DNA from: Rhodospirillaceae bacterium
GTDB taxonomy: Bacteria; Pseudomonadota; Alphaproteobacteria; SMXQ01
Reading direction: 5' to 3'
Assembly (NCBI GenBank): GCA_947474495.1
Contig: CANJIM010000007.1
Coordinates: 1-57,120 of the forward strand
Length of the DNA: 57,120 nt
The position numbers and the translations under genes were made by a program. Below the pieces are notes generated by a model, which had not been told where the DNA came from, did not search any database, and worked only from the letters and a program-made list of their open reading frames with translations. Below are positions 1-57,120 of the stretch, piece after piece. The stretch's first letter is position 1; each line of letters starts with the position of its first letter.

Positions 1-201
1 CTTTTGAGCTATCACGACATGGTAAACGGCGGCCCCGAGGCGCCGCTTTTGCCCCATCCGCGCCTGGCCGAGCGGGCTTTCGTGCTGCGTCCGCTGGCGG
101 AACTGGCGCCCGATTGGCGCCACCCGGCGACCGGCCGGCCGATCGGCGACCTGCTGGCCGGCCTCGATCCGGCCCAGGAAACCCGCCCGCTGACGGCGTG
201 A
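1..201 (+). CDS. folK: 2-amino-4-hydroxy-6-hydroxymethyldihydropteridine pyrophosphokinase, C-terminal part (partial)
   Basis: The open frame enters from the left edge and ends with TGA at 199-201, so only about 66 C-terminal residues are seen. The segment PHPRLAERAFVLRPLAEL followed by DWRHP is the conserved C-terminal signature of HPPK, which pyrophosphorylates hydroxymethyldihydropterin in folate synthesis. The catalytic N-terminal part lies outside the window. It sits directly upstream of rpoZ on the same strand, an arrangement seen in rhizobia. Confidence 0.85.
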   Translation, partial: LLSYHDMVNGGPEAPLLPHPRLAERAFVLRPLAELAPDWRHPATGRPIGDLLAGLDPAQETRPLTA

Positions 202-250
202 CAGCCCGGTCACAGGGTGATGCAAGACCGCCGCAAAGGCGCGGTTTACC

Positions 251-279
251 TTGCCTTCTGGGGGCGCGGCACCTATATA
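251..279 (+). promoter_or_regulatory. sigma-70-type promoter for rpoZ
   Basis: TTGCCT at 251-256 and TATATA at 274-279 are separated by exactly 17 bases and lie about 40 bases before the rpoZ start, in the only gap between folK and rpoZ. Inferred from hexamer match and spacing only. Confidence 0.5.
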
Positions 280-317
280 TCCGTTAATTCTTCCAAAGGT
301 TTGGAGACCGTCTCTCA

Positions 318-797
318 ATGGCCCGCATCACTGTCGAGGACTGCGTCCTCAAGGTTCCCAATCGCTTCGAACTGGTCCTGTTGGCCGCCCAGCGCGCCCG
401 CGAGATTTCCGCCGGTTCGCCGCTGACGCTCGACCGCGACAACGACAAGAATCCCGTCGTGTCGCTGCGCGAGATCGCCGAGGACGGCGTGCAGGTCGAC
501 GTGCTCAACGCCAACCTGATTCAAAATCTGCAGAAGCACGTCGAGAAGGACGAGCCGGAAGAGGACAACCTCGATCTGCTCGCCGCCGGCGATGACCTGA
601 TCGGCGTCGAATCGCCGAGCCGCCGCAGCCTCGTCGAAGAAGAGATCGCCGACGAAGTGCTCGCGGTCGGCAACGATGCCCTCGGCGTCGATGCCGACGA
701 AGACGTTGCCGAAGAAGCGGCCGAAGCCGAGGCGGACGCCGACGGCGAACTGGTCGAAGACAATACCGCGGCGGAGAGCGCCGACGAAGAGGAGTGA
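318..797 (+). CDS. rpoZ: DNA-directed RNA polymerase subunit omega
   Basis: The first 70 residues ([20 protein letters not shown], then AAQRAREI and the [11 protein letters not shown] segment) match omega, which helps fold and assemble the beta' subunit of RNA polymerase. At 159 residues it is longer than the roughly 90 residues of E. coli omega. The excess is a very acidic C-terminal tail (residues about 75-159) of Glu, Asp and Ala. It lies just upstream of rsh; omega is known elsewhere to mediate ppGpp sensitivity of polymerase, so the pairing makes sense. The ATG at 318 begins the conserved N-terminus. Confidence 0.95.
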
Positions 798-916
798 ATG
801 ACGGGCAGCGCGGGCTTCCTTTTCGCGAACCGCGCTGCCGTCCTTCGGCTGCTTCTCTCTGATCGCCAAAACGTAACTTCCGTCGCCAGTCCGCGCTGCC
901 CGGCAGCGCCAGTCCC

Positions 917-3097
917 ATGATCCGCCAATTCGAACTCGTCGAGCGCGTGCGGGCCTACGATCCGGCCGCCGACGAGGACGCGCTCAACAAGGCTTACGTC
1001 TTCTCGATGAAGGCGCATGGCTCGCAGACGCGCGCATCGGGCGATCCGTACTTCTCCCATCCCCTCGAAGTCGCCGGCATTCTCACCGGTATGAAGCTCG
1101 ATTCGGCGACCATCATCACCGCGTTGCTGCACGACACGGTCGAAGACACGTTGGCGACAAACGAGGAGATCGAGCGTGTCTTCGGCAAGGAGATCGCCAA
1201 GCTGGTCGACGGCGTGACCAAGCTGTCGCGCATCGAGCTGCAGTCCGACCAGACCAAGCAGGCGGAAAACTTCCGCAAATTCCTGCTCGCCATGTCGGAA
1301 GACATCCGCGTGCTCTTGGTCAAGCTGGCCGACCGGCTGCACAACATGCGCACGCTGCATTACATCAAGAATCCCGACAAGCGCCGTTCGATCGCCCGCG
1401 AGACGATGGAGATTTACGCGCCGCTCGCCGAGCGCATCGGCATGCGCGAGTTCAAGGACGAGCTGGAAGACCTCGCCTTCAAAGAACTGCAACCGGAAGC
1501 GCGCGCTTCGATCATGGCGCGCCTCGGCTATTTGCGCGACCAGGGCGGCGCGATGGTCGATCAGATCGTTGGTGAACTGAAGGCGACGATCGAGAAGGGG
1601 GGCGTCAAAGCCGAAGTCGAGGGGCGCGAGAAATCGCCCTATTCGATCTGGGAGAAGATGCAGCGCAAGAACGTCACCTTTGAGCAGCTCTCCGACATCA
1701 TGGCTTTCCGCGTCGTCGTCGACGATGTCGGCGCCTGCTATGCCGCGCTTGGCATGCTGCACGGCAAATATCCCGTCGTGCCGGGCCGCTTCAAGGATTA
1801 CCTCTCGACGCCCAAGCCGAACGGCTATCGCTCGCTGCACACAGGCGTCATCGGTCCGCTGCGCCAGCGCATCGAGATTCAGATCCGCACCCGCGAGATG
1901 CATGATATCGCCGAGCGCGGCGTCGCCGCCCACTGGCAATATAAGCAGGGCGAAGGCGAGGGCACGGAGGGCAAGAAATACCGTTGGCTGCGCGAGCTGC
2001 TCGATATTCTCGATCAGGCGTCGAACCCGGAAGAATTCCTCGAGCACACCAAGCTCGAGATGTACCAGGATCAGGTGTTCTGCTTCACGCCGAAGGGCGA
2101 CCTCATCGCCTTGCCGCGCGGCGCCACGCCGGTCGACTTCGCTTATGCCGTGCACTCGCAAGTCGGCGATCACACTGTGGGCGCCAAGGTCAATGGCCGC
2201 ATCGTGCCGCTCAAGACCGAGCTCGCCAACGGCGATCAGGTCGAGATCATCACGTCGCGCGCCCAGTCACCGTCGCCGACCTGGGAGAGCTTCGTCGTCA
2301 CCGGCAAGGCGCGCTCCCATGTGCGCCGCTTCGTGCGCAACCGCGAGCGCCAGGAATATGTCTATCTCGGCCGCGCGATTCTCGAGAAGGCCTTCGACCA
2401 GGAAGGCTACGAATATTCCGACAAGGCCCTGAAGGGTGTGTTGAAAATCTTCAAAGTCGACGCGCCGGAAGATCTCATCGCCGCCGTCGGTGCCGGCAAT
2501 CACAGTGGCCGCGACGTGGTGCGCGCCGTGTTCCCTGGCATCAAGGACAAGGGCAAGGCGGTGCTGCCGCCGACCGGCGACAATGTCGTGCCGCTGGCGC
2601 CGCGCCGCGGCAAGAAGATCGGCAAGGATGGCAAGACCAAGGGCTACGCCGTGCCGCTCGAGGGTCTCATTCCCGGCATGGCGGTCCATTACGCCGGCTG
2701 CTGCCATCCGCTACCTGGCGATCGCGTCGTCGGCATCGTGACACAGGGCAAGGGCGTGACGATCCACACCATTGATTGCCCGACGTTGGAAAGCTTCGCC
2801 GAAATGCCGGAACGTTGGCTCGACGTGGCGTGGAATCCGGCGGAGATCGGCAACGAGCATCATGTCGGCCGCATCAAGCTCGTCGTCATCAACGAGCCGG
2901 GCGCGCTCTCCAGCTTGTCCACGGTGATCGCCAAGAATCTAGGCAACATCCTGAACCTGAAGATCACGCATCGTTCGACAGACTTCTTCGAGATGATCAT
3001 CGATGTCGAGGTCGACGATCTGAAGCATCTCACCAACATCATCGCGGCGTTGCGCGCGACCCCGGCCATCAATTCGGTCGAGCGAGCGCGCGGTTGA
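917..3097 (+). CDS. rsh: Bifunctional (p)ppGpp synthetase/hydrolase (RelA/SpoT homologue, Rsh)
   Basis: This 726-residue protein has the full long-RSH layout. An N-terminal HD hydrolase domain carries His72-Asp73 and Glu76-Asp77 in the HDxxED motif. A synthetase domain follows at about residues 230-350 with the [10 protein letters not shown] segment. A TGS domain starts near residue 385 ([14 protein letters not shown]), and a C-terminal ACT domain occupies about 650-726. HDxxED indicates an active hydrolase, so it should both make and degrade the alarmone, as the single Rsh of alphaproteobacteria does. It starts 119 bases after rpoZ and is followed two bases later by pdxJ, suggesting cotranscription. 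Confidence 0.97.
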
Positions 3098-3099
3098 CG

Positions 3100-3867
3100 A
3101 TGAGCAAGCTCCGCCTCGGCGTCAATATCGACCACGTCGCGACCATCCGCAACGCGCGCGGCGGACTGCACCCGGATCCGGTGCGCGCCGCCCATATCGC
3201 TGCCGCCGCCGGCGCCGATGGCATCACGGCGCATTTGCGCGAGGATCGCCGCCATATTTCCGACGCCGACATCGTCGCCCTGGTGCGCGATATCGACCTG
3301 CCGCTGAATCTGGAAATGGCGGCGACCGACGAGATGGTGTCGATCGCGCTGCGTCATAAGCCGCATGCCGCCTGCATCGTGCCCGAGAAGCGTGAGGAGC
3401 GCACGACCGAGGGCGGCCTCGATGTGCGGCAGGAGCGCTTGGCCCGTTACGTCGGCGAATTGAACAAGGCCGGCATCCGCGTGTCGCTGTTCATCGAGCC
3501 CGATCCCTATGCGCTCGACGCCGCCAAGGCGCTCGGCGCGCCGGTCGTCGAACTGCACACCGGCGCCTATTGCGAAGCCTTCACGGATGATCCGGCGGGC
3601 GCCGGCATGCGCCGCGAATTGACGCGACTGCAAACGGCAGCGGCTCATGCGGCGCGCATCGGTCTTGAATGCCACGCCGGCCATGGCTTGGCCTTCGATA
3701 GCGTCGGGCCTGTCGCCGCCATCCCGACGATCGCCGAATTGAACATCGGGCATTTCCTGGTCGGCGAGGCGATCTTCATTGGCTTGGAAGCGGCCATTGC
3801 GAAGATGCGCGGTTTGATGGACGCCGCGCGTGTCCCGCAGCCCGAAACCATGGCGGGGCAGGCATGA
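3100..3867 (+). CDS. pdxJ: Pyridoxine 5'-phosphate synthase
   Basis: PdxJ condenses 1-deoxyxylulose 5-phosphate with 3-amino-2-oxopropyl phosphate to give pyridoxine 5'-phosphate. The 255-residue TIM-barrel protein opens with [19 protein letters not shown], a family signature. It also has the [14 protein letters not shown] and ECHAGHGL segments and the [10 protein letters not shown]-terminus. The ATG at 3100 was chosen because it begins this conserved N-terminus and lies two bases after the rsh stop; the frame is open further upstream inside rsh. Its end overlaps acpS by four bases (ATGA), indicating translational coupling. Confidence 0.97.
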
Positions 3868-4280
3868 TCCTGGGCATGGGCAGCGACCTGATCGACATCC
3901 GCCGCATCGAGAAGACGCTCGAACGCTACGGCGAACGCTTTCTCGACCGTATCTTCACCGAGCTCGAACGCAAGAAATCCGACGACCGTCTGCAACGCGC
4001 GGCGAGCTACGCCAAGCGCTATGCCGCCAAGGAAGCCTGCTCGAAGGCGCTCGGCACCGGCTTTCGCAAGGGTGTGTTTTGGCGCGACATGGGCGTGGTG
4101 AACCTACCGTCCGGCAAACCCACCTTAAAGCTGACGGGCGGGGCTGCCAGCCGACTGGTCGAATTGACGCCCCCCGGCATGGTCGCCGAGATCGAATTGA
4201 GCATGACCGACGAGCCGCCGATGGCTCAAGCCATCGTGATTATCAGTGCGCGCCCGCAATCGGGCGAGGGGGCACAGTGA
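3864..4280 (+). CDS. acpS: Holo-[acyl-carrier-protein] synthase
   Basis: AcpS transfers the 4'-phosphopantetheine arm from CoA to acyl carrier protein, starting fatty-acid synthesis. The 138-residue protein shows the [12 protein letters not shown] motif with metal-binding Asp8 and the [14 protein letters not shown] motif with Glu57, plus a typical C-terminal beta strand. The start overlaps the pdxJ stop in ATGA. The position between pdxJ and lepB matches the Bradyrhizobium-type order, where acpS-lepB-rnc-era-recO form one unit. Confidence 0.96.
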
Positions 4281-4436
4281 GTGGGCCGGTACAGCTTGAC
4301 AGGCCAGGGCTCGGCTGGCTTGATCACCCGACTTTCGGCCAAGTTCAGGCCTTTCTGGGGTGCGCACCGTGACCGCGCGCGCTTGCATCCCTAACGTGCG
4401 GTGGTTGTTTTGCACGAGTCCAATCGGCTCTCATCG

Positions 4437-5177
4437 ATGAAAAAAACGCAGTCCGGCGGCTGGGGCGAGACGATCCGCACCGTAGCCTATGCCATCGTCA
4501 TCGCCATGACGATCCGCACAGTGGCCTATGAGCCGTTCAACATTCCATCGGCGTCGATGGTGCCGACGTTGCTGATCGGCGACTATCTCTTCGTCTCGAA
4601 ATATTCATACGGCTATAGCCACTTCTCCTTGCCGCTGGCGCCCGACATTTTTTCGGGCCGCATCCTCTTCAAAGAGCCGAAGCGAGGCGACGTCGCCGTC
4701 TTCAAGCTGCCGCGCGACAACAAGACGGACTATATCAAGCGCATCATCGGCCTGCCCGGCGACCGCATCCAGGTGACCGAGGGCATTCTGCATGTCAACG
4801 GCGTGGCGGTGAAGCGCGAGCGCGTCGGCAATTACACCGAGACGGACGCGAACGGCAATGTCGCTTTCCGCACCCTGTTCAACGAGACGCTGCCGGAAGG
4901 GCGCGTGCATCCGATCCTGGAGATCACCGACGCCGGCATCTTCGACAACACCGGCGAATATCTCGTGCCCGCCGGTCATTACTTCATGATGGGCGACAAT
5001 CGCGACAACTCGATGGATAGCCGCGCGCGCTTCGAAGTCGGTTTCGTACCGGCGGAAAATTTGGTTGGCCGCGCTGAATTCCTGTTCTTCTCGTCGAACG
5101 GTTCAGCGTCCCTGTGGGAGTTCTGGAAATGGCCGTCGGCCATCCGTTTCTCCCGCCTGTTCCAAGCCATTCGCTAG
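4437..5177 (+). CDS. lepB: Signal peptidase I
   Basis: This inner-membrane peptidase removes signal peptides from exported proteins. One N-terminal membrane segment (about residues 15-31) is followed by the catalytic serine (Ser40 in PSASM) and the general-base lysine (Lys101 in YIKRIIGLPGDR). The C-terminal box GDNRDNSMDSR is intact. The length of 246 residues is normal. The ATG at 4437 was preferred over an in-frame GTG at 4401, which would add 12 hydrophilic residues before the membrane anchor. It is followed closely by rnc. Confidence 0.95.
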   Translation: MKKTQSGGWGETIRTVAYAIVIAMTIRTVAYEPFNIPSASMVPTLLIGDYLFVSKYSYGYSHFSLPLAPDIFSGRILFKEPKRGDVAVFKLPRDNKTDYIKRIIGLPGDRIQVTEGILHVNGVAVKRERVGNYTETDANGNVAFRTLFNETLPEGRVHPILEITDAGIFDNTGEYLVPAGHYFMMGDNRDNSMDSRARFEVGFVPAENLVGRAEFLFFSSNGSASLWEFWKWPSAIRFSRLFQAIR

Positions 5178-5179
5178 CG

Positions 5180-5959
5180 GTGGCGGACGCTCTCTCCTCA
5201 AAGCCCCCCGCACAGAAAGCCGGGCGTGTGTCCGCCGGCAAGGCCGCCAAGGGTAAAAACCCGGCCGCGAATTACGCCGAACTCGGCGAGTTGCTTGGCC
5301 ACCACTTTGCCAAACCGTCGCTGCTCACCGAGTCGTTGACGCATCGCAGCGCCGTCGTTGCAAACGGTCCGTACAAGTACGGCTATGAGCGCCTGGAGTT
5401 TCTCGGCGATCGCGTGCTCGGATTGGTGATCGCCGATCTGCTCTTGGAGCGCTTTCCAAATGAGTCTGAAGGCGCACTGGCGCGCCGCTTTAATGCCTTG
5501 GTGCAGGGCGAGACCCTGGCCGATGTCGCCGCCGAGATCGATCTTGGCGCCTATCTCATCATGGCGGCTGGCGAGGATCAGGCAGGCGGCAGGGACAATA
5601 AGAGCATCCTGTCCGATGTTTGCGAGGCGGTGATCGCCGCGCTATTTCTCGACGGTGGCCTAGAGGTGGCGGCACAATTCATCCGCCGCTATTGGTCGCC
5701 GATGCTGATTCAGGCCAAACGCCCGAAACGCGACGGCAAGACCCGCCTGCAAGAATGGGCGCAAAGCCGTGGCTTGCCGCTGCCCGATTATAAGATGCTG
5801 TCGCGCGAAGGCCCGCCGCACAACCCGATCTTCGTCGTGCGCGTCGTCGTCGACGGCGCCGGCGAGGCGGACGGGCAGGGCAGCTCGAAGCGCATGGCCG
5901 AACAAGCGGCAGCTGAAGCGCTACTGCTTAATCTCGATCCGACTGGAGCTGCGACTTAA
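5180..5959 (+). CDS. rnc: Ribonuclease III
   Basis: RNase III cuts double-stranded RNA, including rRNA precursors. The catalytic domain shows the family signature RLEFLGDRVLGL and a second acidic motif at SDVCEAVIAALFLD. A double-stranded-RNA-binding domain follows (KTRLQEWAQSRGLPLPDY to the C-terminus). The start is uncertain: GTG at 5180, just after the lepB stop, is used here, but an in-frame ATG at 5129 inside lepB would add 17 residues. In either case a basic, Ala/Lys-rich N-terminal extension of 30 or more residues precedes the conserved domain. The stop TAA overlaps the era ATG by one base. Confidence 0.94.
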   Translation: MADALSSKPPAQKAGRVSAGKAAKGKNPAANYAELGELLGHHFAKPSLLTESLTHRSAVVANGPYKYGYERLEFLGDRVLGLVIADLLLERFPNESEGALARRFNALVQGETLADVAAEIDLGAYLIMAAGEDQAGGRDNKSILSDVCEAVIAALFLDGGLEVAAQFIRRYWSPMLIQAKRPKRDGKTRLQEWAQSRGLPLPDYKMLSREGPPHNPIFVVRVVVDGAGEADGQGSSKRMAEQAAAEALLLNLDPTGAAT

Positions 5960-6882
5960 TGGCTGAGAATACCAATACGCGTTGCGGCTTCGTTGCCCTG
6001 GTCGGCGCGCCCAACGCCGGCAAGTCGACCCTGATGAACCGCATGGTCGGCGCTAAGCTGTCGATCGTCACGCCTAAGGTGCAGACGACCCGCTCGCGCA
6101 TCACCGGCATCGCGATCGAGGGCGACGCGCAGATCATCTTTGTCGACACGCCGGGCATCTTCGAGCCGAAGCGCCGCTTGGACCGCGCCATGGTCACGGC
6201 CGCCTGGGCCGGCGTCGCCGATGCCGATGAAGTCGTGGTGCTGGTCGATGCCGGCCGCGCCTTGAAGGCGTCCAGCCATCTCGATCCCGATACGGCGCGC
6301 ATCGTCGAGGGTCTGAAGAAAGCCAATCGTTCAGCGATTCTGGCGCTCAACAAGCTCGACACCGTCGAACGCGGCGATCTCCTGACCCTGACCGACGCGC
6401 TAAACAAGATTTATGGCTTCAGCGAGACCTACATGCTGTCGGCACTCAACGGCGACGGCATTCCCGATTTGCGCGCGCGTTTGGCCAAGGCTTTGCCGCC
6501 AGGGCCTTGGCTGTATCCCGAGGATCAGCTGTCCGATGTGCCGCTGCGTCTGCTCGCCTCGGAGATCACGCGCGAACAAGCCTTCCTGCAATTGCACCAG
6601 GAACTGCCCTACGCCCTGACCGTCGAGACCGAGAAGTGGGAAGAGCGCGACGACGGCTCGGTGCGCATCGATCAGGTCGTCATCATCGGCCGCGAGAACC
6701 ACAAGGCCATGGTGCTCGGCAAGGGCGGTGTGCGTCTGAAGGCGATCGGCACGGCGGCGCGCAAGTCGCTCGGCATCCAGCTTGGCCGCACCGTGCATCT
6801 GTTCCTGCATGTCAAAGTGCGCGAAAATTGGCAGGACAAGCCCGAGCATTACAGCGCCATCGGGCTGGACTTTGAAGAATAA
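5959..6882 (+). CDS. era: GTPase Era
   Basis: Era is an essential GTPase that binds the 3' end of 16S rRNA and assists 30S subunit maturation. The P-loop is GAPNAGKST (residues 16-24), followed by a DTPGIF G3 motif and an LNKLD G4 motif. The C-terminal KH RNA-binding domain includes HKAMVLGKGGVRLKAIG. The 307-residue length is standard. It is translationally coupled to rnc (TAATG), linking two rRNA-processing functions. Confidence 0.97.
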   Translation: MAENTNTRCGFVALVGAPNAGKSTLMNRMVGAKLSIVTPKVQTTRSRITGIAIEGDAQIIFVDTPGIFEPKRRLDRAMVTAAWAGVADADEVVVLVDAGRALKASSHLDPDTARIVEGLKKANRSAILALNKLDTVERGDLLTLTDALNKIYGFSETYMLSALNGDGIPDLRARLAKALPPGPWLYPEDQLSDVPLRLLASEITREQAFLQLHQELPYALTVETEKWEERDDGSVRIDQVVIIGRENHKAMVLGKGGVRLKAIGTAARKSLGIQLGRTVHLFLHVKVRENWQDKPEHYSAIGLDFEE

Positions 6883-6928
6883 GCGTTTCGAAGAATAGGC
6901 TTTCGGCCTTATGGATTGGCCAACCTAA

Positions 6929-7669
6929 ATGGATTGGACGGACGACGGCATCGTCATCGCGGCGCGCAAGCACGGCGAAAGCGCCGTGATCCTGAGCCTG
7001 CTGACGCGCGAGCATGGTCGCCATGCCGGCCTGGTGCGTGGCGGGGCGTCGTCCCGGGTGCGCGGCGTCTATCAAACCGGCAATCTGTTGCGCGCCAGCT
7101 GGCGCGGCCGCCTCACTGAGCATCTCGGCAGCTTTTCCTGCGAGATGCTGCGCGGCTATGCCGGGCCTTTGCTTGACGATCAGCAGCGGCTGGGCGCGCT
7201 CGGCGCCTTTTGCGCCTTGCTGGAGCGGGCGCTGCCTGAGCGAGAGCCGCATCCAGCCCTGTTCGACGATAGTTTGCATTTGCTCGATCTATTGAGCGTG
7301 CCGGCGGCGGGAGCCGGCGCCGATCAATGGGCGCCGGCCTATGTGCGCTGGGAAATGGCGCTGCTCAGCGACATGGGCTACGGGCTCGATCTGACGTCCT
7401 GCGCCGTGACCGGTGAAACCGAGGGGCTCGCGTTCGTGTCGCCCAACACCGGCCGCGCCGTCACCGCCCAGGCGGCCGAACCCTGGCGCGACAAGCTGCT
7501 GCGCCTGCCGGCGTTTCTCCAGGACAACGGCGATGCCTACGGCGCCGATCTGGCAGCCGTGCGGGATGGCTTGGCGCTGACCGGCTGGTTCCTCGAGCGG
7601 CATGTCTTCGCCCCACAGAACCTCAATCTTCCGGCAGCCCGGACGCGATTTGTTGAAGCTTTCCGCTGA
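6929..7669 (+). CDS. recO: DNA repair protein RecO
   Basis: RecO helps RecR load RecA on gapped DNA. The 246-residue protein has the N-terminal OB-fold start WTDDGIVIAARKHGESAVILSLL in several conserved blocks, the GRHAGLVRGG segment and an alpha-helical C-terminal domain with LTGWFLERHVF. It follows era by 46 bases, matching the rnc-era-recO order common in alphaproteobacteria. Confidence 0.94.
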   Translation: MDWTDDGIVIAARKHGESAVILSLLTREHGRHAGLVRGGASSRVRGVYQTGNLLRASWRGRLTEHLGSFSCEMLRGYAGPLLDDQQRLGALGAFCALLERALPEREPHPALFDDSLHLLDLLSVPAAGAGADQWAPAYVRWEMALLSDMGYGLDLTSCAVTGETEGLAFVSPNTGRAVTAQAAEPWRDKLLRLPAFLQDNGDAYGADLAAVRDGLALTGWFLERHVFAPQNLNLPAARTRFVEAFR

Positions 7670-7681
7670 GATTTTACTATA
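7653..7681 (+). promoter_or_regulatory. possible promoter for parC
   Basis: TTGAAG (7653-7658), inside the end of recO, is followed after 17 bases by ACTATA (7676-7681) in a short TA-rich stretch ahead of parC. Inferred from hexamers only; TATATA a few bases further is an alternative -10. Confidence 0.35.
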
Positions 7682-7718
7682 TATAGCGTCCTTCCCGTCA
7701 TTTTCGTGATTCGTCGCC

Positions 7719-9950
7719 ATGGCCAAAACGCCCGCCGCTGCCGTCCCGCAAAAGATCAATGACACGCCGCTCGCCGGGGCTCTCGGCGACCGCTACTTGG
7801 CCTATGCGCTGTCGACCATCATGTCGCGCTCGCTGCCCGATGTGCGCGACGGCCTCAAGCCGGTGCATCGCCGGCTGCTCTACGCCATGCGCCTGCTCAA
7901 TCTCGATCCGACCACCGGCTTCAAGAAATGCGCCCGCGTCGTCGGCGACGTGATCGGTAAGTACCATCCGCACGGCGATGTCGCGGTTTACGACGCCATG
8001 GTCCGTCTGGCGCAGGACTTCGCCGTGCGCTACCCGCTGGTCGACGGCCAAGGCAACTTCGGCAATATCGACGGCGATAACGCGGCGGCTATGCGTTACA
8101 CAGAAGCGCGTTTGACGGCGGTTGCTGCCTCGCTGCTGGAAGGCCTGGATGAAGATTCGGTCGATTTCCGCCCGACTTACGACGGTGAAGACCAGGAGCC
8201 GCTGGTGCTACCGGCGGCCTTCCCAAACCTGCTGGCGAACGGCGCCAATGGCATTGCCGTCGGCATGGCGACCAGTATCCCGCCGCATAATGTCGGCGAG
8301 ATCTGCGATGCCCTGCAGCATCTGATCAAGACGCCCAACGCCACGATCGCCAAGCTGGTCGACCTCATGCCGGGGCCGGACTTCCCGACCGGCGGCGAAT
8401 TGGCCGAATCGCGCGAAGCCATCGTCGAGGCCTACAAGACGGGGCGCGGTTCATTCCGCCTGCGCGCCAAATGGGAAGTCGAGAAGCTGCCCCGCGGCCT
8501 CTATCAGATCATCGTCACGGAAATTCCCTTCCAGGTGCAGAAGTCGCGCCTGATCGAAAAGATCGCCGTGCTGCTGGAAACCAAGAAGCTGCCGCTGCTC
8601 GCCGACATCCGCGACGAATCCGACGACAAGGTGCGCGTCGTGCTCGAGCCCAAGACCGGCGCGGTCGAGGCGGAGATGCTGATGGAAAGCCTGTTCCGCC
8701 AGACCGACTTGGAAGCCCGCATCGGCTTCAACATGAACCTGCTCGACGCCAGCCAGACGCCGCGCGTCATGGATCTGCGCGAGGTGCTGCAAGCCTTCCT
8801 CGATCACCGCCATGTCGTGCTGGTCCGCCGCAGCAATTTCCGCCTCAGCAAGATCGATCTTCGGCTCGAAGTGCTGGAGGCCTATCTCGCGGCGTACCTC
8901 AACCTCGATCTCGTGATCAAGATTATCCGTAGCGAGGACGAGCCCAAGCCCGTGCTGATGAAGGCCATCAAGATCAACGAGACCCAGGCGGAATCGATCC
9001 TCAACATGCGGCTGCGCTCGTTGCGCAAGCTGGAGGAGATGGAGATTCGCGGCGAGCACAAGGAGCTGACCGCCGAGCGCAAGGGCATCGCCGGCATGCT
9101 CAAGAGCGACGACCTGCGCTGGAAGGCGATCAGCGAGGAGATCGCCGAGATCAAGACGAAGTTCGGTCCCAAGACAGCGATCGGCAAGCGCCGCACGAAG
9201 ATCGGTGATGCGCCCTTGGCGGTGGTGATTCCCATCGATATCGCCATCGAGAAGGAAGACATCACCATCATCGTGTCGGAAAAGGGCTGGGTCCGTGCCT
9301 TCAAGGGGCATATGGAGGATACCTCCGACGTCAAATACAAGGATGGCGACCGCGAGAAATTCGTGCTGCGCGCCTCCACCACCGACAAGTTGGTGGTGTT
9401 CGGCACCAACGGTCGTTTCTACACGCTGGGTGGCGACAAGCTGCCGCCGGGGCGCGGCAACGGCGAGCCGATCCGCTTGATGGTCGATCTGTCGAACGAC
9501 CATGATATCGTCACCGCCTTCATTCATCAGCCGGGCCGCCGCTTGCTGGTCGCCTCGTCGGACGGGCGCGGCTTCGTCGTTGGCGAAGACGATGTGCTGG
9601 CGCAGACGCGCTCGGGCAAGCAGGTGCTCAATGTCGCCGGCGACGTCGAGGCGCGGGTTTGCGCCGTGGTCGATGGCGACTTCGTGGCGGTGATCGGCGA
9701 AAACCGCAAGCTGCTGCTGTTCCCGCTCGATCAGTTGCCGCAAATGACGCGCGGCCGCGGCCTGACCTTGCAGAAATACAAGGACGGCGGCCTGTCGGAC
9801 GTGAAGAGCTTCACGCGCAAGCAGGGATTGACCTGGAAGATCGGCGAACGGACCTACAGCGAAACGTCGCTAGCTGATTGGGTCGGCGAACGCGCCCAGG
9901 CCGGCCGCCTGCCGCCCAAGGGCTTCCCCAAGTCGAACCGGTTCGGTTGA
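7719..9950 (+). CDS. parC: DNA topoisomerase IV subunit A
   Basis: ParC is the DNA-breaking subunit of topoisomerase IV, which unlinks replicated chromosomes. The 743-residue protein has the GyrA/ParC core. The DNA-linking tyrosine is Tyr127 in [10 protein letters not shown], and the quinolone-resistance region ([20 protein letters not shown]) is present. The C-terminal beta-propeller lacks a GyrA box (QRRGG[RK]G), supporting ParC over GyrA. It converges with the next gene, leaving one base between stop codons. Confidence 0.95.
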
Positions 9951-9951
9951 G

Positions 9952-10713
9952 TTAGACCGTTATAAGTTTCCAGCCATCCGGGCCGAGCGCCTCGATCGGC
10001 TGGAAGCGCGCCTTGTAGGACATCTTCGGCGTCTGCGTGATGAGATAGCCGAGATAGACGTAGGGCAGGCCTTCTGTTTGCGCCCGCCGCACCAGATCCA
10101 AAATCATGAAACTGCCGAGGCTGCTCGCGGTTTCGTCCGGCGCGAAGAAGCTGTAAACCGCCGACAGCCCATCCGCGACGCGATCCATCAGCATGGCGGC
10201 GTGCAACACGCCGTCGTCGCTGCGATATTCGATGACATGGCTGTCGACCGGGCTGTCTTCGATCATGGCGGTGTAGTCGCTGCGCGTCATGCGGTCCATG
10301 CCGCCGGCTTCACCGCTGCCGGGTTCGTCCTTGCCGGATTCGGCACTGGCATGGCGAGATTTTTGATAACGGGCGAAGAGCGCGAATTGTTCGCCGGTGG
10401 CCAGCGCGGGCAGCAGGCGTCCGCTCAGGCCGCTGTTGCGTTTCAGAATACGGGTCTGGCTGCGGCGCAGCGTGAAGTCTCGTGCGACGATGCGGACAGG
10501 CAGGCAGGCGTCGCATTCATTGCAAGCCGGGCGATAGATGAAGCCATGGCTGCGGCGAAAGCCGGCGGCGCAAGCGGCGTCATAGACGTCTTGCGCGGCG
10601 AAGCCGTCGAGTTCGGCGGCGATACTGCGTTCAAAGCGGCCAGGCAAATAGGGGCACGGCCGTGCGCGCGTACTGTGAAAAAACTGGAGGGGGCCGGGTC
10701 TGTTGCCGCTCAT
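9952..10713 (-). CDS. bpt: Aspartate/glutamate leucyl- (arginyl-type) tRNA-protein transferase
   Basis: This enzyme attaches an amino acid from aminoacyl-tRNA to the N-terminus of target proteins in the N-end-rule degradation pathway. The family features are FFHSTRARPCPYLPGR near the N-terminus, the cysteine cluster CNECDACLPVR, and the C-terminal YLGYLI.....KMSYKARFQPIE block. The ATG at 10713 (MSGNRPG) is preferred because the further upstream start at 10749 would be TTG. By sequence I cannot decide whether the amino acid added is leucine (Bpt) or arginine (Ate). Confidence 0.88.
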   Translation of the reverse strand: MSGNRPGPLQFFHSTRARPCPYLPGRFERSIAAELDGFAAQDVYDAACAAGFRRSHGFIYRPACNECDACLPVRIVARDFTLRRSQTRILKRNSGLSGRLLPALATGEQFALFARYQKSRHASAESGKDEPGSGEAGGMDRMTRSDYTAMIEDSPVDSHVIEYRSDDGVLHAAMLMDRVADGLSAVYSFFAPDETASSLGSFMILDLVRRAQTEGLPYVYLGYLITQTPKMSYKARFQPIEALGPDGWKLITV

Positions 10714-10770
10714 TCCGCAAGTCTGCCATGAGACGGGCTCTCTTGGCAAAGAGCGCCGTATGGCCCGTCG

Positions 10771-11790
10771 TTAGCGGACGACGCTCGGGCCGATCCGGGA
10801 GGTGGGAGCCGGCGCTGGCGGCGGGGCGGCTGGAGCGCCGCCGATGGTGGCGGCGCTGGCGATGGTCGGATCGCTGAGCAGGACGATGGCCAGGCGGCGG
10901 TTGCGCGGCGAGGCCGGTTCGGCCGGCAGCAGCGGGTCCTTGTCGGCCTTGCCCATTACGCGGTCGATGCGAGCGGCGTCGAGGCCGCCTTCGAGCAAGC
11001 TCCGCCGGGCGGCCTGGGCGCGGTCGCTCGACAGTTCCCAGTTTGTATAGCTGGACGAGCGCGAATAGGGCGTCGAGTCGGTATGGCCGGATACGGCGAT
11101 CTTGTTGGGCAGCTTGTTGACGACTTTGGCGATTTCGCCGAGCAGGCGCTTGGTGCCGTCGAGCGGCGTGGCCGAGCCGAGGGCGAACATCGACATTTTG
11201 TCCTGATCGACGATCTGGATGCGCATGCCTTCCGGCGTCCGATCGATAATGAGACTGTCGGAGATCGCCTTTAATTCTGGGATATCCTGGATGGCTTGGC
11301 GGATTTCTTTGTCCGCCTCGGCGAAGTTTTCGCTCTCGCGCTTGGCACGCATGCGCTGCAGGTCTTCCGCGTCGGCGTCTTCGCCGAGCTTGGCCTTGGC
11401 GCGCTCGGCCTCGTCCATGGCGCCGCCGGAACCGGGGCTTTCGCCGTCCAGCGGCTGGGTCTCTTCGGATTCGGCGGGCGGGGTCGGCATCGACAGAGTG
11501 ACGGCGGCACCAAGGCGGCGCATCGAGCCGTCGCGGGTCAAGGTTTGGCCGCCGAGCACGCCGCCGGAGCCACTGGTGTTCTTGGAGACGCTATTGGGCG
11601 CGAAATAGTCGGAGATGCCCTTGCGCTGTTCTTCCGTTGTGGCGTTGAGCAACCACAACAGCAGAAAGAACGCCATCATTGCCGTCACGAAGTCGGCATA
11701 GGCGACTTTCCAGGCGCCGCCATGATGGCCACCGTGGCCGCCCTTCTTGACGCGTTTGATGATGATGACGGGAGCGTTGGTGGCGGCCAT
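10771..11790 (-). CDS. motB: Flagellar motor protein MotB
   Basis: MotB anchors the flagellar stator to peptidoglycan and carries the proton-accepting aspartate. The 339-residue protein has a basic, Gly/His-rich N-terminus and one membrane segment starting with Asp33 in WKVAYADFVTAMMAFFLLL, the proton-site position. A variable acidic linker follows, then a C-terminal OmpA-like peptidoglycan-binding domain (VSGHTDSTPY ... NWELSSDRA ... NRRLAIVLL). It lies 30 bases downstream of motA on the same strand. No other flagellar operon genes are in this window. Confidence 0.95.
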   Translation of the reverse strand: MAATNAPVIIIKRVKKGGHGGHHGGAWKVAYADFVTAMMAFFLLLWLLNATTEEQRKGISDYFAPNSVSKNTSGSGGVLGGQTLTRDGSMRRLGAAVTLSMPTPPAESEETQPLDGESPGSGGAMDEAERAKAKLGEDADAEDLQRMRAKRESENFAEADKEIRQAIQDIPELKAISDSLIIDRTPEGMRIQIVDQDKMSMFALGSATPLDGTKRLLGEIAKVVNKLPNKIAVSGHTDSTPYSRSSSYTNWELSSDRAQAARRSLLEGGLDAARIDRVMGKADKDPLLPAEPASPRNRRLAIVLLSDPTIASAATIGGAPAAPPPAPAPTSRIGPSVVR

Positions 11791-11820
11791 GACGGTCTCG
11801 CGAAGTCCCTTGCTGCAGCG

Positions 11821-12687
11821 TTAGGCGGTGACGGCCGGGAGGGCCTGCACGGCTTCTTCGACTTCGTAGAAGCTGGGACGGACGTTGGAGAGCAGCGCCT
11901 TGCGCGCGAATTCGACCGATACGGACGGCGCATAGCCGTTCATATGGGCGAGCAGCGCCACCTTGATGCACTGATAATATTTCGTCTCGGCGCCGTAGAT
12001 CGCCTTGAGACCGCTGGCGATCGGGCCGATGAAGCCATAGGCGAGCAACACGCCGAGGAAGGTGCCGACGAGCGCGCCGCCGATCAGCTTGCCGAGCACA
12101 GCCGGCGGCTCGGTGATCGAACCCATGGTGTGAATGACGCCCAGCACGGCGGCGACAATGCCGAGAGCAGGGGTCGCATCGGCGACGCTCTGGATGGCGT
12201 CGGCGACTTGCGAATGTTCGTGATGGTGCGTCTCAATTTCCTCGTCGAGCAGCGTTTCCATCTCATGGGCATTTTCCGAACCGAGCACCATCATGCGCAG
12301 ATAGTCGGTGAGGAAGGTCATCGCGTGATGGTCGCTGTAGAACTTGGGGAAGCGCTTGAAGAGCTCGCTTTCCTCCGGGTTCTCGATATGCGCTTCGAGC
12401 GCGAGCATGCCCTTGGACTTGGCGAGCTTGAAGATGGTGAAAAGCAGGCTCAGGAGCTCAAGGTAGGAGTCTTTGTTGTGGCGCGGGCCTTTAAGCAACT
12501 GGCCGAAGGCCTTGCCCGTTTTGCCGAGCACCGTCTTGGGATTGGAGATGATGTAGCTGCCGACCGCGGCGCCGCCGATGATGATGAATTCGAAGGGCTG
12601 CCACAGCACTTCGAGGTGGCCGCCGGCGCCGATATAGCCGCCGATCACGCAGGCGAGAACAATGACGGTTCCGATAATGAAAAGCAT
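11821..12687 (-). CDS. motA: Flagellar motor protein MotA
   Basis: MotA forms the proton channel with MotB and pushes on the rotor. The 288-residue protein has four hydrophobic segments: two at the N-terminus (LFIIGTVIVLACVIGGYIGA and FEFIIIGGAAVGSYII) and two at about residues 165-225 (LGIVAAVLGVIHTMG, then GTFLGVLLAYGFIGP). The long cytoplasmic loop between pairs and the conserved prolines of the third and fourth segments are as in the family. It is the first gene of the motA-motB pair. Confidence 0.95.
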   Translation of the reverse strand: MLFIIGTVIVLACVIGGYIGAGGHLEVLWQPFEFIIIGGAAVGSYIISNPKTVLGKTGKAFGQLLKGPRHNKDSYLELLSLLFTIFKLAKSKGMLALEAHIENPEESELFKRFPKFYSDHHAMTFLTDYLRMMVLGSENAHEMETLLDEEIETHHHEHSQVADAIQSVADATPALGIVAAVLGVIHTMGSITEPPAVLGKLIGGALVGTFLGVLLAYGFIGPIASGLKAIYGAETKYYQCIKVALLAHMNGYAPSVSVEFARKALLSNVRPSFYEVEEAVQALPAVTA

Positions 12688-12812
12688 GGCGCCCCGGCGG
12701 CTAGAGAAGGAATGACGGCCGAGTGTCGCCGGATTTGGTTAAGAAGGCGTTTATAGGGGAAGACTCAAGACATTGAAGTCATTGAAGCTTCATTGCCAAA
12801 ATGGCTTTATTT

Positions 12813-15260
12813 TTATTGCCCAGGAGCCAGGAGCAGGCGTTGCGCCGGCACCGGTTGGCGGGGCAGGGTGATATAGCCCAGATCGCGCCAGCGCCGCGCC
12901 ATGTCGCCGTAATGGCGCGATAGCAGGTTGCCCGACTGACCGCCGGCGATGATGAACCGCGACTTGTCGAGATCGGCGAGATCGTAGACGGCGCGCAGGC
13001 CGGGTCCATGCACATGGCTGTAAGGATCTGCCTCATCGCGCAAGCTTGTGCTGCCGCGGTTGACCGTCGAATCGTCGCCCGGCGTTGCGATGTCGATGTC
13101 GGCAAGCGCGCCGATGACCGGTATCCGGGTCAGCAGCCGGTTCGTCAGGCGCGCGACATGCACCGTCTCCCAGCGCCAGCCGGCCGGGTCTCCGCCGTAG
13201 TCCGCGCTCAGCTTGCCCATGGCGCTCATGAAGGCGCGCTGGATCATCGCCTCGCAGCTTTCGACATCCGCTGTGGTGATGTCGTCGCACCAGCGCTGAT
13301 CCTGGCGCAGGACGTTGGCGATGAAGGCCGGCTGCTGCCGCCAGGACGAGGCGAACAGGGGGCCCAGCTCATCGGCGGTGATCAGGCGCGAGAGCTCGCG
13401 CAGCCAAGCGTTGAAGATCAAAGGCTGCGGCAGGTCGGGGGCCATGTCGCCGTTCCACGCAGCGAGGCCGTCGATGATGCCGGGATAGCGACCTTGATCG
13501 GGCATCGCGCGTAGCGCCGGCAGCATCAAGGGCAATAGCGCCGTCGGCACCAGGCTATGCACGTCACCCTGCATGCGGGTCATGGAGTTGCCGTCATGCT
13601 GCGCTGTCGCGCTGATCATTTCCTCGATGCGGCGGATGCGGAAGGGCTCACTCCAGTCGCGCCCGAGCGGATAGGGATAGTCGGGACCGACGACGCGGTT
13701 GTTGGCGTTCGCGAGGCGGCCGCTGGCCGGATTGTAGCTGTGCGGTAAATCCTCGAACGGCACGAAGCCGCTCCAATCGTACTCGCCGGTCCATCCCGGC
13801 ACCGGGAATAGGCCTTCGCCGCTCTTGCGCACAGGCGCGCGCCCGGCGACGTAGAGCCCGATGTTTCCATCGACGTCGGCATAGGCGATGTTCTGCTGTG
13901 GCGAATGGAAATCGCTGAGGGCGCGCGTGAAGCTGTCCCAGTCGCGCGCGCGGTTGAGCAAATAGAGCGCCTGGGCCGAGCGGTCGTCGGCGCGCAAGCC
14001 GGAAGAGGCAAAAGCCAGCACGTCGCCGGCCGGCATGTCCTGGAGCGACTCGCTCATCAGGTCGCTGACCACCGGGCCGTGGCGCGTCTCGCGCAAGGCC
14101 ATCGTCACGTCGGCGGCGCCGCGCACCTTGATGATTTCGCGGTGCTCAGTGAAGGGCGCGGAGCCCTCGGGCGTCAGATAGCGCGTCGCGTCGTTGGGAT
14201 CAGTGCGCTCGACGAATAGGTCCTGCACGTCTGATCCGGTGTTGGTGAATCCCCAGGCAATGCGCGCATTGTGGCCGAGTACATGGAAGGGGACGCCTGG
14301 CGCGGTGGCGCCGGCTATGCTTAAGCCGGGCGCGTCGATGCGGGCGAGATACCAGGTGCTCGGCAGTTCGAGGCTGAGATGCGGGTCGTTGGCGAGCAAC
14401 GGTTTGCCGCTGGCGGTGCGGCTGCCGGCGAGCACCCAACTGTTGGACGCGGTGCCGGGACCCATGACTTTGCTATCGGGTAAGAGCCGGGCGGTTTCCG
14501 CGAGCAATTTGTCGGAGATTGACAGGCTCGGGGTGTAAGCCGCGTGGTCGCTCGCGGCGGGCAGCGCGGCTTTGCGCTGAGGTTCTTCGATGCTCACTGG
14601 CCCGCCCTGCGACGGTTTGTCGAGCAGTTCTTCGAGCTGATCGGGCTTGAGGCGCGTGGCGAGGCGTTGGCGGAACAACTCGGAGCGCCAATCACCGGCG
14701 AGGCGCAGACCCATCAACTGGCCCCAGACCAGTGAGTCAGCAGGCTTCCACGGTTCGGGCCTGAGTCCGGCGACGTAGAACTCGAGCGGCCAGGCGCCGA
14801 CGTGATGGTCAAGATAGGCGTTCACGCCCTGCGAATAAGCGACGAGGCCGAGCCGGACGCGCGGATCGAGGCCGTCATAGAGCCGCTCGGCGATGCGATA
14901 GAGGCCGAGCGCACGCATCGTGCGGTCGAGACCGAGCGTTTGTCGGCCGAAGGCTTCGGACAGGCGGCCGGCGCCGAAGCGGCGCATCGCCTCCATTTGC
15001 CACAGGCGGTCTTGGGCATGGACATAGCCGAGCGCGAAATAGGCGTCGGCTTCCGAGCGGGCGCGGATATGCGGCACACCGTCGGCATCGCGATCGATGA
15101 TCGCCGGATCGCGGAGCCCCGGCACGCTGATGCGCCCATCGCTCTGCGGCAGGGAGGATTGCAGGAAGAACCAGGCGACCGTGCCGCCGAGGGCAGCGAC
15201 CGAGAGCAAACTTGCCACGAGTCCGATGAGCCAACGGGCGAGCCTGCGCAGGAACGGCAT
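12813..15260 (-). CDS. Penicillin acylase family protein (Ntn hydrolase)
   Basis: This 815-residue protein has an N-terminal membrane anchor or signal (residues about 10-32), then a chain starting ISVPGLRDPAIIDRDADGVPHI, typical of penicillin-amidase-family enzymes. Autocleavage should expose Ser272 in GPGTASNSWVLAG, followed by SGKPLLANDPHL. These enzymes hydrolyse amide bonds of beta-lactams, acyl-homoserine lactones or other acyl amides; the natural substrate here is unknown. It stands alone between motA and hemB, all on the minus strand. Confidence 0.88.
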   Translation of the reverse strand: MPFLRRLARWLIGLVASLLSVAALGGTVAWFFLQSSLPQSDGRISVPGLRDPAIIDRDADGVPHIRARSEADAYFALGYVHAQDRLWQMEAMRRFGAGRLSEAFGRQTLGLDRTMRALGLYRIAERLYDGLDPRVRLGLVAYSQGVNAYLDHHVGAWPLEFYVAGLRPEPWKPADSLVWGQLMGLRLAGDWRSELFRQRLATRLKPDQLEELLDKPSQGGPVSIEEPQRKAALPAASDHAAYTPSLSISDKLLAETARLLPDSKVMGPGTASNSWVLAGSRTASGKPLLANDPHLSLELPSTWYLARIDAPGLSIAGATAPGVPFHVLGHNARIAWGFTNTGSDVQDLFVERTDPNDATRYLTPEGSAPFTEHREIIKVRGAADVTMALRETRHGPVVSDLMSESLQDMPAGDVLAFASSGLRADDRSAQALYLLNRARDWDSFTRALSDFHSPQQNIAYADVDGNIGLYVAGRAPVRKSGEGLFPVPGWTGEYDWSGFVPFEDLPHSYNPASGRLANANNRVVGPDYPYPLGRDWSEPFRIRRIEEMISATAQHDGNSMTRMQGDVHSLVPTALLPLMLPALRAMPDQGRYPGIIDGLAAWNGDMAPDLPQPLIFNAWLRELSRLITADELGPLFASSWRQQPAFIANVLRQDQRWCDDITTADVESCEAMIQRAFMSAMGKLSADYGGDPAGWRWETVHVARLTNRLLTRIPVIGALADIDIATPGDDSTVNRGSTSLRDEADPYSHVHGPGLRAVYDLADLDKSRFIIAGGQSGNLLSRHYGDMARRWRDLGYITLPRQPVPAQRLLLAPGQ

Positions 15261-15282
15261 GAGAGTACCTTACACGCGGCGC

Positions 15283-16446
<1,164 letters not shown>

Positions 16447-16560
16447 TTAGCGGGCGTCGCATTCGCGCGTATGCAAGAAAAAATTAACGAATAAGCCGCG
16501 ATATTGCCAGGGTCGGACAAGTATTCCGGCCCCATCGTCAGATTCAAAGCCGAGGTTGCC

Positions 16561-17046
16561 GTGACCCACCCCTATAGAGACGCGATTTTTCTCATCGAAC
16601 GTCTGCATCGCCATTTCCTCGAAGTGGTGAAGGTCGAACTTGACCGCGCCGGCACTGAAGACATCAACAACGTGCAAGCGTTGATCCTTTACAACATCGG
16701 CCAGGAAGAGCTCACGGTCGGCGAATTGACCAACCGCGGCTACTATCTCGGTTCGAACGTGTCCTACAACGTCAAGAAGATGGTCGAGAACGGCTATCTC
16801 GAAAACGAGCGTTCGACGCATGATCGCCGTTCGGTCCGTTTGCGCTTAAGCCCGAAGGGCCTGGAGCTGTTCGTCCGTATGTCGGAGATGTTCACGCGTC
16901 AGATTTCCGCGCTCGGCGATTCGGCCATCACCGAAGACGGCCTCAAAGACGTCATCAAGCAGTTGCAGACTCTCGAGCAATTCTGGACGCGTCAGCTCAA
17001 TCTCGCCGCACGCCGTCCCGCGCCGTTCGGCACGGCGGCAGCGTAG
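16561..17046 (+). CDS. ldtR: MarR-family winged-helix regulator, LdtR-like
   Basis: The protein has the MarR fold: an N-terminal dimerisation helix (YRDAIFLIERLHRHFLEVV), a winged helix-turn-helix with LTVGELTNRGYYLGSNVSYNVK, the wing ENERSTHDRRSVRLRLSPKG and a C-terminal helix. This sequence and its place between hemB and glyA match LdtR of Sinorhizobium and Liberibacter, which controls L,D-transpeptidase and osmotic tolerance genes. The GTG at 16561 has GAGG a few bases before it and fits the conserved start; an in-frame TTG at 16504 would add 19 residues. The symbol is by resemblance. Confidence 0.8.
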   Translation: MTHPYRDAIFLIERLHRHFLEVVKVELDRAGTEDINNVQALILYNIGQEELTVGELTNRGYYLGSNVSYNVKKMVENGYLENERSTHDRRSVRLRLSPKGLELFVRMSEMFTRQISALGDSAITEDGLKDVIKQLQTLEQFWTRQLNLAARRPAPFGTAAA

Positions 17047-17056
17047 AGAAAAGGAA

Positions 17057-17266
17057 ATGGACGGTCGTTTCGCCAGAGGCGTGTGCGAAGCGATCGTCGA
17101 ATTCCATCGGCTGGGCCGTTCGACGAAGGTCACAGCGCTCGACCCGGTCAGTTTGACCGAAGTTTCGATTATCGCGCCCTCAAGCCTCGCTCAACGCCTC
17201 ATGACGGATAGCGTGTTGCGCAAGCTCGACTACGTCCTCTCCCGTGGGGCGAAGCAAAGCGCCTAG
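17057..17266 (+). CDS. Small conserved alphaproteobacterial protein
   Basis: This 69-residue protein starts 10 bases after the ldtR-like gene with an AAAGGAA ribosome site. Its core (VEFHRLGRSTKVTALDPVSL, then TEVSIIAPSS and LRKLDYVL) resembles small alphaproteobacterial proteins of unknown function that sit in this neighbourhood. It has no signal peptide or membrane segment. Its function is unknown; cotranscription with the regulator is likely. It is convergent with mucR. Confidence 0.7.
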   Translation: MDGRFARGVCEAIVEFHRLGRSTKVTALDPVSLTEVSIIAPSSLAQRLMTDSVLRKLDYVLSRGAKQSA

Positions 17267-17275
17267 GCGCCTGTC

Positions 17276-17719
17276 TTACTTTCCGCGCTTCTTCTTGCCG
17301 TTTGCGTCGTTGCGCCCGAGGCCGATGGCCCGCGCGAAGTCGGCGCGTTGTGCCGCGTAGTTTGCCGCGACCATCGGATAATCGCTCGGCAAAGCCCACT
17401 TTCGCCGATAATCCTCGGGCGTCATGCCATAGACGCTGCGCAGGTGGCGCTTCAGCATCTTCAATTTCTTGCCGTCTTCCAGGCAGATCAGATAGTCGGG
17501 TGTCACCGAACGCCTGATCGGCACGGCGGGCGTTTTGGCAGGGCCGCTGTCGGGGCCCTCGATGACGAGATCAATCAGGGTGCGGTGGACCAGCCGGATA
17601 AGATCCGGCAAAGCGGAGCTTGGGACATCATTCTTGCTGACATAGGCGGAGACGATATTGGTGGCTAAGGACAACAGTCCGGGCGCCGACGGCGTCGGCA
17701 CGTCACGCTCATGAGGCAT
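17276..17719 (-). CDS. mucR: Ros/MucR family zinc-finger transcriptional regulator
   Basis: The C-terminal part contains the prokaryotic zinc-finger block YLICLEDGKKLKMLKRHL followed by SVYGMTPEDYRRKWALPSDYPMVA, diagnostic for the Ros/MucR family. These global regulators bind AT-rich DNA and control exopolysaccharide, motility and cell-cycle genes. The N-terminal half (LATNIVSAYVSKNDV) fits the oligomerisation region. The ATG at 17719 was chosen over an upstream in-frame start because the extra residues are not family-like. Its upstream region is unusually AT-rich, consistent with the autoregulation known in the family. Confidence 0.93.
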   Translation of the reverse strand: MPHERDVPTPSAPGLLSLATNIVSAYVSKNDVPSSALPDLIRLVHRTLIDLVIEGPDSGPAKTPAVPIRRSVTPDYLICLEDGKKLKMLKRHLRSVYGMTPEDYRRKWALPSDYPMVAANYAAQRADFARAIGLGRNDANGKKKRGK

Positions 17720-18066
17720 CGTTCGTCTTTCAGTGGTCGTGTCGCTCCGCGTCACCGGAAGGGCGCGTGAGAGGAATTGCGCGCCGTCTTCGCATAACTG
17801 TTATTTTGCTGTCAATTCGACTCTAGTTATAAATAATCTAAATTTACATTCTATTGTATGCACTTACTGCAATGTATGTAAAATACCCGTAAATATTAAC
17901 CATGTTTACTGTGATCTGCCGCCGATATTACTATGAAAGCGGCGAGGGGGCGCCAAGGCGCGGATTTCCAGGCGTTTCCCTCTACTCGCGACAGGTAGTG
18001 GCGCGCTGGCGCGGTCTTGCGACATATGGTATTTAAGCCCCTCGCGTTTTTAGGAATTTCGGCGAT
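17720..18066. promoter_or_regulatory. AT-rich divergent intergenic region mucR/rpiB
   Basis: This 347-base stretch holds no credible gene. From about 17800 to 17935 it is strikingly AT-rich against GC-rich flanks, with several TA steps and TAAAT/ATTTA words. AATTTACAT (17841-17849) and ATGTAAAAT (17876-17884) form a near-inverted repeat. It lies directly upstream of mucR and about 130 bases before rpiB, so it probably carries both promoters and MucR binding sites (inference). Confidence 0.5.
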
Positions 18067-18510
18067 ATGTCCGCAGCCACCATTGCGATCGCATCCGACC
18101 ACGGCGGGTACGATCTGAAGCAGCTTTTGATCGACGACCTGAAGGCCAAGGGCCATGAGGTGCTCGATCTCGGCACCAACGGCCCCGAGTCGGTGGATTA
18201 TCCCGACTACGCCGAGCTGATGGCTGGAGCGATCAAAGACGGCAAGGCCGGCCGCGGCGTCCTGCTGTGCGGCACCGGCATCGGCATCAGCATCGCCGCC
18301 AATCGCCATCCGGAATTGCGTGCCGCGCTCGTGCATGACGCTTTGACGGCCCGCCTGTCGCGCCTGCACAACGATGCCAACGTGATTGTCATGGGTGGCC
18401 GCATCCTTGGCATTGAGTTGGCCAAGGATTGCCTGGACGTGTTTTTGAAAACCGAATTCGAAGGCGGGCGCCATGCTCGCCGTGTCGCCAAGATGTCCCA
18501 CGCCTGCTGA
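18067..18510 (+). CDS. rpiB: Ribose 5-phosphate isomerase B
   Basis: RpiB interconverts ribose 5-phosphate and ribulose 5-phosphate. The 147-residue protein shows the N-terminal [13 protein letters not shown], the YPDYAE segment, and the active-site [13 protein letters not shown] with its cysteine. It lies 40 bases upstream of glyA on the same strand, so the two are probably cotranscribed. Confidence 0.95.
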
Positions 18511-18550
18511 AGCGAGGCGGGGTCGCGTTTTATCAAGAGGTCAGTGCCTG

Positions 18551-19861
18551 ATGACTGCGAGCGTTGCCAAAACCGGAGCGAATATGGACCGTTTCTTCCA
18601 GCAGAGCCTGGAAGACAAGGATCCGGTCTTGTTCAAGTCGATGCGCGAGGAGCTGAATCGCCAGCAGACGACGATCGAGCTGATCGCGTCGGAGAACATC
18701 GTGTCGCGGGCGGTGATCGAGGCGCAGGGCTCGGTTCTGACCAACAAATATGCCGAAGGCTACCCGGGCAAGCGCTACTACGGCGGCTGCGAATTCGTCG
18801 ACGTCGCCGAGCAGCTCGCGATCGATCGCGCCAAGAAGCTGTTCGGTTGCGAATATATCAACGTGCAACCCAATTCCGGCAGCCAGGCCAATCAGGCCGT
18901 GTTCTTCGCGCTGATCAAGCCAGGCGACACCATCCTCGGCATGTCGCTCGCCGCTGGCGGCCATCTCACGCACGGCGCTGCGCCCAATCAGTCGGGCAAA
19001 TGGTTCAACGCCGTGCAGTACGGCGTGCGCCAGGATAATCACCTGATCGACTATGACGAGGTCGAGCGCCTCGCCAACGAGCATAAGCCGAAGCTGATCA
19101 TCGCTGGCGGCTCGGCCTATCCGCGCATCATCGACTTCGCGCGCTTCCGCAAGATCGCCGACTCGGTCGGGGCCTTCTTCATGGTCGACATGGCGCATTT
19201 CGCTGGCCTCGTTGCCGGCGGTGCCCATCCGAGCCCGCTGCCGCATGCCCATGTGGTGACGACGACGACCCACAAGACGCTGCGCGGCCCGCGCGGCGGC
19301 ATGATCCTTTCGAACGATCTGGAAATCGGCAAGAAGCTTAACTCGTCGATCTTCCCCGGCATCCAGGGCGGTCCGCTGATGCATGTCATCGCCGGCAAGG
19401 CGGTCGCATTCGGCGAAGCCCTGACGCCCGAGTTCAAAGCATATGCCGCTGCCGTGCGCGACAATGCGCGCGTGTTGGCCGAAACCTTGGTGCAGCAGGG
19501 TGTCGATATCGTTTCCGGCGGCACCGATACGCATTTGATGTTGGTCGACCTGCGGCCGAAGAAGCTGACCGGCAAACTGGCCGAAGCCAGCATGGAACGG
19601 GCCGGCATCACTTGTAACAAGAACGCCATCCCGTTCGATCCGGAGAAGCCGGCGATCACCTCTGGTGTGCGTCTCGGCACGCCGGCGGGTACGACGCGCG
19701 GCTTCGGCCCGGCGGAATGGAAACTGATCGGCCAGTATATCGGCGAAGTGCTCGATGGCCTCGCCGCCAACCCGGACGATAACGGTAAAGTCGAAGCGGC
19801 AGTGCGCCGGAAAGTGCTCGATCTTTGCGAGCGGTTCCCGATTTACGCCGATATGAAATAA
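18551..19861 (+). CDS. glyA: Serine hydroxymethyltransferase
   Basis: GlyA converts serine and tetrahydrofolate to glycine and methylene-tetrahydrofolate with PLP. The PLP lysine is Lys242 in [16 protein letters not shown]. Other conserved blocks include [25 protein letters not shown] and [11 protein letters not shown]. The 436-residue length is normal. The ATG at 18551 has AAGAGG upstream; the frame extends back into rpiB but those residues are not family-like. It is followed 28 bases later by nrdR. Confidence 0.97.
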
Positions 19862-19889
19862 CGCGCGCTGCGTGTGGGGGAGATAGACG

Positions 19890-20357
19890 ATGCGTTGCCC
19901 GTTCTGCGGTCATGACGATACCCAAGTGAAGGACTCGCGGCCGACTGAAGACAACGCGGCGATTCGCCGCCGTCGCTTCTGCCCGGCCTGCGGCTCACGC
20001 TGGACGACCTTCGAGCGCGTGTACCTACGCGAACTGACCGTGATCAAGAAGGGCGGCCAACGCGCGCCATTCGATCGCGACAAGCTGGCCCGCTCGATCC
20101 GCATCGCCGTGCGCAAGCGCCCGATCGACGATGAGCAAGTCGAGCGCATCGTCAATTCGATCCAGCGCCGCTTGGAGAGCTCGGGCGAGAGCGAGATTCC
20201 ATCGACCGTGATCGGTGAATTGGTGATGGACGCCTTGGCCAATCTGGACAAGGTCGCTTATGTCCGCTTCGCCTCGGTCTATCGCAACTTCCGCGAAGCC
20301 AAGGATTTCGAGGATTTCCTCGGCAAGCTTGGCGGCGGCGTCCTCGATCGCGAGTAA
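19890..20357 (+). CDS. nrdR: Transcriptional repressor NrdR
   Basis: NrdR represses ribonucleotide reductase genes in response to nucleotide state. The N-terminal zinc ribbon has Cys3, Cys6, Cys31 and Cys34 ([18 protein letters not shown] ... CPACGSRW). An ATP-cone domain follows ([19 protein letters not shown]). The length of 155 residues is standard. It is seven bases upstream of ribD, the same order as in Sinorhizobium and many proteobacteria. Confidence 0.96.
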
Positions 20358-20364
20358 CCCGGCT

Positions 20365-21462
20365 ATGGATACGGATTGGATGAAGGCCGCGCTGACCCTG
20401 GCGCGGCGGGGCCTTGGCGTGGTTTGGCCCAACCCGGCGGTCGGCTGCATCATTCTCGATGCGCAAGGCCAGGTCGCCGGCCGCGGCTGGACCCAACGCG
20501 GCGGCCGTCCTCATGCGGAAACCGAAGCGCTCGCGCGCGCCGGGAGCCGCGCCAAGGGCGGCACGGCCTATGTCACGCTCGAGCCCTGCAGCCACCACGG
20601 CCAGACGCCGCCTTGCGCCAGCGCCTTGATCGCGGCGGGCGTAAAGCGCGTCGTCGTCGCTTGCGGCGATCCCGATCCGCGCGTCAACGGCGCCGGCATC
20701 AAGATGTTGAAGGACGCCGGCATCGAGGTGACCGTCGGCGTCTGTCAGGCCGAGGCCGAAGAACTAAACGTCGGCTTCTTCAGTAAGGTGCGGCGCGGCC
20801 GCCCGCTGATCACGCTCAAGCTCGCCACCACGCTCGATGGCCGCATCGCCACCAAGACCGGCGAAAGCCAATGGATCACCGGCGAGCCGGCACGTCAGGT
20901 TGGCCATATGCTGCGCGCCACCAACGACGGCATCATTGTCGGTTTCCGCACGCTGCTGGCCGACGATCCGATGCTCACCTGTCGCATTCCCGGCCTCGAA
21001 GACCGCTCGCCGGTCCGCATCGTCGCCGACAGCCGCCTGCGCTCGCCGCTGACCTGCAAGCTGGTGGCAACCGCGCGCGAGACGCCGACTTGGATGGTCG
21101 TCACCGCCGGCGTCGATCCCGACCGCCGCAATGCCTTCGAGGATGTCGGCTGCGAGGTGATAGAGGTCGCGGCAGATGCCGAGCACAAGCCATTGCTGCT
21201 GCCGATGCTGGAAGCGCTCTCCGAACGCGGTCTGACCACCTTGCTGGCCGAGGGCGGCGCCAAGCTGGCCGGCGCCTTGCTGCGCGAGGATATGATCGAC
21301 CGCCTGGTCTGGTTCCACGCCCCCAGCCTGATGGGCGGCGACGGCAAGCAGGGGGTCCAGGCCTACGGCGTCGAGAAGCTGGCCGACATGCACCGCTACA
21401 AACGCAGCGAAGTCCGGCAGGTCGGTGACGATCTGGTGGAATACTACGCGCGGGCGCACTAA
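20365..21462 (+). CDS. ribD: Bifunctional riboflavin biosynthesis deaminase/reductase RibD
   Basis: RibD performs two steps of riboflavin synthesis: deamination of the pyrimidine intermediate and reduction of its ribosyl chain. The N-terminal deaminase domain has the zinc ligands in PHAETEAL and in EPCSHHGQTPPC. The C-terminal reductase domain starts near LITLKLATTLDGRIATKTGES. The ATG at 20365 begins the conserved MDTDWMKAALTLARRG; the reading frame runs further upstream within nrdR. At 365 residues it is complete. Confidence 0.96.
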   Translation: MDTDWMKAALTLARRGLGVVWPNPAVGCIILDAQGQVAGRGWTQRGGRPHAETEALARAGSRAKGGTAYVTLEPCSHHGQTPPCASALIAAGVKRVVVACGDPDPRVNGAGIKMLKDAGIEVTVGVCQAEAEELNVGFFSKVRRGRPLITLKLATTLDGRIATKTGESQWITGEPARQVGHMLRATNDGIIVGFRTLLADDPMLTCRIPGLEDRSPVRIVADSRLRSPLTCKLVATARETPTWMVVTAGVDPDRRNAFEDVGCEVIEVAADAEHKPLLLPMLEALSERGLTTLLAEGGAKLAGALLREDMIDRLVWFHAPSLMGGDGKQGVQAYGVEKLADMHRYKRSEVRQVGDDLVEYYARAH

Positions 21463-21471
21463 CTTAAGCCC

Positions 21472-22080
21472 ATGTTCACAGGAATCATCTCCGACGTCGG
21501 TCGGGTGCGCCGCGTCGTCCCCGGCACCGACGTCCGCCTCGACATCGACACCGTCTACGATCCGGCAGGGATCGCGCTCGGGGCGTCGATCGCCTGTTCG
21601 GGCGTTTGCCTGACGGTGATCGAAAAGGGGACGGATGCGGGCCAAAACTGGTTCGCTGTCGAGGCGTCGCCGGAAACCCTGTCCTTGACCACCTTGGCGA
21701 ACTGGACCGCGGGTACGGCGATCAATCTCGAGCGCGCCATGAAGGTTGGCGACGAGTTCGGCGGCCATATCGTGTCGGGCCATGTCGACGGCGTCGGCGC
21801 CATCGTTTCGGCCACGCCGGTCGGCGACAAATGGGGCAGCACCGAATTCACCTTCCGCGCCCCGGCCAAGCTGATGTCCTACATCGCGGCCAAGGGCTCG
21901 ATCACGCTCAACGGCGTGTCGCTGACGGTGAATAAGGTGGCGGGCGAAACCTTCGCCGTGAACATCATTCCCCACACGCTGAAGGAAACCACCTTCGGCA
22001 AGGCCCAGGCAGGCGATCCGGTGAACATCGAGATCGACATGCTGGCCCGCTATGTCGCCCGGGCCCTGGGCAAAGAGTAA
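21472..22080 (+). CDS. ribE: Riboflavin synthase, alpha chain
   Basis: This enzyme dismutates two lumazines to riboflavin. The 202-residue protein starts with the signature MFTGIISDVGRV and shows two homologous lumazine-binding barrels, with SGVCLTV in the first and SGHVDGVG plus NGVSLTVN in the second half. It lies 9 bases after ribD and about 100 bases before ribH. Some databases use the symbol ribC for this enzyme. Confidence 0.96.
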   Translation: MFTGIISDVGRVRRVVPGTDVRLDIDTVYDPAGIALGASIACSGVCLTVIEKGTDAGQNWFAVEASPETLSLTTLANWTAGTAINLERAMKVGDEFGGHIVSGHVDGVGAIVSATPVGDKWGSTEFTFRAPAKLMSYIAAKGSITLNGVSLTVNKVAGETFAVNIIPHTLKETTFGKAQAGDPVNIEIDMLARYVARALGKE

Positions 22081-22181
22081 TCCGGCGAAAAAGCCGTGCC
22101 GTATGAAAGCATTAGCCGCCGCTTTGCGGGGGCCGGCGTTTGCCGTATGGTCCGCCGTCCGTACAGACTGAGGAGATTTGA

Positions 22182-22646
22182 GTGTCCGATGCGCCGCACA
22201 TCATGATCGTCGAAGCCCGCTTCTACGAAGACATCGCCGATGAGATGCTGAAGGGCGCGCTCGCCGCCATCAAGGCCGCGGGGGCGACCTACGAGAAGTT
22301 CTCGGTGCCCGGCGCCTTCGAGGTGCCGGCAGCTGTGCAGTTCGCCGTTCAGGCGCAGAAGCTCGATCCGAAGCGCAAGGCGTTCGACGGTTACGTTGGG
22401 CTCGGCTGCGTCATCCGCGGCGAGACGACGCATTACGACTATGTCTGCGGCGAAAGCGCACGCGGCCTGCAGGATCTCGCGCTGCGCCACAATATCGCCA
22501 TCGGCTACGGCATCCTCACCGTCGAGAACGAGGCTCAAGCCTGGGCGCGCGCCCGCGTCAGCGAAGGCGACAAGGGCGGCACTGTGACGCGCGCCTGCCT
22601 CGACATGATCAAGATGAAGCGCCACTTCGGCCTTCCGGTTCTCTGA
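22182..22646 (+). CDS. ribH: 6,7-dimethyl-8-ribityllumazine synthase
   Basis: RibH makes the lumazine substrate of riboflavin synthase. The 154-residue protein has IVEARFYEDIADEMLKGA, the VPGAFEVPAAV loop, and GCVIRGETTHYDYVC with the catalytic-region histidine. The start is GTG at 22182, preceded by GAGGAGA. It is followed seven bases later by nusB. The 101-base gap after ribE shows no FMN riboswitch that I can recognise. Confidence 0.96.
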   Translation: MSDAPHIMIVEARFYEDIADEMLKGALAAIKAAGATYEKFSVPGAFEVPAAVQFAVQAQKLDPKRKAFDGYVGLGCVIRGETTHYDYVCGESARGLQDLALRHNIAIGYGILTVENEAQAWARARVSEGDKGGTVTRACLDMIKMKRHFGLPVL

Positions 22647-22653
22647 GGGCGGC

Positions 22654-23172
22654 GTGGCAAACGAGACGAAGCCTTCTGCTAAAAACGCCGGCGTAAAAAA
22701 CAACGCCTTGCGCCGCTCGTCGGCGCGCCTCGCCGCCGTCCAGGCGCTCTATCAGATGGACATGACCGGCATTTCAGCCACGGCCGTCGTTGCCCAGTTT
22801 CTCGATTCGGCCAGCCGCGAAGACTGGTTGGAAGAAAAGCTCGTCGAATTCGATAAGACCCTGTTCAGCGCCTTGGTGGTCGGCGTCTCGGCCAAGCGCG
22901 AGGGGCTCGACGAGATCGTCGGCGCATCGCTGTCGGGCGATTGGACAGTGGGCCGCCTGGAACTGGTGCTGCGCCGCATCTTGGAAGCGGGGGCCTTCGA
23001 ACTGACCGAGCGTACCGACATTCCGCCGCGCGTCGTCATCACCGAATATGTCGACGTCGCCCACGCCTTCTACGCCGGGCAGGAGCCCGGTCTGGTCAAC
23101 GGCGTGCTCGACAAGATCGCCCGCAGCTTCCGCGACGGCGAAATGGCGGGCGCTGCCGCCGCGCGCTCGTAA
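22654..23172 (+). CDS. nusB: Transcription antitermination protein NusB
   Basis: NusB with NusE (S10) binds boxA RNA and promotes antitermination in rRNA operons. The helical NusB domain starts at SSARLAAVQALYQMD and includes IILEAG-type and EYVDVAHAFYAGQEPGLVNG blocks. A basic N-terminal stretch of about 25 residues precedes it. The start is GTG at 22654. The 172-residue gene sits between ribH and thiL, a common proteobacterial order. Confidence 0.95.
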   Translation: MANETKPSAKNAGVKNNALRRSSARLAAVQALYQMDMTGISATAVVAQFLDSASREDWLEEKLVEFDKTLFSALVVGVSAKREGLDEIVGASLSGDWTVGRLELVLRRILEAGAFELTERTDIPPRVVITEYVDVAHAFYAGQEPGLVNGVLDKIARSFRDGEMAGAAAARS

Positions 23173-23178
23173 GGCCGC

Positions 23179-24168
23179 ATGGCCGCCGCTTCAGGCGAAT
23201 TCGATCTCATCGCGCGCTACTTTGCGCCGATCGCGGCGGCGTTTCCCGGCGCGCTCGGTCTCAAGGACGACGCGGCCATCTTCGATCCGCCGGCCGGATC
23301 GCGCTTTGTCGTCACCGCCGACGCCATGGTTGCCGGTGTGCATTTCATGGCCGACGATCCGCCGGACCTGATCGCGCGCAAACTGATGCGCGTGAACTTG
23401 TCCGATTTGGCCGCCAAGGGCGCGACCCCCTATGCTTGTCTGCTCACCATCTGCCTGCCGAGCGGTACGGAAGAGGGGTGGATCGCCGCGTTCGCGAAAG
23501 GCTTGGCGGCCGATGCTGCCGAATATGCCTTTCCGCTCGCCGGCGGCGACACGACGCGCACGCCTGGGCCGCTCACCCTATCTCTGACCGCCGTCGGCCT
23601 GGTACCGGCAAGCCGCGCGCCGCTGTTGCGCTCGGGCGCGCAAGCGGGCGATCTCGTTTTCGTCACCGGCAGCATCGGCGATGCCCATCTCGGATTGGCC
23701 TTGCAGCAGGGCGAGTTCGCGGGGCTGGCGGGGGATCATCGCGCGGCGCTGATCGAGCGCTACCGTCTGCCGCAGCCACGCGTCGTCTTCGGCCAGGCCC
23801 TGGCGGCACTGCCCGGCGTCCATGCGGCAGCGGACGTGTCGGACGGGCTGGTCGCCGACCTCGGCCATATCTGCGCCGCGTCGCATCTGGCGGCCCGGTT
23901 GGAAGCGGCCAAGCTGCCGCTGTCACCGGCGGCCGCAGCGGTCATGACACAGGCTGACGTGCGATCCCGCCTTCTGACCGGCGGCGACGATTACGAGATC
24001 GTATTCACCGCCGCGCCGGACGCCGAGCCGGCGCTGCGCGCGCTCGCCCAAACCCAGGGCGTGAGACTGACGGCGCTCGGGCGCATGGATAGCGGGAAGG
24101 GTGTCACTGTGGTCGATGCGGCGGGGGAGACCATTTCGCTACTGCAAAAAGGCTATAGGCATTTCTAA
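23179..24168 (+). CDS. thiL: Thiamine-monophosphate kinase
   Basis: ThiL phosphorylates thiamine monophosphate to the active diphosphate. The 329-residue protein has the PurM-like fold with GEFDLIARYFAPIA at the start, the metal-binding KDDAAIFD and TADAMVAGVHF segments, LAGGDTTRTPGPL and ADVSDGLVADLGHI. The ATG lies six bases after the nusB stop. Confidence 0.95.
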   Translation: MAAASGEFDLIARYFAPIAAAFPGALGLKDDAAIFDPPAGSRFVVTADAMVAGVHFMADDPPDLIARKLMRVNLSDLAAKGATPYACLLTICLPSGTEEGWIAAFAKGLAADAAEYAFPLAGGDTTRTPGPLTLSLTAVGLVPASRAPLLRSGAQAGDLVFVTGSIGDAHLGLALQQGEFAGLAGDHRAALIERYRLPQPRVVFGQALAALPGVHAAADVSDGLVADLGHICAASHLAARLEAAKLPLSPAAAAVMTQADVRSRLLTGGDDYEIVFTAAPDAEPALRALAQTQGVRLTALGRMDSGKGVTVVDAAGETISLLQKGYRHF

Positions 24169-24322
24169 TCAGTGCAATAGTTTATGCCGATTTCCTCAAA
24201 CTCTTAATGAAGCTTGCCAAGTTATTGAAATGTCCCGCATAGGAGCCATGCGGCGAGAACATTTGTGGTAAATCCCGGCCTTCGAGTAAACGAAGCTGTC
24301 ACAAGCGTAGGGTGCCCCCGCC

Positions 24323-24898
24323 ATGATCGCCATGCAGTACACGATTCGACTCGCCGATGATTATGGCGCGCAGAACATCCGTACGCGCGTCCAGCAGCGC
24401 TACTCGATGTTCGACAACATGCCGGGTCTCGCCCACAAGTCCTATCTGTTCAGCCCGCAAGACCGCCTCTACGCCCCGTTCTACATTTGGGCCGATCACG
24501 ACGCCGCCCGTGATTTCTTGATCGGCGACGTGTTCCAGAACGTCAGCGACACCTTCAGCCGGCCGCGGGTGCGCACCTGGAATATCCTGTCCTACGATGT
24601 GTTCGACCCAACCCTGACACCGACCCTGGCGGTGCGCGAATCCGACGCCATCGCGCCGGAAGGCCGCTTGTCCGAGTTGGCCAAGACCGAGCGTGCCGCC
24701 CATAACAAGCTGAGCGGCCAGTCGGGCCTCCATTCCCATGCCGTGGCGCTCGACGCCGACCGCTGGGAACTGGTCCGCTTCAGCTTGTGGCGCGACGAGG
24801 CGGCAGGCAAGAAAAAGGCCCATGCCGACACTGTGCAGACCTATGAAGTACTGCATCTGTCGACCCCGCCTGCCGGCAAGATCCTCGGCGCCGCCTAA
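24323..24898 (+). CDS. DUF4865 family protein
   Basis: The start MIAMQYTIRLADDYGAQNIRTR and the FDNMPGLAHKSYLF and FYIWADHDAARDFLIGD segments match a family of about 190-residue proteins of unknown function (DUF4865). Members may be dimeric alpha-beta barrel proteins related to monooxygenase-like folds, but this is inference. There is no signal peptide. It stands alone after thiL with a 154-base gap. Confidence 0.8.
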   Translation: MIAMQYTIRLADDYGAQNIRTRVQQRYSMFDNMPGLAHKSYLFSPQDRLYAPFYIWADHDAARDFLIGDVFQNVSDTFSRPRVRTWNILSYDVFDPTLTPTLAVRESDAIAPEGRLSELAKTERAAHNKLSGQSGLHSHAVALDADRWELVRFSLWRDEAAGKKKAHADTVQTYEVLHLSTPPAGKILGAA

Positions 24899-24945
24899 AC
24901 AGCCGTTTTAACGCGATCTTTACCGCCCGCCGGCAGTCTGGCGGC

Positions 24946-25452
24946 ATGGCGAAGTCGCGCATCCTGCTGTTGAGTTTGGTGCTGTTTCAGCTGGCCCCCT
25001 GGGCCGCGGAGCCGGGCGGATTCGTCTCGGCCGCCAGCGCCAACGAGGGGGCTGCGAAAGCCGAAAAGGGCCCCGAGAAGGCCGACGACAAGTCCGCCAA
25101 GGATCGGCTTCGCGCCATGTTCGGCGGCGAATTGATCCAGCATCTGCCGCTACCCTTGCTCAGCATCCCGGTCATCCGCGACAACGAAGTCACTGACCAG
25201 GTGAACATCGCCATCGTTATCGAGACCAAGGGCGATGACAACCGCGATAAGGTGATCGCCGGGCGCTACAAGCTTTACGACGCCTTCTTGCGCGATCTCT
25301 ATGGTCTGCTCGCCATCAAGCGCTCCGACGGCCAATTGTTCGATCAGCAGGTGGTGAAGATCCGCCTGGCGCGGGTCAGCGAGAAGATGCTGGGCCCTGG
25401 CGTGGTCAACAACATCTTGGTGAGCGGCATTTCGCAGCGGCCGTTGAATTAG
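24946..25452 (+). CDS. Secreted protein with FliL-like domain
   Basis: An N-terminal signal peptide (residues about 5-32) is followed by a Lys/Glu/Ala-rich linker. The domain at about 70-168 shows a FliL-like pattern: a strand pair (VTDQVNIAIVIETKG), YKLYDAFLRDLYGLL, then VVKIRLARVSEKMLGPGVVNNILV. FliL proteins modulate flagellar stators. A role with the MotAB pair 12 kb away is only a guess. It could equally be an unrelated periplasmic protein of the same fold. Confidence 0.6.
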   Translation: MAKSRILLLSLVLFQLAPWAAEPGGFVSAASANEGAAKAEKGPEKADDKSAKDRLRAMFGGELIQHLPLPLLSIPVIRDNEVTDQVNIAIVIETKGDDNRDKVIAGRYKLYDAFLRDLYGLLAIKRSDGQLFDQQVVKIRLARVSEKMLGPGVVNNILVSGISQRPLN

Positions 25453-25503
25453 GCGCACCGGCCCTGTTGCCAGCAGCGGGCCGGCGGCGCATTCTCACCG
25501 GGC

Positions 25504-26721
25504 ATGAACGCCTCCGCCGCCGCCGACCTCCCTGACACCGACTCGCAAAAGCGGCGCCGCGCGCGCCGCAACGTTGCGTTGCTCGCGCTCTGCCAAGCGC
25601 TTTATATGAGCGGCACGTCGCTGGTGCTCACCGTCACGGCTCTGGCCGGCTCGTCGCTCACGCCGCACCAGCTGCTCGCCACGCTGCCGCTGTCGCTGCA
25701 ATTCATCGCCACTATGGCGACGACGATCCCGGCATCGATGTTGATGCGCCGCTTCGGCCGGCGCGCCGGCTTTGCGCTGGGCGCTACGGTCGGCATCTGC
25801 GGCGGCATCCTCAGCGTTATCGCCCTGTTGTGGGGCAGTTTTATCCTGTTCTGTATCGGCGGGGCGATGTTCGGCGTGGTCAACGGCTTTGCCGTGTTCT
25901 ATCGCTTCGCCGCTGCCGACACCGCCGATCCGGCCTTCCGCGCCAAGGCAATTTCCATGGTCATGGCGGGCGGCGTCGTCGCCGCCTTTATCGGTCCCAA
26001 CCTCGCCAAGTTCGGCGTCGATGCCATTTCGAGCCAGCTTTATGCCGGGAGCTTTGCGGCATTGGCGTGCCTGCATCTGCTGGCGCTATTGCTGCTGTCG
26101 CGCATCGACATTCCGCGTCCGACCACGGCGGACCGCGCCGCCAGCGGTGCGCCTTGGGCGGTTATCCTGCGCCGTCCGGCCTTTCTCGTCGCCATGTTCG
26201 CCGCTGTGGCCGGCTATGCCTCGATGAACCTGGTGATGACGGCAACGCCGCTCTCCATGGTAGGCCACAATCATCCGTTCGATCATGCGGCGACGGTCAT
26301 CCAGTGGCATGTTTTCGCCATGTTCGCGCCGAGCTTCTTCACCGGCCATCTCATCGCGCGATTCGGCATACATAGCGTCATCATGGCGGGCGCGGCGCTG
26401 GTCCTGACCTGCGTCGGTATCAATCTCGCCGGCACCGACTATCCCAATTACATCGCGGCGCTGGTGCTGCTGGGGGTTGGCTGGAACTTCATGTTCATCG
26501 GCGCCACCACCTTGCTGACGACGACGCATGACGCGGCTGAAAAGGCCAAAGTGCAGGGCCTCAACGAGTTCGTCATTTTCAGCGCAGTGGCGCTCGCCTC
26601 GCTTGCCTCCGGCGCGGTTCAGCACGAACTGGGTTGGATCTTCGTGAACCTGGTGGTGGCTCCCCTCGTGCTCGCCGCCCTGGCCGCCGTTCTGTGGCTT
26701 CGGTTGCGGACAAGAGCCTGA
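25504..26721 (+). CDS. MFS transporter
   Basis: This 405-residue protein has about 12 hydrophobic segments in two halves, with the MFS loop 2-3 motif in the form LMRRFGRRAGFALGA. The central loop near residue 200 (RPTTADRAASG) separates the halves. It resembles YfcJ/NarK-like predicted carriers, but nothing in the sequence or neighbours identifies the substrate. The N-terminus is basic and cytoplasmic. Confidence 0.85.
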   Translation: MNASAAADLPDTDSQKRRRARRNVALLALCQALYMSGTSLVLTVTALAGSSLTPHQLLATLPLSLQFIATMATTIPASMLMRRFGRRAGFALGATVGICGGILSVIALLWGSFILFCIGGAMFGVVNGFAVFYRFAAADTADPAFRAKAISMVMAGGVVAAFIGPNLAKFGVDAISSQLYAGSFAALACLHLLALLLLSRIDIPRPTTADRAASGAPWAVILRRPAFLVAMFAAVAGYASMNLVMTATPLSMVGHNHPFDHAATVIQWHVFAMFAPSFFTGHLIARFGIHSVIMAGAALVLTCVGINLAGTDYPNYIAALVLLGVGWNFMFIGATTLLTTTHDAAEKAKVQGLNEFVIFSAVALASLASGAVQHELGWIFVNLVVAPLVLAALAAVLWLRLRTRA

Positions 26722-26967
26722 AACAAATAGTTGTTTTGGCTTTTCGCGGGAGGTGGGGGAGGGTGGTCGTCAAAGCCTTGCCAGTTGCGCAAGTGGGCCA
26801 GTTCTGTCATGTTCCGCCGGCTTTTTGCAGCGGGTAAGCACAGGTTTCGCCCGTTTCGACAGGCGATGACCGGTATCGCGGCGCCTTAAGACAAAAAACC
26901 GCCCTGCCGGCCCGAACGCCGCAACCCGGCGTTTGCCAGGGATCAATCTCAAGGGGATATCAGAGTC

Positions 26968-29040
<2,073 letters not shown>

Positions 29041-29062
29041 CGATCCGACCTGCTAAAGCGAA

Positions 29063-29095
29063 AAGGGCCGCGCGAGTGATCGCGCGGCCCTTTTT
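29063..29095 (+). terminator. Rho-independent terminator of hppA
   Basis: AAGGGCCGCGCG and CGCGCGGCCCTT form a long GC-rich stem with a short AGTGAT loop, followed by a run of T. It begins about 20 bases after the hppA stop. Confidence 0.9.
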
Positions 29096-29165
29096 GTTTC
29101 TGTGAGCGGCTTCGGCGGAGCGGGGCCTTTACAGGCCTCCTGAGCTTCTAAAGTCTGCTGAGCTT

Positions 29166-29654
29166 TTACAGCCCGCTGTCGCTGCCGGTGCTGCCGCTGC
29201 CGCTGGTGGCACCCGGCATGGCCGGCGAGCGGCCGAGGTTGCTGAACAGCTGGCTCCAGATGTTCTGATCGCGCCCGACGGTGGGGGTCGTGCGCGAGAC
29301 CATCTGCACGTCCTGGCTGTCGTCCTTGCCGAGATTCTTGATCTCGGCGACCCGGCCGTTGTCGTCGAAAGTGATGGCGACCACTTTGCGGTCGATCACC
29401 TTGGTCGCGTAAAACGCGTAGTCTTCCGTCAGCTGCCCGACGTAGTACCAGGTCTTGTTGTCGAATGTGCCGACCGAGCTCGGCGAGCCGATCGCCTGGA
29501 GGACCTGATCGCGGCTGGCGCCGAGCTGAATCTCGGCAAGCTTCTCCGGCTTGGGGATATTGCCGCGGGCGGAGATATCGCTTTCGCAGGCGGCCGTCGC
29601 TAGGAGCGTGGCCATAGCAGTAGAAAGAAGAATGTTCTTCAAGGACTTGGTCAT
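29166..29654 (-). CDS. bamE: BamE/SmpA (OmlA) family outer-membrane lipoprotein
   Basis: A signal peptide ends in a lipobox with Cys23 (LLATAAC). The SmpA/OmlA domain follows: IQLGASRDQVLQAIGSPSSVGTFDNKTWYYVG and the KVIDRKVVAITFDDNGRV strand block in shorter pieces. BamE supports the Bam complex that inserts outer-membrane proteins. A Gly/Ser-rich C-terminus ends the 162-residue protein. It is convergent with hppA and divergent from the cytochrome bc1 chaperone gene. Confidence 0.88.
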   Translation of the reverse strand: MTKSLKNILLSTAMATLLATAACESDISARGNIPKPEKLAEIQLGASRDQVLQAIGSPSSVGTFDNKTWYYVGQLTEDYAFYATKVIDRKVVAITFDDNGRVAEIKNLGKDDSQDVQMVSRTTPTVGRDQNIWSQLFSNLGRSPAMPGATSGSGSTGSDSGL

Positions 29655-29797
29655 TTAACCTCACAAACCGCATAAGCCGCTAGCGGTTGACGGCGGGCAT
29701 GAAAATCGCCATGTTGCGCGCCTCGGCGGGACAGTCGCACCGGCCTTGCCTGGCTGTCAATCACGCTTTGTTCCATGCTTTAAGGCCTATGCCCATC

Positions 29798-30337
29798 ATG
29801 ATTTTTCGCCGCCTGTTCCGCCGCTTTCGCGCCGACCCCGCCGCGGCCCTTTACGGCACGTTGGTCGCCCAGGCGCGCCAGCCCGGCTTTTATACGGTTT
29901 GCGCCGTGCCCGACACGGTCCAAGGCCGCTTCGAGATGATCGCGCTGCATGCCTTCCTGGTGATGCGCCGTCTCAAGACGGGCGGCGCGGCGAGCTGGCT
30001 CGCCCAGGACCTGTTCGATCTGATGTTCGCCGATATGGACCGCAACCTGCGCGAGCTGGGCACCGGCGATCTTGCGGTCGGCAAGCGGATCAAGAAGCTG
30101 GCCAAGGCGTTCTATGGCCGGGTCGCCGCCTATGAAGACGGGCTGGCGCCCGGCAGCGCGCGCTTGGACGAAGCCCTGGCGCGTAATGTCTACGAGGATG
30201 TCGCCGCGCCGCCCGCCGCTGTCGCCACGCTGGCCGCCTATCTGCGCCAGGCCGATGCGGCTCTGAGCGCGCAACCGATTGAGGCCCTGGCCGCCGGCAA
30301 GCTGCAGTTCGCGCCGCCGCCGGCCCTGGCCGCATAA
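29798..30337 (+). CDS. Ubiquinol-cytochrome c chaperone family protein
   Basis: The 179-residue protein has the UQCC1/CBP3-like core: LYGTLVAQARQPGFYT, a central FEMIALHAFLVMRRL, and LFDLMFADMDRNLRELGTGD ahead of KRIKKLAKAFYGR. Mitochondrial relatives assist assembly of cytochrome bc1. Two close ATGs (29789 and 29798) are possible; 29798 starts the basic MIFRRLFRRFR. It is 11 bases upstream of the YceD gene, an alphaproteobacterial pairing. Confidence 0.88.
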   Translation: MIFRRLFRRFRADPAAALYGTLVAQARQPGFYTVCAVPDTVQGRFEMIALHAFLVMRRLKTGGAASWLAQDLFDLMFADMDRNLRELGTGDLAVGKRIKKLAKAFYGRVAAYEDGLAPGSARLDEALARNVYEDVAAPPAAVATLAAYLRQADAALSAQPIEALAAGKLQFAPPPALAA

Positions 30338-30348
30338 GGAGACGAACG

Positions 30349-30918
30349 ATGTCGAGCGATGTGACGCCGGAATTTTCCCGCAAACTGCCGGTGCATCGCG
30401 GTGTCGAGCCGGTGCAGGCCTTCAAAATCGAGGCGAATGCCGCCGAGCGTGCCGCCCTGGCCAAGCGCTTCGACATCATCGCCATCGAAAGTTTCACGGC
30501 CGAAGGCACCCTGACGACTCTCGACGGCGGCCGGCGCGCCCTGCTGCGCGGCCGCATCGCCGCCAAGGTCGTGCAGCCCTGCGTCGTCACCCTCGAGCCA
30601 GTGGCCGACCTGATCGGCGAGGCCTTCGCCCTCGACTACGCCGACGACGCGACGGCGGCAAAGATCGAAAAAGAGCTGGAATTGGACCCCGAGGCCGCCG
30701 ATCCGCCCGACCCGCTGGTGGACGAGGCGGTCGACGTGGGGGAGGCGGCGGCCGAGCATCTGGCCCTGGCGCTAAACCCCTATCCGCGGGTCCCCGACGC
30801 GCAATTGCCGGGCGAATTGACCGAAGAACCGCCTCCGCCTGTGGAATCAGTGGGTTCCACCCCGAAGAATTCGCCTTTCATGGCCCTCGCAAAGCTAGTA
30901 AGAAAAGGCGGCAAATAA
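30349..30918 (+). CDS. YceD (DUF177) family protein
   Basis: The protein shows the DUF177 core with LRGRIAAKVVQPCVVTLEPV, including the conserved cysteine, then an acidic stretch (LDPEAADPPDPLVDEAVDVGE) and the conserved HLALALNPYPRVP. YceD proteins are linked to 23S rRNA accumulation and are almost always encoded just before rpmF and plsX, as here. Exact biochemical role unresolved. Confidence 0.9.
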   Translation: MSSDVTPEFSRKLPVHRGVEPVQAFKIEANAAERAALAKRFDIIAIESFTAEGTLTTLDGGRRALLRGRIAAKVVQPCVVTLEPVADLIGEAFALDYADDATAAKIEKELELDPEAADPPDPLVDEAVDVGEAAAEHLALALNPYPRVPDAQLPGELTEEPPPPVESVGSTPKNSPFMALAKLVRKGGK

Positions 30919-31100
30919 AGCGCGGCGCTTGCCTCACTCAGCCTTTTTGAGTATGTAAGCTGCCTTTTCGCCGGCAGCGACGGCCCGGCCCTCCAAAGGG
31001 CTTCAGGGCGACGGCGCCGAACCAGCAGAGCAGAATTTGACGATCACCGGGGCCGGCTCCGTCCAGCTCCTCGAAAAACGCGGTTGAAAAGAGACGTATC

Positions 31101-31286
31101 ATGGCTGTTCCGAAAGCTAAAACTTCCAAGTCGCGCACCAACATGCGCCGTTCGCACCACGCGCTGAAGACCACGGCGCATGTCGAGTGCAAGAACTGCG
31201 GCGAACTCGCGCGTCCGCACAACGTGTGCCCGTCTTGCGGCCATTACGACGGCCGTGAGGTCGTCGCGCCCAAGAGCCGCGCCTAA
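31101..31286 (+). CDS. rpmF: 50S ribosomal protein L32
   Basis: The 61-residue basic protein starts [20 protein letters not shown] and keeps all four zinc-binding cysteines (Cys30, Cys33, Cys43, Cys46 in CKNCGEL ... CPSCG). This is the zinc-containing form of L32. It lies between yceD and plsX, the standard arrangement linking ribosome and lipid synthesis genes. Confidence 0.97.
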
Positions 31287-31322
31287 ATCGCCCGCCGATC
31301 CGATTCGCGCGGGGGCGAGGCT

Positions 31323-32384
31323 TTGGCCGAGCACTTGACGATCGCGATCGACGCCATGGGGGGCGAGAAAGCCCCCGACATGGTGGTGCAGGGCGTTGAA
31401 ATCGCCCACAAGCGGCATCCCGATGCCCGCTTCCTGTTGTTCGGCGATCGCGCCAAGCTTGAGCCTTTGCTGGCGCGCTACAAAATTGCCGCGGAAATCT
31501 GCGAGATCCGCCACACCGACGCGGCGGTCTCCGATCACGACAAGCCCTCGGTCGCGCTGCGCAGCGCCCGCCAATCCTCCATGCGCCTTGCCATCGACGC
31601 CGTCGCCTCGGGCGACGCCGCCGGCGTCGTCTCGGCCGGCAACACCGGCGCACTGATGGCGATGGCCAAGGTCGTCTTGAAGACTCTGCCGGGCATCGAC
31701 CGTCCCGCCATCGCCTCGATCGTGCCGACGCAGCGCGGCGAGAGCGTCATGCTCGATCTCGGCGCCAACATTTCCTGCGACGCCAACAACCTCGCGCAGT
31801 TCGCCATTCTCGGCGAAGTCTTCGCGCGCACCGTGTTCGGCATGGTCAAGCCGCGCATCGCACTGCTCAACGTCGGCCAGGAAGACCTCAAAGGCCATGA
31901 CGTGTTGCGCGACGCCGCGGCGATCATTCGCGCCAGCAATCTGCCGATCCTGTTCGAAGGCTTCGTCGAAGGCGACGACATTTGGGCCGGCGCGGTCGAT
32001 GTCGTCGTCACCGACGGCTTCACCGGCAATGTCGCGCTGAAGACTGCCGAAGGGCTGGCGCGGCTCTATTCTAATTTCCTGCGCGCCGCGTTCCGCAGTT
32101 CGATTCTCTCGATGATCGGCTATCTGCTGGCGCGTCCGGCGCTCAACAAGCTGCGCTCGCGCCTCGATCCGCGCCGCTACAATGGCGCCATGTTCCTCGG
32201 CCTCAACGGCATCGCCGTGAAAAGCCATGGCAGCACCGACGCCTTCGGCTTCGCCAACGCGCTCGGCGTCGCCATCGACATGGCATCCGGTGGCTTCAAC
32301 GCCAAGATCCTTCACGAATTGCAGGCGCTCACACCGGTCGTGCCGCCGGTGCCGACGACGGTGCAAGAGGCAACGGTTTCGTAA
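31323..32384 (+). CDS. plsX: Phosphate acyltransferase PlsX
   Basis: PlsX converts acyl-ACP to acyl-phosphate for phospholipid synthesis. The 353-residue protein begins with LTIAIDAMGGEKAPDMVVQG and keeps VVSAGNTGALMA, SVMLDLGANISCDANNLAQFA and TDGFTGNVALKTAEG in several blocks. The start is TTG at 31323 with GGGGCGAGG upstream. Its stop TAA is immediately followed by the fabH ATG, so the two are coupled. Confidence 0.95.
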   Translation: MAEHLTIAIDAMGGEKAPDMVVQGVEIAHKRHPDARFLLFGDRAKLEPLLARYKIAAEICEIRHTDAAVSDHDKPSVALRSARQSSMRLAIDAVASGDAAGVVSAGNTGALMAMAKVVLKTLPGIDRPAIASIVPTQRGESVMLDLGANISCDANNLAQFAILGEVFARTVFGMVKPRIALLNVGQEDLKGHDVLRDAAAIIRASNLPILFEGFVEGDDIWAGAVDVVVTDGFTGNVALKTAEGLARLYSNFLRAAFRSSILSMIGYLLARPALNKLRSRLDPRRYNGAMFLGLNGIAVKSHGSTDAFGFANALGVAIDMASGGFNAKILHELQALTPVVPPVPTTVQEATVS

Positions 32385-33359
32385 ATGCTCACGCGGTCCT
32401 ACATCGCCGGTTGCGGCTCTTATCTGCCGAGCCGCATCGTCACCAACGCTGAACTGGCCACGCGCGTCGACACGTCCGACGAATGGATCGTCGAGCGCAC
32501 CGGCATTCGCCAGCGCCATGTCGCCGCCGAAGGCGAGAAGACCTCCGGCCTCGCCATCGCCGCCGCGCGTCAAGCTTTGGACAAGGCCGGCGTGACGGGC
32601 GAGGGCATCGATCTGATCGTTCTCGCCACCGCCAGCCCCGACAACACCTTTCCCGCAACCGCCGTCAAGGTGCAGGCCGCGCTCGGTGCGCACAAAGCCG
32701 TTGCCTTCGATGTGCAGGCGGTTTGCTCGGGCTTCATCTACGGCTTGGCGATCGCCGACAACGCCATTCGTCTCGGCCAGGCCAAGACGGCGCTGGTGAT
32801 CGGCGCCGAGACCTTCTCGCGCCTGCTCGATTGGGAAGACCGCACGACCTGCGTGCTGTTCGGCGACGGCGCCGGCGCCGTGGTGCTGAAGGCCAGCGAA
32901 GGGCAGGGCACCAATCAGGATCGCGGCATCCTATCGACCCATCTGCATTCCGATGGCCGTCAGCACGACATGCTCTATGCCGACGGCGGCCCGTCCTCGA
33001 CCGGCACGGTCGGCAAGGTCCGCATGCAGGGCAAGGAAGTGTTCCGCCATGCCGTCGTCAACATGGCGGCGGTGCTGGAAGAGGCGCTGGTCGCCAACAA
33101 GCTGACCTCTGGCGATATTGACTGGCTGGTGCCGCACCAGGCCAACTTGCGCATTCTCGACGCCACGGCCAAGAAGCTCGGCCTGCCGACCGAGAAGGTC
33201 GTCATCACCGTCGACCGCCATGCCAATACCTCGGCCGCCTCGATCCCGCTGGCGCTCGCCGAAGCGGCCAACGACGGCCGCATTAAGCCTGGCCAGCTCG
33301 TCATGCTCGAAGCCATGGGCAGCGGCTTCACCTGGGCTTCGGCCGCGGTGCGCTGGTAG
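32385..33359 (+). CDS. fabH: Beta-ketoacyl-[ACP] synthase III
   Basis: FabH starts fatty-acid chains by condensing acetyl-CoA with malonyl-ACP. The catalytic cysteine is Cys114 in [12 protein letters not shown]; the histidine is in [11 protein letters not shown] and the asparagine in [10 protein letters not shown]. At 324 residues it is full-length and ends [13 protein letters not shown]. The last 26 bases of the gene, stop included, are repeated exactly 77 bases downstream. Confidence 0.97.
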
Positions 33360-33436
33360 TTTTTGGGGCGCTACGGCCCAGGGTCTTGATTGACTCGGCT
33401 GCGCCGAGCGGGGCTTCGGCCGCGGTGCGCTGGTAG
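33334..33436 (+). repeat. 26-bp direct repeat of the fabH 3' end
   Basis: Bases 33334-33359 (the last codons and TAG of fabH) recur identically at 33411-33436. The 51 intervening bases include the hairpin CTCGGC-TGC-GCCGAG (33394-33408). This looks like a short tandem duplication of the gene end, with the second copy noncoding. Confidence 0.9.
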
Positions 33437-33514
33437 CGCGTCGCCCCGCCGGAATCCCGGTTCGACCGCGCGATTCGGGCGGGACTTCAGGTAAATCTCT
33501 CATCCCTTTGATTA

Positions 33515-33543
33515 TTGACGGATTTCTGCCCGGGCGGTAACGT
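33515..33543 (+). promoter_or_regulatory. sigma-70-type promoter for ihfA
   Basis: TTGACG (33515-33520) and TAACGT (33538-33543) are separated by exactly 17 bases and lie about 45 bases before the ihfA start. Confidence 0.55.
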
Positions 33544-33587
33544 TAGGGACAGGACAGATGCGGATACAGCGTGTTGGGGGAAGTGAC

Positions 33588-33932
33588 ATGAGCGGCAATA
33601 CGGTTACCCGATCCCAGTTGAGTGAGGCCGTCTATCAAGAGGTCGGCCTCTCCCGCAACGAATCGGCCGATCTGGTCGAGGCGGTGCTGGAAGAAATCAG
33701 CGGCGCCCTGATTCGCGGCGAGCCGGTGAAAATCTCGTCATTCGGCAGCTTCTCGGTCCGCCAGAAGGGTCGCCGCGTGGGTCGCAATCCCAAGACCGGC
33801 GAGGAAGTGCCGATCCTGCCGCGCCGCGTGCTGGTGTTCCGCGCCTCGCACGTCCTGAAGAACCGTATCAACACCGACGCCGTCTCGACGCCGGACGCCG
33901 CCGCGGGCGCCACGCCGCCGACGCAGGCGTGA
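33588..33932 (+). CDS. ihfA: Integration host factor subunit alpha
   Basis: IHF alpha with IHF beta bends DNA at specific sites. The 114-residue protein shows the IHF/HU fold: [34 protein letters not shown] and the DNA-intercalating arm with [12 protein letters not shown] and a proline. The C-terminus is extended by an Ala/Thr/Pro tail. The ATG at 33588 has GGGGGAAG before it; an in-frame upstream ATG at 33558 lacks such a site. It lies just ahead of a MerR gene, an order usual in rhizobia. Confidence 0.95.
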
Positions 33933-33933
33933 G

Positions 33934-34449
33934 ATGGCCGATACCGCGGAGCAGACGGACGGCGCCTTCGCCGAGGCGCCTGACGCAGCCGGCCTGTCGG
34001 CGCGGCGCGGCATGAAGTCAGCCAGCGCCTTCCGCATGATCAGCGAGGTCGCCACCGATCTCGATGTGCCGCAGCATGTGCTGCGCTTCTGGGAAACCAA
34101 GTTCACGCAGATCCGCCCGCTCAAGCGCGGCGGCGGCCGTCGCTATTACCGGCCGGAAGACGTTGAGCTGCTGCGCGCCATCCGCGCGCTGCTCTACGGC
34201 GACGGCTACACCATTAAGGGCGTGCAGAAGCTTCTGCGCGACGGTGGCCTGAAGCCGGGCCGCGCGCCGGCCGATCCGGCGGCGCCGCAAGCGCCGCGCG
34301 TCGTCGAAGCGCCCAAGCCGGCGCAGCCCGCCTCGATCGCCAGCACGGCGAAGGCCGTGCGCGCCTCGAGCCTCGATGACGACACCAAGGCGGCACTCAA
34401 GGCGTTGCTCGACGAATTGACCGGCCTGCGCGCGCTGCTGCGCAAATAG
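33934..34449 (+). CDS. MerR family transcriptional regulator
   Basis: The N-terminal helix-turn-helix matches Mer[27 protein letters not shown], then [23 protein letters not shown] as the wing, in separate blocks. It lacks the cysteine metal-binding loop of metal-sensing MerR proteins. A Pro/Ala-rich linker and a helical C-terminus ([16 protein letters not shown]) follow. Partnered with ihfA with one intervening base. The effector is unknown; in Caulobacter relatives such proteins act in development and stress. Confidence 0.88.
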
Positions 34450-34587
34450 CCGTCCATCCGCGCTTTTTTGCGCTGTTTTTCCCAAGATATTTCGCCGCTT
34501 TCCGCCATTGCGACTCAGGGGTGGGCGGGGTACATTCCGCCCCCTCCGCCGACGGCTTATGTTTCCCATGCCGCCTGCGGACAAGGT

Positions 34588-34664
34588 CGGGGCGTAGCGC
34601 AGCCTGGTAGCGCATCAGACTGGGGGTCTGAGGGTCGCAGGTTCAAATCCTGTCGCTCCGACCA
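34588..34664 (+). tRNA. tRNA-Pro (anticodon GGG)
   Basis: The 77-base sequence folds as a cloverleaf: acceptor CGGGGCG pairs with CGCTCCG, the anticodon stem is TCAGA/TCTGA with loop CTGGGGG giving anticodon GGG, and the T arm contains GGTTCAAATCC. CCA is encoded at 34662-34664. The C1-G72 pair is typical of bacterial proline tRNA. Confidence 0.97.
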
Positions 34665-34776
34665 TTTTCCTCACAACTTGCCGAATCGATGACGCAGCCA
34701 AACGCGGTTTGACGGCGCGCGTAGCGCTGCGCGTGGCGACGACCTCATCTTTATCGCTGCCGCAGATATGGTCTTC

Positions 34777-35046
34777 TCATGTCTCAAGCGAGGAGCCTGC
34801 TTTCAAGCTTGCCTTGAAGGCGCGGTCGCGCTTGAGCGCCGCTTCGCGGCGCAGCGCGTCGCCATGCGGCAGCGGCCCCTCGATATGGGCAACACTCCAC
34901 GGCCCGCGTCCGCGCGTGAAGCGCGCGCCCTTGCCGGCGTTATGGGCGTCCAGCCGCACATCGACGTCCTTGGCGATGCCGGTGTAAAGCGTGCCGGCGC
35001 CGTTGCGCAGCACATAGACGAAGTAATCGGGAAAATCGTCGCTCAC
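34777..35046 (-). CDS. GIY-YIG nuclease family protein
   Basis: The 89-residue protein matches the small single-domain GIY-YIG proteins (YhbQ/UPF0213 type). It contains YFVYVLRNGAGTLYTGIA, where the family motif appears as YVL ... YTG, then HNAGKGARFTRGRGPW and REAALKRDRAFK. These are predicted structure-specific nucleases, function poorly known. The start is GTG at 35046. It sits downstream of slyX on the same strand. Confidence 0.88.
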   Translation of the reverse strand: MSDDFPDYFVYVLRNGAGTLYTGIAKDVDVRLDAHNAGKGARFTRGRGPWSVAHIEGPLPHGDALRREAALKRDRAFKASLKAGSSLET

Positions 35047-35067
35047 GCGCGCCTCAATAATGCGGCC

Positions 35068-35286
35068 TCAATAATGAGGCGGGGGCTCGCTATCGCGCGG
35101 CGACGGCTCCCATGAGCCGCCGCTTTCCTTCAACCGCTGCGTCAGCACGGCGATTTTCTGGTTGAGCATGGCGATCTCGGCCGCCTGTTTGGCGACGATA
35201 GCGGACAGGTCTTCTGTCATGCGTTCGCTATGGGCAAGCCGATGCTCGATATCGAGCAGGCGCTGGGTGAGGGAGTCGGTTGTCAT
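35068..35286 (-). CDS. slyX: SlyX family protein
   Basis: The 72-residue protein is mostly a coiled coil (LLDIEHRLAHSERMTEDLSAIV, then QAAEIAMLNQKIAVLTQRL in pieces) and ends in SEPPPHY, the diagnostic SlyX C-terminus. Function is unknown in the family. It precedes the GIY-YIG gene by 21 bases. Confidence 0.9.
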   Translation of the reverse strand: MTTDSLTQRLLDIEHRLAHSERMTEDLSAIVAKQAAEIAMLNQKIAVLTQRLKESGGSWEPSPRDSEPPPHY

Positions 35287-35326
35287 GGGGTGTCTCTCAG
35301 AAATGCGATCCGACAGTATACGAGGA

Positions 35327-36475
35327 TTAGCGGCGCTTTTTTCGATCTTCTATCATCGGCGCGATGGCCTCTGACGCGACATCGGCAAACACCGCATTCG
35401 TTTCAGGGGTGAAATGCGTGTCCTTGAAGAAGAGCTCGGATCTAACCCGTCCCCTGGCAAAGCTTCGCATACGCGCGCTGGCGTTTACGCACTGCAAACT
35501 CTTGTCCTGGCACAGCCGCGCGATCTCCTCATTCATGCTTGGCGCCATGGCTATGGGGCCGCATGGATCTTCTGCAGAGTAATCGACGAACTGCCACCCG
35601 ACCGGAAGAATCAGGGTGACGTAATCGGCTGGACGCACGGCGTCTCGTATCATCGCGGCGAGACTAAAGGTCGCCTGCAAATCGTCGAGTCGCTGCGGTC
35701 TGGTCTCTGGATTCTGTAAGGTCCAATTTCGCATGGTCGAGAGCAGGGAATCGGAAGGGAGCGCATCGTCGCTGGCCATGTAAAGATCGTCGGGCGCTGC
35801 AGGATTTAGGATCGTGTGAGCGGGGCCAGGCCAATCGACGTTGTAATACTGCCAATCAATGCGACGGACGGCGCGATACGCCAATCGCGCCAGGGACGAA
35901 TTGTAAAACAAGCTGTTGCGAAAGTTCGCTTCTGGATCGTCGGGGCGCTCGGCCCACCCCTCCGCGCCCTTGAGATAAGCGGCGACGTTGCCGTTGGCAG
36001 CGACGTCGCCGCCAAGAAAGGTATTACGTACCTCGTAGATCGAGACGATCACGAGATCTGGCTGCAATTGTCTTACATAGCGGGAAGCGTATTTCAGGAA
36101 GTTAAAGGGATTGGTGCCAGGCACGCCGAAATTGACGACCTCCACATCGCTTCCGAAACGCTGGCGTAGCATTCCCTCGATAATGCACGGCACCGAATCT
36201 TTCTCTTCGACTCCCCAGCCGAACGTGTAGGAATCACCGATATGGACGACGCGAATTTTGTCGGACTTCGGCTGGATCTCGCCTGCTTCCCGCAAACCCT
36301 GAAGATTGGTCCGATAGGTGACGTCGAATTCCGGAATGCTATGGCGCATGACGGCGCTGCGGGGATTGGTACGCCAATAGGGGACATTGGCCGGAGCCAG
36401 TTGAAGGAGATTGGCGGCAAACTCAGCGCAACCCATGGCGAGCAGCAGGGAAGCGATGATGATCAATATTCGCAT
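35327..36475 (-). CDS. SGNH/GDSL hydrolase-like protein
   Basis: A hydrophobic N-terminus (RILIIIASLLLAMGCAEFAA) gives a signal peptide or anchor. The catalytic serine motif is VVHIGDSYTFGWG, a block-III-like GVPGTNPFNFLKYA follows, and the Asp-x-x-His end is FFKDTHFTPETN. This is an SGNH hydrolase related to AlgX/AlgJ-like and secreted esterase proteins; substrate unknown, possibly cell-surface sugars. The ATG at 36475 has AAGGA before it. Its base composition is visibly less GC-rich than neighbouring genes and its codons are less biased, suggesting later acquisition. Confidence 0.8.
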   Translation of the reverse strand: MRILIIIASLLLAMGCAEFAANLLQLAPANVPYWRTNPRSAVMRHSIPEFDVTYRTNLQGLREAGEIQPKSDKIRVVHIGDSYTFGWGVEEKDSVPCIIEGMLRQRFGSDVEVVNFGVPGTNPFNFLKYASRYVRQLQPDLVIVSIYEVRNTFLGGDVAANGNVAAYLKGAEGWAERPDDPEANFRNSLFYNSSLARLAYRAVRRIDWQYYNVDWPGPAHTILNPAAPDDLYMASDDALPSDSLLSTMRNWTLQNPETRPQRLDDLQATFSLAAMIRDAVRPADYVTLILPVGWQFVDYSAEDPCGPIAMAPSMNEEIARLCQDKSLQCVNASARMRSFARGRVRSELFFKDTHFTPETNAVFADVASEAIAPMIEDRKKRR

Positions 36476-36654
36476 GGTGTCCTTGAAAGCATTCTTGGCA
36501 GAGGTGCCATGGAGCACTGCATAATTATGTAGTTTGCAAGCTGCCCCAGGACCTGCGGGCGCAAGTGTGCCCCGCTTTATTTTATGGGGCGCGCGCTCCC
36601 GTTTTACAGGGCGCGGCGGAGGCGAACAATCGATAGGAGGATACCGGGAGCGGC

Positions 36655-36930
36655 TTAGGCTGCGTCGTTGTCGGCGAGCGCCTTGCGGCCCATGTCGGTG
36701 AGTTTGCAGACGAGCCAGTCGGGCTTCAGGGGATTGTTGAACCAGGGCTCGGCCCAGCCGGCGGCGAGGCAGCTGCGCACCGTCTGGCTGTCGATGCGTT
36801 GGCCGTCGCGATCGAACAGCGGCAATTTGCCGCCGGGCTGATCGAGGCCGCGCACCAGCCAGTTGCGTTGCGGCAGGGACGGGCGATGATGCGGCGCCAG
36901 GCTGTCGCTGCGTTCGGCGGATTCGCTCAT
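36655..36930 (-). CDS. Conserved hypothetical protein
   Basis: I do not recognise a named family. The 91-residue protein has no signal or membrane segment. A central block (LPLFDRDGQRIDSQTVRSCL, then AAGWAEPWFNNPLKPDWLVCKLT) looks like a small winged-helix or substrate-binding module seen in rhizobial hypothetical proteins. Codon use looks native and the ATG has a plausible GGGGAGA ribosome site. Confidence 0.65.
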   Translation of the reverse strand: MSESAERSDSLAPHHRPSLPQRNWLVRGLDQPGGKLPLFDRDGQRIDSQTVRSCLAAGWAEPWFNNPLKPDWLVCKLTDMGRKALADNDAA

Positions 36931-37058
36931 GGTTCTCTCCCCTTGCCGTGCGCTAACGGCGGCTGCAGTTTATTTTAGAGTCGCGCCCCAGGCCAGCGAT
37001 TCATGCGGCGGGGCAACTTTGCGCCAGTTTGTCGCGCAAATCTTACCAGGAGATTGAC

Positions 37059-37400
37059 ATGTCCCCATCGAACGACGATCCCGGCCTCATGATGGTTTAT
37101 GTCACGGCCGCGTCGCGCGCCGAGGCGCTGACGCTTGGGCGCACCCTGGTCGAAGACCGCTTGGCAGCCTGCGCCAACGTGCTGGACGGCATGACGGCGA
37201 TCTATCATTGGGACGGCAAACTGCAGGAGGAGGACGAGGCCGTGGTTATCCTCAAAACGACGGCCGATCTGCTGCAAGCGCTCACCGCGCGGCTGCGCGA
37301 TCTGCATAGCTACGATCTGCCCTGCGTCGTCGCTTGGAAAATCGACGGCGGCAACGCGCCCTACCTCGATTGGGTGAAGGCGGAAACCCGCAAATCATGA
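37059..37400 (+). CDS. cutA: Divalent-cation tolerance protein CutA
   Basis: The 113-residue protein matches the trimeric CutA fold: MMVYVTAASRAEALTLGRTL, LAACANV, IYHWDGKLQEEDEAVVILKT and HSYDLPCVVAWKID. CutA is linked to copper tolerance, though its function in most bacteria is unclear. The ATG at 37059 has AGGAGA upstream and was preferred over an in-frame start at 37029. Confidence 0.94.
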   Translation: MSPSNDDPGLMMVYVTAASRAEALTLGRTLVEDRLAACANVLDGMTAIYHWDGKLQEEDEAVVILKTTADLLQALTARLRDLHSYDLPCVVAWKIDGGNAPYLDWVKAETRKS

Positions 37401-37467
37401 GTTTTTCGCATGGCGATCCTCGCGAAGGCAGATTGTCCGGCTGATCCGCGCGGCCTATAACCGATCC

Positions 37468-38739
37468 ATGTCATCCGCACCCATCTCCCTCGGCACCGCC
37501 TCCCGTTCCGCCGCCTGGTCCCAGCTGTTCGCCTGGCTCGGCCATGGCTATATGCATCTGCTGGTCGCGCTGTACCTCACCATCGTGCTGTCGCTCGAGC
37601 GCGAGTGGAATGTCGGCTACAGCAGCCTGATCAGCCTATGGACCGTCGGCGCTTTGCTGGTCGGCGTTTGCGCGCCGCTCGCCGGCTGGCTTGGCGACCG
37701 CTGGAGCAATAGCTGGATGATGGTCGTCTTCTTCATCGGCTCCGGGGCCTCGGCTGTCGCCTGCGGCCTGACTAATAATCCGCTGCAGCTCGCGATCGCG
37801 CTCGGAGCGCTCGGCGTCTTCGCCTCGATCTATCATCCGGTAGGCATGGCCTGGCTGATCAAGACCGCCGCCAACCGCGGCACCTCGCTCGGCATCTGGG
37901 GCAGCTTCGGCGGCTTCGGTGTCGCGCTCGCCGGTTTCACCGCCGGCGGCCTGATCGATCTCGTCGATTGGCGCGCCGCCTTTTGGGTGCCGGGGCTCGT
38001 CTCCATCGCCACCGGCCTCGTGCTGCTCGGCGGCATCGTCAGCAAGCAAGTCATCGAACAGCCAGGCGACCGCGCGCCCCATAAAGAACCGCCGCGCGGC
38101 GATGTGGTGCGCGCTTTCATCGTCATGTCGGTCACGGTATTTCTCGCCGGGCTGATTTATCAAGCGACGCAGATCGCCATGCCCAAGGCGCTCAGCGAGC
38201 GCATGCCTGACTTCTTCGCCAGCGGCGCCTTCGGCGTCGGTGTGCTGTTCACGTCGATCTATGTCGTCGGCGGCTTCGTGCAGATCTTCGCCGGCTGGTT
38301 GACCGACCGCTTCTCGCTGCGCACGGCCTATCTGTTCAGCTATTGCCTGCAGGTGCCGGCCATCGCCATCGCCTCGGCGTTGTCGGGCTTGCCGTTCTTC
38401 CTCGCCATGATGCTGATGGTGGTGAGCAACGTCGGCTCGCTGCCGGCAGAGAACGCGCTTATGGCGCGCTACACGCCGTCGAAATGGCGCGGTTCCGCCT
38501 TCGGCGCGAAGTTCGTGCTATCGCTCGGCGTCGGCCCGGTGGCCGTACAGCTCGTCTCGTACCTGCATGAGCGCACCGGCGAATTCTCCTGGCTCTACAT
38601 CACGCTGGCCGGCGCGGCGGCTATCGTCGCCATCGCCATCCTGATGCTGCCGAAGGATCGCGCCGAGGATAGCGTGCCGGCGATAGCCGACCCGACAGGT
38701 CATGCGCAACCGATCACGGCGGCTGGACCGGCGCAGTAG
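37468..38739 (+). CDS. MFS transporter
   Basis: This 423-residue protein has about 12 membrane segments. MFS motifs appear as APLAGWLGDRWSN in the first half and AGWLTDRFSLRTAYLFSY in the second. The central cytoplasmic loop near residue 200 is charged (QPGDRAPHKEPPRGD). It resembles fosmidomycin-resistance-type and other efflux carriers, but the substrate cannot be read from sequence. It ends three bases from the convergent beta-propeller gene. Confidence 0.88.
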   Translation: MSSAPISLGTASRSAAWSQLFAWLGHGYMHLLVALYLTIVLSLEREWNVGYSSLISLWTVGALLVGVCAPLAGWLGDRWSNSWMMVVFFIGSGASAVACGLTNNPLQLAIALGALGVFASIYHPVGMAWLIKTAANRGTSLGIWGSFGGFGVALAGFTAGGLIDLVDWRAAFWVPGLVSIATGLVLLGGIVSKQVIEQPGDRAPHKEPPRGDVVRAFIVMSVTVFLAGLIYQATQIAMPKALSERMPDFFASGAFGVGVLFTSIYVVGGFVQIFAGWLTDRFSLRTAYLFSYCLQVPAIAIASALSGLPFFLAMMLMVVSNVGSLPAENALMARYTPSKWRGSAFGAKFVLSLGVGPVAVQLVSYLHERTGEFSWLYITLAGAAAIVAIAILMLPKDRAEDSVPAIADPTGHAQPITAAGPAQ

Positions 38740-38742
38740 GCC

Positions 38743-39831
38743 TCAAGCGAAGCGGACGCAGGCGATCGGCGGCAGATGTCCGGCGATCAGCGTCCAGCGG
38801 TCGCCGCCATCCTCCGACGCCCAGAGATGCCCCGTCGTCGAACCCATGGCGAGACGGTTGCCGGTCCCGTCGACGGCGAGGCCGTGGCGGTAGATCAGGT
38901 CGTAGGCGTCGCGCTGCGGCAGGCCCTCGCGCAGAACCTCGAAGGACTTGCCGCCGTCGCGCGTCCGCGCCACCACCAGCGCACCGTCGACCGGCACGCG
39001 GCATTCGTCCTTCACGCCGGGAACGAACCAAGCGGTGTTCGCATCGGCCGGATGGACCGCGACGGCGAAGCCGAACTTCGCCGGCTTGATCGCGGTGATC
39101 TCGTGCCATTGCGTGCCGCCGTTCTCGGAGCGGAAGATGCCGTTGTGATGCTGCGTCCACAGCACGTCGGGCGCGGCGGGGGACTGCACGATGCGGTGCG
39201 GGTCTTGAATGTCGGGATTGCCGCGCTGCTCGGGCGGCATGAATTCGGCGATCATGCCATGGGCGCTTTGCCGCCAGGATTTGCCACCGTCCTCCGTCAG
39301 CCAGGTGCCGGCGCAGGAGACGCCGGCGAGAATGCGGTCGCCATTGCGCGGATCGACGCAGATGGAGTGGATGCCCGGCTGGTCGTAACCGCCGCCGAAC
39401 CATTTGTCGCGGCCCGGAACGTTCCACAGCGGCTCGTTGAGCGTCCAGCTTTCGCCGCGGTCGTCGGAGCGAAACAGCCCGCCCGGGATCGTGCCGGCCC
39501 ACAGCAGCCCGGGCTGCGACGCGCCGCCGGGTTCAAGCGACCAGATCAGCGAGACACTGGGGGCATTCTTGTCGTCCGCCGCGTCGCCGGCCTTCGGCAT
39601 CGCCGGCGCGGGCAGTTCGGGCCAGCTGGCGCCGTCGTCGTCGGAGCGGTGCAGCTTGACGCCGAAATGCCCGAGCGCCAGCGCGGCATAAAGCGCGCCG
39701 TCGCGCGGATCGCGCAGCAGCATGGAGACCGGCTCGCCGACGAAGGCCTTGTTGACGATGGACCAGGCGCCGCCGTCGCGGCGCAGGTCGAACAGGCCCT
39801 TGCGGGTGCCCAGCAGCAGGCGGTCGCTCAT
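38743..39831 (-). CDS. BNR/YVTN-type beta-propeller protein (sialidase-like fold)
   Basis: The 362-residue protein contains repeated Asp-box motifs S/T-x-D-x-G-x-x-W: RSDDDGASW, RSDDRGESW, TEDGGKSW, RSENGGTQW and SEDGGDRW. These mark a BNR beta-propeller, often annotated exo-alpha-sialidase or glycosyl hydrolase. I see no signal peptide, so it should be cytoplasmic, and the catalytic residues of true sialidases are not evident. It lies 11 bases downstream of the MoaD/ThiS-like gene on the same strand, suggesting a functional pair. Confidence 0.82.
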   Translation of the reverse strand: MSDRLLLGTRKGLFDLRRDGGAWSIVNKAFVGEPVSMLLRDPRDGALYAALALGHFGVKLHRSDDDGASWPELPAPAMPKAGDAADDKNAPSVSLIWSLEPGGASQPGLLWAGTIPGGLFRSDDRGESWTLNEPLWNVPGRDKWFGGGYDQPGIHSICVDPRNGDRILAGVSCAGTWLTEDGGKSWRQSAHGMIAEFMPPEQRGNPDIQDPHRIVQSPAAPDVLWTQHHNGIFRSENGGTQWHEITAIKPAKFGFAVAVHPADANTAWFVPGVKDECRVPVDGALVVARTRDGGKSFEVLREGLPQRDAYDLIYRHGLAVDGTGNRLAMGSTTGHLWASEDGGDRWTLIAGHLPPIACVRFA

Positions 39832-39842
39832 CGGCGTCTCCC

Positions 39843-40112
39843 TTAGCCGCCCGTCAGCGCTTGCATGACATAGATTTCGTCTTGCGCCCCGACGGTGTCG
39901 CTCAGCCCTTCGCGGTCGGCGATGCGGTCGTTGTTGATGAAGATGTAAATATGCTGCCGCAGGCGGTCCTGATCGTCGAGGATGTAGGAGCGCAATCGGG
40001 GATTGCCGGCGAACACGGTGTCGAGCGCCGCGCGCACGGTCGCGCCACCCACGTCCTGCGGCGGGCAGGAGATATGGCGTTGCAGATTGGGCGTGAAGGC
40101 GACGCGAGGCAT
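39843..40112 (-). CDS. MoaD/ThiS-like ubiquitin-fold protein
   Basis: This 89-residue protein has the beta-grasp pattern of sulfur carriers: VRAALDTVFAGNPRLRSYIL, IYIFINNDRIADREG and DEIYVMQALTGG ending exactly in Gly-Gly. That tail is the activation site of ThiS/MoaD proteins, which carry sulfur as a thiocarboxylate. The usual partner is a ThiF/MoeB enzyme, none of which is in this window. It is cotranscribed with the propeller gene and lies about 600 bases downstream of metY on the same strand. The ATG at 40112 is preferred over an in-frame start at 40139. Confidence 0.82.
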   Translation of the reverse strand: MPRVAFTPNLQRHISCPPQDVGGATVRAALDTVFAGNPRLRSYILDDQDRLRQHIYIFINNDRIADREGLSDTVGAQDEIYVMQALTGG

Positions 40113-40229
40113 GCCGAATGGTTGCCTCGGCGGTGCCATTCGGTCAAGCTTGGCGGCAGGCGCTTTCGCACTCGTGGCGGGAACTCGTGATCACGGCTGC
40201 GCGGCCATCGCCATTCATTGGAGACCGTC

Positions 40230-40709
40230 ATGAACAAGATCACGCCTTGCCTCTGGTTCGAAAACGCGGCGGAAGCGGCGGCGAATTATTACGTTTCGCT
40301 GCTGCCCGAGTCGCACATCATCCAGCTGCAGAAAAGCCCGACGGATTATCCCGGCGGCAAGCAAGGGGATGTGCTGGTCGTTTATTTCCAGCTTGCCGGC
40401 CAGAGCTTCATGGCGCTCAACGGCGGCCTGAGGTTTGAATACAACAACAGCGTGTCATTCTCGATCGACTGCAAGGATCAGGACGAGATCGATCGGTTGT
40501 GGAACCGTATCCTGACGGACGGTGGAACTGAGCAGCAGTGCGGCTGGATCAACGACAAGTATAATGTGCCGTGGCAGATCACGCCGAGCGACCTGCCGCG
40601 CATGCTGGCCGACCCCGATCCGGCGAAAGCGCAGCGCGTGTTCCAGGCGATGATGACGATGGTGAAGATCGACATCGCCGCCCTGCACAAGGCCTATGCC
40701 GGCGATTAA
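40230..40709 (+). CDS. VOC family (PhnB-like) protein
   Basis: The 159-residue protein begins MNKITPCLWFENAAEAAANYYVSL and contains SFSIDCKDQDEIDRLWNRILTDGG, the pattern of PhnB/3-demethylubiquinone methyltransferase-like vicinal oxygen chelate proteins. No specific substrate is known for most of these. The ATG at 40230 has TGGAGA before it. Its stop overlaps the convergent metY stop by four bases. Confidence 0.88.
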   Translation: MNKITPCLWFENAAEAAANYYVSLLPESHIIQLQKSPTDYPGGKQGDVLVVYFQLAGQSFMALNGGLRFEYNNSVSFSIDCKDQDEIDRLWNRILTDGGTEQQCGWINDKYNVPWQITPSDLPRMLADPDPAKAQRVFQAMMTMVKIDIAALHKAYAGD

Positions 40710-41986
40710 AGCCGCGCCAGCGCCTGGTCGAGATCGGCGATGATGTCGGCGAGCGTTTCGATGCCGACCGACAGACGGACGACATCCGATCCAGCCCCGG
40801 CGGCGGCGCGGTCCGCGTCCGACAATTGGCGGTGGGTCGTCGAGGCCGGATGGATGATCAGGCTGCGCGTGTCGCCGATGTTGGCGAGATGCGAGAACAA
40901 TTTACAGCTTTCGACCAGCTTGATACCGGCATCAAAGCCGCCTTTCAGGCCGAAGGTGAAGACGCCGCTGGCGCCTTTGGGCAGATATTTCTGCGCCAGC
41001 GCGCGATGCGGGCTTGAGGCGAGGCCGGCGTAGGACACCCAGGCGACCTTCGGATGTTTTTCCAAATGCTGCGCGACAGCGAGGGCGTTCTCGCAATGGC
41101 GCGCCATGCGCAGTGCCAGGGTCTCGACGCCGGTGAGCGTCAGGAAGGCGTTGAACGGCGCCAGCGCCGCGCCGAAATCGCGCAAGCCCACCGCATGGCC
41201 ATAGACCGTGAAGGCGAGCTTGCCGAAGGTCTTGGCAAAATTCAGGTCGTGATAGGCGGACGAGGGCTCACCCAGCGCGGCGATGCGCGACCAGTCGAAC
41301 TTGCCGGTGTCGATCACCGCGCCGCCGATCGAATTGCCGTGGCCGCCGAGAAACTTGGTCGTCGAATGGACGACGAGATCGGCGCCCCAGTCGCCGGGCC
41401 GGCAGAGGTAAGGCGTTGCCAGCGTGTTGTCGACGACCAGCGGGATGCCGGCGTCATGGGCCACCTTGGCGATGGCCGCGATGTCGGTGACGATGCCGCC
41501 GGGATTGGCCAGGCTTTCGATGAAGATGGCGCGGCAGGTTGGCGTCAGGGCGCGGCGGAAATTCTCCGGATCGGCCGGATCGACGAAGATTGCGCTCCAG
41601 CCGAGGCGGGCAAAGGACTGGCCGAACTGGGTGATCGAGCCGCCGTAGAGCGCCTTGGAGGCCAGGAAGCTGTCGCCGTTTTTGAGCAGCGGGAGGAGGG
41701 CGAGGAATTGCGCGGCATGGCCGGAGGCGGCGGCGGTGGCGCCGACGCCGCCCTCCAGGCTGGCGAGGCGGGTCTCGAGGGCGGCGACCGTCGGGTTGGT
41801 GATCCGAGAGTAGATCTGGCCGAATTCTTCCAGATTGAACAGTTTTGCCGCCTGATCGGCCGATTCGAAGACGTAAGAGGTCGTCTGGTAGATCGGCACC
41901 GCCCGCGCCCCGGTGGCCGTATCCGGCCCGCCGCCGGCATGAACGGCGCGGGTGTCGAAGCCTTTGTTGGCGAGGGGATCGGCCAT
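40706..41986 (-). CDS. metY: O-acetylhomoserine sulfhydrylase (aminocarboxypropyltransferase)
   Basis: This PLP enzyme makes homocysteine from O-acetylhomoserine and sulfide, or the reverse-type gamma replacement. The PLP lysine is Lys211 in VHSTTKFLGGHGN. MetY-type blocks include KGFDTRAVHAGGGPD, VPIYQTTSYVF, IYSRITNPTVAALE and GASGVFTFGLKGG. The 426-residue length suits MetY rather than the shorter MetB or MetC. It is divergent from rplM across a 268-base region with two perfect inverted repeats. Confidence 0.93.
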   Translation of the reverse strand: MADPLANKGFDTRAVHAGGGPDTATGARAVPIYQTTSYVFESADQAAKLFNLEEFGQIYSRITNPTVAALETRLASLEGGVGATAAASGHAAQFLALLPLLKNGDSFLASKALYGGSITQFGQSFARLGWSAIFVDPADPENFRRALTPTCRAIFIESLANPGGIVTDIAAIAKVAHDAGIPLVVDNTLATPYLCRPGDWGADLVVHSTTKFLGGHGNSIGGAVIDTGKFDWSRIAALGEPSSAYHDLNFAKTFGKLAFTVYGHAVGLRDFGAALAPFNAFLTLTGVETLALRMARHCENALAVAQHLEKHPKVAWVSYAGLASSPHRALAQKYLPKGASGVFTFGLKGGFDAGIKLVESCKLFSHLANIGDTRSLIIHPASTTHRQLSDADRAAAGAGSDVVRLSVGIETLADIIADLDQALARL

Positions 41987-42027
41987 AATCGGGGTCCGGG
42001 ACTGGTCAGCGGGCCTTTTCGGTATCA

Positions 42028-42047
42028 TAGGATCACCGCCGATCCTA
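42028..42047. repeat. 7-bp inverted repeat in the metY leader
   Basis: TAGGATC and GATCCTA flank ACCGCC, about 40 bases upstream of the metY start. It may be a leader hairpin or a repressor site. No T-run follows. Confidence 0.4.
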
Positions 42048-42077
42048 GGCGGGCGGCCAATCGAACTGCTGGAACTA

Positions 42078-42095
42078 GCGGTATTATAATACCGC
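42078..42095. promoter_or_regulatory. 18-bp perfect palindrome between metY and rplM
   Basis: GCGGTATTATAATACCGC is its own reverse complement and contains TATAAT on both strands. It lies 92 bases before metY and 160 bases before rplM. It has the form of a dimeric regulator's operator overlapping a -10 box. Which regulator binds is unknown. Confidence 0.55.
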
Positions 42096-42118
42096 CATCA
42101 AAAACCCCCCGGAAATCC

Positions 42119-42147
42119 TTGACGCGGCGAGGGGTGGGCGGCATATT
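42119..42147 (+). promoter_or_regulatory. sigma-70-type promoter for rplM-rpsI
   Basis: TTGACG (42119-42124) and CATATT (42142-42147) are separated by 17 bases, about 108 bases before the rplM start, which would leave a leader of about 100 bases. Confidence 0.5.
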
Positions 42148-42254
42148 CCGCGCTCTTCGCCGAGCGGGCGCTGGTTCAGCGACCGTTTCGCGCATTACGT
42201 CCCTAAATACTTTCCGCAGTTGGGATCGTCCCAACGCCCTACCAGGTAGATATC

Positions 42255-42719
42255 ATGAAGACCTTTTCCGCCCGTCCTGCCGACGTGGTCAAGAAGTGGG
42301 TGCTGATCGATGCCGAAGGTCTCGTGCTGGGCCGTCTCGCGACGGTCATCGCCACGCGCCTGCGCGGCAAGCATCGCCCGACTTTCACGCCGCATGTCGA
42401 CACCGGCGACAACATCATCGTCATCAATGCCGACAAGGTCGTCGTGACCGGCCGCAAGCTGGATCAGAAGGTCTTCTACTGGCACACGAACCATCCCGGC
42501 GGCATCAAGGGCCGCACGATGGGTCAGATCCTCGGCGGCGCGCATCCTGAGCGCGCGGTCGAAAAGGCCGTCGAGCGCATGCTCACCCGCAACAATCTCG
42601 GCCGCATGCTGATGCGCAACCTGCGCATTTACGCCGGCGCGGCCCATCCGCACGAAGCTCAGGCTCCTGAAGTCCTGGACGTCGCTGCGTTGAACCCGAA
42701 GAACAAGAGGAGCGCCTAA
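42255..42719 (+). CDS. rplM: 50S ribosomal protein L13
   Basis: The 154-residue protein begins [20 protein letters not shown] and has [29 protein letters not shown] and the [26 protein letters not shown] block in pieces, all typical of L13. It is two bases upstream of rpsI, the universal L13-S9 pair. Confidence 0.98.
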
Positions 42720-42721
42720 GC

Positions 42722-43207
42722 ATGGCCGACACGCAGACCATCAGCAGCTTGGCCGACCTCAAGGGCGGTTCGGTGACCGAAGCGGCCCCGGCCGCGATGC
42801 CTGAGCCGAAGATCGACAAGCAGGGCCGAGCCTACGCGACCGGCAAGCGCAAGAACGCCATCGCCCGTGTGTGGATTAAGCCCGGCAAGGGCAAGATCAC
42901 CATCAACGGCCGCGACTGGACGACCTATTTCGCCCGCCCCGTGCTGCGTCTGATCATCGATCAGCCATTCGACGTGACGGCGCGCAAGGAACAGTACGAC
43001 GTCGTCGCGACGGCCGTCGGCGGTGGCCTGTCCGGCCAGGCCGGCGCGGTGCGCCACGGCATCTCCAAGGCGCTCACCTATTACGAGCCGGCCCTGCGCA
43101 AGGCGCTGAAGGCCGCCGGCTTGCTGACCCGAGACCCGCGCGTCGTCGAGCGCAAGAAGTACGGCCGCCACAAGGCGCGTCGTAGCCATCAGTTCTCCAA
43201 ACGCTAA
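42722..43207 (+). CDS. rpsI: 30S ribosomal protein S9
   Basis: The conserved core starts at [21 protein letters not shown] and ends in the basic [16 protein letters not shown] tail that reaches the P site. An N-terminal extension of about 35 residues precedes the core, as in other alphaproteobacteria. A strong terminator follows. Confidence 0.98.
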
Positions 43208-43239
43208 ATTACCTGCGGGTATTCTGCTCTCACACTTCA

Positions 43240-43267
43240 GGGCGTCCCTTCGGGGACGCCCTTTTTC
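43240..43267 (+). terminator. Rho-independent terminator of rplM-rpsI
   Basis: GGGCGTCCC (43240-43248) and GGGACGCCC (43253-43261) enclose a TTCG tetraloop and are followed by TTTTTC. Confidence 0.93.
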
Positions 43268-43310
43268 TTTGCGCCATCTGCGCTTATATGGATGGAACAG
43301 GAGCACGGAC

Positions 43311-44357
43311 ATGACGACCAACACGATCAACACGGCCATCCTCGGCGCCAGCGGCTACACCGGCGCCGAACTGCTGCGCCTGCTGGCGCGGCACCCGAAC
43401 GCGCGGATCAAGGCGTTGACGGCGGAAAAGCGCGCCGGCGCGGCGCTCGGCGACGTGTTCCCGCATTTGGCTCATCTCGACGTGCCGAAGATGGTGAAGA
43501 TCGGCGACGTGGATTTCTCCGGCATCGACGTGGCGTTCTGCGCCTTGCCGCACGGCTTGACGCAGGAAGTGGTCGCGGCCTTGCCAACTCATCTCAAGAT
43601 CGTCGATCTGTCAGCCGACTTCCGGCTGCATGACGTCGCGACCTACGCCAAGTGGTACGGCCACGAGCATCTGGCGCCCAAGCTGCAGCAAGAGGCCGTG
43701 TACGGTATTACCGAGCTGGCGCGCGAGAGCGTGGCCAAGGCCCGGCTCGTCGCCAATCCGGGCTGCTATCCGACCTCGGCGCAATTGCCGCTGGTGCCGC
43801 TGCTGGAAAAAGGCCTGATCGAGACCGGCGACATCATCATCGACGCCAAATCGGGCGTCACCGGCGCCGGCCGCGAAGCGAAAGAGGCCAATCTTTATTC
43901 GGAAGTCACCGAGGGCATTCATGCCTATGGCGTCGGCGGCCACCGGCACGCGCCAGAGATCGAGCAGGGCCTGACCAATGCGGCGGGCCAGCCGGTCATC
44001 GTCAACTTCACGGCGCATCTGATGCCGATGAGCCGCGGCATTCTATCCAGCATCTACGTCAAGCTCGCCAAGGGCGCGACGGCCGACGATCTGCGCGCCG
44101 CGCTCAAGGCACGCTACGACGCCGAGCCCTTCGTCAATGTCATGCCGGCCGGCCAGTCGCCGGCGACGCGCCATGTGCGCGGCTCGAACCATTGCCGCAT
44201 CGCCGTCTTCCCCGATCGTGTGCCGGGCCGCGCCATCGTCATCTCGGTGATCGACAATCTGGTGAAGGGCGCGTCGGGCCAGGCGATCCAGAATTTCAAC
44301 GTCATGACCGGCCTGCCGGAGGCTCTATCGCTCGAGCAGGAGGCGATGTTCCCATGA
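43311..44357 (+). CDS. argC: N-acetyl-gamma-glutamyl-phosphate reductase
   Basis: ArgC performs the third step of arginine synthesis. The NADP-binding start is AILGASGYTGAELLRLLARHP, the catalytic cysteine is Cys152 in NPGCYPTSAQL, and the histidine segment GGHRHAPEIEQ is present. The 348-residue length is the long form. The ATG at 43311 has AGGAG eight bases earlier. Its end overlaps the next gene by four bases (ATGA). Confidence 0.96.
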   Translation: MTTNTINTAILGASGYTGAELLRLLARHPNARIKALTAEKRAGAALGDVFPHLAHLDVPKMVKIGDVDFSGIDVAFCALPHGLTQEVVAALPTHLKIVDLSADFRLHDVATYAKWYGHEHLAPKLQQEAVYGITELARESVAKARLVANPGCYPTSAQLPLVPLLEKGLIETGDIIIDAKSGVTGAGREAKEANLYSEVTEGIHAYGVGGHRHAPEIEQGLTNAAGQPVIVNFTAHLMPMSRGILSSIYVKLAKGATADDLRAALKARYDAEPFVNVMPAGQSPATRHVRGSNHCRIAVFPDRVPGRAIVISVIDNLVKGASGQAIQNFNVMTGLPEALSLEQEAMFP

Positions 44358-44872
44358 GTGGAATCATCCGACCGTACAAGGGCATCGTCCCCAAGCTCGG
44401 CAGGGACGTCTTCATCGCCGAAAATGCCGCGCTGATCGGCGACGTGGTGATCGGCGACGAGAGCAATATCTGGTACGGCGTGGTCATGCGCGGTGACGTG
44501 CATGAGATCCGCGTCGGCGCGCGTACCAACATTCAGGACGGCACCATCGTCCATGTGACCAGCGGGCGATTCGGTACCTATATCGGCTCCGACGTGACGA
44601 TCGGCCATGCGGCGATCCTGCACGCCTGCACCTTGGGCGACGTCAGCTTCGTCGGCATGGGTGCGACGGTGATGGACGGGGCGGTGGTCGAGGACGGCGC
44701 CATGGTCGCCGCCGGCGCGCTGGTGACGCCGGGCAAGCGGGTCAAATCTGGCGAGCTATGGGCCGGCAGCCCGGCCAAGCTGATGCGGATGCTCAGCGAG
44801 GACGACCTGAAGGCCTTCAAGCTCTCGGCCGACCATTATGTGAAGCTGGCCGGCGAGTATCTGAGGGGTTAA
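44354..44872 (+). CDS. Gamma-carbonic anhydrase family protein
   Basis: The 172-residue protein has left-handed beta-helix hexapeptide repeats typical of gamma-class carbonic anhydrases: NAALIGDVVIGDESNIWYGV, RTNIQDGTIVHV, then TIGHAAILHACTLGD with metal-ligand histidines and a C-terminal GSPAKLMRML helix start. It is translationally coupled to argC, an order common in rhizobia. Confidence 0.93.
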   Translation: MSGIIRPYKGIVPKLGRDVFIAENAALIGDVVIGDESNIWYGVVMRGDVHEIRVGARTNIQDGTIVHVTSGRFGTYIGSDVTIGHAAILHACTLGDVSFVGMGATVMDGAVVEDGAMVAAGALVTPGKRVKSGELWAGSPAKLMRMLSEDDLKAFKLSADHYVKLAGEYLRG

Positions 44873-44885
44873 GGCAAAACGCTCG

Positions 44886-44911
44886 GCCCGAGAAGGATCG
44901 GGCGTTCTTTT
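44886..44911 (+). terminator. Rho-independent terminator after the carbonic anhydrase gene
   Basis: GCCCGA and TCGGGC form a stem around GAAGGA and are followed by GTTCTTTTT, 14 bases after the stop codon. Confidence 0.8.
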
Positions 44912-44941
44912 TGACCAGTAAGCACACTATTAATCTGTATA

Positions 44942-45316
44942 ATCTTCGAGGTCGCCGACGATGTCGATATCACGGGCGGCGATCTCTTGCTGCATCAGGC
45001 GAGCCGCCCGCGCGTCGCCGACCGCTTCGAGGCGAGGCTCTGCTGGTTCGCGGACGAGTCGTTCGATCCGCGCGGTCGCTATCTCGTCCGTCTAGGGCCG
45101 CGCACCGTGTCGGCGCGAGTCGGGGAACTGATCTATCGTCTCGATGTCGTTTCGCAGGAACATATCGATGCGCCGCAGAAATTGAACCGCAACGACATCG
45201 CGCGCGTTCGTGTTATGCTGCAGTCGCCGGTTCCTTACGACGATTATGCGGAGAACCGCGCGACGGGCGCCTTTATCCTGATCGATGCCCAGACCAATGA
45301 CACGGTCGCCGCCTGA
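44942..45316 (+). pseudogene. cysN: Sulfate adenylyltransferase subunit 1 (CysN), C-terminal remnant
   Basis: This open frame of about 124 residues ([66 protein letters not shown]) matches only the C-terminal EF-Tu-domain-3-like part of CysN/NodQ. The GTPase domain is missing and a terminator lies just upstream; the usual start does not exist. The frame is intact with no internal stop. The first candidate start is TTG at 44987. It precedes a sulfate-binding protein, fitting an ancestral cys cluster. Remnant more likely than a working protein. Confidence 0.78.
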
Positions 45317-45363
45317 CGCATTCGCTCTCTAGCAGCTTGCACATGTCTGCCTGGAGGATCCCC

Positions 45364-46503
45364 ATGTCTCGTTACCTTTTCGATTTCATGTCGCGCTTCC
45401 GAACGTCCGGACTTGTCAAAACATCCATTGGTTTTGCGTTCGCCTTGCTGCTGTCGTCCCATGCTTCGCCGCTTCTCGCGCAGACCCAGCTGCTCAATGT
45501 CTCCTACGATCCGACCCGCGAGCTCTACCAGCAGATCAACAAGGCCTTCATCGCCGACTGGGCAGCTAAGACAGGCCAGAAGATCAGGATCAATCAATCG
45601 CACGGCGGCTCCGGCAGCCAGGCGCGTTCGGTCGTCGAAGGTCTGCCGGCCGACGTGGTGACGCTGGCCCTCGAATCGGACGTCGATGCCGTCGCGGACC
45701 GCGGCCTGATCGATAAGGATTGGGTGAAGCGTTTGCCGGACAACAGCGCGCCCTATACCTCGACCATCGTATTCCTGGTGCGTGCCGGCAATCCCAAGGG
45801 TATCAAGGATTGGGACGATCTGGTGAAGCCGGGCGTCGGCGTCATCACGCCCAATCCGAAGACCTCGGGTGGCGCGCGCTGGAATTATCTCGCCGCTTGG
45901 GCCTACGCCCAGAAGAAGAACGGCGGCAGCGAAGAGGCGGCGAAGAAGTTTGTCGGTGACCTGTTCAAGCACGTGCTGGTGCTCGATTCGGGCGCCCGCG
46001 CCTCAACGACCACCTTCACCCAGCGCGCCCAGGGCGACGTCTTGCTCGCCTGGGAGAACGAAGCTTACCTGGCGCAGCTCGAAGAGGGCTCCGGTAAGTT
46101 CGACATCGTCGTGCCGAGCTTGAGCATTCTCGCTGAGCCGTCGGTCGCCGTGGTCGACAAGAACGTCGAGAAGAAAAAGACCCGCGAGATCGCCGAGGCC
46201 TACCTGAAATTCCTCTACACTAAGGAGGGCCAGGACATCATCGCCAAGAACTTCTATCGCCCGCGCGATCAGGAGGTTGCCGCGAAGTATGCCGACAAGT
46301 TCACCAAAGTCGATCTCGTGACCATCGCCGACTTCGGCGGCTGGCGCGATGCGCAGAAGAAACACTTCGGCGACGGCGGCATGTTCGATCAAATCTATAC
46401 GCCCGGCAAAAATAAGCTGGCGTTAGGCCAAAACGAAAAGGGCGCGGCAAAACCCCGCGCCCTTTTGATTCATGTGATGATGGCTTACTTCGCCTTCACA
46501 TAG
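45364..46503 (+). CDS. sbp: Sulfate ABC transporter substrate-binding protein
   Basis: The periplasmic protein binds sulfate for uptake. It has a signal peptide (to about residue 39), then [67 protein letters not shown] and [14 protein letters not shown], in blocks. The ATG at 45364 has GGAGG before it. The normal family end is close to IYTPGK; here 30 extra residues follow, coded through a terminator into the end of phaC, probably from loss of one A in the run at 46408-46412. No permease or ATPase genes are beside it. Confidence 0.92.
46436..46466. terminator. Bidirectional terminator between sbp and phaC
   Basis: AAAAGGGCGCGG (46436-46447) and CCGCGCCCTTTT (46455-46466) form a perfect 12-bp stem with a 7-base loop, flanked by A and T runs so that it works in both directions. 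It lies inside the extended sbp reading frame. Confidence 0.88.
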
Positions 46504-48341
46504 CTGCCTGGCGCGTCTTCGATCGCCTTGAGCTTGCCGACCTTACCAGGCACGCGCGCCGGCACTTTCTCGCCGCCATATTGGCCGAGCCATTTGATCC
46601 AATCGCTCCACCAGGAGCCGGGCTGCTCCTTGGCGCCGGCGAGCCATTCGTCGGGCGCGGCGGGCAATTTGTCGTTGGTCCAGAAGTTGTATTTGTTGGC
46701 GGCCGGCGGATTGACGACGCCGGCGATATGGCCGCTGGCGCTCAGCACGAAGCGGATCGGGCCTTTGTAAAGCTGCGTCGCGGCGTAGGTCGATTTCCAT
46801 GGCGCGATATGGTCCTCGCGCGTCGACAGCATATAGACCGGCGTCTTCATTCGCGTCAGATCGATCGGCTGGCCGAGCAGGGTGAGGGCGCCCGGCTGCA
46901 CCAGCAGGTTCTTCTGGTACATGTTGCGCAAGTAGTAGCTGTGCATTAACGCCGGCATACGCGTCGAATCGCTGTTCCAATAAAGCAAGTCGAACGGCAG
47001 CGAATCCTTGCCGAGCAGATAGTTGTTCACCACGAAGGACCAGATCAGGTCGTTGGCGCGCAGCATGTTGAAGGTCGTCGCCATGTCGGCGCCCTCCAGG
47101 TAGCCGTGCTTCGACATCTTCTCTTCGAGCGCGGTGATCTGCGCTTCGTCGATGAAGACCGACAGCTCACCGGCCTCCTTGAAGTCGGTCATGGTGGTGA
47201 GGAAGGTGGCGCTGGCGACGCGGCTGTCCTTCTGCGCGGCCATGGCCGAGAGTAGGGCGGCGAGTAGGGTGCCGCCGATGCAATAGCCGACGACGTTGAC
47301 GTCTTTCACGCCGGTCGCCTCGGTCACGGCGGCGATGGCGGCGAGCGGGCCTTCGACCATGTAGCTCTCGAAGGTCTTCTGGGCGTGACGTTCGTCCGGG
47401 TTGACCCAGGAAATGACGAACACGGTCTGGCCTTGGTCGACCGCCCATTTGATGAACGAGTTCTTCGGCTGCATATCGAGGATGTAGAACTTGTTGATCC
47501 AGGGCGGGATGATCAGCAACGGGCGCTCGGCGACCGTCTCGGTCGTTGGCGTGTATTGGATCAACTGCATCAGGTCATTCTGGAACACGACCTTGCCCGG
47601 CGAGGCGGCGAGATTCTCGCCGACCTTGAAGGCGTTGGGGTCGGTCATGCGGATGGCGAGCTTGCCGTTGCCGCGATCCAGATCGTCGAGCATGTTCGAC
47701 AGGCCCTTGAGCAGATTCTGGCCGCCGCTTTCCGCCGTGGCGCGAATCACCTGCGGGTTGGTCATGGCGAAGTTGCTGGGCGAGACGGCGTCGATGAACT
47801 GGCGGGTGTAGAAATCGACCTTCTTGGCGGTCTCGGCATCGACGCCTTCGTTGGCCTCCTCGACGACGCCGCGCAGCCAGCGGGCGGTCAGCAGGTAAGA
47901 CTGCTTGATGTAGTCGAAGACGACGTTTTCATCCCATTCGGCGTCCTTGAAGCGGCGGTCGCCCTTATCGGGGACGATCGTGGCGGCGGCGGGCGCCTGG
48001 CCGGCGGCGCGCTGCCAGGTGGCGAGCCAGAGATCCTGATAGCCTTTCCACAGGGTGGCCTGCGCTTCCCACATCTTGGCCGGGTCGGCCATCATGCGGG
48101 CGGTGAGGTCGAAGAAGGCCTGGCCGATGTTCAAGGGATCGAGCGGCTGGGCGGTCGCGCCCTCGGCCTGCTGGCGGGCAAAGAAGTCCTGCATCAGCTT
48201 CTGGCTCTTGGCGGCGAGATCGCTCATCGCCGCCGCGACCTGGGCAGGGTCGGGCATCACCGGGTTGGGGCCCGCCGTGGCGGCCTTATCGGCCGTCCCT
48301 TTGTCGCCGCTGGCTTTGCCTGCCGTGGTTTGATCGCTCAT
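46485..48341 (-). CDS. phaC: Class I poly(R)-hydroxyalkanoate synthase
   Basis: PhaC polymerises hydroxyacyl-CoA into storage polyester granules. The 618-residue protein has the N-terminal class I domain, the lipase-like box GYCIGGT with catalytic Cys354, [12 protein letters not shown], and C-terminal REDHIAPW and [11 protein letters not shown] with the catalytic Asp and His. An additional Ala/Gly/Lys-rich N-terminal 60 residues precede the usual start. No phaA or phaB is in the window. Confidence 0.96.
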
Positions 48342-48441
48342 TTCGGACCCTTTCGGTCTGCGGCGCGCTTTACGCCCCGCGGGAATTACTCTACAACCCT
48401 GTCGATATTTTGCGCGTAAAACTAAGGACTTAAAATCCTTT

Positions 48442-48472
48442 CCTCGCGCGGGAAACGAGGGCTAACCTCGTT
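48442..48472 (+). promoter_or_regulatory. Alternating hairpin elements upstream of the OmpA-type lipoprotein gene
   Basis: CCTCG (48442-48446), CGAGG (48456-48460) and CCTCG (48466-48470) can form two mutually exclusive stems; the second extends to AACGAGG/CCTCGTT with loop GCTAA. It ends 25 bases before the gene. The arrangement is suggestive only. Confidence 0.3.
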
Positions 48473-48497
48473 CATACAGCAGGAGTGCGAGAGGATC

Positions 48498-49439
48498 ATG
48501 ACACGCCCGTCGCCACAGCGGCAAACTCTCCTTCGCAGTTGCAGCATTTTTTGCCGCGCCGTGGCTTTTAGCTGCCTGGCCGTGGGCGGCCTAGCGGCTT
48601 GTTCGGCGGTGCCGGACGCGGTCAATCCGGTCGAATGGTACCAGGGCGTGTCGGGCTGGTTTGAGAGCGACGCGGCGCAGCAGGATCGCGCCACCGAGAA
48701 GACCGCCCGTGCCACCACGCCCTTGCCCGGCACCAATCAGCCTTATCCCAACCTCGCGACGGTGCCCAACCGTCCTATCATTACCCCGCCTGCCGAGCGC
48801 GGGAAGGTGGTTCAGGGCCTGGCGGCAGACCGCGCAAATGCCCGTTACGCGGAAAGCGAGCCGGCCCGTAGCGACAGCCCGGCGGCGGCCGCCGCGCCGC
48901 CAGTCTCGCCTGTGCCGGTTCCGCCGGCTCCGGCCGTCGAGGCGCTGGCGGCGGCGCCGCGCGTTTCCCAGCCGGCCCCCGTTCAGGCTTTGCCGGCGAC
49001 GCTGACGCAGCCGGTCCCACAACAAATGGCGGCCGTTCAACCCGCGGTGCCGGTGACGGCGCGCGAGACCCCGGTGCCGGTGCCGACCACGCCGCGTTCG
49101 GCGACCTTTCCGCTCGGCATGACCCAGTCGGGCACCGTGTTCTTCGCCAATGGCTCGGCGGCGATCGACGCCGACGGCAAGCGGGCGCTGCGGATCCTCG
49201 CCGACGGCTACAAGGAGAACGGCGGTAGCTTGCGCATCGTCGGTTTCGCCTCGGGTCAGGCGGCCTCCGCCAGTGCCCAGATCGCCAATTTCCGCATCGC
49301 CGGCCAGCGTGCCGAGACCGTCGCTCAGGAGCTGAACCGGCTCGGCGTGCCGATGAACCACATGGTCATCAGCAGCGGGAATGCCGGGGCCGGGGATGCC
49401 GCCTTGGCCCGTCGGGTCGAAGTCAGTCTGGATTATTAA
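48498..49439 (+). CDS. OmpA family lipoprotein
   Basis: A long N-terminus leads to a lipobox with Cys35 (GGLAAC). About 130 residues of Ala/Pro/Val-rich linker follow. The last 110 residues form an OmpA/Pal-like peptidoglycan-binding domain: VFFANGSAAIDADGKRALRILA, LRIVGFASG and RAETVAQELNRLGVP. It should tether the outer membrane to the cell wall. It is divergent from phaC. Confidence 0.87.
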   Translation: MTRPSPQRQTLLRSCSIFCRAVAFSCLAVGGLAACSAVPDAVNPVEWYQGVSGWFESDAAQQDRATEKTARATTPLPGTNQPYPNLATVPNRPIITPPAERGKVVQGLAADRANARYAESEPARSDSPAAAAAPPVSPVPVPPAPAVEALAAAPRVSQPAPVQALPATLTQPVPQQMAAVQPAVPVTARETPVPVPTTPRSATFPLGMTQSGTVFFANGSAAIDADGKRALRILADGYKENGGSLRIVGFASGQAASASAQIANFRIAGQRAETVAQELNRLGVPMNHMVISSGNAGAGDAALARRVEVSLDY

Positions 49440-49623
49440 GCGCTTACCGCGAAAAGAACTCGCCGCGGCCCAATTCCCGCCACTGTCCTTTTCTACAAGG
49501 GGCGGGTATAAATATTGCGGTTTTCTGCGGGCCCGCCCACTAGGATAGGTATTAGGGGCGGTTTATAAACACCTAGACGCCCGCCCGTAGCGCCGCCCCA
49601 ACACGGATCGACCCGCCCTCGCC

Positions 49624-50844
49624 ATGGAAGAAGAATTTTACCGGATCAAACGGCTCCCGCCCTACGTCTTCGCCGAAGTCAACGCGATGAAGGCCAAGGC
49701 CCGAGCTGCCGGCGAGGACATTATCGATTTCGGCATGGGAAATCCCGACCAGCCGACTCCGCAGCACATCATCGACAAGCTGTGCGAGGCGGCGAAGGAT
49801 CCGCGCGCCCACCGCTATTCGGCGTCGCGCGGCATTCCCGGCCTGCGCAAGGCGAACGCCAACTATTACAAGCGCCGCTTCAACGTCGATGTCGATCCGA
49901 ATACGGAGACGATCGTCACCATCGGTTCGAAGGAAGGCTTGGCCAACCTCGCCAATGCCATCGTCGCGCCCGGCGACGTGGTGCTGGTGCCGAACCCGAG
50001 CTATCCAATCCACCCGTACGGCTTCATCATCACCGGCGCCAATGTGCGCCATATCCCGATCGGCGAAGGCTACGACTTCTTCGAGGGCTTGCAGCGTGCG
50101 GTGAAGCATTCGGTGCCCAAGCCGATCTGCGTCGTGCTGAATTTCCCGGCCAACCCGACGGCCATGGTGGTCGATCTCGACTTCTACCGCCCGATCGTCG
50201 AGTTCTGCCGCAAGCATGAGATCTATGTGATCTCCGACCTGGCCTATGCCGAGATTTACTTTGGCAACCGCCAGCCGCCGTCGATCCTGGAGATTCCTGG
50301 CGCCAAGGACATCGCGATCGAGTTCACCTCGATGAGCAAGACCTATTCGATGCCCGGCTGGCGCATCGGCTTTGCCACCGGCAACAAGACGCTGGTCGCC
50401 GCCCTGGCGCATATCAAGTCGTACCTCGATTACGGCGCCTTCACGCCGATCCAGGTTGCCGCCGCCGCCGCGCTCAACGGCCCGCAGGATTGCGTCGAAG
50501 CGGTCCGCACGCTCTATCGCGAACGCCGCGACGTGATGATCGAAAGCCTCAAGGGCGCCGGCTGGGACGTGCCGTCGCCGGAAGCGACGATGTTCGCCTG
50601 GGCGCCGATCCCCAAGCCGTTCGCCCATCTCGGCTCGCTGGAGTTCTCCAAGCTGCTGCTCAAGCATGCCGGCGTCGCCGTCGCGCCGGGCATCGGCTTC
50701 GGCGAATATGGCGACAGCCATGTGCGCATCGCCCTGGTCGAGAACAAGCACCGCATCCGCCAGGCGGCGAAGAACATCAAAACCTTCCTGCGCTCCGCCG
50801 ACACGATTCTGGACGCCGATCCGAAGCTGCGAGCGGTTTCCTGA
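49624..50844 (+). CDS. Class I aminotransferase (alanine/LL-diaminopimelate aminotransferase type)
   Basis: This PLP enzyme has 406 residues. The lysine is Lys239 in FTSMSKTYSMPGWRIGF, and substrate-binding blocks include DFGMGNPDQPTP, YSASRGIPGLR and NFPANPTAMVVD. Family members are annotated alanine transaminase AlaC or LL-diaminopimelate aminotransferase; sequence alone does not decide. It is coupled (TGATG) to homoserine dehydrogenase, which suits a role in aspartate-family amino acids. Confidence 0.9.
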   Translation: MEEEFYRIKRLPPYVFAEVNAMKAKARAAGEDIIDFGMGNPDQPTPQHIIDKLCEAAKDPRAHRYSASRGIPGLRKANANYYKRRFNVDVDPNTETIVTIGSKEGLANLANAIVAPGDVVLVPNPSYPIHPYGFIITGANVRHIPIGEGYDFFEGLQRAVKHSVPKPICVVLNFPANPTAMVVDLDFYRPIVEFCRKHEIYVISDLAYAEIYFGNRQPPSILEIPGAKDIAIEFTSMSKTYSMPGWRIGFATGNKTLVAALAHIKSYLDYGAFTPIQVAAAAALNGPQDCVEAVRTLYRERRDVMIESLKGAGWDVPSPEATMFAWAPIPKPFAHLGSLEFSKLLLKHAGVAVAPGIGFGEYGDSHVRIALVENKHRIRQAAKNIKTFLRSADTILDADPKLRAVS

Positions 50845-52136
50845 TGCCCGCGCCTTTGCGCATCGCCGTCGCCGGTCTGGGCACCGTCGGCGCGGGAACG
50901 CTTAAACTTCTCGCCGCCCAAGGCAAGCTCTTGGAAGCGCGCTGCGGCCGGCCGATTCAGGTCGTCGCCGTGTCGGCGCGCGATAAGGGCCGCGACCGCG
51001 GCCTCGATCTCAAAGCCGTGCAGTGGTTCGACGATCCTGTCGCCATGGCAAAAGCGCCGGGCATCGACGTGTTCGTCGAGGTGATCGGCGGCTCCGACGG
51101 ACCAGCCAAGCAGGCCTGCGAGGCGGCGATCGCCAGCGGCAAGAGCGTGGTGACCGCCAATAAGGCGATGCTGGCGCTGCATGGCGCGGCGCTTGCCGAG
51201 GCGGCCGAGGCCAAGGGCGTCACGCTCGCCTACGAAGCGGCGGTCGCCGGCGGCATCCCGATCATCAAAGCCTTGCGCGAAGGTCTTGCCGCCAACAGCG
51301 TCAAGCGCGTCTACGGCATTCTCAACGGCACCTGCAATTACATCCTGACGACGATGCGCACCACCGGCCGCGACTTCGCCGACGTGCTGTCGGAAGCGCA
51401 GAAGCTCGGCTACGCCGAAGCCGATCCGAGCTTCGATATCGACGGCATCGACACGGCGCACAAGCTCGCCGTGCTGACGGCGGTGGCTTTCGGCTGCCGC
51501 ACGAACTTTGCCGGCGTCCATGTCGAGGGCATTCGCCAGGTTTCGGCGCTCGATATCCGCTTCGCCGACGAACTCGGCTACCGCATCAAATTGCTCGGCT
51601 TGGCGCGCCGCACGTCCAGCGGCGTCGAGCAGCGTGTCCATCCCTGCCTGGTGCCGGTCGGCACGCCGATCGCCCATGTCGAGGGCGTGTTCAACGCCGT
51701 CGTCGCCGAAACCGATTTCGCCGAGACCAACGTGTTCGAGGGCAGGGGGGCCGGCGCCGGCCCGACCGCCTCGGCCATCGTCGCCGATCTGGTCGACATC
51801 GCGCGCGGCGCCAAGGTGCCGACCTTCGCCGTGCCCGCCGCTCAACTGGCCGACCTGCCGGCCTCGCCGATGGCGAGCCATGTCGGGGCTTATTACATCC
51901 GCCTGACCGTGGTCGATAAGCCGGGCGTGATCGCCGATGTCACGGCGATCTTGCGTGACAACGAAGTGTCGCTGGAGTCCATGCTGCAACGGGGCCGCTC
52001 GCCGGGCGAAACGGTTCCCATCGTGCTGGTGACACACGAAACGCGCGAAGAAAACATGGCGCGTGCGCTTGCAAAAATCGCCGCTCTGGATACCGTGGCC
52101 GAACCGCCCTGCATGATCCGCATCGAGGAACCGTAA
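50844..52136 (+). CDS. hom: Homoserine dehydrogenase
   Basis: Hom reduces aspartate semialdehyde to homoserine, the branch to methionine and threonine. The 430-residue protein has an N-terminal Rossmann motif VAGLGTVGAGTLKLL, the TANKAMLA segment, and LNGTCNYILTTM with KLGYAEADPSFDIDGIDTAHKL. A C-terminal ACT domain (IRLTVVDKPGVIADVTAIL) should sense an amino-acid end product. It starts by one-base overlap with the aminotransferase stop. Confidence 0.96.
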   Translation: MPAPLRIAVAGLGTVGAGTLKLLAAQGKLLEARCGRPIQVVAVSARDKGRDRGLDLKAVQWFDDPVAMAKAPGIDVFVEVIGGSDGPAKQACEAAIASGKSVVTANKAMLALHGAALAEAAEAKGVTLAYEAAVAGGIPIIKALREGLAANSVKRVYGILNGTCNYILTTMRTTGRDFADVLSEAQKLGYAEADPSFDIDGIDTAHKLAVLTAVAFGCRTNFAGVHVEGIRQVSALDIRFADELGYRIKLLGLARRTSSGVEQRVHPCLVPVGTPIAHVEGVFNAVVAETDFAETNVFEGRGAGAGPTASAIVADLVDIARGAKVPTFAVPAAQLADLPASPMASHVGAYYIRLTVVDKPGVIADVTAILRDNEVSLESMLQRGRSPGETVPIVLVTHETREENMARALAKIAALDTVAEPPCMIRIEEP

Positions 52137-52204
52137 CGGCGCGCTGAATGTTAGCGCCGGGTTTTCACTGCTCTTACAAACGATAAAAAACCGGAGACGA
52201 CCGA

Positions 52205-53185
52205 ATGTCTGAAATGATGGATCGCAATTTGGCGCTGGAAGCCGTGCGCGTGACCGAAGCGGCCGCGCTGTCGGCCTCGCGCTTGATGGGCCGTGGCGAC
52301 GAGAAGGCGGCCGATCAGGCCGCGGTGGACGCCATGCGCACCGCGCTCAACAGCCTCTCGATCGAGGGCACCGTGGTGATCGGTGAAGGCGAACGCGATG
52401 AAGCGCCGATGCTTTATATCGGCGAAAAGGTCGGCCTCGGCGGACCGAAGATCGATATCGCGCTCGATCCGCTCGAAGGCACCACCATCACCGCCAAGGG
52501 CGGCAACAACTCGCTCGCCGTCATGGCGATGGCCGAGCACGGCGGCTTCCTCAACGCGCCGGACGTCTATATGGACAAGATCGCCATCGGCGGCGGCTTT
52601 CCGATGGGCCTGATCGATATCGACGCGACGCCGTTGGAAAACCTCAAGGCGCTGGCCAAGGCCAAGAAGACCGAGATCGCCGAGCTGGTCGTCTGCATTC
52701 TCGACCGTCCGCGCCATGCCGATCTGATCGCCACCGTGCGCGGCGCCGGCGCCCGCATCATGCTGATCTCCGACGGCGATGTGTCGGGCGTCATCGCCAC
52801 CTCCGAGCCCGACTCGGGCATCGATATGTATATCGGTTCGGGCGGAGCGCCCGAAGGCGTGCTGGCCGCTGCCGCGCTGCGCTGCATCGGCGGCTTCATG
52901 CAGGGCCGCCTGCTGTTCCGCAACGATGACGAGAAGGCCCGCGCCGCCAAGTGGGGCGTTAAGGACCTCAACCGCAAATACGCCACCGAAGACCTCGCTT
53001 CGGGCAACGTCATGTTCGCCGCGACCGGCGTCACCGACGGCACCATGCTGCGCGGCGTCCGCCGCTTCCCCGGCGGCGCGACGACGCACTCGATCGTCAT
53101 GCGCTCGAAGAGCGGCACGGTGCGCAAGGTCGAGACGCATCACAACTTCACGACGAAGCTCGACTTCCGTCCGGACAAGCCGTAA
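52205..53185 (+). CDS. glpX: Class II fructose-1,6-bisphosphatase
   Basis: GlpX dephosphorylates fructose 1,6-bisphosphate in gluconeogenesis. The 326-residue protein has ALEAVRVTEAAALSASRLMGRGD, GEGERDEAPMLYIGE, the metal site DPLEGTTITAKG and SDGDVSGVI. An AAAAACCGGAGA ribosome site precedes the ATG. Its stop overlaps the recJ ATG by one base, a usual alphaproteobacterial hom-glpX-recJ order. Confidence 0.96.
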   Translation: MSEMMDRNLALEAVRVTEAAALSASRLMGRGDEKAADQAAVDAMRTALNSLSIEGTVVIGEGERDEAPMLYIGEKVGLGGPKIDIALDPLEGTTITAKGGNNSLAVMAMAEHGGFLNAPDVYMDKIAIGGGFPMGLIDIDATPLENLKALAKAKKTEIAELVVCILDRPRHADLIATVRGAGARIMLISDGDVSGVIATSEPDSGIDMYIGSGGAPEGVLAAAALRCIGGFMQGRLLFRNDDEKARAAKWGVKDLNRKYATEDLASGNVMFAATGVTDGTMLRGVRRFPGGATTHSIVMRSKSGTVRKVETHHNFTTKLDFRPDKP

Positions 53186-55050
53186 TGGCGGTCGCGGGAG
53201 CCATCACAGCTTCCGCACCTCTCGCTTCTGAAGGCGAGACTGTCGTCGCGCGTTCGTTCACCGGCAAGCGTTGGAAGCAGCGCTTGGCCGATGAACGCCT
53301 CGGCCTGGCGCTGAGCCAAAGGCTCGGCTGTCCCGAGATCATCGGCCGCCTGCTCGCCGCGCGCGGCATCGGCCCGGACGAGGCGGCGCTCTATCTGGCG
53401 CCCACCTTGCGCGAACAACTGCCTGATCCGTCGCACTTGGTGGATATGAACAAGGCGGTCGAGCGCATCAGCCGCGCCATCCGCACCGGTGAGACCATCG
53501 CGATTTTCGGCGATTACGACGTCGACGGCGCGACCTCGTCGGCCTTGCTGCGCCGCTATCTGCGCGCCTGCGGCCAGGAGCCGTTGATCTACATCCCCGA
53601 CCGCCTGCTCGAAGGCTACGGCCCCAACGGCCCGGCGCTGCTCGGCCTCGGCGACCAAGGCGCGCAAGTGGTCATCACGGTGGACTGCGGCATTTCGGCC
53701 CATGAGCCGTTCGAGCGCGTGCGCGAATACAACGAGGAATATCGCAAGGGCAACAGCCCGCTCGACGTCATCGTCATCGATCACCATCAGGCCGAGCCGA
53801 AGCTTCCCTTCGCCCATGCTATCGTCAATCCGAACCGTTTGGACGAGACGAGCGAACATGGCCAGATGGCCGCTGTCGGCGTCGCCTATCTGCTGGTCGT
53901 CGCCATCCATCGCGATCTGCGCCAGCGCGGCTGGTACAAACTCAAGAATCTCCCCGAGCCCGATTTGCTGCAATGGCTCGATCTCGTCGCGCTCGGCACC
54001 GTGTGCGACGTGGCGCAGCTCACCGGCGTCAACCGCGCGCTTGTGGCGCAGGGCCTCAAGGTGATGGCGCGGCGCCGCAATCCGGGCATCGCCGCACTGG
54101 CCGACATCGCCAAGCTCGACGCCAAGCCCGAGGCCTGGCATTGCGGCTTCTTCCTCGGCCCGCGCGTCAATGCCGGCGGCCGCGTCGGCGATCCCGGTCT
54201 CGGCGTGCGGCTACTGTCGACCGACGATGCCGCCGAAGCGCGCGATCTGGCACAGAAGCTCGACGCGCTCAACAGCGAACGCCGCGCTATCGAAGCGCAG
54301 GTGACGGAGGAGGCGGTGGCCCAGGCGACGGCGGCGAAACCCACGTCGGTCGTCTTCGCCATTGGGCGCAACTGGCATCCCGGCGTTATCGGCATCGTCG
54401 CCTCGCGCCTGAAAGAGCGTTTCGATCTGCCGGCCTGCGTGTTGTCGCTGGAAAACGGTATCGCCAAGGCCTCCGCGCGTTCGGTGCGCGGCCTCGATCT
54501 CGGTGCCGCCGTGATTGCCGCCCATCAGGCCGGCTTGCTGATCAACGGCGGCGGCCATGCCATGGCGGCGGGCTTCACGGTCGCCGAAGAGAACATTCCG
54601 GCGCTGCAGGAATTCTTGGAGACGCGCATCGCGCGCGATCTCGCCATCGCCCAGCTTGAGCCGAACCTTTCAGTTGATGGCGCCCTGCTGCCGAAGGCCT
54701 GCACGGTGGAATTGGCGCAATCGATCCAGGCGCTTGGCCCCTTCGGCGCCGGCAATCCGGAGCCGCGCTTCTGGCTGCCGGCGGTGAAGCTCGCCAAGGT
54801 CGATATCGTCGGCACCAGCCATGTCCGTATGTATGTCTCGGGCGACTTGCTCGGGGCGGGGGCGAAGGCGGGCGGCGGTGGACAGCTTAAAGCGATGGCT
54901 TTTCGCGTCGCCGATCAAGAGCTTGGCCGCGCCTTGCTCGCGGCGGGCGGCCGCACTGTCGCGCTCGCTGGCCGTCTGCGCGCCAGCGAATGGATGGGCA
55001 AATGGTCCGCCGAATTGCAGATCGACGACGCTGCTGCGGTGGACGACTAA
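53185..55050 (+). CDS. recJ: Single-stranded-DNA-specific exonuclease RecJ
   Basis: RecJ degrades single-stranded DNA 5' to 3' in recombination and mismatch repair. DHH-family motifs are visible: Asp110-Tyr-Asp112-Val-Asp114 in FGDYDVDGATSSAL, and Asp199-His200-His201 in VIDHHQ. The DHHA1 domain has INGGGHAMAAGFTV, followed by an OB domain with PFGAGNPEPRFWLP. At 621 residues it is slightly longer than E. coli RecJ (577). Confidence 0.96.
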   Translation: MAVAGAITASAPLASEGETVVARSFTGKRWKQRLADERLGLALSQRLGCPEIIGRLLAARGIGPDEAALYLAPTLREQLPDPSHLVDMNKAVERISRAIRTGETIAIFGDYDVDGATSSALLRRYLRACGQEPLIYIPDRLLEGYGPNGPALLGLGDQGAQVVITVDCGISAHEPFERVREYNEEYRKGNSPLDVIVIDHHQAEPKLPFAHAIVNPNRLDETSEHGQMAAVGVAYLLVVAIHRDLRQRGWYKLKNLPEPDLLQWLDLVALGTVCDVAQLTGVNRALVAQGLKVMARRRNPGIAALADIAKLDAKPEAWHCGFFLGPRVNAGGRVGDPGLGVRLLSTDDAAEARDLAQKLDALNSERRAIEAQVTEEAVAQATAAKPTSVVFAIGRNWHPGVIGIVASRLKERFDLPACVLSLENGIAKASARSVRGLDLGAAVIAAHQAGLLINGGGHAMAAGFTVAEENIPALQEFLETRIARDLAIAQLEPNLSVDGALLPKACTVELAQSIQALGPFGAGNPEPRFWLPAVKLAKVDIVGTSHVRMYVSGDLLGAGAKAGGGGQLKAMAFRVADQELGRALLAAGGRTVALAGRLRASEWMGKWSAELQIDDAAAVDD

Positions 55051-55134
55051 GCCAAAAAACACTATCAAGTGCCTCAAGCGGACTGGGAAGGCTGGCGCGT
55101 TTGCGCTGGCTTTGAACCGCACAAAACAAGCCAC

Positions 55135-55155
55135 CGCGCCCCTATGACGGGCGCG
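55135..55155 (+). other. Hairpin in the recJ/TTT-receptor gap
   Basis: CGCGCCC (55135-55141) and GGGCGCG (55149-55155) form a perfect stem with loop CTATGAC, followed by TTATTAAC. It lies 20 bases before the next gene. It may be a weak recJ terminator or a leader hairpin. Confidence 0.4.
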
Positions 55156-55175
55156 TTATTAACAGGGAGCGACCG

Positions 55176-56216
55176 ATGACCACCAAACAGCTGTTTCGCG
55201 CCACGATTCTGTCCGCCGCCAGTCTCGCCATTGTCGGGGCCTTCGCCGGCGCGGCCCAGGCGCAGCAAAGCGTCGCCGATTTCTACAAGGGCAAGACGGT
55301 GTCGATTATCGTCAGCACCGGCTCGGGTGGCGGCTATGACGTGATGGCCCGCGCATTGGCGCGTCACTTGCCGAAGTTCGTGCCGGGCAATCCCAGCATG
55401 GTGGTGCAGAACATGCCGGGCGGCGGCCACATGCTGGCAGCCAACCATGTCTATACGATCGCGCCGAAGGACGGCACGGTGATCGCCGCGCTCAATCAGA
55501 ACGTGACGTCGAATCAACTGCTGACGCCGCAAGCCGCGCGCTACGACGCCAACAAATATATCTGGCTCGGCCGCTTCGCCGAGAAGGGCAATCCGGCGCT
55601 GGCCATCTGGCATGAGGCGCCGGTCAAGACACTGGCCGACGCGCGCAAGACCGAGATCATCATCGGCGCGACGGGCGAAGGCTCCAGCTCTTACCGCTAC
55701 ACGGCGGCGATGAACCATGTGCTCGGCACCAAGTTCAAGATCATCAAGGGCTACAAGACGGTGCCGGAAGTGCTGCTCGCCATCGATCGCGGCGAAGTGC
55801 AGGGCCGCACCGGCGCGTTGTCGGCTTATGAAGAAGGTAAGCCGGAATGGCTGAAGGAGAAGAAGCTCAACTTCGTCATCCAGATCGGCTTCACGCGCGA
55901 CCCGGACCTGAAAGACGTGCCGCTGTGGACCGAGTTGGCCGAGTCGGTAGAGGATAAGCAGATTCTCAACCTGATCGCCTCGCCGACCAACCTCGGCCGC
56001 CCCGTGAACACCACGCCGGGCGTGCCGGCGGATCGCGTCGCCGCGCTGCGCGAGGCCCTCTTGAAGATGGTGAAGGACCCGACCTTCATCGCCGAAGCCG
56101 AGAAGCAGGACATCGAGACCGATTTCCGCGGCTGGGAAGAAACCGCGCAGATCGTCGCCGCCACCCTGGCCGCCTCGCCGGAGAGCGTGCAGAAGGCCAT
56201 CGAGGCGATGAAATAA
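55176..56216 (+). CDS. Tripartite tricarboxylate transporter (Bug-type) substrate-binding protein
   Basis: A signal peptide ending AGAAQAQ is followed by the Bug/TctC fold: DFYKGKTVSIIVSTGSGGGYDVMARALARHL, NPSMVVQNMPGGGHMLAANHVY and VPADRVAALREALLKMVKDP, in separate blocks. Such periplasmic proteins bind carboxylates or aromatic acids. No TctA/TctB membrane subunits lie next to it, so the transport partner is elsewhere or it acts as a sensor component. Confidence 0.9.
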   Translation: MTTKQLFRATILSAASLAIVGAFAGAAQAQQSVADFYKGKTVSIIVSTGSGGGYDVMARALARHLPKFVPGNPSMVVQNMPGGGHMLAANHVYTIAPKDGTVIAALNQNVTSNQLLTPQAARYDANKYIWLGRFAEKGNPALAIWHEAPVKTLADARKTEIIIGATGEGSSSYRYTAAMNHVLGTKFKIIKGYKTVPEVLLAIDRGEVQGRTGALSAYEEGKPEWLKEKKLNFVIQIGFTRDPDLKDVPLWTELAESVEDKQILNLIASPTNLGRPVNTTPGVPADRVAALREALLKMVKDPTFIAEAEKQDIETDFRGWEETAQIVAATLAASPESVQKAIEAMK

Positions 56217-56242
56217 GGCTGGGCTTAAGCCCGACAGCGAAG

Positions 56243-56270
56243 CGGCGGCTCCGAACGGGCCGCCGTTTTC
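56243..56270 (+). terminator. Rho-independent terminator of the TTT-receptor gene
   Basis: CGGCGGC (56243-56249) and GCCGCCG (56259-56265) form a stem, followed by TTTTC. It is 27 bases after the stop codon. The remaining 216 bases to the tRNA show no gene. Confidence 0.8.
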
Positions 56271-56486
56271 GTTTGGGGACGGGAAGGGGCTTAGCCTGCT
56301 GTCATGGCCGGACTTGTTCCGGCTATCCACGACTTTCCGGGAGCCGGGAAGCCAACAGCCGTAAGGCTTTATGACGAAAGGCCGATTCCCGGCCAATCGG
56401 GCCTTGATTTGGCGGCCATTTCCCCGTAATCAGACGCACCTTCCTGGAGGCGGTCCGCTTGTCATATCCAGCCGCCATGCAGCCTC

Positions 56487-56562
56487 GTCCCCATCGTCTA
56501 GAGGCCTAGGACACCACCCTTTCACGGTGGATACAGGGGTTCGAATCCCCTTGGGGACGCCA
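56487..56562 (+). tRNA. tRNA-Glu (anticodon TTC)
   Basis: Acceptor GTCCCCA pairs with TGGGGAC, the anticodon stem CCACC/GGTGG has loop CTTTCAC with anticodon TTC, and the T arm is GGGGTTCGAATCCCC. CCA is encoded at 56560-56562. The sequence is intact, so any element inserted here restored the 3' end. Confidence 0.97.
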
Positions 56563-56582
56563 TTAAATCGACATAACTAATT

Positions 56583-56615
56583 GATAAACATAGATAATAT
56601 TAATCTACGTTTATC
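56583..56615. repeat. AT-rich 13-bp inverted repeat beside tRNA-Glu
   Basis: GATAAACATAGAT and ATCTACGTTTATC differ from a perfect inverted repeat at one position and are separated by AATATTA. The stretch starts 20 bases after the tRNA and is AT-rich in a GC-rich genome. It is not followed by a T-run. It could be an element-end or recombinase site, or a tRNA terminator. Confidence 0.45.
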
Positions 56616-56708
56616 CATCCCCCACAATAGTCCCCACACTGAGCAGGCGTCAGAGTGACGCGGCGTGAGCTGGGGTGGGACTGCTTGGCAGCAGTTTAGA
56701 GATTATTT

Positions 56709-56816
56709 TCAGCTTTCGCAGCCGACCGCCCCAAAGCCCAAAGCGGCAAAAGCCGGTGGCCATAGCGCCCAAGCCAGCACCTTCAGCTTCTCCCGGTAAA
56801 CCGGAGAGGCGCTCAA
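56709..56816 (-). CDS. Possible small membrane protein downstream of terS
   Basis: A 35-residue frame from TTG at 56816, overlapping the terS stop, codes for a short polar N-terminus and one hydrophobic segment (LAWALWPPAFAALGFGAVG). No ATG start and only a poor ribosome site are seen. It may be a phage small gene or chance. Confidence 0.25.
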   Translation of the reverse strand: MSASPVYREKLKVLAWALWPPAFAALGFGAVGCES

Positions 56817-57120
56817 TCCTGCATCGCGATCCCCACCAACGCCACCCTCAGCGCATCGCGCTGATCTGGCGTGAGCGATGCTGCGTCGATGGTTGTCGTC
56901 TCGATCTGAACCGGGCCACCGGCGGGGCCTGTAAGCTCGCGCCCTTGGCGATCTTCCCAGCCGCTGGCTGCACGGCTGCGGTTGCGTAGCCCGAGCGACA
57001 CGATCTGGGCGCTGCCGGCCTCGCCATTGGCCATTGCGAGTGCGCGCTCCTCCCACCACAGCAAGGCATGGTGGCGGCCCTCCTGAATGGCCTGCTCGAA
57101 CTCTGGGTGCTTGTGCTGCC
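56813..57120 (-). CDS. Phage terminase small subunit-like protein (partial)
   Basis: The frame enters from the right edge. The visible 100 or so C-terminal residues include HPEFEQAIQEGRHHALLWWEE, SAQIVSLGLRNRSRAASGWEDRQ and ELTGPAGGPVQIET in pieces, a pattern seen in phage DNA-packaging small subunits (xxLKNR ... TGxxGGPV). The gene points towards tRNA-Glu, and the large terminase expected downstream is absent, so this is likely the edge of a prophage remnant or island. The N-terminal DNA-binding part is outside the window. Confidence 0.6.
   Translation of the reverse strand, partial: QHKHPEFEQAIQEGRHHALLWWEERALAMANGEAGSAQIVSLGLRNRSRAASGWEDRQGRELTGPAGGPVQIETTTIDAASLTPDQRDALRVALVGIAMQD

Follow-up and report, generated by a model that had tools for sequence, protein, structure and literature searches.

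A family of tRNA-integrated elements with a shared small-terminase end in a Rhodospirillaceae genome

Phage-inducible chromosomal islands (PICIs) have an att site of their own and some of them carry the small terminase gene terS, according to the sections of PMC6092414 used here; in the gene maps given there, int occupies the left end and terS is grouped with the encapsidation genes. Because not every PICI carries terS (same sections of PMC6092414), a terS without the large terminase gene terL at an element end is neither necessary nor sufficient for assigning an element to the PICIs. Many PICIs target tRNA genes, and the att sites usually have 7 bp or more in common, within which the crossover takes place (PMC10111431, in the part considered). 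For Sinorhizobium meliloti, the portion of PMC11476347 drawn on here describes prophages and islands that insert at tRNA 3′ ends, leave the tRNA intact, occupy several tRNA genes per genome and have direct repeats of 12–98 bp. The element end studied here belongs to this known kind, the tRNA-targeting integrative elements: its junction lies exactly at a tRNA 3′ end and the corresponding site is uninterrupted in another genome of the same genus (G001). It resembles PICIs in combining an att-like end with terS and in targeting a tRNA gene, and the S. meliloti elements in the intact tRNA and the use of several tRNA genes within one genome. It differs from the former in that the elements are known from their terS-side ends, the one right end that was read (on contig C33) lacking an integrase, and from the latter in a repeat of 7 bp, the sole pair seen. 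In SaPIs, int marks one end of the element and terS lies in the direction of the opposite end, which would fit a terS-side junction. A PICI would be expected to measure approximately 12–15 kb, to encode an integrase, a regulator and a replication module, to lack phage structural and lytic genes, and to be induced and packaged by a helper phage.

The window, i.e., the whole stretch of 57,120 nt that was analyzed, is the entire contig C7 of a 2.99-Mb genome bin (G000) with 127 contigs and an estimated contamination of 1.8%. Its last 558 bases follow a tRNA-Glu(ttc) that ARAGORN identified at 56487–56562 on the plus strand, intact as stated in the initial annotation. Directly behind it, the GC content falls to 0.438 over 153 bases (56563–56715), compared to 0.64 in the window as a whole and 0.667 over the remaining part (56716–57120). 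The change in base composition noticed earlier is therefore real, but it is limited to approximately 150 bases. We consider this AT-rich stretch the attachment arm specific to this copy, since similarity to related contigs begins only behind it, from 56716 (C61) and from 56753 (C2). Within it, the 13-bp inverted repeat pointed out before could be reproduced at 56583–56615 (arms 56583–56595 and 56603–56615, 7-base spacer), with 12 of the 13 pairs matching; a length of 13 was never reached when the 153 bases were shuffled 300 times at constant mononucleotide composition. The repeat is a possible protein-binding site or terminator, and it was also flagged as terminator-like on the minus strand. 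A doubled CCCCACA with a period of 12 follows at 56620–56638 and provides candidate integrase arm-type sites. The probable crossover block, ACGCCAT at 56557–56563 on the plus strand, was assigned by analogy with the block that is identical between attL and attR in a related copy at tRNA-Glu(ctc). Just upstream of the tRNA lies a gene (55176–56216) that we take to encode a periplasmic tricarboxylate-receptor-like protein; the gene belongs to a large paralogous set, with approximately 40 matches in G000 to the stretch holding it.

The terS reading frame runs leftward toward the tRNA (56813–57120, minus strand; stop codon at 56813–56815) and is still open at the contig end. The C-terminal 101 residues are present; in comparison with phage small terminases, approximately 42 residues at the N-terminus are cut off by the contig end. 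We do not propose a hairpin terminator behind terS, the fold having a z-score of −1.69 and 12 of 200 shuffles being equally good. In a profile search the product matched the small-terminase family phrog_309 (E 8.3e-7), and four phage records matched at E < 0.01; Pfam and NCBIfam gave no match, and a PDB sequence search returned a single, irrelevant one (E 1.5). It could be aligned at 26–33% identity with the small terminases of Rhizobium phage RHph_X3_2, Salicola phage CGphi29 and phage isolate cta1H496, which also fall into phrog_309, and the P-E-F and W-W-E columns are invariant in all five aligned rows. In these three phage records, which contain the nearest TerS proteins, terL directly follows terS, whereas in the window terS adjoins the att site, with the tRNA as the next gene and no terL in the 250 bases that separate the tRNA from the terS stop codon. 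The initial annotation of a terminase-small-subunit-like gene facing the tRNA with no large terminase behind it was thus correct. In the 61 relatives, 11 genomes of the order and 385 of the class searched (overlapping sets), close relatives of this terS were found only in its own genome. A viral and a genome contig collection yielded none by protein or by a 30-base exact pattern, an integrase search in the viral contigs gave one match of 27%, and keyword searches of the literature returned no account of elements like these, a weak sign that they are undescribed.

The lone terS beside an att site without terL makes a satellite somewhat likelier than a complete prophage, and a helper-dependent satellite is our tentative, slightly preferred reading. 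Complete or partial prophages, in which the missing interior would hold a full structural module with terS at its att-proximal end, appear possible but doubtful. The TerS belongs to a tailed-phage family, rhizobia often carry prophages integrated at tRNA genes (PMC11476347, in the portion drawn on), and structural genes may lie in the element interior, which is absent from the assembly bin. Yet terS is followed by att and not by terL, at variance with all three phage records, and no other phage-structural gene was seen at the element ends that were read.

We searched the window's own genome at the DNA level with 56487–57120 as the query. The terS-bearing end recurs at the start of C2 behind tRNA-Arg(ccg) (97% over 368 bases) and at the end of C61 behind tRNA-Glu(ctc) (94% over 282 bases). 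Contigs C7, C2 and C61 all stop inside the shared sequence, as expected where an assembler meets a repeat. Counted from the window's tRNA, the shared part starts after 154 bases in C61 and after 191 bases in C2; the copies diverge only nearest the tRNA, where each has its own attachment-like stretch. The window end is thus one of a tRNA-integrated family with three or more related members in G000, which have a common terS end and different attachment modules; the family and its tRNA targets are observed directly. A decayed trace of the same end (79% identity over approximately 140 bases) lies behind tRNA-Ser(tga) on C93, where ordinary genes come next. Such a trace is what would be expected if the copies were decayed islands, i.e., terS fragments left by old integrations and spread by recombination between tRNA loci. 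We regard this as an unlikely origin of the other three copies, which differ in their attachment stretches, interrupt the assembly in the manner of long repeats and have all kept an open terS frame in which the changes are mostly synonymous (4 synonymous and 2 nonsynonymous over 102 codons between C7 and C2; 5 and 2 over 61 codons both between C7 and C61 and between C2 and C61).

Comparison with G001 revealed two empty sites directly. The tRNA-Glu(ttc) of the window and the stretch upstream of it match G001 at 84%, and the match ends with the final base of the tRNA; in G001, this tRNA leads into ordinary genes, the first presumably a small lipoprotein-like ORF, and the element is absent. Likewise, tRNA-Glu(ctc) in G001 runs directly into an ordinary gene, which we assume to be ABC-transporter-like, and this gene sits on C33 in the window's genome. 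According to pairwise alignment, C61 agrees with G001 until tRNA-Glu(ctc) ends and diverges from there, and C33 tracks G001 from approximately ACGCCA onward, preceded by foreign sequence. The attL (C61) and attR (C33:246–252) of this copy have 7 bp in common, ACGCCAT, of which six are the 3′-terminal bases of the tRNA and the seventh is the base behind them. The repeat of the tRNA end that had been proposed as attR is therefore seen directly in this sibling, but the right junction of the window copy and its integrase were not found in the assembly. The genes that follow tRNA-Glu(ttc) in G001 are on C121 in G000, with IS-like ends on both sides, and their tRNA-proximal part is not in the bin. 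The ends of C93, C99, C109, C116 and C121 have up to 149 identical bases in common, inverted on both sides in C121, and represent a multi-copy insertion sequence. For the tRNA-Arg(ccg) copy, the flank on C2 resembles G001 (85.9%) up to the first base behind the tRNA; the flank of this tRNA in G001 is rearranged relative to the window's genome, and no right junction could be located, the genes concerned being on C104 in an arrangement absent from G001.

Taken with the family at three tRNA genes, these sites make it very probable that 56563–57120 is the junction of an element integrated at the tRNA 3′ end. Of the boundary of a prophage remnant or island postulated in the initial annotation, the boundary is supported by the family, the empty sites and the sibling attL/attR pair, and the designation as a remnant is one possibility among others. 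An assembly artefact, a repeat end wrongly joined to a tRNA, might be suspected in a bin this fragmented and with some estimated contamination, but is highly improbable given separate contigs with different junctions, each exactly at a tRNA 3′ end, and one junction whose matching right junction lies on another contig (C61/C33).

We propose that the element would have entered the 3′ end of tRNA-Glu(ttc) by site-specific recombination, leaving the tRNA intact, with a tyrosine integrase as the most likely recombinase. Its siblings combine the same terS end with different attachment stretches and presumably different integrases, which may be why each of them occupies a different tRNA gene. If the elements are helper-dependent satellites, as tentatively suggested above, TerS would recognize the element's own DNA and steer packaging into the heads of a helper phage; excision and a satellite life-style would follow from the same model. 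Satellite, prophage and remnant are all possible readings, of which we slightly favor the satellite. Rather speculatively, the elements might represent an undescribed lineage of terS-carrying satellites with three or more copies in a single genome, in which the attachment/integrase module is swapped and siblings colonize different tRNA genes without displacing each other. Co-resident siblings with one packaging-gene end and different tRNA addresses are a natural setting for studying changes of the integration site.

A tandem motif in attP has been described for some PICIs (PMC10111431, in the part considered). Here, doubled motifs with a period of 11–12 are located behind the tRNA in all five junctions of the terS or C24 type (C7, C2, C61, C93 and C24; see below for C24), in neither of the two integrase-type junctions (C65 and C110) at the length used, and in 107 of 900 background draws, by a criterion chosen after the junctions had been inspected. 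By the same count, doubled motifs occur behind 11 of 36 tRNAs in G000 versus 1 of 21 in G001, after tRNAs with fewer than 140 bases downstream had been dropped (two and one, respectively). Contig ends within 1.1 kb were found on the 3′ side of 10/38 tRNAs in G000 versus 4/38 on the 5′ side, and in G001 on the 3′ side of 5/22 versus 6/22, the sample comprising 38 of the 43 tRNA matches of G000 and 22 tRNAs of G001 picked to match. The excess of G000 contig ends facing tRNA 3′ ends is suggestive only. Contigs of a fragmented assembly that break off shortly after a tRNA gene can point to multi-copy elements that have been collapsed. Behind tRNA-Asn on C15 and tRNA-Met on C8, both in G000, doubled motifs with a period of 11 directly follow the tRNA and are succeeded by ordinary genes; these are possible scars of old integrations.

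Contig C24 ends 348 bases past tRNA-Ser(gct), inside a gene end that recurs at the start of C33 and at the close of C12 (C24:39641–40081, C33:1–149 and C12:51322–51409); the same gene end bounds the tRNA-Glu(ctc) element on the right. This gene end, which we had at first weakly assumed to be that of an outer-membrane barrel, had no match in Pfam and in PHROGs only one at E 0.0077 to a family of unknown function; the right end on C33 thus consists of a gene end without family match and contains no integrase. The bin contains five integrase-family hits, three of them on C65, C110 and C117, and none is linked to a terS end; the remaining two are presumably XerC/XerD, judging from their gene context. 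At tRNA-Ala(cgc) and tRNA-Thr(ggt), respectively, C65 (1–1017) and C110 (3973–4999) each end within the gene of a tyrosine integrase located behind the tRNA. The two stretches are 75% alike over 886 bases and break off at the same place, and they may represent a second collapsed tRNA-integrated family, apart from the terS elements. The tRNA-Ala(cgc) that is syntenic with G001 is a second copy on C38, and no empty counterpart could be assigned to C65. Two further contigs end close to a tRNA: C86 (10306–10416) stops 21 bases past tRNA-Ser(gga), these bases resembling the stretch behind tRNA-Ser(tga) on C93, and C115 (4366–4441) stops 0 bases past tRNA-Phe. The third integrase contig, C117, is 4.3 kb long, open at both ends and carries in addition what we take to be a polymerase-like ORF; perhaps it is another mobile element.
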